DNA of 39,824 nucleotides, taken from the NCBI GenBank assembly GCA_036004685.1, contig DASYRE010000035.1, positions 1 through 39,824 on the forward strand, read 5' to 3'. Position 1 is the first letter of the stretch. Each line of letters starts with the position of its first letter. The notes beneath the pieces were generated by a model. That model worked only from the letters and a program-made list of their open reading frames with translations. It was not told the origin of the DNA and ran no database searches. Positions 1-39,824 of the stretch are shown in pieces. The DNA comes from Candidatus Polarisedimenticolia bacterium (GTDB lineage: Bacteria; Acidobacteriota; Polarisedimenticolia; Gp22-AA2; AA152). The position numbers and the translations under genes are program-made.

Positions 1-1
1 C

Positions 2-604
2 CGCGACGCCTTCGGCCGCCACACCCATCTGGTCGACCAGATCGGCCGGGCCGACATCGAGATATCGCTTCCCAGCCTGATCACCATGAACGACCGGGCC
101 GCGGCGGCGTGGGGGCTGGAGAACCGCACGCCCTTCCTCGACCATCGCATCGTGGAGCTGGCGTTTCAGCTTCCCCCGGAGCTGAAGATCCGGGACATGG
201 AGCAGAAGGTGATCCTGCGGAAGGTGGCGCGCGGGCTCGTGCCGGATTCGATCATCGATCGCAAGGACAAGAAGGGCCTCATCGTCCCCATCCAGCTCTG
301 GCTCGAGAAAGAGCTCCGGAGTTGGGCCGCAGCCCAGGTTACTTCCCTGAAGAAGCGCCCTTTCTACCGGAAAATCCCGCATCAGGGCTCGACGCGCGGA
401 GAATTCGATCGGCGCCTCTATACCCTGCTCTCCCTGGAGCTGTGGCACCGGCACGTCGTTTCCGTCCCCCGCCGCAAGAGGATGGCGGCCGGCGACCGCC
501 TGCGCTTCCGCGAAAGGACGGCGAAACGCGTCCCCGCGCCGGCCGAGGGCGCGCGGCCGCGGCGGATTCTGGTCGCGGCGAGCTCCCAGGCCCTAAGGGG
601 GTGA
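2..604 (+). CDS. Asparagine synthase (glutamine-hydrolysing) C-terminal part, truncated by window edge
   Basis: This is the C-terminal end of an asparagine synthetase B-like protein. The reading frame is open from the first bases of the window, so the N-terminal glutamine amidotransferase domain lies outside. The visible part contains the conserved stretch around NRTPFLDHRIVELAFQLP and the downstream segment KVILRKVARGLVPDSII, both typical of the ATP-pyrophosphatase synthase domain that makes asparagine, or amidates a sugar or peptide, from an aspartyl-AMP intermediate. It ends in a TGA that overlaps the GTG start of the next gene by 4 bases (GTGA), so the two are probably translationally coupled. 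Asn synthase homologues next to membrane glycosyltransferases often sit in cell-surface polysaccharide clusters, so a role there rather than in amino-acid supply is plausible but unproven. Confidence 0.88.
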   Translation, partial: RDAFGRHTHLVDQIGRADIEISLPSLITMNDRAAAAWGLENRTPFLDHRIVELAFQLPPELKIRDMEQKVILRKVARGLVPDSIIDRKDKKGLIVPIQLWLEKELRSWAAAQVTSLKKRPFYRKIPHQGSTRGEFDRRLYTLLSLELWHRHVVSVPRRKRMAAGDRLRFRERTAKRVPAPAEGARPRRILVAASSQALRG

Positions 605-2217
605 CCTCCGCCCCGGACCGCCCTCGCGGTCGGCCGATCCTTCCGTTCGCCCTCCTCGTGCTTCTCTGCGCCTGGCTCTCTCTGCTTCATGCCGGCACGA
701 TTCCTTTCATGGGAAAGGACGAGCCCAAGAATGCGGAGGCCTTGCGCGAGATGATGGAGCGCGGCGACTGGGTGACTCCGACCCTGGCCGGAGAGCCCTG
801 GTTCGACAAGCCCATCCTCTATTACTGGGTCTCGCTGATCTTCTTCCATGCGATCGGCCCGGGAGAACTCGCCGCCCGCCTTGCCCCGGCGCTCTTCGGC
901 GCCGCCGGCGTCCTCCTGACCTACGCATTCGGGACGAGCCTGTTCGACTCGAGGACGGCCTGGCGCAGCGCCGTGCTCCTGGCCACGTCGCTGGAGTATT
1001 TCTGGTTTTCGCGGACGGCCGTGGTGGATCTGCCGCTCACTTTCTGCGTCACGCTGGCGCTGGCCGCGTTTTACTGCGCCGCCGAAGGCCTGGGCCGGCC
1101 GGCGTTCTGGTACCGCGTCGCTTTTGCCGCAGCCGGGGGAGCGGTCCTGGCGAAAGGGCCGGTCGGGATGGTGCTCCCGGCGCTGGTGGGAGGCGCCTAC
1201 CTGGCGGCTTCGGGACGGTGGCGCGAGCTCGGGCGGATCCCCTGGATCAGCGGGTTGCTTTGCTTTCTTCTCGTGGCGGGTCCCTGGTACCTCACCGTCT
1301 CGCTGCGCCACGGGCGCCGATTCTGGGACGACTTCATCATCAACCGCAACGTGGACCGGTACCTGACCACGGTCCACCACCATCCCGGCCCGGTTTATTA
1401 CTACCTTCCCGTCCTGATCCTCGGGACGTTCCCCTGGGGCGCCCTGCTCCCCTTCGCGGCGGCCAAGGCCGCCGGGAAGGACTGGCGCCAAGGGCGGGCC
1501 CTCGGCTTTCTGCTCCTGTGGATTCTCATGCCGCTGTTGTTCTTCTCCCTGGCGGGATCCAAGCTTCCTTCCTACCTCCTGCCCTGCTTCCCCGCGCTCG
1601 CCCTGCTTGCGGCGTGGGGATGGGGAGAGGTCATCGAGAAAGGCGGCGGTTGGCCGCGCCGGGCGGCGGTCGGCTTCCTGCTCCTGCTCTTTCCCGTCCT
1701 CGCCGCCGCCATCTACGCGTGGTGCCGCCGCGAAGCGCCGGAGCAGCTTGCGGCGCAGATCCCCCTCGCCGCCGGTCTCGCCGGAACGGCCGTGCTTCTC
1801 GGCTTCCTAGCGTTCCGGCGGAGGTTCGGAATGCTGTTCCCCGCCTGCGCCGGCGGGACGGTGGTGTGCCTGACGATGCTGATTCTCTTCAGCCTCGGAA
1901 ACGTCCGGGAGAAGGCCTCCTTGGTCCGCCTCTCCGCCGAAGCCGTGCGCCTCACCGAAGAAGGAAACGTCGTCGTGGCGTATCGCAATTTCCACAACTC
2001 CCTTTTCTTCTACACGCAGAACCGGGTGCCGTGGGTGAAGGAGCGCGCCCTCCTGGATGAGCGGCTGCGCGAGAGGAGGGGCCTTTACTGTCTTCTCGAG
2101 GAACGAGGGTTGCGTGAGCTGCAGGAGGATCCGGCGCTGCGCGTGGAGATCGTCGATCGCCAGCAAAAAGTGACGCTGGCCCGCGTCGAGCGCCGCGCGG
2201 CGGGAGGCGGCGCGTGA
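601..2217 (+). CDS. Membrane glycosyltransferase, ArnT/PMT-like (GT39/GT83-type)
   Basis: A 538-aa integral membrane protein read from a GTG that overlaps the previous stop. The frame stays open further upstream, but that stretch lies inside the Asn synthase gene, so 601 is the sensible start. The first membrane helix (about residues 14-32) is followed by a periplasmic segment with the acidic KDEPKNAEALREM motif, which corresponds to the catalytic Asp/Glu of ArnT and PMT enzymes. Next comes the EPWFDKPILYYW signature of the lipid-linked sugar transferases. Many further hydrophobic helices follow and then a soluble C-terminal segment. Such enzymes move a sugar from a polyprenyl-phosphate donor onto lipid A or a protein on the outer face of the inner membrane. 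The acceptor cannot be told from sequence. It overlaps the next gene by 4 bases. Confidence 0.88.
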   Translation: MTSAPDRPRGRPILPFALLVLLCAWLSLLHAGTIPFMGKDEPKNAEALREMMERGDWVTPTLAGEPWFDKPILYYWVSLIFFHAIGPGELAARLAPALFGAAGVLLTYAFGTSLFDSRTAWRSAVLLATSLEYFWFSRTAVVDLPLTFCVTLALAAFYCAAEGLGRPAFWYRVAFAAAGGAVLAKGPVGMVLPALVGGAYLAASGRWRELGRIPWISGLLCFLLVAGPWYLTVSLRHGRRFWDDFIINRNVDRYLTTVHHHPGPVYYYLPVLILGTFPWGALLPFAAAKAAGKDWRQGRALGFLLLWILMPLLFFSLAGSKLPSYLLPCFPALALLAAWGWGEVIEKGGGWPRRAAVGFLLLLFPVLAAAIYAWCRREAPEQLAAQIPLAAGLAGTAVLLGFLAFRRRFGMLFPACAGGTVVCLTMLILFSLGNVREKASLVRLSAEAVRLTEEGNVVVAYRNFHNSLFFYTQNRVPWVKERALLDERLRERRGLYCLLEERGLRELQEDPALRVEIVDRQQKVTLARVERRAAGGGA

Positions 2218-3152
2218 CGCGGGCCGAGTGGGTGCGTCGCGAGGCGCCGCGGCTGCGGAAGGCGATCCGGAAGGTCCTCGGGCCGACGTTTCCGGCCGCT
2301 CCGCTCTCCCCCCGGGTGACGCGGCGGGAGGAAAGGCTCGGCTTCACCATCGAGCAGGTTTCCTTCAACTCGGCGAAACGCCTCAGAATCCCGGCCCTTT
2401 TTCTTCGCCCGCACGTCGCAGGACCTTCTCCCGCGCTCCTTTACTGCCACAACCACGCGCACGATTACGCGTGGGGAAAAGGGGAGATTCTCGAGGGCAA
2501 GGGCAGGATGCCGGCCATCGGTCCGATCCTGGCCCGCGCGGGCTTCTGCGTGCTCGGCATCGACGCCTGGTGCTTCGGCGAGCGTCGCGCCGACGAGAAC
2601 GCCGTCGCCAAGAGCTTTCTGCTGCAGGGCCGCACCTTGTGGGGCATGATGCTGGAGGACGAGAGGTCGGCGCTCGATTATCTGGAGAGCCGCAGTGAAG
2701 TGGATGCGCGCCGGATCGGCTGCTTCGGCTTCTCGATGGGGAGCACCAAGGCGTGGTGGCTGGCGGCGCTCGATCCGAGGATTCGGGCTGCGGCCGGGGC
2801 GTGCGGCCTCACCACTTACCGGGCTCTCATCGAAGCGGAGGCCTTGAACCGCCATGGGATCTATTTCTACGTGCCCGGGATTCTAGGCGTCGCGGAGGTC
2901 GGTCAGATTGTCTCTCTCATCGCCCCGCGCCCGTTCCTGAGCCTCAGCGGGGACGAGGACGCGGGCTCTCCGCTGCCGGGCGTGGCCGAGGCGCATCGTG
3001 AAGCGGGAAGAGTCTACCGGCTCCTGGGAGCGCGAGGCAGCCTGGTGCGGCGCGTCTATCCGGCGGGCCACGAATTCACCGCCGCCATGCTCAAGGACAC
3101 GCTGGCCTGGTTCGGGAGGCATCTGAAACCCAGAGCGTTCATCGCACCATGA
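2214..3152 (+). CDS. Alpha/beta hydrolase (dienelactone hydrolase / acetyl-xylan esterase-like)
   Basis: A 312-aa alpha/beta hydrolase without an obvious signal peptide, started by a GTG inside a GTGA overlap with the preceding gene. A His-rich strand (YCHNHAHDYAWGKG, about residues 82-95) probably shapes the oxyanion region. The nucleophile elbow is GFSMGS (GxSxG, about residue 178). A candidate acid lies in SLSGDEDAG and the catalytic His in YPAGHEF near the C-terminus, in the usual Ser-Asp-His order. The layout resembles bacterial esterases related to acetyl-xylan esterase and dienelactone hydrolase (Abhydrolase_7-like), so a carboxylic ester substrate is likely. Coupling to the glycosyltransferase hints at removal of acyl groups from a glycan, which is inference. 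Its 3' end overlaps the convergent VWFA gene by 14 bases. Confidence 0.85.
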   Translation: MTRAEWVRREAPRLRKAIRKVLGPTFPAAPLSPRVTRREERLGFTIEQVSFNSAKRLRIPALFLRPHVAGPSPALLYCHNHAHDYAWGKGEILEGKGRMPAIGPILARAGFCVLGIDAWCFGERRADENAVAKSFLLQGRTLWGMMLEDERSALDYLESRSEVDARRIGCFGFSMGSTKAWWLAALDPRIRAAAGACGLTTYRALIEAEALNRHGIYFYVPGILGVAEVGQIVSLIAPRPFLSLSGDEDAGSPLPGVAEAHREAGRVYRLLGARGSLVRRVYPAGHEFTAAMLKDTLAWFGRHLKPRAFIAP

Positions 3153-5286
3153 AGTCGACGCTTTGGGCGATGCCGTTCTTCCCTACCGTGTCGACGACCT
3201 GGACCTCCAGCGTGTAGATCCCCGGCTCGAAGTCGGCCAGCGAGACCGGGAGGCTGACGGGAATCGAGTCGGCCGCCTGATCGGCCGTGAACCGGTGGGT
3301 GGACGCCGGGAATTCCTTGAGCGTGACCGCTCCTTTGCGGAGAAGCCCCTTCACTTGGAAAGCGGCTTCCCGGGTCGTCTGCTCCCGCATGGGATGATAG
3401 ACGGTGCAGGACGCGGCAATCTGGCCGTCGCGCCGAAAGATTCGGTCGGCCGAGGGGACGACCAAGCTCGCGTCCCCGATCGTCTCCGGCTCCAGGTCGA
3501 CCCGCCGGGCCCGCTTGTCGGGATCCGACAGGATCAGCGAGCTCATGGCGATACGATCCCGGCTCAGATTCGGCACGCGGACCGGCAGGCGCCGAGCCCC
3601 GACGTTGCCGGTGCCGAGATCGCGGACCACCACGACCGCCTCGTAGTCGCCCGGCGGCACGTCCCGTTTCGCGACCAGCGAGAGCTGATCGTGGGACGCC
3701 CACTCGCCCGGATCGAGGCGCACCTCCACCTTCCGGTTGAACTGATCGGCGATCCGGCTCTTGCCCTGCTGGAGCGTGAGACCGGCTTCCAGCCGCGCGA
3801 CGAAGCTCCGGCCGTCGGGCAGGAAGAGCAACATCCGATCGGGAACGCCGATGGCGAACTCCGTCGCGGGGACGCCGTCCCGGCCGAAATAGGCCAGGGC
3901 CTCCATCGAGACGGGGAAATCGTGGTAGAGCTCGGGGGACATGAAAGCCGAGAACAGCAGCCTCTCTTGAACCTGCTCCTCGGTCATGTAGAGGAATCCT
4001 TCTTTCGCGCGGACCCTGGCGCCTTTGCGCGTCACGTCCACCCGGATGGCGTGAAGCCGCCCGTCGGGACCGCTCCCGGGGACGTAGGACACGACGTAAC
4101 CGGCGTGGGTCTCTCTTTCGACCCGCTCCAGCGCGGGAAGAAAGTCGTTGTTTCCCCGATAGGCCAGGCCTCCGGTTCCGATGGCGAACGATGCAAGAGT
4201 CTCCGAGGCGGATTTTTCGATGAGCTCCACGGGAGCAGGCCCGGAAGCGCTTGCATGGGATGAAGTAATCGGACGAGGCGCTTTTTGAATCATCGAGACA
4301 CCATGAGGCATTCCCTGCGTATTGACGGTATGAATCGCGACCTGGTCGGTCCCTGCCTCCCGGGCGAGTTTCAAGATGTCCGAATCCAATCGCGGTGAAG
4401 ATGGAATCGCCGTTCCGTTGGCGTCACGCGAGTTATAGTCTCCGGGAGCGCCATACAGCGCCTCGGCGTCGGTCGGAAATCCATCCGTCAGAAAGAAGAG
4501 GTCCTTCCTACCCGGCTGCGAATGAAGAGACGTCACGATGGCTCGAAGCGCCCCGAGAGTTTTGAGAGCGCGCTTCCGATCCTCATCGGCATACTGCTCG
4601 GCCAATCGGCGAACGTCCTTGGGTTCCATACCGTACTCCCGACTTACCTCGGCCTCTCTTTCAAGGGCTCGAAAGTTTTGCAGCGCTCGATTCTCTCCGG
4701 CGTTCCGGATAGCGAGATCGGCCTCGATGGCGTCCATCGCTTTCAACATCAGGGAAGCGTCGAAGGTGAGCTCCTGATAGATCTTGAGCTCTTTCCCCAG
4801 CCCGGCGATCATCACGTCGTCGCCGGGGAGGAGGCGCTTGCGGAGAAACTCGCGCACCGCTTCGATCGGACGCGGACCAAGGCCGTGCTCGCAGTTCAGG
4901 CCGTCGAGCAGGAACACGAAGGTGCGGGAGGAAGGTGTCGCGAAGGCCGGAACCTGACTGCCTGGTCGCCCCGCCGCGGGAGAGGGCGGCGGAGCCGTTC
5001 CCGTCGCCGGTGGCGGCGCCGTCCAGTGGAGCTCGACAGAGTTGATCGCGTGGGGCTTGCCGTCCACCCAGAGGCGGAACTCCTCCGGACGAAGGTCATC
5101 CACCGACCGGCCTTTCCGGTCGGTGACCACGACGTTGATGAGGAACAGATTGACGCGCTCGCGCTGGGCGCCGGGCGCCGCCGGCTTTTCCGCCGGGGGT
5201 GCCGGGTCCCCGGCGAAGGAGGCCGCGTAGGCGGCGAGCCAGAACAGCAGAATTGGGCCCGTGAGGCGGAAGGGACTCATGGGCAC
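3139..5286 (-). CDS. Secreted VWFA-related domain protein (Acidobacteria type)
   Basis: A 715-aa exported protein. The first ~25 residues form a signal peptide ending near YAASFAG. Then comes RVNLFLINVVVTDRKG followed by a SVDDLRPEEFRLW segment, the hallmark opening of the VWFA-related proteins described mainly in Acidobacteria (TIGR03436-like). The von Willebrand factor A fold follows: FVFLLDGLN stands in place of the classical DxSxS metal site and FFLTDGFPTD marks the next strand. The metal site is therefore degenerate. The second half is beta-rich with no motif I recognise and may be stacked Ig-like domains. The function of the family is unknown; adhesion or binding of extracellular partners is the usual guess. 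It is transcribed divergently from the gene at 5377. Confidence 0.85.
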   Translation of the reverse strand: MPMSPFRLTGPILLFWLAAYAASFAGDPAPPAEKPAAPGAQRERVNLFLINVVVTDRKGRSVDDLRPEEFRLWVDGKPHAINSVELHWTAPPPATGTAPPPSPAAGRPGSQVPAFATPSSRTFVFLLDGLNCEHGLGPRPIEAVREFLRKRLLPGDDVMIAGLGKELKIYQELTFDASLMLKAMDAIEADLAIRNAGENRALQNFRALEREAEVSREYGMEPKDVRRLAEQYADEDRKRALKTLGALRAIVTSLHSQPGRKDLFFLTDGFPTDAEALYGAPGDYNSRDANGTAIPSSPRLDSDILKLAREAGTDQVAIHTVNTQGMPHGVSMIQKAPRPITSSHASASGPAPVELIEKSASETLASFAIGTGGLAYRGNNDFLPALERVERETHAGYVVSYVPGSGPDGRLHAIRVDVTRKGARVRAKEGFLYMTEEQVQERLLFSAFMSPELYHDFPVSMEALAYFGRDGVPATEFAIGVPDRMLLFLPDGRSFVARLEAGLTLQQGKSRIADQFNRKVEVRLDPGEWASHDQLSLVAKRDVPPGDYEAVVVVRDLGTGNVGARRLPVRVPNLSRDRIAMSSLILSDPDKRARRVDLEPETIGDASLVVPSADRIFRRDGQIAASCTVYHPMREQTTREAAFQVKGLLRKGAVTLKEFPASTHRFTADQAADSIPVSLPVSLADFEPGIYTLEVQVVDTVGKNGIAQSVDFMVR

Positions 5287-5323
5287 TCTCCTGACGCGGG
5301 ATGGTGGGTCATCGTATCACGGT

Positions 5324-5352
5324 TTGATTCCACCGCCCGCTCTTTCTAGAAT
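5324..5352 (+). promoter_or_regulatory. Sigma-70-type promoter for the 5377 gene
   Basis: TTGATT (5324-5329), a 17-base spacer and TAGAAT (5347-5352) form a good -35/-10 pair. Transcription would start near 5359, just upstream of a GGGGGAGG ribosome site and the ATG at 5377. Confidence 0.6.
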
Positions 5353-5376
5353 GGCGCTTCTCCGGGGGAGGCTCCC

Positions 5377-6966
5377 ATGAACAACGCCCGTTTTTCCGCG
5401 CCCCGCCGCGGTTTCTTTTTTTCCCGCGCTCTTATCGGCCTGGCGCTCGCCGGCATCTCCCTGACCTGGACGCGGCTGCCCGCCGCTCCTGCCGAGCCGG
5501 CGGCGGGGCCGGTCTCGGCGGCGGACCGTCTCTTCCTGGATCGAATCGGCGAAGCCCTGGTTCTCTCCCGGGCCGCCGCGGAGAGAATCTGGCCCGGCTG
5601 GGGACTGGAGAAGACGCCTCTGTTGATATACGAAGCGGGGCGAGTCGCTTTTCTGGTGAACCACCCGGCGCCGCCCGCCGATTTCCAGAGACTGGAAGGA
5701 AAGGTCCCGCTGCTCGGGGCGGTCTTCGCGAAGTTCGGCAGGGACGCGCGGTTCAACGCCAATACCAGCATCGAATTGGGGGGATTGCCCACGGCCTGCA
5801 TCGGCTTCTCGACCGCTCCTTCCGAAGCCGAGGCTCCCTCGCTCCGGTTCATCGCGCTCGTGTTCCATGAAGCGTTCCACGCGCATCAAGCCAAGGCCGG
5901 CAAGCCGGGCAAAGGAGCGGTCGAAGCGCTCCTTCTCCGCTATCCCGATCTGAACGCCGAAAACCTGGCGCTCGCCCAGATGGAGCAGATGATCCTGTTC
6001 CAGCTGGTCCGTTTCGACGATGCTCCCGACCCGGATCGGCTGCGCGCGTTCCTCGCCGTTCGCGCGGCGCGGCAGAAGTCCCTCGGCGCGGAGTTTCTCC
6101 ATGCGGAGCGCGGCATCGAGTATCAGGAGGGCCTCCCCACTTACGTTGAAGTGCGCCTGCTGGAGGAGGCGCGCAAGGCGACGGCCGGGCTGAGCGGCTT
6201 CGGTTCCGGCGACCCTTACAGCCTCGGATTCTCCGTCGCTCCCGAGCTGAGAGTCTCCGACTACCTGTCGCGTCTCCTCCGCTTCTCCTCGGACGCCGCG
6301 ACCATCCGGAGCCGCGCCTACGCCACGGGAATGGCCCTGGGCCTTCTCCTGGATCGCCTGGGCGCCGACTGGAAGACCGCGGCGCTGAGCTCGGACAAGT
6401 ACCTCGATGAGATTCTCGCCGACAACCTCTCGATGCCGCCGGGAGTCGCCGCGGCGGCGCTGGCGCGCGCCAAGAAGGATCTCGACTACGACAGCCTCTT
6501 CCGAATCATCCAGGAGAAGACCGCCCGCCTCGGCGCCGAACGGAAGCTGGCGGCCGAGAATTTCATGAAACAGCCGGGGATCCGGATCGAGCTGAAACCG
6601 CCCGACGGGCCGGTGGAAGTGAGAGGCTTCGATCCGCTCAACGTCCAGCCCATCGACGCCGGCCGGGCCATCCACCGCCGGCTGCTGCGGCTCGCCTTCG
6701 GCGAGGGAACGTTCTCCGCCAGCGGGGTCCCGGTGCTCGTCGGCCTCGGGAACGGTCCGTTCGACATCAAGCTCGTGACCGTCTTCGTCCCCGCCGAGGA
6801 CCTCCTCATGGAGACCGATTTCGCCCCCCTGGCTCTCGAGCCCGGCTCCCGGACCTTTCGAGGCTCGTTCAAGCTGACCGGCGGCGGGGTGTCCCTGCAG
6901 GCTTCCAGCGGAACGATCAGCGTCTCTCCCGACAAGTCGAAGATCGAGATCGAGTTGAAGCGCTGA
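5377..6966 (+). CDS. Secreted HExxH protein, putative zinc metallopeptidase
   Basis: A 529-aa exported protein with an N-terminal signal segment (basic start, hydrophobic stretch FSRALIGLALAGISL, cleavage possibly after LPAAPA). Residues 164-168 read HEAFH, within VFHEAFHAHQ, a classic HExxH zinc-binding helix. About 83 residues later YQEGLPTYVEVRLLEE (Glu251 in EGLPTY) looks like the third zinc ligand helix of gluzincin-type peptidases. The last ~150 residues have no recognisable peptidase motif. I do not recognise the exact family. Start choice is supported by GGGGGAGG upstream and by the promoter at 5324-5352. If the zinc site is real, the protein would act as a periplasmic or extracellular peptidase. 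It is followed 46 bases later by another secreted protein gene on the same strand. Confidence 0.72.
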   Translation: MNNARFSAPRRGFFFSRALIGLALAGISLTWTRLPAAPAEPAAGPVSAADRLFLDRIGEALVLSRAAAERIWPGWGLEKTPLLIYEAGRVAFLVNHPAPPADFQRLEGKVPLLGAVFAKFGRDARFNANTSIELGGLPTACIGFSTAPSEAEAPSLRFIALVFHEAFHAHQAKAGKPGKGAVEALLLRYPDLNAENLALAQMEQMILFQLVRFDDAPDPDRLRAFLAVRAARQKSLGAEFLHAERGIEYQEGLPTYVEVRLLEEARKATAGLSGFGSGDPYSLGFSVAPELRVSDYLSRLLRFSSDAATIRSRAYATGMALGLLLDRLGADWKTAALSSDKYLDEILADNLSMPPGVAAAALARAKKDLDYDSLFRIIQEKTARLGAERKLAAENFMKQPGIRIELKPPDGPVEVRGFDPLNVQPIDAGRAIHRRLLRLAFGEGTFSASGVPVLVGLGNGPFDIKLVTVFVPAEDLLMETDFAPLALEPGSRTFRGSFKLTGGGVSLQASSGTISVSPDKSKIEIELKR

Positions 6967-7001
6967 CGTCGCGCGCGCGGCCGCCCGGCCGGATCTGGAT
7001 T

Positions 7002-7007
7002 AGAATG
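7002..7007 (+). promoter_or_regulatory. -10 element placed for a leaderless start at 7013
   Basis: TAGAAT is followed by six bases (GAATCC) and then the ATG of the 7013 gene, so the expected +1 falls on the start codon. No Shine-Dalgarno sequence is visible and no convincing -35 is seen in the GC-rich sequence upstream. Confidence 0.4.
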
Positions 7008-7012
7008 AATCC

Positions 7013-8119
7013 ATGATCCGGCGATGCGCGCGCTTTCTCGCCCTGGCCCTGCTGTTCCTCTCCGCCGGGCGACCGGCGCAAGGAATCGGCTATATCTTCA
7101 ACCGTCTGATTCTCTGGAGCGAGCCGGGGGAGGCCTATCCGCGGCTCGACCGCGACCCGGCGACGGGCAGCCTCTCCGTCCTTTTTCTCGGCGCCGTGCC
7201 CGCGGAAGGCTGGGAGCCGGTGCAGGCGCGGCGGCTGCTGCTGCGGGGCTCGATGTTCGTGCCCGGCGAGCCGGTCCCGATCTTGCGGCCCCGGGACGGC
7301 GATCCCGACTGGGCCTCGACCGCGACGGAGGCCTCCTTCGATCTGAACGGAGACGGGATCGCGGAGATCATCCGCGCCCGGAATGTGGTCATTCCCGACA
7401 ACCGGAGTCCCTCGGAGGGGGCGGAACGGGTGATGGTGGAGATACTGGAAGGAGATCGGATCCTGTTCGGAGACTTGATCGAGGGCCCCGGCGGAAGCTC
7501 GGTGCGGCTTCGCAGCATCTCCACCGGGGACGTCAACAGCGACAGCTTCCCCGACATGCTCGTCCGGCTCGAATCGGCCGATCGCGGAGGCATCGCGTTC
7601 TACAGCCAGGCCGACCTGCGAACGAGGGGCGCCGCGACCGTCGTCGTTCCGGGCTTCTCGACGACCGCGTTTCGTCCCGATCGTTATGGAATCTTCGATC
7701 TGACCCGGACCCCCAAGGACTTCTTCGGTCATCTTCCTCACGGAGCGCGGCCGGTGGATCCGCTCTGCGGGACGGCGCGCCGGCCGGTGGGCGGCGACGG
7801 CCGCGGCCGCTGCCTGTTCCTCTTCGACAATCCCTATCTGGGCTGGATTCGCGGCCTGCAGGTCGACTTCACCGGAGACCGCCAGATCGATGCGTACGAG
7901 CTCATGTTCCCGTCGGGGGCTTCATCGCTGACGTCGAGCCAGGCCCTGCGCTTCCTGACCCCGGCGTTGGGCGCCGGATACGTCACCGAAGTCCGTCAGG
8001 AACAGAACAAGGTGCAGAAGGTCTGGATCTGGCGGGGGAAGCGGGCGACGGCTCAGCTCACGGCCTCGGAGATCGACGGCAAGAACCTGGCCACCTCGGT
8101 CCGCCTGGCGAGGAACTAG
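7013..8119 (+). CDS. Secreted protein with FG-GAP/VCBS-like calcium-binding motifs
   Basis: A 368-aa protein with a clear signal peptide (RRCARFLALALLFLSAG, cleavage near AQG). Three acidic loops, DLNGDGIAEII, GDVNSDSFPDML and DFTGDRQIDAY, follow the D-x-D/N-x-D-G pattern of calcium-binding FG-GAP/VCBS repeats, each just before a hydrophobic strand. This suggests a partial or irregular beta-propeller, or a repeat protein, in the periplasm or outside the cell. No enzymatic motif is seen. There is no ribosome-binding site, and a TAGAAT lies 6 bases before the ATG, so a leaderless mRNA is possible. It ends 3 bases from the convergent mpl gene. The specific function is unknown. Confidence 0.72.
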   Translation: MIRRCARFLALALLFLSAGRPAQGIGYIFNRLILWSEPGEAYPRLDRDPATGSLSVLFLGAVPAEGWEPVQARRLLLRGSMFVPGEPVPILRPRDGDPDWASTATEASFDLNGDGIAEIIRARNVVIPDNRSPSEGAERVMVEILEGDRILFGDLIEGPGGSSVRLRSISTGDVNSDSFPDMLVRLESADRGGIAFYSQADLRTRGAATVVVPGFSTTAFRPDRYGIFDLTRTPKDFFGHLPHGARPVDPLCGTARRPVGGDGRGRCLFLFDNPYLGWIRGLQVDFTGDRQIDAYELMFPSGASSLTSSQALRFLTPALGAGYVTEVRQEQNKVQKVWIWRGKRATAQLTASEIDGKNLATSVRLARN

Positions 8120-8122
8120 ACC

Positions 8123-9541
8123 CTAGCGCGGACCTTCCCGGCCCGCGCGCAGCGCCGCCAGCAGGCGGTCGTGAATCCCTCCGAAGGCCCCGTTGGACAT
8201 GATCAATACGACGTCCCCGTCCCGGGCTTCCGCGGCGATGAGCCGGACGATCGAGTCGACTTCGGGAACGTGACGGGCGGACAGTCCCCGGTCCTTGAGA
8301 TCCTCCACCAGCCGCTCCACCGAGAATCGCTCTCCTTCCGGAACCCGCTCCGGGTGATCCACCGACGCGATGACGATCTCGTCCGCCATGTCGAACGCCT
8401 CGGCGTACTCTCCCTGGAAAACCGACCTGCGCGACGTATTGGTGCGCGGCTCGAACACCGCCCAGAGGCGGTTCCCCGCGAACCGCTCGGCCAGGGCGGC
8501 GATCGTACCCCGCACCGCGGTAGGATGGTGGGCGAAATCGTCCACCACGACGACGCCGCGCTCCTCGCCGCGAATCTCCTGCCGCCGCTTCACCCCTGGA
8601 AAGCTCGACAGCCCTTTCCCGATCTCCTCGGGACCGAGCCCGAGCTCGGCCGCCGCCGCGGTGACCCCCAGGATGTTCTCGAGGTTGTGATTGCCAGTCA
8701 ACGGGGAGGTGAACGAGGCGTAGCGCTCGTTTCCCCGGAAGACGTCGAAGAGGATTCCCTCCGGCGTCGCCTTGCGCGTCCTGCCGATCCAGAGGGCCTT
8801 CTCCGACACGGCGTAGTCGACGCGCTTGCCGCAGCACTTCCCCGCGAGCGCCCGGACGTTCGGATCGCCGGCGCAATAGACCAGGACCCCCTCCGGAGGA
8901 ATCAGCGCGATGAAGGCGGAGAAGGCTTCCTGGACCGCGGACAGATCGCGGAACATCTCGGCGTGATCGAACTCCACGCTCGTCAGGATCGCGGTGCGGG
9001 GGCGGTAATGGAGGAACTTCGAGCCCTTGTCGAAGTAGGAGGTCTCGTATTCGTCCCCTTCGATGACGAAATGCGGCCCTCTCCCGAGGCGGTAGCTCCG
9101 ATCCTGGCCGCGCAGCACACCCCCGACCAGCCAGGAGGGATCCCGGCCCGCCGCATGCAGCACCCAGGCCATCAGGGCCGACGTCGTGGTCTTCCCGTGA
9201 GTGCCGACGACGACGACCGAATGCCGATCCGCCAGGAAGAGATCCTCCACGGCCTGCGGAAAACTCTTGACGGCGAGCCCGCGTCGCGCGACTTCCTCAG
9301 CCTCGGGATTGGCCTTCGAGACGATGTTGCCGATGATGACGAGATCCGGACCCCAATCGAGATTCGCGGGCTTGTAGCCGAGCATCACCGGCACGCCCAG
9401 CCGCTCCAGCATCCCCGAGATCGGCTGATAGACGTTCTCGTCGGAGCCGCGCACCTGGTGCCCGCTTTCGGCGAGGAGGCCGGCCAGCGAGCCCATGCCG
9501 GTGCCGCAGATTCCCACGAGATGGACTTTGAGCGGCTTCAC
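8123..9541 (-). CDS. mpl: UDP-N-acetylmuramate:L-Ala-gamma-D-Glu-meso-DAP ligase
   Basis: A 472-aa Mur ligase-family protein. The Rossmann opening HLVGICGTGMGSLAGLL lacks the longer form seen in MurC and, together with GSDENVYQPIS, is characteristic of Mpl. The ATP-binding loop is VVGTHGKTTTSALM (about residues 112-125). Further central Mur motifs are EGDEYETSYFD and SVEFDHAEMF, and the C-terminal domain carries LTGNHNLENI and VVDDFAHHPTAV. Mpl re-attaches the murein tripeptide recovered during wall turnover to UDP-MurNAc in the cytoplasm, so it implies a meso-DAP peptidoglycan and a recycling route, in agreement with dapF further along. Six bases separate it from the upstream methyltransferase gene, so the two are very likely one transcript. 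Confidence 0.95.
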   Translation of the reverse strand: MKPLKVHLVGICGTGMGSLAGLLAESGHQVRGSDENVYQPISGMLERLGVPVMLGYKPANLDWGPDLVIIGNIVSKANPEAEEVARRGLAVKSFPQAVEDLFLADRHSVVVVGTHGKTTTSALMAWVLHAAGRDPSWLVGGVLRGQDRSYRLGRGPHFVIEGDEYETSYFDKGSKFLHYRPRTAILTSVEFDHAEMFRDLSAVQEAFSAFIALIPPEGVLVYCAGDPNVRALAGKCCGKRVDYAVSEKALWIGRTRKATPEGILFDVFRGNERYASFTSPLTGNHNLENILGVTAAAAELGLGPEEIGKGLSSFPGVKRRQEIRGEERGVVVVDDFAHHPTAVRGTIAALAERFAGNRLWAVFEPRTNTSRRSVFQGEYAEAFDMADEIVIASVDHPERVPEGERFSVERLVEDLKDRGLSARHVPEVDSIVRLIAAEARDGDVVLIMSNGAFGGIHDRLLAALRAGREGPR

Positions 9542-9547
9542 GGGGCG

Positions 9548-10351
9548 TCAGGCCCCCTTTCCAAAGACCTTTGAAAAGAGATGGCCGAGGAGCGTGCCGG
9601 TCCGGAGAGACCGGCGCGCCCGGCCCCGGGTCAAGACCACGATCGCGGCATCGGCGATGAAGGGATCCCCGCCTCGTTTGAGGGGCTTTCGGCAGATGCG
9701 ATCGATGAGCGCGACGGAGACCTCGAACTCGCGCAGCGACTCGTGAAATTCCTGGCGGCCGTACGCGATCCAGTAGATGTAGTTCGGATCGGGCCGATCG
9801 CCGCGCGGCAGATCGCCGTACGTCGGGCCGTCCGTGAGATTCACCCGAAGGAAGATTCGGCCGCCCGCGGGATTGCAGATCCGGTAGAGCTCCGCGAGAG
9901 CCTTCCGGTAATTGGGGATGTGCATGAGGACGTCGCAGTTCACGACGGCGTCGAACCGGCCGTCGGCGAAGGGCAGGTCGTAGATCGAGCCTTGATGGAG
10001 GTTCTCGGATCGCAGCGACGGGTACTGTCGCTTGCAGTGCGTGAGCATCTGCGAGGACTGATCGACGAGGTGCACGCTCGGCGCGCCGACCCTGGCGAGA
10101 TAGCTCGGCACGTAGAAGCCGGGGCCGCATCCGACCTCGACCAGCTCGTCGCCGGGAGCGAGGTTCTTCTCGAGCAGCAGGACCATCCGGTAGCGCTCGT
10201 TGCTCCAGCGCCTTCGATGGCGGCGGCCCTCCCAGGCGTCGGCCAGCGATTGGGCGACCCCGGGCTCCTCCCACTGAGCGACGCCGAGCACGGGCGAGGA
10301 GGTCTCGCTTTTTTCTTCCGGTCCTTGAGCCGGCCTGGCTTCACGGGTCAC
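9548..10351 (-). CDS. Class I SAM-dependent methyltransferase
   Basis: A 267-aa methyltransferase of the Methyltransf_11/25 type. Motif I is LVEVGCGPGFYVPSYLARVG (about residues 70-89), followed by the acidic SAM-ribose residue in VHLVDQS. Motif III/IV is FDAVVNCDVLMHI, and a later strand is GGRIFLRVNL. The first ~50 residues look disordered and end in an Arg-rich RRHRRRW segment. The substrate is not identifiable. Translation starts at a GTG, and the gene runs into mpl 6 bases downstream. That position suggests, without proving, a link to envelope metabolism. The 178 bases upstream hold no gene that I can support. Confidence 0.85.
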   Translation of the reverse strand: MTREARPAQGPEEKSETSSPVLGVAQWEEPGVAQSLADAWEGRRHRRRWSNERYRMVLLLEKNLAPGDELVEVGCGPGFYVPSYLARVGAPSVHLVDQSSQMLTHCKRQYPSLRSENLHQGSIYDLPFADGRFDAVVNCDVLMHIPNYRKALAELYRICNPAGGRIFLRVNLTDGPTYGDLPRGDRPDPNYIYWIAYGRQEFHESLREFEVSVALIDRICRKPLKRGGDPFIADAAIVVLTRGRARRSLRTGTLLGHLFSKVFGKGA

Positions 10352-10529
10352 GACGCGGGCTCCTGTCCTTCTCCGCTCGCGGCGCGGAGGCGCTCAGAGC
10401 GGGAAATCACAGTCCGTATATCACGAGAGGAGGACGGGTTCAACGAGGTGTTTCGAGCAGGCGGTGTCCGGAATGGAGGGTCGGCGCCGGAGCGGTCGGA
10501 GGCGAGGCGGGAAGATCCCGGCGCTCGCC

Positions 10530-10967
10530 TCAAGGACCCGCTTCCGTTTCGTCCAGGTTCAGGTTCTCCTTGGTGATCAAGGCCACGTTCTCGATCCCGG
10601 CGGCCCGGCAGATGTCCATGAGAGACACGACGTAGCCGTAATCCAGACCGCCGTCGGCCTGGATGAACATGACCTTGTCCTTGTGACCGGTGATCGCCTT
10701 GGTGACCTCGTCACCGAGATTCTGGCGCTGCACCTCGGTCTTGTTCAGGAACAAGCGGGAATCACCCCGGACCGTGAGGATGAGCTGCAGCTTGGTCGGA
10801 TCCGGAGGGAAAATCTCCTTGGTCTCCTGGGGAATCTCCATGTCGAATCCCTTCTGGAGAAGGGGCGTGACCACCATGAAGATAATCAGGAGCACCAGGA
10901 CCACGTCCACCAGGGGGGTGACGTTGATTTCCGATTTGACGGCCGACCCCCCCAAGCTCATTGCCAT
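10530..10967 (-). CDS. Biopolymer transporter ExbD/TolR family protein
   Basis: A 145-aa ExbD-type protein. A short cytoplasmic N-terminus ([16 protein letters not shown]) leads into the single membrane helix [14 protein letters not shown]. The Asp in PLVDV is the conserved, proton-responsive residue of ExbD, TolR and MotB. A periplasmic domain follows and ends in ENVALIT. With ExbB it forms the proton-driven motor that energises TonB. It is the second ExbD in the cluster (22 bases after the first); such duplicated exbD genes are common in TonB systems of Acidobacteria and Deltaproteobacteria. The two copies differ clearly in their periplasmic domains, so they are paralogues rather than a recent duplication. 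Confidence 0.93.
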   Translation of the reverse strand: MAMSLGGSAVKSEINVTPLVDVVLVLLIIFMVVTPLLQKGFDMEIPQETKEIFPPDPTKLQLILTVRGDSRLFLNKTEVQRQNLGDEVTKAITGHKDKVMFIQADGGLDYGYVVSLMDICRAAGIENVALITKENLNLDETEAGP

Positions 10968-10989
10968 GGCTGGCTCTCTCCTCCTTTGC

Positions 10990-11433
10990 TTACTTCTTCT
11001 GGCCGACCGACTTCGATTCCGCCTCGGCCCTCGGCTCGGTCAGCAGTCCGACGTGATCGAAGCCTGCGTCGTTGCACATCAGCATCACTTCCTTCACGTC
11101 CCCGTACTTCAGCATCTTGTCGGCCTTGATGTAGATCGTCTTCTCGGCGCTGCGCTCGTGAATCTCCTGCATGGCGGCGAGGAAGTTCTCCTTCGGGACG
11201 GCGTCGCGATCGATGTAGATCTGCTTCTTGGCGTCGATCGACACCGTGAGCGTGTTCGCGCCATCCGGCTTCTTCTCGCTCGCGGCCGCCGGCGGCAGGG
11301 AGATGTGGACGCCCTTCTGGAGCATCGGGGTCACGACCATGAAGATGATCAGGAGGACCAGGCAGACGTCCACCAACGGAGTGACGTTGATGTCCGATTT
11401 GACTTCCCCCGCTCCGCCGCTACCGACCTGCAT
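10990..11433 (-). CDS. Biopolymer transporter ExbD/TolR family protein
   Basis: A 147-aa ExbD-type protein with the same plan as its downstream neighbour: [16 protein letters not shown], then the membrane helix [13 protein letters not shown], then a periplasmic domain ending DHVGLLTEP. The conserved helix Asp in PLVDV is present. Its ATG start lies inside the 3' end of exbB (14-base overlap), so translation is coupled to the partner with which it assembles in the inner membrane. The C-terminal tail is charged and lysine-rich ([12 protein letters not shown]). Confidence 0.93.
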
Positions 11434-12127
11434 GAGCGCCCATTCCCTGGCCGCGCACCGGGACGTTCTGCTTCTTGATGAAGAAGTCGATCATCTCCGA
11501 GGACGAATTGTTCATCTCGAGAACGAAATAATCGACCCGGCCCGTGAAGATGTTGAAAATCCATACCGCGGGAATGGCCACGAAGAGTCCGAACGCCGTG
11601 GTGACGAGCGCCTCGGCGATTCCCGCGGACACGGACGCCAATCCTCCGGATCCGCTCGTCGCCATCGATTGAAAGGCGTGAATGATCCCGTACACGGTCC
11701 CGAACAGGCCGATGAAGGGGGCGGTCGTGCCGATCGTCGCCAGCGACGAGATCCCTTTCTTCAGGTCCGTGGACACCAGAATCATTTCGCGATCCATGGA
11801 GCGCCGGACCGCGTCGAGCATCAGGCCTCCCTCCACGCCTTCCTCCGATTCGGACTGCATCTCCTGCAGGCCGGCCGCGATGACCCGCGAGAGATGGCTC
11901 CTCCGGTACTTCTTGGCCAGCTCGACGGCTTCCCGCAGCTTGTTGTTCTTCAGGCACTGCGTCGCGAGAGGCAGGAAGTCGATGGACTCCTTCCTGGCCT
12001 TCCGGAAGAGCAGGAAGCGATCGATGCTGACCTTGACGGTCCAGATGGACATCAAGGCCAGGACGATGACGACGCCCTTGGCCACGGCGCCCATATTGTT
12101 CCAAAGCGCTACCATTCCAAATTCCAT
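11420..12127 (-). CDS. MotA/TolQ/ExbB proton channel family protein
   Basis: A 235-aa ExbB/TolQ-type inner-membrane protein. An N-terminal helix ([14 protein letters not shown]) is followed by a long cytoplasmic region. Then come the two conserved helices of the family: [23 protein letters not shown], split at about residues 118-140, and [21 protein letters not shown]. The TxxxxPxxGLxGT signature is clear in [11 protein letters not shown]. It forms the pentameric scaffold that houses ExbD and converts proton flow to mechanical work on TonB. The start is marked by AGGAGG eight bases before the ATG. It lies 50 bases downstream of tonB and overlaps exbD, so tonB-exbB-exbD-exbD is almost surely one operon. 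Confidence 0.93.
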
Positions 12128-12177
12128 GTTGCTAGCCTCCTGAATCCTGGATGAGACTCAATCTTATTGCGACAAGC

Positions 12178-12966
12178 CTATTGCGACAAATAAAACTCGA
12201 CCACTATCGTAAAGTAAACATCCACCGGTTTTCCATTTTGGAGCCCCGGCTTATAGCGCCATTGCTTGACGGCGGCGACTGCCGCGTCGTCGAAACCCAG
12301 CTTGGCCCCAGGGCTCTGGAGCACGGTGACGTCCCCGACCGTCCCGTCCTTACGGATGACGGCCTGGAGGATGACCTTGCCGCTGACCTTCGCCCGCCGC
12401 GCCAGCTCGGGATAGGTCGGCTTGATGTGGCTGGATTCGATGATCTCCGGGTTCGACACGCCTCCGAACCCGGCGTAGAGAGGTTGCTCGAGCATGCCGC
12501 CGGGCACCCCTCCCGGCACGCCTCCCAGGACCCCGCCGATGACGCCCCCCACGACGCCGCCCACGACGCCGCCGACCACGCCCCCTTCCACGCCGCCTTC
12601 CACGCCGCCGTCATCGCCCTGATCCCCCTCGTCGGGCGTCTCGATGGGCTTCGGCAGCTCCTTCGGAACCTCGATGGGCTGGACGATCGTGTCGGGGATG
12701 ATGGGCTTCACTTCGACCGGCTTCACCTCGTCCGGCTTCTTCGCGCCGCGCTTCGGAGGAGGGGGCGGCGGAGGAGGCGGGGGAGGCGGAGCCGCGGCCT
12801 GGAACGTGATGACGATGGGAGGCTCGGGAATCGTGTCGACCGCCAGGGAGGCGGCGAAAAGGATCCCGCCCAGAGCGACCAGATGCAGCGCGACCGAAAG
12901 GGGGGCGAAGAACCACCCTCGCTTCGTTTTTTTCTCCTTGCTGGAGACGATCATCTGGCTGAACAA
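12178..12966 (-). CDS. TonB family energy transducer with Pro-rich and Gly-Gly-Val repeats
   Basis: A 262-aa TonB-like protein. Domains in order: cytoplasmic basic start (about 1-17), one membrane anchor (FFAPLSVALHLVALGGILFA), a run of 12 prolines (residues 60-71), a Lys/Pro/Glu spacer, and a GGVx repeat tract (residues about 120-158). The C-terminal TonB domain follows, with PTYPELARRAKVSGKVIL, DGTVGDVTVL and AAVKQWRYKPGLQNGKPV. It carries force from ExbBD across the periplasm to outer-membrane receptors. The glycine-valine tract replaces the usual extended Pro-Lys spacer and is odd: it should be flexible or hydrophobic rather than rod-like. The last bases before the stop contain a short direct duplication (ATTGCGACAA twice, at about 12155 and 12179 onwards). 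Confidence 0.92.
   Translation of the reverse strand: MFSQMIVSSKEKKTKRGWFFAPLSVALHLVALGGILFAASLAVDTIPEPPIVITFQAAAPPPPPPPPPPPPKRGAKKPDEVKPVEVKPIIPDTIVQPIEVPKELPKPIETPDEGDQGDDGGVEGGVEGGVVGGVVGGVVGGVIGGVLGGVPGGVPGGMLEQPLYAGFGGVSNPEIIESSHIKPTYPELARRAKVSGKVILQAVIRKDGTVGDVTVLQSPGAKLGFDDAAVAAVKQWRYKPGLQNGKPVDVYFTIVVEFYLSQ
12493..12609 (-). repeat. Tandem GGVx-coding repeats inside tonB
   Basis: About nine imperfect 12-base units encode Gly-Gly-Val-X with X = Glu, Glu, Val, Val, Val, Ile, Leu, Pro, Pro. The third-base differences between units show that this is not a very recent expansion. Such a tract can still change length by slippage. Confidence 0.75.
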
Positions 12967-12991
12967 GCTCGTGCCTCGCCGGCGCCTGGGA

Positions 12992-13840
12992 TCAGGCGCC
13001 CTTCTTCATCTGCTCTTTGCGCAGCTCAAGCGCTTTCTTCATGTTGACGTCGGCTTGCTGGATGTCTTTCATGGCTTCTTCGGGATCGATCTCGGTGAGG
13101 GCCTTCTGCCTCCACAGCAGGTTGATGTAGCTGTAAGCCTCGAAATAATCGGTCTTCAGCTCAACGGCCTTTTGGAGCGCTTTCATTCCCTCGTCGATCA
13201 GGGATCTCTTCTCCTCCACCAGGAGATCGGTGCCCTTGTAGGCGCGCTCCCAGCAAAGGACTCCCAGGGAATACCAGGCCTCGTGGTTCTTGGGATCCGC
13301 CTCGGCACGGGCGCGGAACCATTTCCGGGCCTCCTCGAAATTCGTGGCCTTGGCGTAGATCATCCCGATGCTCTGCAGGATCCGGCTGTTCTTGGGATCC
13401 GCCTTGAGCTTCTCCTTGTAGAAGCTCGCCGCCTCCTCGTAGCGCTGGGTCTTCAGATAGGTGTCCATCATCAGGTCCTCGGTCCGCTCGTCGTTCGGAA
13501 CGAACTGAAGATAGCGGCGGAGCTTGATGATGGCCTTTTCAGAGTATTCGACGTCTTTCTTGTGCAGGGAGCCCGGCTGGTAGAGGGCGAGATAGGCAAG
13601 TCCTGAGTTGCGGTAGGCCTCGGCCCACCAAGGATCGATGGCGATCACTTGATCATACTTTTGGATCGCATCCAGGTATTTCTCGGAGCGATAGAGATTG
13701 TTCGCGTCGCGCATCAAGATGCGGGCTTTCAATTTCTGACAGCCCAGGCCGGTCGCGACCAGGCAGACGCAGAGACCGACCCACACCGCTTTTCTCAAGA
13801 TGACACCCACCCCCTGAACTCGAATCTTATCCTTCATCAT
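12992..13840 (-). CDS. TPR lipoprotein of the TonB cluster
   Basis: A protein of about 280 aa with a hydrophobic N-terminal segment (VWVGLCVCLVATGLGC) that looks like a lipoprotein signal, with Cys at the end as the lipid attachment site although the lipobox is not perfect. The rest is helical repeats of TPR type: SEKYLDAIQKYDQVIAIDPW, WAEAYRNSGLAYLAL, TQRYEEAASFYKEKLKADP and EEARKWFRARAEADPKNHEA. TPR proteins beside ExbB/ExbD/TonB probably help build or organise the complex in the periplasm. Start choice is uncertain. The ATG-ATG at 13837-13840 has no clear ribosome site, while a TTG at 13798 has AGGGGG 11 bases upstream and would give a more typical lipoprotein signal. It is 26 bases upstream of tonB and is probably the first gene of the operon. 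Confidence 0.82.
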   Translation of the reverse strand: MMKDKIRVQGVGVILRKAVWVGLCVCLVATGLGCQKLKARILMRDANNLYRSEKYLDAIQKYDQVIAIDPWWAEAYRNSGLAYLALYQPGSLHKKDVEYSEKAIIKLRRYLQFVPNDERTEDLMMDTYLKTQRYEEAASFYKEKLKADPKNSRILQSIGMIYAKATNFEEARKWFRARAEADPKNHEAWYSLGVLCWERAYKGTDLLVEEKRSLIDEGMKALQKAVELKTDYFEAYSYINLLWRQKALTEIDPEEAMKDIQQADVNMKKALELRKEQMKKGA

Positions 13841-13858
13841 ACAGCGAAAACCCAACAC

Positions 13859-14127
13859 CGGGTACGGCTTCTGCGGCCTCCGCTGCAGCCGAACCGCTCA
13901 CGGCCGATGCGACATGGCGCGGCCGAGAAGGACGGCAGGATGGAGCGGCTCGACGATAAGACGATCGAGGAATCCGTATCCTTCCAGTGCCGACTCACGA
14001 CCGCCTTCCGCCTCCGGGCGCACGAGGAAACCGGCCAACCGTATGCCTTGCTACGGTGAGGTGTGAATCATCCATGCGTTTGAACCGGCGAACTTTACGC
14101 CGGTCCTTCCAAGATTGTCAACGATTT
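13859..14127 (-). other. Gene-free interval; possible long leader of the TPR-tonB operon
   Basis: No convincing gene is seen on either strand in the 269 bases ahead of the TPR gene. A 26-codon minus-strand frame starting at about 14076 has no ribosome site. With the promoter at 14092-14121, the transcript would carry a leader of roughly 245-290 nt. I see no known riboswitch. Confidence 0.4.
14092..14121 (-). promoter_or_regulatory. Sigma-70-type promoter upstream of the TPR-tonB-exb operon
   Basis: On the minus strand a perfect TTGACA (14121-14116), an 18-base spacer and TAAAGT (14097-14092) form a likely promoter. It lies just beyond the hairpin that follows the sigma region-4 gene and points towards the TPR and tonB genes. 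Confidence 0.5.
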
Positions 14128-14168
14128 TTTTCGGCCCGCCTCGTGGGGGGGACGAAGCGGGCCGAAAA
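14128..14168 (-). terminator. Strong hairpin after the sigma region-4 gene
   Basis: A 12-bp perfect inverted repeat (TTTTCGGCCCGC and its complement) encloses a second 4-bp stem (TCGT/ACGA) and a 7-base loop. It lies 40 bases after the stop of the 14208 gene. It lacks the U-tract after the stem on either strand: the T-run precedes and the A-run follows. It is therefore not a textbook intrinsic terminator, though it may still stop or protect the transcript. Confidence 0.45.
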
Positions 14169-14207
14169 GGGGGGCGAGGAGGAATTTCTTACAAGCACGT
14201 TGAAGAA

Positions 14208-14561
14208 TCAGGAGATCAAAAGGTCCCGTCGCATCCCGGCCAAGGTAGCCCGCAGTTTGGCCAAGGCGTCTCTCTCCAGCTGCCTCACTCTCTCTTTGCT
14301 GAGCTTCAGGATGTGGGCGATGGCCCCGAGGGTCATCTCCACGTCGTCCACGATCCCGAACCGTCGCTCCAGGATGTACCGCTCCCTGGAAGGCAGGTCC
14401 CTGAGCGCCTTCTTGAGGACCTCGAGGGTCTCCTTCCGAATGACCGAGTTCTCCTGTTTGAGGGAATCGGGATCGGAGATCAAGGCTTCGAGACGGGTGT
14501 CCTCGTCTGGATTGATGTATTCATCGTACGAGGTCGCATAGGGAAGCAGCGTTTTCCACAT
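14208..14561 (-). CDS. Stand-alone sigma-70 region 4 protein
   Basis: A 117-aa protein that matches only the C-terminal part of a sigma-70 factor. DEDTRLEALISDPDS looks like the region 3.2 linker, LPSRERYILERRFGI is region 4.1, and TLGAIAHILKLSKERVRQLE is the region 4.2 helix-turn-helix that contacts the -35 element, followed by ALAKLRATL. Regions 1.2, 2 and 3 are absent. It is unlikely to be a broken gene: GGAGG lies 8 bases before the ATG, and no region-2 remnant appears in any frame of the ~280 bases upstream. Known parallels are split sigma factors such as SigO/RsoA of Bacillus, in which region 4 sits on its own polypeptide. It could work with a separate region-2 protein, modulate RNA polymerase, or act as a simple DNA-binding regulator. 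Confidence 0.8.
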   Translation of the reverse strand: MWKTLLPYATSYDEYINPDEDTRLEALISDPDSLKQENSVIRKETLEVLKKALRDLPSRERYILERRFGIVDDVEMTLGAIAHILKLSKERVRQLERDALAKLRATLAGMRRDLLIS

Positions 14562-14715
14562 GTCGTCGCACCTCCAATGGCGAAGGGGAACAGCAAATCG
14601 CCTGCCACCCGGATTCCGACCAAGGAAGGACCCCTTTTCACCTGCTGAAAACGACCCGCAGACCTCTTGACGAAAAGTTAACTTATTAAAACAAAAAGGC
14701 TTGGTTTGAGTCCGG

Positions 14716-14744
14716 CGGCCCGGCCGGCGGCGGCCGGCGGAGAG
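14716..14744 (-). terminator. GC-rich inverted repeat downstream of the hslVU-dapF group
   Basis: CCGGCGGCC and GGCCGCCGG arms make a very stable hairpin about 100 bases after the last gene of the group. A CTTTTTGTTTT run follows some 15 bases later on the minus strand. The spacing is too long for a classical intrinsic terminator. The AT-rich pocket immediately beyond (14675-14700) probably contains the promoter of the sigma region-4 gene, but I cannot assign its boxes. Confidence 0.3.
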
Positions 14745-14839
14745 GATGGGAGGCCGATGGCAGAATCGACATGCCGGGGATGACCGCTGCAGGGGCCAGA
14801 ATGGCGTGATTTGAGGCGGTCCCGGCGTTTTGGCGGGGT

Positions 14840-15103
14840 TTAGGGCTCCGGCGGAAGGCTCTCGGTTTTCCTCTTACGCCAATTCTTCCGCCAGGCCTTG
14901 AGCTTTTCGAGGAGCTTGCGAGCCCATGGGCTCTCCGTGCTGAGAATCGCGAGCCCGGAGAAGATGAACAGGAACCCCTGGAGAATGGGCAGGAAAAGAC
15001 CCACTACGCCGACGGCGATGAGAGACCATCCCGCAGTCAGCCGGAGGATTCTCCAGAGAACGCGTTTCCCTTCTTCACCCAGCAATCTTCCCTCCCGGCC
15101 CAA
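14840..15103 (-). CDS. Small PGPGW-like membrane protein
   Basis: An 87-aa protein with two adjacent hydrophobic segments (LTAGWSLIAVGVVGLFLPIL and GFLFIFSGLAILS) and a strongly basic C-terminal tail (KLKAWRKNWRKRK). The pattern AGW..IAVGVVGLFLP followed by F.FSGLAILSTESPWARKLLEKLK matches the small PGPGW-type membrane proteins, although the family's PGPGW core reads PILQG here. The function of the family is unknown. The start lies 7 bases downstream of the dapF stop, so it is the last gene of that operon. Confidence 0.7.
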   Translation of the reverse strand: MGREGRLLGEEGKRVLWRILRLTAGWSLIAVGVVGLFLPILQGFLFIFSGLAILSTESPWARKLLEKLKAWRKNWRKRKTESLPPEP

Positions 15104-15109
15104 GCCCCG

Positions 15110-15946
15110 TCAGCCTTTGCGAGGGGGATCGAATCCACGCGTCGCCTCGCTGCTCAAGTTTCCTTGATAGATCAGGCGGGCGTCCCCTTCAAGGACGATG
15201 TGGGAGAAAGCCCCGGGGGACCCCCGGAAATGCACGGACAGGGTCACGCCGGAGCGCGTCCAGCAGGCCACCGGCGATCGCGTCATCCCCAGGGAAGTCG
15301 TCACCAGCGCCGCCGCGACGCAGCCCGTGCCGCAGGAAAGCGTCTCTCCTTCCACACCTCTCTCGTACGTTCGGACGGCGAGAGTGTGCTCGTCCACCAC
15401 CATGACGAAATTCGCATTGGCCCCTTCCGGGCCGAGCTCGGGATGGAATCGCAGCTTGCGGCCGATCTCGTTGATCGACACGGTGTGCGGGACGTCACGG
15501 AACACGACGACGTGCGGGACGCCGGTGTCAATGAAAGCGCCTTCCAGGACCTGGTCGTCCAGCTTCAACTTCAGATCGGGACGGAAGCGCGCCGCCGGCG
15601 GCATCGCGAACTGGACTCTTTCCCCCTCGATGGTGGCGTCGTGCACCATCTTGATGGTCTCCACCCTCATCCTCGGACCGACCGCCCCCATGAGGTAGCC
15701 AAGCCGCGAGGCGCAGCGGCCGCCGTTGCCGCAGAAAGTGGTCTGGCCGTCCGGGTTGAAGAAGGTCGCCCGAAAATCGGCGACGCGGGAGGACTCGATG
15801 AAAATGACGCCGTCCGCCCCCACCGAGAGGGCGCGGACGCTGATCCGCCTCACCAGATCCGGCATCGCCTCGCTTTGGACCTGAACGGATCGGTTGTCCA
15901 CGACGATGAAATCGTTGCCTCCTCCCGACATCTTGAAGAATTCCAT
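15110..15946 (-). CDS. dapF: Diaminopimelate epimerase
   Basis: A 278-aa enzyme that converts LL- to meso-diaminopimelate, the last step before peptidoglycan (and lysine) in the DAP pathway. The opening MEFFKMSGGGNDFIVVDN is the DapF N-terminus. The two catalytic cysteines lie in FCGNGGRC (about residue 69) and ETLSCGTGC (about residue 212), which act as the acid/base pair. The ATG at 15946 has AGGAG seven bases upstream and gives a normal family length; the frame extends further upstream but only as an overlap with the previous gene. It starts 10 bases after the Fn3 lipoprotein gene and runs into the small membrane protein gene, so it belongs to the hslVU-lipoprotein-dapF unit. Confidence 0.94.
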   Translation of the reverse strand: MEFFKMSGGGNDFIVVDNRSVQVQSEAMPDLVRRISVRALSVGADGVIFIESSRVADFRATFFNPDGQTTFCGNGGRCASRLGYLMGAVGPRMRVETIKMVHDATIEGERVQFAMPPAARFRPDLKLKLDDQVLEGAFIDTGVPHVVVFRDVPHTVSINEIGRKLRFHPELGPEGANANFVMVVDEHTLAVRTYERGVEGETLSCGTGCVAAALVTTSLGMTRSPVACWTRSGVTLSVHFRGSPGAFSHIVLEGDARLIYQGNLSSEATRGFDPPRKG

Positions 15947-15956
15947 CGCCTTCTCC

Positions 15957-17132
15957 TCAGGGCTTCGCGGGCGCCTTCTTGCCGGGCTTCGATCCCGCCG
16001 GCGGCAGCCGGTCGCCGTGCACCTCCGAGCGGGCGCTCTCGTTGGGAGGAACGCTCCGGTCCAGCGCGGTGAGGGCGTAATAGTACTTGACCCCCGGCTG
16101 CGGGGTGGCGTCGCCGTAGGTCGATTCCGCCGGCCCGACGCTGGCGATCGCCTCGAATTCCCCGGCCTCCTGCTGCGAGCGATAGATGCGATACCCCGCC
16201 AGATCGGGTTCGCTGTTGGGAAACCAATACAACTTGATCGTTCCATTCTCCGCGGAAACGGCGAGCCCCGTCGGAGGCGCCGGCGGATAGACGTCCTGGG
16301 GCGTCACCGAAAGCGGCGTCGAGTCCCGGCTTTCGACGAAGGCTTTCCCGGACATCACCGACCGGACGACGTAGGTATAGCTCTTCCCGAAGAGGAATTC
16401 CTCGTCATCGTAGAACGGCTGTTGCAGGGGCTTTTCGTTCCTCGGCCTCTCGGGGATCGTTCCTGCCGCCTCCGTCCGATAGAGATTGTAGAGGATCGTT
16501 TCCTGGTCCGCTGCGCGGGCCGGAGGCTCCCAGCTGATCCGAATCTTCCTTTCGGAAACCTCCGATCTCACGTTGTCCGGCGGCAGCGGCGGCGGCAGGA
16601 TGCGGAGCGTCACCAGCAAGGAGAGAGGAGAAGAGTGCTTCTCGACGTCGACCACCGTCATCGCGTAGGTGACCTCCCGCCCCTTCTCGGGGATGGCCAC
16701 GGTCAGCGGGTGCGGATCGGTATAAGCGACCCGGCGCCCCGCCATCGCCTTGCCCAGGACCTCCCCGGACAGCGTGGCGATCCGCTTCGATTCGCGATTG
16801 AACTGGCGGATAGCCGTCCGCTGGGCCGTCCTGCCACTCGTGAGTCCCTGCCCCAGGCCCCCTTCCAGCCGGAAGATCCGGACCTCCTGGATCGGCGCCA
16901 ATGGCCCGCCATCCTGGTTCTTGTCGGGAAGGACGGCGGTCAGGAGGACTTCCTCGCCCTGCTGCTTGCACGCCAGCGAGGAAACCCGGTCGGGGCCTTT
17001 GAGAAGCGGGGCGAGAGGCGGCCCCTTCTTCCCGCAAGCCAGCGCCGCGAGAAGGCCGGCCGAGAGAACCACTCTCGCGACCGGCGTCCAAAGCTTGCGA
17101 CCTGGCGTCCGGGAACGCTCGGGAAGGCTCAT
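15957..17132 (-). CDS. Lipoprotein with LptM-like N-terminus and fibronectin type III domains
   Basis: A 391-aa lipoprotein. The hydrophobic signal VARVVLSAGLLAALAC ends at the Cys of CGKKGPPLAPLL, which closely resembles the CGxKGPLxxP start of the LptM (YifL) family. In E. coli lptM is the gene directly upstream of dapF, as here. Unlike that short protein, this one continues with about three fibronectin type III-like beta domains; PPLPPDNVRSEVSERKIRIS and PPAPPTGLAVSAENGTIKLY are typical domain openings. The C-terminus is Lys/Pro/Ala-rich. It is probably anchored in the outer membrane facing the periplasm. LptM helps assemble LptD in E. coli; whether this larger form does so is unknown. The ATG at 17132 was chosen over an in-frame TTG at 17162 that lacks a ribosome site. 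Confidence 0.8.
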   Translation of the reverse strand: MSLPERSRTPGRKLWTPVARVVLSAGLLAALACGKKGPPLAPLLKGPDRVSSLACKQQGEEVLLTAVLPDKNQDGGPLAPIQEVRIFRLEGGLGQGLTSGRTAQRTAIRQFNRESKRIATLSGEVLGKAMAGRRVAYTDPHPLTVAIPEKGREVTYAMTVVDVEKHSSPLSLLVTLRILPPPLPPDNVRSEVSERKIRISWEPPARAADQETILYNLYRTEAAGTIPERPRNEKPLQQPFYDDEEFLFGKSYTYVVRSVMSGKAFVESRDSTPLSVTPQDVYPPAPPTGLAVSAENGTIKLYWFPNSEPDLAGYRIYRSQQEAGEFEAIASVGPAESTYGDATPQPGVKYYYALTALDRSVPPNESARSEVHGDRLPPAGSKPGKKAPAKP

Positions 17133-17172
17133 GCGGCGGTCAGGCTCCCGCGTCTGACACAAGGAGGAAGAG

Positions 17173-18582
<1,410 letters not shown>

Positions 18583-18587
18583 CCCGC

Positions 18588-19124
18588 TCAGAGGGACTCC
18601 ACGCAGATGGAGTCGTTCGTGTAGATGTCCAGGGTGGAGGCGATCATCATCGCCTCCCGGGCGATCTCCCGCGCCGGAAGCGTCGAATGCGACGCCAGCG
18701 CGCGCGCCGCCGCGAGCGCCATCGGCCCGCCTGATCCGATGGCGATGAGGCCGTCGTCGGGCTCGATCAGGTCGCCCGTTCCCGAGAGGAGATAGGAGTG
18801 GCCGGTGTTGGCGACCACGAGGTGCGCCTCCAGCCGCCGCAGGACCCGATCGGTCCGCCAGTCCTTCACCAGCTCCACCGAGGCCCGCTCCAGGTTCCCC
18901 CGGTACTCCTCCAGCTTGGCTTCGAATTTGGTGAAAAGCGAAAAGGCGTCCGCGGCCGAGCCCGCGAAGCCGGCCAGAATCTTCCCGTCGAGGAGCTTCC
19001 GGATCTTCCGCGCGCCGTGCTTCAGGACCGTCTGACCCAGCGTGACCTGCCCGTCCCCGGCCATGGCCACTTCATTATGATGTCGAACGCAGAGGATGGT
19101 GGTGTGACGGAAGGGCGAGGGCAT
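18588..19124 (-). CDS. hslV: ATP-dependent protease peptidase subunit HslV
   Basis: A 178-aa proteasome-like peptidase that forms a double hexamer capped by HslU. The nucleophile is the Thr of HTTILCVR, exposed after removal of a short propeptide (MPSPFRH). [13 protein letters not shown] and the [13 protein letters not shown] turn are the conserved core, and the protein ends [13 protein letters not shown]. An in-frame start exists at 19199, but it falls inside the -35 element of the promoter at 19171-19199. The ATG at 19124, with AAGGA upstream, gives normal HslV length. It is the first gene of the group hslV-hslU-lipoprotein-dapF-membrane protein. Confidence 0.96.
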
Positions 19125-19170
19125 GGCGCTCTGATCCTTACGGCTCAATGGGATGACGCAGATCCTCGCG

Positions 19171-19199
19171 ATTATGTCAGCGGGGAGGGGGGGAGTCAA
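19171..19199 (-). promoter_or_regulatory. Sigma-70-type promoter of hslVU operon
   Basis: On the minus strand TTGACT (19199-19194), a 17-base C-rich spacer and CATAAT (19176-19171) make a strong promoter with a start near 19164. It fixes the hslV start at 19124. I see no CIRCE-type heat-shock operator. Confidence 0.65.
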
Positions 19200-19218
19200 A
19201 TTCTCACGAAGACGTGGT

Positions 19219-21315
19219 TCAGGCGGGCAGCAGAGAGATCCGCGCGTCGACGGCGAACGAGTCGTCGCGCCCCGAGCCGGCGATGAAGGGATTGACGTCG
19301 ACCTGCTCGATGGCGGGGAAGTCGCTCAGCAGCTGCGAGAGTCTCAGCAGCATCTCCGCCAGGAGCTTCCGGTTCACCCCTTTCTCCCCCCGGAATCCCT
19401 CGAGCAGCGGGTAGCCGCGGATCGACGCGATCATCTCCCGCGCGTCGAGATCGGTGATCGGGTGGATCCGAAAGGCCACGTCCTTCATCGCCTCCACGAA
19501 GATCCCGCCGAGCCCGAACATGAGCAGCGTTCCGAACTGGCGGTCCTGAAACGAGCCGAGGATGACTTCCCGCCCGCCCCGGACCAGTTTCTGGATGAGG
19601 ACGGGCAGGGACTTCCGCTTGAGGCGCCGTGCCATCTCTTCGTAGGCCCGCCCGACCTCGTCTCCGTTGCGCAGATCGACCCGCACCCCTCCCACCTCGG
19701 TCTTGTGGGAGAACTCCTCGAGCAGGACCTTCATGACGACCGGATAGCCGACTTCCATCGACGCTCCGATGGCGTCGGCGATGGTGGTCGCGACCCGTCC
19801 CCGGGGCCACGGCATGCCGTAGGCCGAGAGGACCTGCTCGGCCTCCACGAACGAGAGCTGCCGGCGCCCGGCCCGGCGCGCCGCCTTGAGGATCGCGGCG
19901 ACCTTCGGCTTGCGGACCGAGAACCGGATCTTCTTGCCGCGAGGCTTCTCGCGGATCCGGCGGTAGCGATCCATCGCCGCCATCGCCTGCACCGCCGGCT
20001 CCGGGTATGGATAGACCGGAATCGAATTGTCCCGAAGGGTCTGAACCCCTTCCTCGCCCCGGTCCTTCCCCATGAAGCAGCTCAGGACCGGCTTCCGGTT
20101 CTTCCGCGACACGCGGACGATCGTCTCGGCCACCTCCTGGGCGTTGATCATCGTCGGTGTCACGAAGAGCACGAGCACGCCGTCGACGGTCGAATCGGCA
20201 AGCAGCGCCCGCAGCCCGATTTCGTAGCGCGGCGCGTCACCGGAGGCGATCAGATCGACCGGGTTCGCGACGCTGCACTCCGGCGGGAGCTTCGCCTTGA
20301 GGATCCGGCGCGTCTTCTCCTCCAGCGGCGCAAGGTCCAGCCCGAGGTTGACGGCCGCGTCGGTGGCCATGATCGCCGGGCCGCCGGCGTTCGTCAGGAT
20401 GGCCACGCGGTTGCCGCGCGGCAGCGGCTGGCTCGTGAAGGCGCTGGCGAGGGTGAACATCTCCTCGATCGTCCCGACGCGCAGGACGCCGCATTGATCG
20501 AAGAGCGTCGAGCTGGCCCGGTCCGCGCCCGCCAGCGCCCCGGTGTGCGACATCGCCGCCCGGGCGCCCGCCTCGGTCCGCCCCGATTTCACCGCGATGA
20601 TCGGCTTCTTGCGCGTGACCCGCTGCGCGATCTGCGTGAACTTGCGCGGATTCCCGAAGCTCTCCAGGTACATGAGGATGACCCCGACGGAAGGGTCGTC
20701 CTCCCAGTATTCGATCAGATCGTTGCCCGAGATGTCGGCCTTGTTCCCAACGCTGGCGAACATCGAGATCCCCAGGCTGACCTGGCGGGCGTTGGCCAGG
20801 ATGATCTCGCCGAGTGCCCCCGACTGCGACATGAAGCCCGCCAGGCCCCGCGTCGGCGCCGTCGCCGCGAATGTGGCGTTGAGCCCGACGGCCGGGTCGG
20901 TGTTGATCACCCCCATGCAGTTCGGCCCGATCATCCTCATGCCGGCGCGGCGCACCATGTCCCGAACCTTCGCCTCCAGCTTCGCCCCTTTCTCCCCGAC
21001 CTCCCGGAACCCGGCGGTGATGACGACCAGGCCGCGGACCTTCTTGTCGCGGCATTCCCGGACCGCCTTTTCCACGGCGTCCCGCGGCACCACGATGACC
21101 GCCAGATCGACCGGATCGGGAATCGCTTTCACCGAGGGGTAGCACTTCATCGAATGCAGGACCTGGGTATGGGGATTGACGGGGAAGACGGCCCCCTGGA
21201 ATCGGCCGGCGAGCAGCTTGTGCAAAATTTCGCTGCCGATCGAGCCCGGGCGCCGTGAGGCGCCGATCACGGCGACCGAGGAGGGCCGGAAGATGGCGTC
21301 CAGACTTCGGTTCAA
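19219..21315 (-). CDS. Acetate/acyl-CoA ligase (ADP-forming), fused alpha-beta subunits
   Basis: A 698-aa NDP-forming acyl-CoA synthetase that reversibly makes ATP or acyl-CoA from ADP, phosphate and CoA without pyrophosphate. The N-terminal CoA-binding domain opens [20 protein letters not shown]. The succinyl-CoA ligase-like domains follow with [19 protein letters not shown] and the phospho-histidine loop [10 protein letters not shown]. The C-terminal ATP-grasp domain (about residues 470-698) contains [21 protein letters not shown] and [19 protein letters not shown]. Substrate range is not clear; acetate, propionate, aryl acids and branched acids are all known for the family. Translation probably starts at a TTG with GGAG 7 bases upstream. 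It follows the histidine kinase gene by 65 bases on the same strand. Confidence 0.93.
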
Positions 21316-21380
21316 AAGAGGACTCCGCGAGGAAGGGGGGCCGGGCCGGCGCGGATGTTACCGAAGGGGGATCGAAGGTG

Positions 21381-22928
21381 TCAATGCGAAGGGTCGGTCG
21401 TATCCGCGGGGAAGAAGTGCATCTCCACGCGCGTCCCGGCGCCCGGCGCGCTGTCGATGTCGATGGTCGCCCGATGCTGCTCGACGATGCGGCGGACGAT
21501 CGCCATCCCCAGACCCGAGCCGCGCTCCTTGCCCTGCGTGAAGAACGGCTCGAAGACGCGGGCGACGGTCTCGGCGTTCATGCCCGGTCCCGTGTCGGAG
21601 ATCGAGAGCCTCGAGTGACCGTCCACGGAGGCTGTCTCGACCTTGAGCGTTCCGCCCCCTTCCATCGCCTCCACGGCGTTCCCGACGATGTTATGAAGAA
21701 GCCGGACCATCTTCTGCCGGTCCAGAGGAAGCTCCTCCGACTCCTCCAGCCGCGCGTCGAGCCGGATCTTCTCCTTCTCGAGCCGCGGCGCCACGGAGTT
21801 GAGGAAGTCCCGGACCAGGGCGCTCAGCGAGGTCGCCTGAACGTTCAGCGGCTGCGCCTCGGAGGAGAACTCGAGCATCTCCCCGGAAAGGCGCGCCAGG
21901 CGATCGACCTCGTCGATGATCACGTTGAGCTTCTCCTTGTGCGCCGCCTCCGGGACCTTCATGCGGAGCAGCTCCGCCGTCCCGCGCAGCGCGGCAAGCG
22001 GACTGCGGATGTCGTGGACGATCGACGCCGCCATCCGGCCGATCGTCGTCCAGCGCTCGTTCTGCACCCGCTCGCTCACCATCCGGGCGTTCTCGATCGC
22101 CACGGCGGCGAGCCCCGCGAGCACCTCCAGCACCTCCCGGTCCGTGGCGTCGGGAAGCGCCGAGCGCTGGTGGCTGTCCATGTAGACGATGCCGATGATT
22201 CTCTGCTGGATCTTGAGCGGCACGCAGCCGATCGTCTCCAGCCGCAGGCGCACGATGCTCGCCGACTGATCGCGCTCGCCCGGCCCGAGCTGGCTCGTCC
22301 GGAACTCCGCCTGCCCCGTCTTGGCGACGCGCAGCGCGATGCTCCGGCTGAATTCCAGCTGCTCCTCGGAGACCTGCTCCTGGGCTTCGCCGCGCGACGC
22401 GCGCAGCTTCAAGTTGTTCCCCTGCCGGAGAAACAGATAACCGCGCTCCGCTTGAGAGATCCGCAGGCAGGCTTCGAGCACCCGCCCGAGGACCTCTTCC
22501 AGATCCAGGGTGGAAAGGAGGACCTTGGAGATCTCCAGGACTTCCTGAAGGCTTTCGTCGCGTTTGCCGCGTGAAGGGACCGGCGTGACGAATTCTTGGG
22601 GCCTGACCGCGTCGTGAGGCTGAGAGAGGAAGCGGATGCGGTAATTCCCCGGCCGGCCGAGCACCACCATCGATCCGTGGGAGAGACGCTGCGGACCCTT
22701 GACCGGCGTGCCATCGACCCAGGTCCCGTTGGTGCTTCCCAGGTCCTTGACGACGAAGCTTCCCCCCACCGGCTCGATCCGGGCGTGGAGCCCCGAAACG
22801 AAGGTCTCCTCGATCACTACATCGCAATCCGCGGAACGCCCGAGGGTCAAGGGATTGCGCTCCAAGGGAATCAGCTTCCGATTCCCTTCCGAGGTGACGA
22901 CCTCGAGCGATGCTCCCCCGCCTTGGGA
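21381..22928 (-). CDS. FHA-GAF sensor histidine kinase
   Basis: A soluble 515-aa histidine kinase. Residues about 8-95 form an FHA domain (LTLGRSADCDVVI, GLHARIEP, STNGTWVDG) that binds phosphothreonine peptides. A GAF domain follows (about 120-275). Next is HisKA, with His305 in SIVHDIRSPLAALRG, and a HATPase domain with NIVGNAVEAME, ISDTGPGM and GSGLGMAIVRRIV. The FHA domain suggests that a Ser/Thr kinase, perhaps one like that at 32248, feeds into this two-component route. There is no membrane segment and no partner response regulator nearby. The GTG at 22928 was chosen because AAGGAG lies 7 bases before it and the promoter at 22963-22990 lies inside the longer frame. Confidence 0.9.
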   Translation of the reverse strand, partial: SQGGGASLEVVTSEGNRKLIPLERNPLTLGRSADCDVVIEETFVSGLHARIEPVGGSFVVKDLGSTNGTWVDGTPVKGPQRLSHGSMVVLGRPGNYRIRFLSQPHDAVRPQEFVTPVPSRGKRDESLQEVLEISKVLLSTLDLEEVLGRVLEACLRISQAERGYLFLRQGNNLKLRASRGEAQEQVSEEQLEFSRSIALRVAKTGQAEFRTSQLGPGERDQSASIVRLRLETIGCVPLKIQQRIIGIVYMDSHQRSALPDATDREVLEVLAGLAAVAIENARMVSERVQNERWTTIGRMAASIVHDIRSPLAALRGTAELLRMKVPEAAHKEKLNVIIDEVDRLARLSGEMLEFSSEAQPLNVQATSLSALVRDFLNSVAPRLEKEKIRLDARLEESEELPLDRQKMVRLLHNIVGNAVEAMEGGGTLKVETASVDGHSRLSISDTGPGMNAETVARVFEPFFTQGKERGSGLGMAIVRRIVEQHRATIDIDSAPGAGTRVEMHFFPADTTDPSH

Positions 22929-22962
22929 CACCTTTATTCTCCTTACGGGCTGCGCCGTACCG

Positions 22963-22990
22963 AATATAAATCCAACAGGCTGGAAGTCAA
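22963..22990 (-). promoter_or_regulatory. Sigma-70-type promoter of the FHA-GAF histidine kinase
   Basis: On the minus strand TTGACT (22990-22985), a 16-base spacer and TATATT (22968-22963). It is back to back with the plus-strand promoter at 23005-23034. Confidence 0.6.
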
Positions 22991-23004
22991 TGCACATCAG
23001 CATC

Positions 23005-23034
23005 TTGACACAGCTTCCGGCGGTTTTCTAGACT
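23005..23034 (+). promoter_or_regulatory. Sigma-70-type promoter giving a leaderless DUF2905 mRNA
   Basis: TTGACA (23005-23010), an 18-base spacer and TAGACT (23029-23034). The expected +1, seven bases after the -10, is 23041, which is the A of the ATG. No Shine-Dalgarno sequence precedes the gene. Confidence 0.55.
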
Positions 23035-23040
23035 GGGCCC

Positions 23041-23265
23041 ATGCCGACGCCGGAGAGCCTTGGAAAGCTGCTGATGCTGATGGGAGCGATTCTCCTGGGC
23101 CTGGGTGCGCTCTTCACCCTGGCCGGGAGGATTGGCTGGCTCGGCAAGCTGCCGGGGGATTTCCGTTTCGAACGGGGTGGCTTCTCTTTCTACTTTCCGC
23201 TCGCCACGTCGCTGCTGCTGAGCATCCTGCTGACACTCATCATCAACCTATTCCGCCGCCACTGA
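23041..23265 (+). CDS. DUF2905 family small membrane protein
   Basis: A 74-aa protein with two hydrophobic helices (LLMLMGAILLGLGALFTLAG and FPLATSLLLSILLTLIINLF) joined by the short loop RIGWLGKLPGDFRFERGGFSF. The LPGDFRFERGGFSFYFPL signature is diagnostic of DUF2905, widespread small inner-membrane proteins of unknown function. It appears to be translated from a leaderless transcript. It converges on the transporter gene. Confidence 0.88.
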   Translation: MPTPESLGKLLMLMGAILLGLGALFTLAGRIGWLGKLPGDFRFERGGFSFYFPLATSLLLSILLTLIINLFRRH

Positions 23266-23272
23266 ATCAGAC

Positions 23273-23291
23273 CGGACGCCCATCCCGTCCG
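23273..23291. terminator. Short hairpin between convergent genes
   Basis: CGGACG and CGTCCG arms with a 7-base loop lie 8 bases after the DUF2905 stop and 22 bases after the transporter stop on the other strand. There is no U-tract, so terminator function is uncertain. Confidence 0.3.
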
Positions 23292-23312
23292 ACGCACGGA
23301 TTCATACTCCCC

Positions 23313-24242
23313 TTAAGGCTCGAAGACCAGCGTCCCCTCGCCCGGCCTCCGGACCATCCGACGCCCGTACAGCAGGCAGACGATCCCGACGACGATGATC
23401 GCCCCGCCCAGGAGCTGCCGGGACGTCGGAAGCGTCGTGAAGACCACGTAGGCCGCCAGGAGCACGAAGAACGGCTGCAGCGTCTTGATCGCCGTGGCGC
23501 GCGTCACGTCGATCCGCGCCAGGCTCGCATAGAAGGTGACGTTGGCCATGAACGAGCCGGCCAGCGACGCGACCGTGATGATCAGGAAGACCGGCGCCGA
23601 GGGAAGCTGCAGCCGTCCAGTCACCAGCCCATAGATCAGCGCAATCCCCGAAGCGAGCAGGGACCGGTAGAAGATCACGACCAGGGGGCTGACCTTGCGG
23701 ACGGCCACCTTCACCAGGATGACCGTGATCCCCTCCATCACCGAGGAGAGCAGGCAGAGCGACAGCCCGATCAGCAGGAGGTTCCCCCCCCGGTAGGTCG
23801 TGACCAGGCTCCCGAGAAGCGCGATGACGACCCCGACCCCCTCGAACGAGTTGAACCGCTCCCGCAGGAAGGCGACCCCCATCAGGACCGCGAAGACGTT
23901 GTCCGCCCGGGTGTAGAACGAGACCAGCGCCGGATCGATCATCTGGATGGCGTAGAAGAAGAGGATGATGGCGACCGCCGAGGAGAGGCCGATCCCAACC
24001 AGGTGCCGCCACGGGTTTCCTTCGGCGACCAGCGTCGTGTGCTTCCCCTGCTTCATGAGGAGGAGCAGCGAGTAGAGCGAGCCCATGGCGAACCAGCATA
24101 CGACGAACGTCTCGGGATGGATGCTCCGGAGCACATACTTGCTCGCCACGTAGGTGATTCCCATGCACGCGGCGGAGGTCAGCGACAGGAGCATTCCCTG
24201 AACTTCGCGGGACTGGCGGTAGAAAACCCTGGAAGGAGTCAT
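23313..24242 (-). CDS. DMT-superfamily (EamA) transporter
   Basis: A 309-aa inner-membrane protein with about ten hydrophobic helices arranged as two EamA repeats. The first half includes SLTSAACMGITYVASKYVLR and ALVSFYTRADNVFAVLMG, and the second YRSLLASGIALIYGL and TRATAIKTLQPFFVLLAAYVVF. The helix-proline and helix-Thr/Gln patterns match drug/metabolite exporters. The substrate cannot be predicted; amino acids and small metabolites are common in the family. A GAAGAGG ribosome site lies upstream of the ATG. It stands alone as a transcription unit, converging with the DUF2905 gene. Confidence 0.9.
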   Translation of the reverse strand: MTPSRVFYRQSREVQGMLLSLTSAACMGITYVASKYVLRSIHPETFVVCWFAMGSLYSLLLLMKQGKHTTLVAEGNPWRHLVGIGLSSAVAIILFFYAIQMIDPALVSFYTRADNVFAVLMGVAFLRERFNSFEGVGVVIALLGSLVTTYRGGNLLLIGLSLCLLSSVMEGITVILVKVAVRKVSPLVVIFYRSLLASGIALIYGLVTGRLQLPSAPVFLIITVASLAGSFMANVTFYASLARIDVTRATAIKTLQPFFVLLAAYVVFTTLPTSRQLLGGAIIVVGIVCLLYGRRMVRRPGEGTLVFEP

Positions 24243-24284
24243 CGACGCGAAGGCCTCTTCAAATAAGGATTCCTGAACGAAAGG

Positions 24285-24512
24285 TCATAGCGGCCCGGGC
24301 GGAAAATATGGCCTCCCGGGTCCCCCTCCGCAACACGGCCGGACCCATTCCCCGCCGGAATAACCCGCCGACATCATCGAATCTGATGCGTCCGTCAGGA
24401 TTTTATGGTGCGGATTTGAGTCTTCCACGGGAAACGACCCGAAATCCTGAAACAGAGCGCGTTGCATCGAACTAATTATTGCATTTGCATCAGTTAATGA
24501 CCACCGTCTCAT
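24285..24512 (-). CDS. Possible small protein, 75 aa, unknown
   Basis: A short minus-strand frame with unusually good signals. AAGGAG lies 8 bases before the ATG, and a TTTACG-17-TATTAT promoter lies 50 bases further upstream. The predicted protein begins MRRWSLTDANAIISSMQRAL, has a polar middle part and ends in a Gly/Pro-rich tail (GGGPGRPYFPPGPL) preceded by a CC pair. There is no signal peptide or known domain. It is divergent from the GAIWG-repeat gene and shares its regulatory region. It might be a small regulator or a peptide precursor, or a chance frame: codon bias cannot be judged at this length. Confidence 0.35.
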   Translation of the reverse strand: MRRWSLTDANAIISSMQRALFQDFGSFPVEDSNPHHKILTDASDSMMSAGYSGGEWVRPCCGGGPGRPYFPPGPL

Positions 24513-24559
24513 CAGAGCTCTCCTTCGGTAAGCGCGAGATTTGCTCCAACTGACTGAAA

Positions 24560-24588
24560 ATAATAGACAATTTCCATCTCACCGTAAA
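24560..24588 (-). promoter_or_regulatory. Sigma-70-type promoter of the possible 75-aa gene
   Basis: On the minus strand TTTACG (24588-24583), a 17-base spacer and TATTAT (24565-24560). The -10 matches consensus at five of six bases. Confidence 0.5.
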
Positions 24589-24741
24589 CGCCCTCCATGG
24601 TAGGACGCTAGGCCTGAGACGGTCATTGAAGCATCATTTGTAATTTCAATTGATTAGGAGAAAAGTCCGAAAATCCCTACGGTAATCTGCGTACAGCTCG
24701 AAATAACCTGCTTTTTTTCAATAGGTTTCACGACATCCAAC

Positions 24742-24762
24742 ACAAAAACACCCTGTTTTTGT
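24742..24762 (+). promoter_or_regulatory. Inverted repeat, possible activator site
   Basis: ACAAAAACA-CCC-TGTTTTTGT is a perfect 9-bp inverted repeat with a 3-base centre. It lies about 105-125 bases upstream of the sigma-54 -24 element, the usual distance range for enhancer sites of AAA+ activators. Confidence 0.4.
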
Positions 24763-24809
24763 TGATGTTTTCCAAGCCTCCGGAATCGACCCGTTTTCCC
24801 GCCGATCCC

Positions 24810-24825
24810 GTAAATCATTATTTAC
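24810..24825 (+). promoter_or_regulatory. Inverted repeat near the sigma-54 promoter
   Basis: GTAAAT-CATT-ATTTAC is a perfect 6-bp inverted repeat about 40 bases before the -24 element. It could bind an activator or a DNA-bending protein such as IHF, or be chance in AT-rich DNA. Confidence 0.3.
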
Positions 24826-24864
24826 CTTAGGGCTACGATTTCGTTCTCGACTCCGCCATCGAAT

Positions 24865-24879
24865 TGGCACTCGCATTGC
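24865..24879 (+). promoter_or_regulatory. Sigma-54 promoter of the GAIWG-repeat gene
   Basis: TGGCAC, five bases and TTGC reproduce the sigma-54 consensus, with GG and GC exactly 10 bases apart. Transcription would begin near 24891, giving a leader of about 45 bases with a GAGGGAGGAAGAA ribosome site before the ATG at 24936. Confidence 0.75.
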
Positions 24880-24935
24880 CATTCTCAGGGCCAGCGGCGA
24901 TGGACACATAACCTAAATCAGCGAGGGAGGAAGAA

Positions 24936-25235
24936 ATGAAGACGGCGAGAATCCTGGCGGTGCTCGTGGCGGCGATGGTGATCAGTTCAGTTCTCTTCGC
25001 GGCTCCGGCGGCTAAGTCGACCAGCCCGACGACCGACGGCGCAATCTGGGGCGGCAAGGTTCCCCCTCCCACCAACGGCGCAATTTGGGGTGGCAACAGC
25101 GCAGGTGGCGGTAACAAGCCGACTCGCGTCGTGATCGATCGGCAGTCCGGAGTCGACCACAAGAGTCTCGCAGACTACTTGAAGTCGCTGGCTCATGGCC
25201 TTGGCCTTATCACCGAAGGCGCCATCTGGGGCTGA
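24936..25235 (+). CDS. Secreted small protein with three GAIWG(G) repeats
   Basis: A 99-aa exported protein that I do not recognise. A classical signal peptide (KTARILAVLVAAMVISSVLFA, cleavage near AAPAA) is followed by a short mature part. The mature part contains DGAIWGGK, NGAIWGGN and, as its last six residues, EGAIWG. Between copies two and three lies a Gly/Asn-rich linker and a possible helix (HKSLADYLKSLAHGLGLI). The start has a strong ribosome site. The gene has its own sigma-54 promoter and terminator, so it is a tightly controlled single-gene unit. It lies directly upstream of two sigma-54 activators. The repeats suggest either a surface or binding protein or a precursor of short Trp peptides. 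No radical SAM, cyclase or dedicated peptidase gene is adjacent. Confidence 0.8.
   Translation: MKTARILAVLVAAMVISSVLFAAPAAKSTSPTTDGAIWGGKVPPPTNGAIWGGNSAGGGNKPTRVVIDRQSGVDHKSLADYLKSLAHGLGLITEGAIWG
25038..25232 (+). repeat. Three GAIWG(G)-coding repeats
   Basis: Copies at 25038-25055, 25077-25094 and 25218-25232. The DNA is closely conserved (GGCGCAATCTGGGGC with single-base changes), and each copy is preceded by a codon for Asp, Asn or Glu. The third copy is followed at once by the stop codon. Confidence 0.85.
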
Positions 25236-25270
25236 AATAGCGGCTACTCGTACAGTAAGCAACCCCAGAA

Positions 25271-25300
25271 AAGGAGAACCCGATCGGGTTCTCCTTTTTT
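25271..25300 (+). terminator. Rho-independent terminator after the GAIWG-repeat gene
   Basis: AAGGAGAACCC and GGGTTCTCCTT form an 11-bp stem with a GATC loop, followed by a T-run. This textbook terminator separates the peptide gene from the large activator, which must rely on its own promoter or on read-through. Confidence 0.92.
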
Positions 25301-25363
25301 GTTGCTTTTTTCTACGCTGAGCATAACTTCTAACGTGCGATCGAATACCTGTAGGGATCGGTC

Positions 25364-28300
25364 TTGTCAAGAGATGGCATCCTTAAACCTCGTTTTACAA
25401 AGCTTCACACCCTCGGACGCGAAAAAGACGGACGAGCTCTTTGGCTTGCCCAAGACGGTCTCTTGGACAATCGCCTCGTTGTCCTAAAACAATTCCAGGT
25501 ACCAGCCTGGCTCGCTAACGATCATCTTCAGTTGTTGTCCATTTGTGATTCATATTTGAGCCTCTCCCACCCAGGCATTGCGAAGCCTCTGCTTTTCTGC
25601 GAGTACATTGATTCTCTCGTCTATGTCTCCTACGAGTATATTGATGGTAAACCTTTCTTGCCAACTATCCACTCGCTATCGAATACTTCGTTTTTTGATA
25701 TCGTCCTCCAGCTCTGCTCTACTCTCTACTACCTCCACTCTCGCGGTTACGCACATTTGGACCTTCATCCAGCTAATATTCTCTTGGAACCTCACTCCGA
25801 CGGCCGTCACACGTTAAAACTACTAGATGTTCCGCTACTCCCCCTACAGCTCTTGCAACGAGTTCCTGACATCATTGCATTCCATCCTCACTACTCGGCG
25901 CCAGAAGTTATAGCCGGTGAATCTTTTGACTATCGTGCACATCTTTATTCTGTCGGCGTTTTACTTTGTTCGGCTTTGGATGTAGCTTCACATACTTCTT
26001 CGTATCTCTTAGCTCCACACGCTCCTACTCCAAACGGTTTATCTTTTGAAGCGGTTTCCCCTGCTTTCCTAGTACCAATTCTAACTACGCTCCTGAATAC
26101 TAGTAGGGACAAGCGCTTTCCATCCGCATACTTTCTTTATGAAGATCTAGTTGCACATTTGAAAGACAATAAGATCGACTATCCCGCTTCATACCCGTTC
26201 GGCACAGTCGTTCATTCCCCTCCGTTTATCGCCACCACCGAGTCGCACTCAGGTATTAGTGCTCTTGATTCGTATCTAACGAATATTGAGTCAGAACCCC
26301 ACCTACAATTAAACTTGTCAGGCCTTCCGGGTTCAGGCGTACATCGGCTATCACGTCTTCTGGCGCTCTATGCAACCCTTCGCGGTTGTCACGAAGCGTT
26401 CGTAAGTCCCAGTAAACAACTTCTTTCATCTTCTCTGAATTGCGAGGCTCCCAGGAGTGCCCCGCGGCCTACGGTGGTCTTGCCTGGGACGGATGTTTCT
26501 CAGTCGCAGATTGATACATTTCTTCACCATTTTGACCACAGCCTCGTCATCACAACGGAACTGACAACCATCCCATTGTCGTTGCACCGAGTGGCTGAAA
26601 TGCTTGAGTATCGTGTAACGGACTTACATGTATCTCCTCTTCCTATGTCAAGTGCGCTTCAGTTCATAGACCTTTTCCTGCATATCAATACCCTCAGCAG
26701 CGCGGTGAAGGAAGGAATTGCCATGCGCTGCTTCTGCTTACCCGGATTCCTGTCCAGTGAACTTCGTGGGTTTATCGAACGAGGTATTCTCAAGAAGCGG
26801 GGGCCGGCGTGGGAACCGATGGAGTCGCCGCTAGATTCGCCCGGATCGGAGAATACAACAGCATTGATGCGCAGTACACTTCAGAATCTAACTCCTCAAG
26901 ATGTCGCATTTCTGACCATATTTGCGATCGCCCCTTTTGCAATGGATATAGGGATGGCTATAGCATTGGCCTCCAGTGATGAGCACCGCGCTCGGCATCT
27001 TCTCGAATCGGCCTGTGCGATTGGCTACATGGGCTCTCAGAACGACTCAGTCTTCTTAAACTCTTCCCTTTTTCGAGAAGCGATATCAGCGTTTCAATCA
27101 CCAGAGGCCACGCTCTCCCTCGCACGCAACAGCCTAAACGTTCTCCGAACTCGCACTACTCATCAGCCTTCACAGCATGATGCGCTCCTTGCCGCTTTTG
27201 CTGTCCACGCTCATGATAATGCTGCTGTAATTCATCATGCGCTAGCCGCCTCCCACTATTTCGAATCGATGAATCGTCTCGGGGATGCTTTGCATTATTG
27301 TCGTCTAGCGGCCGACGCAGTTCCAGTTTCTGAGATCCACAGGCACTCGGAAATCTTCGAAAGAGTGCTAGAACTTCTTGACCGGATAGGTAATACCGAC
27401 GAGTTCAATGCCATTGCTTGCATACTCCAGAAGACTCTTCCAGAGGATGCCTATTTGCAGCGAATCAACCTTTTCAAGCTACTCGCACATCATCACTCGG
27501 AATTGCTTCAACTCCGCGAATCAACCCGTTTCGCGGCTATGGGTATGAGACTTGCCAAAAGGCAAAACTTGCGAAACGAGATATCAAACTGTCTTGAGAT
27601 TCTCGCCCAAAACCAGCTTCGCCAAGGGCGTCCAACTAATGCCATTAAGACAATTTCAGTCTGCATATCGATACGTCGCAATGAACAAATCGTGAACGAT
27701 TACGAAAGTGCCTTCGGTATCCTGGCAGGTGCTTATTACATGGAAGGGAACTATACAAAAGCATTGGCATGCGCTGTAGAAGTGCTAAGGCGACTACCAA
27801 ACCGACCACGCGACAGGAATAAAATCCCAGTTCTTAATAATCTAGGGATCCTGTACATGGAAAGCGGTGATCTGGCCCTCGCCCGAAAGGTGTTATCCAA
27901 ATGTCGTCAGCTTGCCGAAGCTTGGGCGGAATTTCGAGGCATCTCGCATTGTCATTCGAACTTGGTAGTCTTTCATTTGTATGAGGGCGATCTTTCACAA
28001 TCGGTCATTCATGCGCGAAGAGTTTTTCAGGTCCTAGAAATGGCTCGTGCCTTGTACGGATACGGCCAATCTCAGCTGAGCCTAGCCGAAGCCCTGCTCT
28101 TACGTGGCCAGATTGACGATTCCCTTGATGCGATTGCCAAGGCGCAGGCTGCCTCTGTCGAGAGCGGCGACGCGATGAACGAATTGCTCGCACGCTTGCA
28201 GAAGGCTTGGGTGCTATATCATGCCGGGGCCTATGAACAAGCCAAGGCCTCCTTTACTGAAATTGAGCTTCCCCTCGATAAAGCTGGATATCGCGTTCAT

Positions 28301-30367
28301 CAGGTGAGTTGCGGACTTGGATTGTCTAATGTCGAGACCGCGCGAGGAGAGTTCCAATTCGCCAGGGAGAGGCTGGAGCGAATCTACGCAAGACTGCCCC
28401 GACAGCACATCATATCGGATCTCGTGTATAGGATTTCGAAGGGTCGGTATCACGCCGCCATGAACGAATATGCGCAAGCACGACGTTCCTTTGCCGCCGC
28501 GGAGGCTTTGGCCCGCTCCCATGGGTTCCGGCCGTACGTCTTCGAGGCTCAACTGTCTCTCGCCCAGTGCTTTCTTGCCTTGGGAGAATCCGAAGAAGCC
28601 GCTTACTACCTTAAGCGGCTTTACGGACTCAACGAAAGACTGCGATATCGGCTGCTGGAGCCTTGGCTTCACCTGGCCTTTGCGGATCACCTTGCCTCCG
28701 CAGGCGACTTCTGGGAAGAAAAGCGACATCTATTAAACGCCAGAACCGCCTTGCTGGAACTTGCGCACAATATCGGCGATTTGACTCTACGAGAGCACTT
28801 TCTGAATCGGCCTGACTCGAGGAGTCTCTTGCAACGCAGCGAGGATGTCGAAGACCTCCTCTACTCACATTCTTCTCGCATTGCCCATGCGCCTCCCGTC
28901 AGTAACGCATTGGAAAGCATCGCGCGCATCAACGAGCAGCTTCACCGCCGTGACTCCATGAAATCGACCTTGTCACTCATCGTAGACGAGGCGCTCCGGC
29001 TCAGCGGGGCCGAGCGAGGCATCATATTCCTTTTCGATCCCTCGGGGCGCGAGGAGCTTAAGGTCGCCAGGAATCTCGGGCGCCGGTCGTTGGCGGATGC
29101 GCGCCGGTACACCCGCACTGCCCTCCTGGCAATCCGCAGAGGCGACATTGTCTTCGCAGCCGACACCTTCACCGATCCCACCTTTAGCGGCTCGGAAAGC
29201 ATCACCCATCATCGGATTCGCTCGGTCGTCTGTGTTCCGCTTCGCTCTCGTCTGAGCATCATCGGGGCACTCTATCTGGACAGCCGACGCCGAGGGCTTC
29301 ATGCTCGTCCCGACCTGCTGAAATCTCTGGAGATCTTCAGTCAGCAGGCAGCCGCCGCCTTGGAACGAGCCGCGCGTTATTTTCACATCAACGAGGAGAA
29401 CCGCAAGCTTCGCGAGAACGCACGCCTGGACCACCCCAAACTGATCGGACAAGGAAGCCATTTCACCCATCTCAAGCAGCTGATCGCAGCCGCGGGCTCC
29501 AGCCACCTTCCGGTTCTGATCCTCGGCGAGAGTGGAACGGGAAAAGAGCTGATCGCCCGTGCCATCCATGAGTCCGGTCCGAGAGCCGAGGAACCTTTCC
29601 TGTCGGTGGACTGTGGGGCGCTTCCCGACAACCTCGTGGAGAGCGAGCTGTTCGGATATCGCAAAGGAGCTTTCACGGGTGCGGAAACCAACAAGGAAGG
29701 ACTCTTTGTCGCAGCTCGAGGGGGCACAATCTTTCTCGACGAGATCGCCAATACATCTCCAGTGCTGCAAACGAAGCTGCTTCGAGCGATTCAAGAGCGT
29801 GAGATTCGGCCACTCGGCTCGACCGAATCCATGCCGTTCAAGGCAAGAATTGTTGCCGCCACAAATCGTGACCTGCGGAAGGAATCGCGTGAGGGAAGAT
29901 TCCGGCAAGACCTCCTTTTCCGTCTGAACGGATTGATCATCGAAACGACTCCGCTCAGGAATCGGAAGGGCGACATACCGCTCCTTATTGGGCATTTTCT
30001 TCAGGAATATCGACACCGCACGGGCCGGAAGATCTGGTCGATGTCGGATCAAGCCCTTCAGGCTCTCGGGCATCATGACTGGCCGGGCAACGTCCGCGAG
30101 CTTCAAAACTGTATCGAGCGCGCGATGGCCCTTGCGCGTGGCGACACCATCGATCTGGGAGATTTACCGGACAGCATCCGATCGACGTCTGTCGTCTCGT
30201 GGGACAAGAAAAACGGAGAGCACCGGCTCATCGAAGAAGCTCTGAGCCTTTGTGCGGGAGACAAGACTCGGGCCGCCGATTACATTGGTTGGAATCGCCA
30301 GAAGCTCTACAGGAAGATGGCGCATTACAACATTCCCCGCGATTTCGGACGGCGTAATACAGCGTGA
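25364..30367 (+). CDS. Giant sigma-54 activator: kinase-like, STAND-like, TPR, GAF, AAA+, Fis HTH
   Basis: A soluble 1667-aa regulator. Residues 10-270 are a Ser/Thr kinase-like fold: Lys42 in VVLKQF, catalytic-loop HLDLHPANIL (131-140, His in place of the usual Lys), LLDVPL where DFG is expected, and SAPEV. Residues about 300-640 look like a STAND NTPase, but the P-loop reads GLPGSGVHRL, without Lys. TPR-like helices fill about 640-1160. GAF is at about 1199-1333. The AAA+ domain is intact: GESGTGKE at 1388-1395, GAFTGA at 1435-1440, FLDE at 1458-1460. The Fis-type HTH (1622-1657) contains DYIGWNRQKLYRK. The AAA+ part should open sigma-54 promoters, and the rest should sense and gate. Start is a TTG with AGGGA upstream. 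The first two-thirds are AT-richer than the AAA+ part. Confidence 0.9.
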   Translation: MSRDGILKPRFTKLHTLGREKDGRALWLAQDGLLDNRLVVLKQFQVPAWLANDHLQLLSICDSYLSLSHPGIAKPLLFCEYIDSLVYVSYEYIDGKPFLPTIHSLSNTSFFDIVLQLCSTLYYLHSRGYAHLDLHPANILLEPHSDGRHTLKLLDVPLLPLQLLQRVPDIIAFHPHYSAPEVIAGESFDYRAHLYSVGVLLCSALDVASHTSSYLLAPHAPTPNGLSFEAVSPAFLVPILTTLLNTSRDKRFPSAYFLYEDLVAHLKDNKIDYPASYPFGTVVHSPPFIATTESHSGISALDSYLTNIESEPHLQLNLSGLPGSGVHRLSRLLALYATLRGCHEAFVSPSKQLLSSSLNCEAPRSAPRPTVVLPGTDVSQSQIDTFLHHFDHSLVITTELTTIPLSLHRVAEMLEYRVTDLHVSPLPMSSALQFIDLFLHINTLSSAVKEGIAMRCFCLPGFLSSELRGFIERGILKKRGPAWEPMESPLDSPGSENTTALMRSTLQNLTPQDVAFLTIFAIAPFAMDIGMAIALASSDEHRARHLLESACAIGYMGSQNDSVFLNSSLFREAISAFQSPEATLSLARNSLNVLRTRTTHQPSQHDALLAAFAVHAHDNAAVIHHALAASHYFESMNRLGDALHYCRLAADAVPVSEIHRHSEIFERVLELLDRIGNTDEFNAIACILQKTLPEDAYLQRINLFKLLAHHHSELLQLRESTRFAAMGMRLAKRQNLRNEISNCLEILAQNQLRQGRPTNAIKTISVCISIRRNEQIVNDYESAFGILAGAYYMEGNYTKALACAVEVLRRLPNRPRDRNKIPVLNNLGILYMESGDLALARKVLSKCRQLAEAWAEFRGISHCHSNLVVFHLYEGDLSQSVIHARRVFQVLEMARALYGYGQSQLSLAEALLLRGQIDDSLDAIAKAQAASVESGDAMNELLARLQKAWVLYHAGAYEQAKASFTEIELPLDKAGYRVHQVSCGLGLSNVETARGEFQFARERLERIYARLPRQHIISDLVYRISKGRYHAAMNEYAQARRSFAAAEALARSHGFRPYVFEAQLSLAQCFLALGESEEAAYYLKRLYGLNERLRYRLLEPWLHLAFADHLASAGDFWEEKRHLLNARTALLELAHNIGDLTLREHFLNRPDSRSLLQRSEDVEDLLYSHSSRIAHAPPVSNALESIARINEQLHRRDSMKSTLSLIVDEALRLSGAERGIIFLFDPSGREELKVARNLGRRSLADARRYTRTALLAIRRGDIVFAADTFTDPTFSGSESITHHRIRSVVCVPLRSRLSIIGALYLDSRRRGLHARPDLLKSLEIFSQQAAAALERAARYFHINEENRKLRENARLDHPKLIGQGSHFTHLKQLIAAAGSSHLPVLILGESGTGKELIARAIHESGPRAEEPFLSVDCGALPDNLVESELFGYRKGAFTGAETNKEGLFVAARGGTIFLDEIANTSPVLQTKLLRAIQEREIRPLGSTESMPFKARIVAATNRDLRKESREGRFRQDLLFRLNGLIIETTPLRNRKGDIPLLIGHFLQEYRHRTGRKIWSMSDQALQALGHHDWPGNVRELQNCIERAMALARGDTIDLGDLPDSIRSTSVVSWDKKNGEHRLIEEALSLCAGDKTRAADYIGWNRQKLYRKMAHYNIPRDFGRRNTA

Positions 30368-30463
30368 CACGTCGGCTGCCTCCTGGCGTCACATTCTTTT
30401 TCCCCCAGCCCTTCTGATCCTGGCGCTCCGCTCTCCCCAGGCACGCCTACTCGGACATTATTA

Positions 30464-30517
30464 AGCGTATCAATAGCTTACGCTACGCATCCTCACGGAG
30501 GAATCTCTCCTGCGTAG
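30464..30517 (+). promoter_or_regulatory. Nested inverted repeats upstream of the second activator
   Basis: AGCGTA (30464-30469) pairs with TACGCT (30479-30484), and CTACGCA (30483-30489) pairs with TGCGTAG (30511-30517). The repeated half-site TACGC(A/T) next to a sigma-54-like promoter is a likely activator-binding array. The same half-site occurs as TGCGTA at 24688-24693, upstream of the GAIWG-repeat gene. Confidence 0.4.
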
Positions 30518-30518
30518 G

Positions 30519-30534
30519 TGGTATTAGCCTTGCA
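30519..30534 (+). promoter_or_regulatory. Sigma-54-like promoter of the second activator gene
   Basis: TGGTAT, five bases and TTGCA keep GG and GC 10 bases apart. The -24 box is weaker than consensus (TGGCAC), while the -12 box is perfect. The predicted start near 30545 leaves room for the GGAGGCGGAG ribosome site before the ATG at 30563. Confidence 0.5.
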
Positions 30535-30562
30535 CCGGTTCGACGCCGGGAGGCGGAGAGCC

Positions 30563-31738
30563 ATGTCAGCTGAATCCGCGAAAAGCCAGCTTGAGACCAA
30601 GTCACGCATTCTCGAGTTCCTTCGTAAATTCGGTGAAAGGAGCTATGGAGGAGAGGTCAAACTCTCCTCTGCCGAGCTGGGAGAATTGCGAGAGATTCTT
30701 TCGATCCTGACGGCCTTTGCAGGCAAGGATGTTCCAGTCGTGCCGCCCGAGGCGCCAGCGACTCCATTCGGGGGCATCAACTCATCGCGCATGGCTAGCC
30801 TCGAAAAGCTCATCGCCAAAGCGGCTGCTTGTGACCTCTCCGTGCTCATCATCGGCGAAAGTGGGACGGGCAAAGAGCTCGTGGCCCGGGAAATCCATCG
30901 CCGCAGTCTCCGGTCCGCGAAGCCCTTCTTTTCTGAGAATTGCGCCGCACTCACTGAAACTCTCCTGGAAAGTGAGTTGTTCGGTCATGTCAGGGGCTCC
31001 TTCACGGGCGCCGAGAGGGATCGCAAAGGAATTCTCGAACTCGCCGACCAAGGGACTCTTTTCCTGGACGAGCTGGGGGACATGTCCCTGGCTATGCAAT
31101 CCAAACTCCTCCGGGTGCTTCAAGAAGGCGAAGTTCGATCTGTCGGATCGCGCCATACTACGCGCATCGACGTGCGATTCATCTCGGCCACAAATCGCGA
31201 TCTCCATCGCCTCGTGGAGCAAGGACGCTTCCGACTTGACCTTTTCTATCGCATCAACGTAATTACGATTGCGCTCCCGGCCCTTCGAGATCGAAGGGAA
31301 GACATCCCGCCCCTGATCGAGCATTTCATTGAGGGATACATGAGAAAGGCACGATGTCCCCGAAAGCACTTCGACGAGCGCGCATTGGATCTCTTGTGCG
31401 CCTACGAGTGGCCGGGTAACATTCGTGAATTGGAGAACACCGTTCAGCGCTGCATCGTCCTCAGTGAGAACATTGCGATGAGCACGCCGGACCTTCCGGA
31501 AAGAATCCGGCGTTTAGAAGGCTTGTTTGATGGAAGCACACGTCTCCGTTCACCCAAAACTGGGGAGCAGATTCTCATCGAACGCGCCTTGACTGACAGT
31601 CTTGGGGATAAAGCGAAAGCCGCCCGCTATATCGGTTGGAGCCGCCCGAAGTTATACAGAAAGATCAGAGAGTACGGCATATCGCTGAGTTATGGCCAAA
31701 TGGAGAGTAAGGCGGCTTCAGCGACGGACTCACCCTAG
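30563..31738 (+). CDS. Sigma-54 dependent activator without a sensory domain
   Basis: A 391-aa AAA+ activator. The N-terminal ~70 residues are a charged helical segment, not a receiver, GAF, PAS or FHA domain. The AAA+ core has GESGTGKE (Walker A) and the sigma-54-contact loop GSFTGA (residues 145-150), where Ser replaces the usual Ala. FLDELGDM (Walker B), the FISATNRDL segment and the arginine-containing RLDLFYRINV follow. The C-terminal Fis-type HTH reads YIGWSRPKLYRK, nearly the same as in the giant activator upstream. Lacking an input domain, it may be constitutively competent and controlled through its synthesis, or through a partner. An in-frame GTG at 30518 exists, but the ATG at 30563 has a clear GGAG site. 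It ends 13 bases before the convergent VOC gene. Confidence 0.93.
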   Translation: MSAESAKSQLETKSRILEFLRKFGERSYGGEVKLSSAELGELREILSILTAFAGKDVPVVPPEAPATPFGGINSSRMASLEKLIAKAAACDLSVLIIGESGTGKELVAREIHRRSLRSAKPFFSENCAALTETLLESELFGHVRGSFTGAERDRKGILELADQGTLFLDELGDMSLAMQSKLLRVLQEGEVRSVGSRHTTRIDVRFISATNRDLHRLVEQGRFRLDLFYRINVITIALPALRDRREDIPPLIEHFIEGYMRKARCPRKHFDERALDLLCAYEWPGNIRELENTVQRCIVLSENIAMSTPDLPERIRRLEGLFDGSTRLRSPKTGEQILIERALTDSLGDKAKAARYIGWSRPKLYRKIREYGISLSYGQMESKAASATDSP

Positions 31739-31751
31739 GAAGCAGATCGAT

Positions 31752-32156
31752 CTACTTCGGCCAGATATCCGTGTTCGCGATCTCCAGGACGTTCCCCGCA
31801 GGATCATGGAAGTAAAAGGAAAGACCCGTGGGCCAGCGGGTTTCTTGAATGATGGAAACTCCGCGCGCGACCAGGTATTGCTTCCACCGCTTGTAGTCTT
31901 GGGCATCCACTTGAAAGCAGGTGTGCACCGGGCCCGTGGCCCCGTGGGCCGGGAGGTTCGTGCCTTTGAGGGTCTCCTCGGCGTTGAAGAGAAGGAAGAC
32001 GCTCTCGCCGGCGCGGTAGAAGAGACTGCGGCCGGGCTCCCGCGAGAGCAGGCGCATGCCGAGGACGTCGGAGTAGAAGCGCTCGGTGGCAGCGGGGTCG
32101 GTGTAATAGAGGACGGTCTCGAGGACGCGCTGGAGGGGCGGGCGGGACTCGCTCAT
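31752..32156 (-). CDS. VOC superfamily (glyoxalase/dioxygenase-like) protein
   Basis: A 134-aa vicinal-oxygen-chelate protein with two beta-alpha-beta-beta-beta modules. It opens TVLYYTDPAATERFYSDVLGM, continues VHTCFQVDAQDYKRWKQYL and closes SFYFHDPAGNVLEIAN. The ending with a Glu before the last strand (NVLEI) and the His in VHTCF are the usual metal ligands. Members include glyoxalase I-type enzymes, antibiotic resistance proteins and extradiol dioxygenases; which reaction applies here cannot be told. It has its own promoter (32182-32211). Confidence 0.87.
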   Translation of the reverse strand: MSESRPPLQRVLETVLYYTDPAATERFYSDVLGMRLLSREPGRSLFYRAGESVFLLFNAEETLKGTNLPAHGATGPVHTCFQVDAQDYKRWKQYLVARGVSIIQETRWPTGLSFYFHDPAGNVLEIANTDIWPK

Positions 32157-32181
32157 TGATGCTCTCTGAATGCTTGCCTTA

Positions 32182-32211
32182 TTAATATGATAGCCGCCCC
32201 TATCTTAACAA
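32182..32211 (-). promoter_or_regulatory. Sigma-70-type promoter of the VOC gene
   Basis: On the minus strand TTGTTA (32211-32206), an 18-base spacer and TATTAA (32187-32182) lie in an AT-rich pocket. The predicted start is about 20 bases before the ATG. Confidence 0.45.
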
Positions 32212-32247
32212 AATAATACGTCAATCCACGGCTCGAGCAGAACGATT

Positions 32248-35037
32248 CTACGGGGTGACCGGCGCCGTCGCCGGCGGGCCGAGCATCCAGACGTCGGACT
32301 GGTTGTCGGCCCGCACGACCAGAAGGCTCCGGCCGTCGCGCGCCAGGGACAGGTTGCTGACGCCGGCGCCGAGCTTGTCGAGGACCACCTGCATCTTCTT
32401 GGTCTCGACGTCCACCGTCATGAGCTGGTTCTTGTCCCGGTAAAGGATCCGGCGCCCGTCGGGGAACCAGTCGAAGGGATACCCGCTATTCGTCAAACGA
32501 TCGTACTGCTTCGTTTCCAGGGTGTAGATGGCGACTCCTCCCTCGCTCGTCGTCGACGTGATCGGAATGCCGGTCAGCCTCTTTCCGTCGAGCGACCAGG
32601 CGGCGACGGCGAACCCGTGGGTCTCGTCGAGCCGCGGCAGGAACCGGACCGCATGCTGGGGGAGGGGCGCCGTCAGGTCGATCAGGCCGGTGGCCTCCTC
32701 GATCTTGCCGTTGGCGAGGATGGCGAGGCTCCGCCCGTCGGGGGAAGGGTACGGATTCGCCAGGGTGTCTCCCACCGACGCCGTGACCTGCTGGAGCCCG
32801 CTCCCGTCGCGGCGAATCCGCCATTGCTCGTAGCGTCCGGTGCGGTCGGAGAAGAAGTAGATCTGATCGGAATCGGGCCCCCAGGCCGGATCCCGATCCT
32901 TGAAGCGGTCGTTGGTGAGGCGGCGGAGCCCCGTGCCGTCGGCTTGCGCGACGACCAGGTCCTCCTGCGCGTCGCGCACCTTCAGGAGCAGCCAGCGGCC
33001 ATCCGGGGACGGCCGCGCGAGCCAAATGTCCCGTGAGCTTCCCAGGATGGTCGCCGGCGGAGCGGCGACCTTTCCTGTGGCGGCGTCGACCGGGTAGCGC
33101 TCCACCGCGAAGGAGGTGCTGAGGGCCGCATAGACGACCTGACCCGACTTCGAGATGGAGATCTGCCCGTTCCATTGCCCGGCGGAGGTCACCGGCTCGG
33201 GCTCTCCGAGAGGCGCTCCAGTCTGCTCGTCGATGGGCCGCCGCCAGAGGTTCATGGATCCACCGCGGTCGCTGGCGAAATAGAGATACTTTCCGTCCGG
33301 CGACCAGACGGGGCACCAGTTGAAGAAGTTGTCGTCGTTCAGGGCCGTCGCCTCGCCGCCGTCGGCCGCCACCGTGTACAGCACGCGCTTGCCGGTTCCC
33401 GCGGGGAGGCCCCAGAAGGCGATGCGCTTGCCGTGGGGCGACCAGCTGGGCTGCACCGCATCGTCCTGCTTCATGGGAATCTGCTTTTTTTCGCCCGACA
33501 TGACGTCGATGCGCCAGAGCTGGCTGCGGGTGGAGCGTGAGGTGGGATCGGTCAGTCCCTCCGTGGCGACCAGCAGCTCCTTGCCGTCGGGGGACCAGGC
33601 GGGATTGAATCCGAAATCGGCCACCCGGTGGGCCGACTCCCCGGTGGCCCCCATGACGAAGATCCCCTTCCCCTCCCCTTCCGACCGGAAGGCGATCCAC
33701 TGCCCGTCCGGGGAAAAGGCGGGGGACCAGTCGTCCTCCTTGGAATCGGGCGTAAGGCGCGTGGCGTTCTCCCCGCCCACGCGCTGCAGGTAGATGTCGT
33801 CCTGGATCCCATCGGCGGAGCTGACGTAGGCGAACGAGCGTCCATCGGGCGATACGCTGGGCTGCGCCTCGATACCGCGGGAAAAGGTCAAGCGGGTGAA
33901 CTGCACCGCGGCGGGCGCGGAAGGCGGGGCGGCGGATGGGAGCCAGCGTCCCAGGAAGAACGCCGCCACGGTCAGGACCCCGGCGCCCAGGGCGAGCACC
34001 ACCCAGCCGATGCCGCGACGTGCCGGCGCCGGCGAGGCGGGGCTGAGGGTGGCGGCGCTTCCGGAGGCGCCTTCCACCGCCTCGAGCGCGAAAGCCAGGT
34101 CGCGCGCCGACTGGAAGCGCTGCTCGGGCTCCTTCTCCAGGCAGCGCCGGACGATGCGCTCCAGGGCCGGGGAGAAGCCGGCGGCTTCCCGCGGGATCTC
34201 CGCCGGCTCGGCAACGAGGATGGCGTTCATCGTCTCGACGGCGGAGTCGCGGCGAAACGCGCCGCGGCCGGTGAGCATCTCGTAAAGGATGGCGCCGAAG
34301 GAAAAGATGTCGGAGCGATGGTCGGCGTCGAGGCCCCGGACCTGCTCGGGGGACATGTAACCGGCCGTTCCCATCACCGTCCCTGGGGTGGTCTCCAGCA
34401 TTGCCGTCGGTTTCTGGCTGGCATCCTGCCCGGCCTGGCCGGAGAGCTTGGCCAGTCCGAAGTCGAGGATTTTCACCCGGCCGTCGCGGGTGATGAAGAT
34501 GTTCTCGGGCTTCAGGTCGCGGTGGACGATCTGCTTGTCGTGCGCGGCGGCGAGGCCGGAGGCGATTCCGATGCCGTACTCGACGACCTTGCGAGCCGCC
34601 AAGGCGCGGCCGGCGGGAGCCGCCGTGCCGGGGAGGGGGCCGGGGCCGGGCGGGGCCGCAGGGGGCAGCGGCGTCGCGGCGCCGGCGCCGGAGGAAGGCT
34701 TCGATTTCGACCGAGACTGGGTCGCGGGATCGGAGAGCCGGGCGCGCAGGGTCTCGCCGTCGAGCAGCTCCATGACCATGTAGAGGGAGCCCTGGTGGTT
34801 CCCCAGCTCGTGGATGGTCACCAGGTTGGGATGGCTCAGCGTGCCGGCGGCGCGCGCCTCGCGCTCGAAGCGCTGCAAACGGTCGGCGTTTTCCGAGAAG
34901 CTGGGGGGGAGGACCTTGATGGCCACCTCCCGCCCGATGCGCGGGTCGAGGGCGCAATAGACCTCTCCCATCCCCCCCGCTCCGAGGGGGCCGACGATTT
35001 CGTAGGGACCGAGCCGCGTGCCGGGTTCCAGATGCAT
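32248..35037 (-). CDS. Transmembrane Ser/Thr protein kinase with PD40/TolB-like propeller
   Basis: A 929-aa PknB-type receptor kinase. The cytoplasmic kinase domain (about 1-320) is complete: GPLGAGGMGEVY, Lys41 in VAIKVLP, HRDLKPEN, ILDFGLAK and GYMSPEQV. An Ala/Pro-rich insertion of about 40 residues (after RLSDPATQSR) interrupts the domain before the catalytic loop, which is unusual. One membrane helix (GWVVLALGAGVLTVAAFFLG) leads to an extracytoplasmic domain of repeated WSPDGK/SPDGRSFAY blades, a TolB/WD40-like propeller that probably binds a ligand or cell-wall component. This plan is common in Acidobacteria and Planctomycetes. The promoter region seems to lie near the direct repeat at 35101. 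The FHA kinase at 21381 could read phosphothreonines made by such enzymes, but this is only a guess. Confidence 0.95.
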   Translation of the reverse strand: MHLEPGTRLGPYEIVGPLGAGGMGEVYCALDPRIGREVAIKVLPPSFSENADRLQRFEREARAAGTLSHPNLVTIHELGNHQGSLYMVMELLDGETLRARLSDPATQSRSKSKPSSGAGAATPLPPAAPPGPGPLPGTAAPAGRALAARKVVEYGIGIASGLAAAHDKQIVHRDLKPENIFITRDGRVKILDFGLAKLSGQAGQDASQKPTAMLETTPGTVMGTAGYMSPEQVRGLDADHRSDIFSFGAILYEMLTGRGAFRRDSAVETMNAILVAEPAEIPREAAGFSPALERIVRRCLEKEPEQRFQSARDLAFALEAVEGASGSAATLSPASPAPARRGIGWVVLALGAGVLTVAAFFLGRWLPSAAPPSAPAAVQFTRLTFSRGIEAQPSVSPDGRSFAYVSSADGIQDDIYLQRVGGENATRLTPDSKEDDWSPAFSPDGQWIAFRSEGEGKGIFVMGATGESAHRVADFGFNPAWSPDGKELLVATEGLTDPTSRSTRSQLWRIDVMSGEKKQIPMKQDDAVQPSWSPHGKRIAFWGLPAGTGKRVLYTVAADGGEATALNDDNFFNWCPVWSPDGKYLYFASDRGGSMNLWRRPIDEQTGAPLGEPEPVTSAGQWNGQISISKSGQVVYAALSTSFAVERYPVDAATGKVAAPPATILGSSRDIWLARPSPDGRWLLLKVRDAQEDLVVAQADGTGLRRLTNDRFKDRDPAWGPDSDQIYFFSDRTGRYEQWRIRRDGSGLQQVTASVGDTLANPYPSPDGRSLAILANGKIEEATGLIDLTAPLPQHAVRFLPRLDETHGFAVAAWSLDGKRLTGIPITSTTSEGGVAIYTLETKQYDRLTNSGYPFDWFPDGRRILYRDKNQLMTVDVETKKMQVVLDKLGAGVSNLSLARDGRSLLVVRADNQSDVWMLGPPATAPVTP

Positions 35038-35100
35038 GGCCTGCGAACAATAGCAGAGCGCGCGGCGGATTGGGAGTGGGACGGGCGGAAGCGTTACCTT

Positions 35101-35129
35101 TGAGGTCCGACCTCTTCAGCGCAGCTCGA
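35101..35129. repeat. Direct repeat, left copy
   Basis: 29 bases beginning TGAGGTCCGACCTC are identical to 36246-36274, and similarity continues with small gaps to about 35147. The right copy runs into the 3' end of the propeller gene, so the left copy is a fragment of that gene end. The repeat starts with a 6-bp palindrome (GAGGTC-C-GACCTC). Confidence 0.85.
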
Positions 35130-35326
35130 GGACGGATGCCGAATCGGGTCGGGCGGGTCGGCGATATTGGAGGGACCAGACAATCTGGGGGATATTTATA
35201 ATTCCACCTTGACCAGAGAGCTGCCGTGTCTGAGGCCCCCTGTCCAGTGAATCGCTCTTTGCCAGCATTGTCTCAAAGCTGGGTCCGCACCCGGGCGAAT
35301 GGTCTTCTGGGGCCGAACAGAAATCC

Positions 35327-35355
35327 TTGACAAATCATTCCACTGGTGCTATGGA
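35327..35355 (+). promoter_or_regulatory. Extended -10 promoter of the Cys-rich protein gene
   Basis: A perfect TTGACA (35327-35332), a 17-base spacer and TATGGA (35350-35355), preceded by TG one base earlier (extended -10). Transcription would start near 35362. Confidence 0.55.
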
Positions 35356-35424
35356 ACAATGTATCTTATATCCGTTGTTCGCTAGACCTGCAGCGGAGGG
35401 GACAAGACCAGGAAAGGGGGCGAC

Positions 35425-36066
35425 ATGAGGCTCAGAACATTGTTGATGGCGTTGATCCTCTCATTCCCTGCATTTCCTTCGATTGCTCAATCAAAAGGTA
35501 CTATTTCCAAAAAGGAAGTCCCTGGGGCCCTTATCCTGATCGACGGCATGAGAATAAGACGGCCATTTCGGAAGCCTATTCCGATCCAAGACAAGTTCGC
35601 GATTGAAGAGGCGGTTCGAGAGTATGCTGGGAGATACTCAACGTTTGTGCTGGAGCAATCTCCCAGTAATAGTCAAGAGGCCGAGGAGCTTGCTTTGTGG
35701 ATGAATCGAGGTCAACGCATTAAAGACGCCGTATCCGTTTCCGGCTGCGTGCTTAAGGACGACCCGCAGGGTTACTGCATCGTCGTGGTCCCGTCTATAG
35801 AATCTAACGTTGCGAAGCCGCAAACGTCTTCTTTGCTTTGTTCACCGGAGACCTCCACGGGCTCGGTTACAGAGGGCAGCTTCTGTAATTGTACTAATTG
35901 GATGCTATACAGATCGTGTACAGGTTCGTGCACTCCAGTCGGTTGGAGGCATTGCTGCCGCACTACCGATTGTCCTGTTGGGTGTCAGGGCCACCTCGCC
36001 ATTTGTGGTGGTGGTCATAGTTGTCCCGATCAAGAGTCTTGCCCAGATATCCTTTGCACACCATGA
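35425..36066 (+). CDS. Secreted cysteine-rich protein, unknown
   Basis: A 213-aa exported protein with a clear signal peptide (LRTLLMALILSFPAFPSIAQ). The middle (about 25-105) is an ordinary polar domain. The last ~110 residues carry 15 cysteines, many in close groups such as FCNCTNW, RHCCRTTDC and GHSCPDQESCPDILC, which suggests a disulfide-knotted or metal-binding extracellular module. I do not recognise the family. AAAGGGGGC lies before the ATG. Base composition and codon choice are visibly less GC-rich than in the flanking genes. The gene sits alone, on the opposite strand to its neighbours, between two copies of a direct repeat, so it probably arrived by insertion. Confidence 0.72.
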   Translation: MRLRTLLMALILSFPAFPSIAQSKGTISKKEVPGALILIDGMRIRRPFRKPIPIQDKFAIEEAVREYAGRYSTFVLEQSPSNSQEAEELALWMNRGQRIKDAVSVSGCVLKDDPQGYCIVVVPSIESNVAKPQTSSLLCSPETSTGSVTEGSFCNCTNWMLYRSCTGSCTPVGWRHCCRTTDCPVGCQGHLAICGGGHSCPDQESCPDILCTP

Positions 36067-36119
36067 GCGCTGTGCGCTCCGCTCCTACCTGCCAGTAAAG
36101 CCAGATTTCGCATACCGTT

Positions 36120-36222
36120 GAGCTTGGCTGCTTCTTCGGTTTTGCCACCCGGCCGGAGCGCCTTCCCCCCGCGAAACCGTGTGACGTGGGGATCGTGCAG
36201 GTGGGAACAATCAGCCAAGCTC
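36120..36222. repeat. Long nested inverted repeat after the Cys-rich protein gene
   Basis: GAGCTTGGCTG (36120-36130) is perfectly complementary to CAGCCAAGCTC (36212-36222). Inside it CGGTTTTGC pairs with GCGAAACCG except for one base. The ~103-base element could fold as one extended hairpin in RNA or single-stranded DNA. It lies between the gene end and the right direct repeat. Confidence 0.5.
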
Positions 36223-36245
36223 GGGGACGAGGGCACAATGCGCCA

Positions 36246-36274
36246 TGAGGTCCGACCTCTTCAGCGCAGCTCGA
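36246..36274. repeat. Direct repeat, right copy
   Basis: Identical over 29 bases to 35101-35129. Its right half overlaps the last codons and stop of the propeller gene (36261), which identifies this as the original copy. Confidence 0.85.
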
Positions 36275-37175
36275 CGACGAGGATGCCGATCGTCTCGCCG
36301 CTTTCGCGGTTGAAGACGATCTTCTTGCCGTCCCGCGAGACGTTGGCACGCCCATCGAAGTGCGGGGGCTTGGGATCGGTGAGCTGGCGCGCTTGAGAGC
36401 CGTCGGAGTTCATCAGGTAAAGCGCGAAGGGCCCGTTGCGCTGGGAGGAGAAGACGATGTGCCGTCCGTCCGGAGTCCAGGCGGGCCAGCCGTCGGCAGG
36501 AGGATCGTGCGTGACGTTCTTCGGATTGGACCCGTTCCGGTCCCGCATCATGACGTCATCCGACCCGGTGTGGAGGTTCGCCAGATAGACGATCCGATCC
36601 CCGGCGGGCGAGACGCGGGCGCAGGTGTCCTCGTCCTCGGAGGTGGCCAGACGCCGCAGGCCGGTTCCGTCCGGGTTGACCTCGTAGATTTGCAGCTGGC
36701 CGCCATCGCGGCCGGAATTGAAGAGGATCTTCTTGCCGTCCGGCGTCCAGTAGGGATGGATGTCCTGGGTGGGACTCTTCGACAGGTTCCGCAGAGCGCT
36801 GCCGTCGGCGCGCATGGCGTAGACTTCCATGTTTCCGTCGCGGTCCGAGATGAAAGCAATCTCCGAATCATCCGGAGACCAATCGGGGAAGTTGTTGTTC
36901 GCCTCGCCCTGGGTGATCTGGACCTCGCCCGAGCCGTCCTGGTTCATGACGTAGATCTGCCACTTCCCCGTCCGGTTGGACTGGAAGAGGATGCGCGCGC
37001 CGTCCTTCGACCAGTGGGGGTAGGCGTTCTTGACGCCATCCCTCCAAAGAATCCGCTGCGGCTCTGAGAAGGCGGAGCCCGCGGCGGGGCGATCCGCCGG
37101 CGTTGCGCCGAAGGATGCTCCGACCGTACCCAGGGCGACCATTCCGAGCAGGGCTGCCGTGCCGATACGGCGCAT
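36261..37175 (-). CDS. Secreted TolB-like PD40 beta-propeller protein
   Basis: A 304-aa exported protein: signal peptide RRIGTAALLGMVALGTVGASFGA, then about six propeller blades with the repeating pattern PHWSKDGARILFQSNR, PDWSPDDSEIAFISDR, PYWTPDGKKILFNSGR and PAWTPDGRHIVFSSQR. Such PD40 repeats form the TolB-type propeller that binds proteins or polysaccharide in the periplasm. Unlike TolB itself there is no N-terminal alpha/beta domain. The start at 37175 has AAGGAGG before the ATG. It lies on the same strand as the PD40 kinase, whose extracytoplasmic domain has the same fold. Before the Cys-rich gene was inserted between them, the two were probably adjacent. Confidence 0.88.
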   Translation of the reverse strand: MRRIGTAALLGMVALGTVGASFGATPADRPAAGSAFSEPQRILWRDGVKNAYPHWSKDGARILFQSNRTGKWQIYVMNQDGSGEVQITQGEANNNFPDWSPDDSEIAFISDRDGNMEVYAMRADGSALRNLSKSPTQDIHPYWTPDGKKILFNSGRDGGQLQIYEVNPDGTGLRRLATSEDEDTCARVSPAGDRIVYLANLHTGSDDVMMRDRNGSNPKNVTHDPPADGWPAWTPDGRHIVFSSQRNGPFALYLMNSDGSQARQLTDPKPPHFDGRANVSRDGKKIVFNRESGETIGILVVELR

Positions 37176-37377
37176 CGCGCCTCCTTCGATCATGCTGGTT
37201 TCAAAAGCCCCTAAGAGCGCACGGAGAGCCGCGGATGAGGGAAAGAAGTCGAGTCATGCACGGTGATCCGTCGAGGACAACCAGCATACAGGCAGGGAAC
37301 CCGCGAATCCATGTGCATCCCGGCCAATATCAGGACATTTCGGGCCAATTCCTTTCGCCCAGAGCTCCTCCCTGATT

Positions 37378-38709
37378 TCAGGCCCCCAGAACAACACTCA
37401 AGAGCGCCGCTGCGACTTCTTGCTTGCAGATGTCCGAGTGGTCCTTGATGAATTGGTCGGCATTGAGGTTGTAGATGGCGCCCGGCTTGAAGTCATAGGG
37501 AGTTGATTTCAATTCGCCAAAGTCGCGAAGAGAATCGAACGAGGCGGATACTTCGGGTGTGAACTGAGCGCCATTTCGACCCATCCCGCCGTAGGGGTCG
37601 TTGGCGGTCCCAAAGGCCGAGGCTTTCGCGTTGGCAAGACGGGAGGCCAGCGGGTAGGCGACGCCGACCGCCTTGTCGTTCTTGGTGTGGGTGATGATTA
37701 TCGGTCCCGAAGCCCGCTTCTTCGATACGAGGCCGCGGAAGGCTCCGTCGTGCTGGCCGTCGAACTTCGATGCCAGGCCGTTGTGCGAGTAGGCGGCCTG
37801 CAACAGCGTCAGGGTCACCTTCGACGTGTTCGCATCCAGCGCGTCCGCCGCGGCGGTCACGACCCTGCCCCCGAAGCTGTGGCCGATCAGGTGAAGCCCC
37901 ATTTCCGGCTTTCGCTTGCGAATCGCGCGCAACATCTTGGCCACGCCGTCCTTCCCCACGATTCCGGCGCGATTCTTCATCTGGTAGTACGTCGCGAAAT
38001 TCGCCATCCGGCGAGCCGCCCCGACGACTCCGCTGAACAGGTCCTTGATACCCGCGGCTCCTTCGCCGCTTCCCACATCGGCCGCGCCACCTCCTCCCGC
38101 GGCTCTGGGCGCTTGCACGCCGCCGTCAAGATCGGCGAACAGCTTTTTGGGACTGGATTTGAAGAAGGCGTCGGAGGCGTCTTCCGCGTGCGCCGCGCCA
38201 GGCTGAAGGACCGCGCGCAGGATGGCCACGAACTCTTCCTGCGCGCCCGGGTCGTCAAGCTTGGACAGGAGCTCTTTGGCGCGATCGATCTTCTTCGCTT
38301 TCGCGGCATCGACGGAGCGCTTTCCGAGGCGCACGGGATCGTTCTTCAGCTCCTCCAAGATGCGAATCACAGCGTCCGTATTCTGGGGGGCCGCCGAAGC
38401 CGAACCGCCGCCCGGGATCAGATCCTTCTCCGTGAACTTCTTCGAAGGCCAGTAGATGCCCAAGACTCCGAAGGACCGCTGGCTCAGGCCTGGAATGATT
38501 CCCGCCTTGGCCACCTCACCCACCCGCTTGAAAAAGGTTTCGTAGAGCGTCCTGGCATCCGCGAGGTCGTTGTTCCATCCATGCGAAATCACGAAAAGAT
38601 CGGTGAGGGGCGCTTGCCGGGCGATCTTGTCAGTTACCGCGTCGGAATCCCCAAAGGGGTCGCCTTCCTTGGTGAACTCGATCTCGAAGCTGGGAAACGG
38701 CGTTTTCAT
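37378..38709 (-). CDS. Alpha/beta hydrolase-fold protein
   Basis: A 443-aa protein without a signal peptide. An early strand-turn LFVISHGWNNDLADA resembles the oxyanion region of lipases and esterases. The nucleophile elbow is GLHLIGHSFGGRVVTAA (GHSFG, about residue 285), and a later His-containing segment follows. The middle (about 130-230) contains an Ala/Gly-rich, low-complexity stretch (APRAAGGGGAADVGSGEGA) that is probably a flexible lid or linker. The substrate is unknown. The ATG at 38709 has GGGGAG just upstream, 25 bases after the stop of the subtilase gene, so the two should be co-transcribed. Cytoplasmic hydrolase plus subtilase pairs could be part of a stress or conflict system, but nothing here proves it. 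Confidence 0.8.
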   Translation of the reverse strand: MKTPFPSFEIEFTKEGDPFGDSDAVTDKIARQAPLTDLFVISHGWNNDLADARTLYETFFKRVGEVAKAGIIPGLSQRSFGVLGIYWPSKKFTEKDLIPGGGSASAAPQNTDAVIRILEELKNDPVRLGKRSVDAAKAKKIDRAKELLSKLDDPGAQEEFVAILRAVLQPGAAHAEDASDAFFKSSPKKLFADLDGGVQAPRAAGGGGAADVGSGEGAAGIKDLFSGVVGAARRMANFATYYQMKNRAGIVGKDGVAKMLRAIRKRKPEMGLHLIGHSFGGRVVTAAADALDANTSKVTLTLLQAAYSHNGLASKFDGQHDGAFRGLVSKKRASGPIIITHTKNDKAVGVAYPLASRLANAKASAFGTANDPYGGMGRNGAQFTPEVSASFDSLRDFGELKSTPYDFKPGAIYNLNADQFIKDHSDICKQEVAAALLSVVLGA

Positions 38710-38734
38710 GGGACTCCCCTGAGCCAAAGTGGAA

Positions 38735-39824
38735 TCAAACCGATTGGATGGCCCTCATCAGATCGACCAGGCCATGACCCTCGAAGTACTTCTCGCGCCC
38801 CAGAGACGTCGCGCTTTCGAGAAAAATCCGCTTGATCTCCATGGGCCTGCCGATGAACTCCCGGCGAATGGAAAGGAACGCCGCGATGGCGCCGGAGACG
38901 TGTGGGGCCGCCATGCTCGTGCCGCTGTCGTCGACGTAGTAAGCGACCCCGTTCTGGACCCGCTGATTGATCGAGGCGAGCAGAGTCTTGAGTTTTTCGC
39001 CCGCGATCGCGGAGGTGATGCGCTCGCCCGGCGCGACGAGGTCGGGTTTCGCGCGGCCGTCACCGGTCGGCCCCTTCGAGGAGAAGTACGAGACGCCGTA
39101 AGTGTGCGGCGCGTCGCGATGCGTCGCCCCGACGGTGATCGCCGAGGCGGCGTTGCCCGGATCGTTGATCGTGGTCGAGAGTCCGGTGCGAGTCGCTCGC
39201 TGGTCCGCGGCGAGTGTCCCGTACCCGGTATTGCCGGCGGCGCAGACGACCACGACGCCGGATTGAACCAGTCGATCCACGGCCGAACAGAGCGGGCTTT
39301 GCCCGCAGGCGAACATTTCCGCGTCGAACTCGTATCCGACGCTTAGATTCACGCCGTGCACCCGCAGGAGCTTGGGATCGTCGTTGAGCTTCTCCCGGAT
39401 GTACTCCAGCGCGCGGATGATGTCGCTCGCCCGGCCGTCCCCGTTCCGGTCCAGGACGCGAAGGCTGATCAGCTTCGTCCTCGGAGCCACCCCATGGAGG
39501 CGTTCGGGCGCTTCGACCGGCCGGTCGACGATGGTCCTCTTGGAAGTCGTCCCGTCGGCATCGGCGGAAAACTTTCTCGCGAGGACCCGGTATGGAACCT
39601 TCTTCGCCGGCGACAGGGGCGGGAGGCCCCCCGTGATGATCCCGGCCACGTGCGTTCCGTGGCCATATTCGTCCGACAGGGCGGCCCGGCGATGTGTTTC
39701 CACGTGGCTCTTGCGCACCACCTTCCAGCGATCTTCCGTCACATCCGCGGGTCTCGTGTCCGGATCCGGAAGGGGTATCGGAATCTCGATCGCTCCTTGC
39801 GTCCGGGTCTTCCGAACGAATGAG
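38735..39824 (-). CDS. S8 family (subtilisin-like) serine peptidase, N-terminus outside the window
   Basis: The frame is open to the window edge, so only the C-terminal ~362 residues are visible. The catalytic His is in EYGHGTHVAGII, the oxyanion Asn in VVCAAGNTGYG and the catalytic Ser in DDSGTSMAAPHVSGA. The catalytic Asp should lie beyond the edge. The chain ends soon after the Ser helix (HGLVDLMRAIQSV), so no C-terminal domain follows. A GTG at 39742 could be mistaken for a start, but the coding pattern clearly continues upstream of it. It may be secreted or cytoplasmic; the signal region is not seen. It is followed by the alpha/beta hydrolase gene in the same transcript. Confidence 0.92.
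   Translation of the reverse strand, partial: SFVRKTRTQGAIEIPIPLPDPDTRPADVTEDRWKVVRKSHVETHRRAALSDEYGHGTHVAGIITGGLPPLSPAKKVPYRVLARKFSADADGTTSKRTIVDRPVEAPERLHGVAPRTKLISLRVLDRNGDGRASDIIRALEYIREKLNDDPKLLRVHGVNLSVGYEFDAEMFACGQSPLCSAVDRLVQSGVVVVCAAGNTGYGTLAADQRATRTGLSTTINDPGNAASAITVGATHRDAPHTYGVSYFSSKGPTGDGRAKPDLVAPGERITSAIAGEKLKTLLASINQRVQNGVAYYVDDSGTSMAAPHVSGAIAAFLSIRREFIGRPMEIKRIFLESATSLGREKYFEGHGLVDLMRAIQSV

Follow-up and report, generated by a model that had tools for sequence, protein, structure and literature searches.

Multi-copy precursors that are cut by subtilases are exemplified by the yeast alpha-factor with Kex2 and by the cyanobactin precursor PatE with PatA and PatG. Sigma-54 activators that also carry Ser/Thr kinase, TPR, and GAF domains have an HstK-like architecture with an activator output. 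In the RRNPP systems of Gram-positive bacteria (Rap, Rgg, NprR, PlcR, PrgX), the gene of a small Sec-exported precursor adjoins that of a TPR-containing regulator, a compact HTH or effector protein with a C-terminal TPR part, and the peptide is imported by Opp and bound by the TPRs. In cyanobacteria, which are diderm, the Sec-exported precursor PatX is cut by PatP outside the cytosol to give HRGTGR, which acts on the regulator HetR inside the cell (PMC12756182).

Here we describe a locus that resembles parts of these systems. It lies in a stretch of 39,824 nucleotides (the window) from a Candidatus Polarisedimenticolia bacterium of the Acidobacteriota (contig DASYRE010000035.1), and it encodes a small secreted protein with a repeated GAIWG motif next to a giant regulator with kinase, TPR, GAF, and sigma-54 activator domains.

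Results

A secreted protein of 99 residues carries three GAIWG units

The gene at 24936..25235 (+ strand) encodes 99 amino acids that read MKTARILAVLVAAMVISSVLFA followed by APAAKSTSPTTDGAIWGGKVPPPTNGAIWGGNSAGGGNKPTRVVIDRQSGVDHKSLADYLKSLAHGLGLITEGAIWG, the junction being the putative signal cleavage point, placed by eye. Read from the sequence, the protein begins with a Sec-type signal peptide and has a mature chain of about 76 residues. GAIWG occurs exactly three times, preceded by D, N, and E, respectively, in the units DGAIWG (25035..25052), NGAIWG (25074..25091), and EGAIWG (25215..25232), all on the + strand; the units are spaced by 13 and 47 residues, and the last one forms the C-terminus. 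Translation of the open reading frame thus confirmed the original prediction of three copies in a short mature chain, each after an acidic or amide residue and the last ending the protein.

The repeat is real and under selection. Shuffling the mature chain 100,000 times never produced two GAIWG copies, and any 5-mer was present at least three times in only 10 of the shuffles. The copies are encoded by GGCGCAATCTGGGGC, GGCGCAATTTGGGGT, and GGCGCCATCTGGGGC, which in pairwise comparison show 6 synonymous and 0 non-synonymous codon differences; because the differences are synonymous only, the motif is conserved at the protein level and not through recent copying of DNA. Selection and recent copying had both been offered as explanations, and only the former holds.

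Single-sequence AlphaFold2 modelling gave a signal helix, a C-terminal helix, and coil between them (mean pLDDT 59), which is weak evidence for an unfolded repeat region. The predicted C-terminal hydrophobic helix, KSLADYLKSLAHGLGL (25158..25205, +), is itself weakly modelled (pLDDT ~73), and relatives of the protein have a similar one. Searches with Pfam and NCBIfam returned no model above cut-off for the small protein. Partial tblastn matches were obtained in three Lentisphaeria contigs, weak matches across the phylum were mostly noise, and no relatives were present in the plasmids searched.

A sorting tag, one of the functions first suggested, was rejected as unlikely. PEP-CTERM and LPXTG signals consist of a single C-terminal motif, a transmembrane helix, and basic residues, whereas here there are three copies, of which the last ends the chain; no Pfam or NCBIfam model matched above cut-off, no membrane helix follows the motif, the C-terminus lacks a hydrophobic helix with basic residues after it, and the copies are internal and tandem.

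The gene has a sigma-54 promoter and adjoins a giant regulator

A perfect sigma-54 (-24/-12) promoter, TGGCAC-N5-TTGC, lies at 24865..24879 (+), 71 bp before the ATG, and is the sole perfect match in the window. Two TGAGAC half-sites for an upstream activator were located, one at 24506..24511 on the - strand (GTCTCA on the + strand), at -359 from the promoter, and the other at 24615..24620 (+), at -250; in two related genomes, G003 and G002, their equivalents are at -359/-358 and -251/-250. The small-protein gene has the marks of a sigma-54-dependent gene, namely correctly spaced GG and GC elements with enhancer sites 5' of them. An RBS-like gggagg is found at about 24924-24929 (+), and an intrinsic terminator read from the sequence, the strong hairpin AGGAGAACCCGATCGGGTTCTCCT followed by a T run, is located at 25272..25301 (+).

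Downstream, at 25364..30367 (+), is the gene of a regulator of 1667 aa (regulator A) that combines Pkinase, TPR, GAF, and sigma-54 activator domains with a Fis-type HTH (IGWNRxKLYRKM). It is followed at 30518..31738 (+) by a short sigma-54 activator with an HTH of the A type, IGWSRPKLYRKI, which accompanies regulator A in relatives too. A gene for an EamA transporter lies 5' of the small-protein gene on the opposite strand. No modifying enzyme, exporter, or immunity gene was found among the window ORFs checked, and no dedicated importer or protease adjoins the small-protein gene in the window. The original prediction of no maturation enzymes nearby holds for these ORFs and needs qualification elsewhere, as sister families fuse the repeat to a secreted subtilase (see below). 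It had mentioned neither the sigma-54 promoter, nor the TGAGAC sites, nor the link to the regulators, nor the hexapeptide common to subtilase tails. Elsewhere in the window, 35425-36066 (+) encodes a secreted protein of 213 aa whose C-terminal half is rich in Cys; a kinase that carries a PD40 propeller is encoded nearby.

Counterparts in related species vary in copy number

Counterparts adjoin kinase-TPR-sigma54 regulators in five further species of the order (genomes G002, G003, G006, G007, and G008). The gene order in the last three is regulator B, small protein, regulator A, and the short activator comes after regulator A where the contig continues. The protein of G006 has eight tandem SAIWGGKD units and that of G007 has GAIW[GS] four times, with repeat periods of 7-8 in G007 and G006; G008, G002, and G003 have two copies each. 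The most diverged counterparts, those of G002 and G003, are 32-41% identical to the window protein and keep two diverged D-x-[AT]-x-W-G motifs each. The number of copies among the relatives thus ranges from two to eight with the motif core unchanged, a comparison that had been proposed as a check on the original prediction and that comes out in its favour. The distance from the sigma-54 promoter to the start codon is 67-80 bp in six of the seven genes (window and relatives) and 46 bp in G006.

The contig of G004 stops just before the repeats of the expected precursor. Contig ends at or close to the place where the precursor gene is expected are seen in G004, G005, and G001 (L059 1-140, L151 7667, and L054 6173) and may be due to repeats that disrupt assembly.

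Regulators beside the repeat proteins fall into two clades

Relatives of the kinase-TPR-sigma54 regulators were found in every genome of the class that was searched. In a tree of their sigma-54 domains, one clade (support 87/85) unites the regulators that neighbour GAIWG proteins (B), those that neighbour W-tailed subtilases (G012, G016), and those of two other small proteins with NIGGAGP and GLGGC motifs. A second clade contains regulator A, the short activators (HTH IGW[NS]RxKLYR), and a long-branched regulator beside a GLGIGS protein; with G001 and G005 left aside, this A/short clade is found only in loci or genomes with known or inferred stand-alone precursors. For the TPR region (residues about 540-1190), a single-sequence fold prediction was too poor for use (pLDDT 45). 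The window's genome has four SBP_bac_5 genes of the oligopeptide-binding type.

The TGAGAC enhancer defines a regulon

Seven upstream regions of 450 bp contain 23 TGAGAC sites in all, compared with a mean of 1.8 and a maximum of 6 in shuffles; since the motif had been found on those same regions, the independent test is a pattern search of the genomes. The inferred dimer site GTCTCA-N3-TGAGAC was present at 27 places in the 41 genomes of the class and its reversed control at 0, where the palindrome had been derived from a few loci (G018, G038) that supply some of the 27. A search for the enhancer together with a sigma-54 promoter at fixed spacing matched 12 places, spread over 10 genomes, against a single match for the control. 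The window's genome has 25 strict sigma-54 sites, and two TGAGAC boxes lie 5' of just one of them, that of the small protein; few further enhancer targets were seen in this genome. Matches to the enhancer pattern outside the class were mostly single sites at unrelated genes and look like chance.

Several of the palindromes lie just 5' of genes for kinase-TPR-sigma54 regulators, a position suggestive of autoregulation. Since palindromes were also present in genomes that lack a strong A-type HTH, the idea of regulator A as the only binder of TGAGAC was abandoned, and B-type regulators (LLGISRATIFRK) are at least as likely to be the binders. At L053 6840-7600 and its equivalents in L055-L057, GTCTCA sites lie 5' of regulator B genes with an apparent sigma-70-type promoter, from which autoregulation of regulator B appears possible. 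Other genes with such sites were observed: in L127 (G007:C35), from about 1617 onward, a putative AraC-type regulator ORF is preceded by a sigma-54 promoter with three TGAGAC boxes, and in L226, L227, and L232 a TGAGAC palindrome and sigma-54-like sites lie 5' of genes for secreted proteins of about 148 aa (LDEPIVIGDQVYPAGELVL...).

The same hexapeptide forms the tails of S8 subtilases

Other families of the class have genes for secreted S8 subtilases behind a TGAGAC enhancer and a sigma-54-like promoter. The C-termini of these enzymes are tandem hexapeptides, for example DTLLWS, DTALWG, DAALWS, DGALWS, DIAIWG, DSTLWT, and DTAVWG, with the consensus D-[TSG]-A-[LIV]-W-[GS]. Among 102 units from eight subtilases, D occupies the first position in 90, the second is variable, A is third in 77, and the sixth is S, G, or T in 92, while L/I/V and W are present in all 102, as the pattern used to pick units demands both. 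The seven subtilases with a readable tail (L220-L224, L152, and L065, the last apparently frameshifted) have D-x-A-h-W-x tails of 7-28 matching units, a tail of 13 units belonging to the G028 subtilase, and in the G016 subtilase (L067) the contig end cuts the gene after one unit. Change at the variable positions of the units is at the protein level.

DGAIWG, NGAIWG, and EGAIWG of the window protein match this unit, the acidic or amide residue being its position 1. In contrast to the subtilase tails, the window protein stands alone, without a strict period of 6 and without fusion to a subtilase. Among all fetched loci, the only ORFs with at least three units were the small precursors and these subtilases. 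G001, a genome from the same family as the window, encodes a subtilase that contains ISIWGGD and YGAVWGGGG and adjoins the orthologous A and short regulators; the first 450 bp upstream of its gene have no TGAGAC box. On plasmids, a subtilase-tail query gave weak repeat-type matches only, and subtilase matches never covered 80% of the query.

Small secreted proteins with other motifs share the regulatory setting

In G018 and G022, from two further families, small secreted proteins in the same regulatory setting carry NIGGAGP five times, GLGIGS five times, or GLGGC[VF]FGC twice (L070 6134-6508, L081 8117-8494, and L080 4773-5072), and the first copy appears to adjoin the signal cleavage site directly. 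Exact copies differ pairwise by 32 synonymous codon differences for NIGGAGP and by 44 for GLGIGS; since the copies were chosen by identical residues, non-synonymous differences are zero by construction, and the synonymous divergence is the informative part. Secreted proteins of about 115 aa with C-termini such as DDGSPF and DSPNPF were also seen beside kinase-TPR-sigma54 regulators, at L083 3236 (-), L086 11589 (+), L077 3399 (+), and L069 5851 (+).

Discussion

Our results define, with high confidence, the anatomy of the small-protein gene and the regulon to which it belongs. Its most likely function, proposed tentatively and as a whole signalling mechanism, is that of a secreted precursor that holds several copies of a peptide and works together with the kinase-TPR-sigma54 regulators; a peptide precursor had been among the functions first suggested and has become the leading reading. 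The window protein would be a secreted, enzyme-less carrier of the hexapeptide D-x-A-[ILV]-W-[GS]. Regulator A, the short activator, and/or a B paralogue would bind the TGAGAC enhancer and activate the sigma-54 promoter, the chain would be exported by Sec, and peptidases outside the cytoplasm would cut it into several near-identical Trp peptides. These may return to the cell, for example via an Opp-type importer, and bind the regulators at their TPR part, which would complete a loop of positive feedback. In the sister families, the subtilase fused to the peptide array may cut its own tail.

Generalized to the class, and put forward with somewhat more reserve, this would amount to a new type of multi-copy peptide signalling in a diderm-like lineage. 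Repeated peptides with Trp, or else rich in Gly, either stand-alone or on self-processing subtilases, would be the input of giant kinase-TPR-GAF-sigma54 activators, each of which would switch on its own precursor via GTCTCA-N3-TGAGAC, with the motif varying by lineage like pheromone types. Against a signal counts the look of the longest tails, since 13-28 units on a subtilase resemble a surface or binding module as much as a signal store; the lack of a dedicated importer or protease next to the gene in the window and the small number of further enhancer targets in its genome also weigh against it. The main rival takes the array for just such a structural or surface module, which binds the cell surface, matrix, or polysaccharide or assembles into a stalk, and which anchors or presents the subtilase, the small protein being its free version. 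The regular period of 6 in the long C-terminal tails of the secreted proteases, a weak low-complexity likeness to stalk repeats of surface proteins, and the secretion of all carriers, in which no toxin domain was found, all suit such a module. However, the three widely spaced units of the window protein lie in predicted coil and are too few for a solenoid, G018 and G022 swap the motif for unrelated Gly-rich ones in the same setting, and a tiny stand-alone copy has dedicated regulators. We consider this rival somewhat less likely than the peptide precursor.

A bacteriocin-like or other antimicrobial peptide under sigma-54 control, whose hydrophobic helix and Trp motif disturb membranes, would fit a small secreted protein of this composition and the diversity of motifs between lineages. 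It is nevertheless improbable, given that neither an immunity gene nor an exporter was recognised next to the gene, that the unit also occurs on proteases, and that a pore former needs no multiple near-identical copies; a match of a relative's signal region to NF053514 is sub-threshold (16.9 bits against a cut-off of 40). Sharing of the tail unit within one regulon, and the G001 subtilase with IWGG motifs beside orthologous regulators in the same family, would also agree with a role as decoy or inhibitor, in which the small protein competes with W-tailed subtilases or blocks a receptor for their tails, but a partial search has so far revealed no W-tailed subtilase in genomes with the small protein, which leaves this role quite improbable. 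Drift of a low-complexity, non-functional ORF, to which the lack of any family model above cut-off might point, has a negligible chance of being correct: the shuffles, together with the conservation of promoter, enhancer, position, and motif in five further species, refute a chance origin of the repeat.

In the literature consulted, mostly non-subscription papers, neither the motif nor the pairing of such regulators with a peptide is described, and an earlier description elsewhere is possible. As the source of a multi-copy peptide signal, the precursor proposed here may be of a new kind. If the product is a signal, a pheromone system based on multi-copy peptides would exist in a diderm that is not a cyanobacterium; if it is not, the unit is still an uncharacterised Trp-hexapeptide module borne by secreted proteases.

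Compared with RRNPP systems, the arrangement of precursor and TPR-containing regulator is alike, with a putative receptor role for the latter, and the four SBP_bac_5 genes would be candidates for an Opp-like import that precedes TPR binding. In contrast, the regulator here is a 1667-aa kinase-TPR-GAF-sigma54-HTH protein, each precursor has several copies, and the system is, as far as is known, not a Gram-positive one. PatX-HetR, with its small Sec-exported precursor, offers a precedent for the proposed release outside the cytosol and action inside the cell, whereas sequence relation is lacking, control here is by sigma-54, and the receptor is of another type; the PatX/PatS family has the motif RG(S/T)GR, and with GAIWG the window protein falls outside it. 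Repeated core peptides and a subtilase are shared with alpha-factor/Kex2 and with PatE/PatA-PatG, but in the sister families array and subtilase form a single polypeptide, enzymes for modification were not seen, and the PatA model gave a sub-threshold match only. The neighbouring regulators have the domain order of HstK-like proteins and differ in their link with a defined enhancer and with secreted proteins that carry W repeats. Some of the giant Ser/Thr kinase-TPR-sigma54 regulators are now connected with a defined enhancer, promoter, and secreted product.
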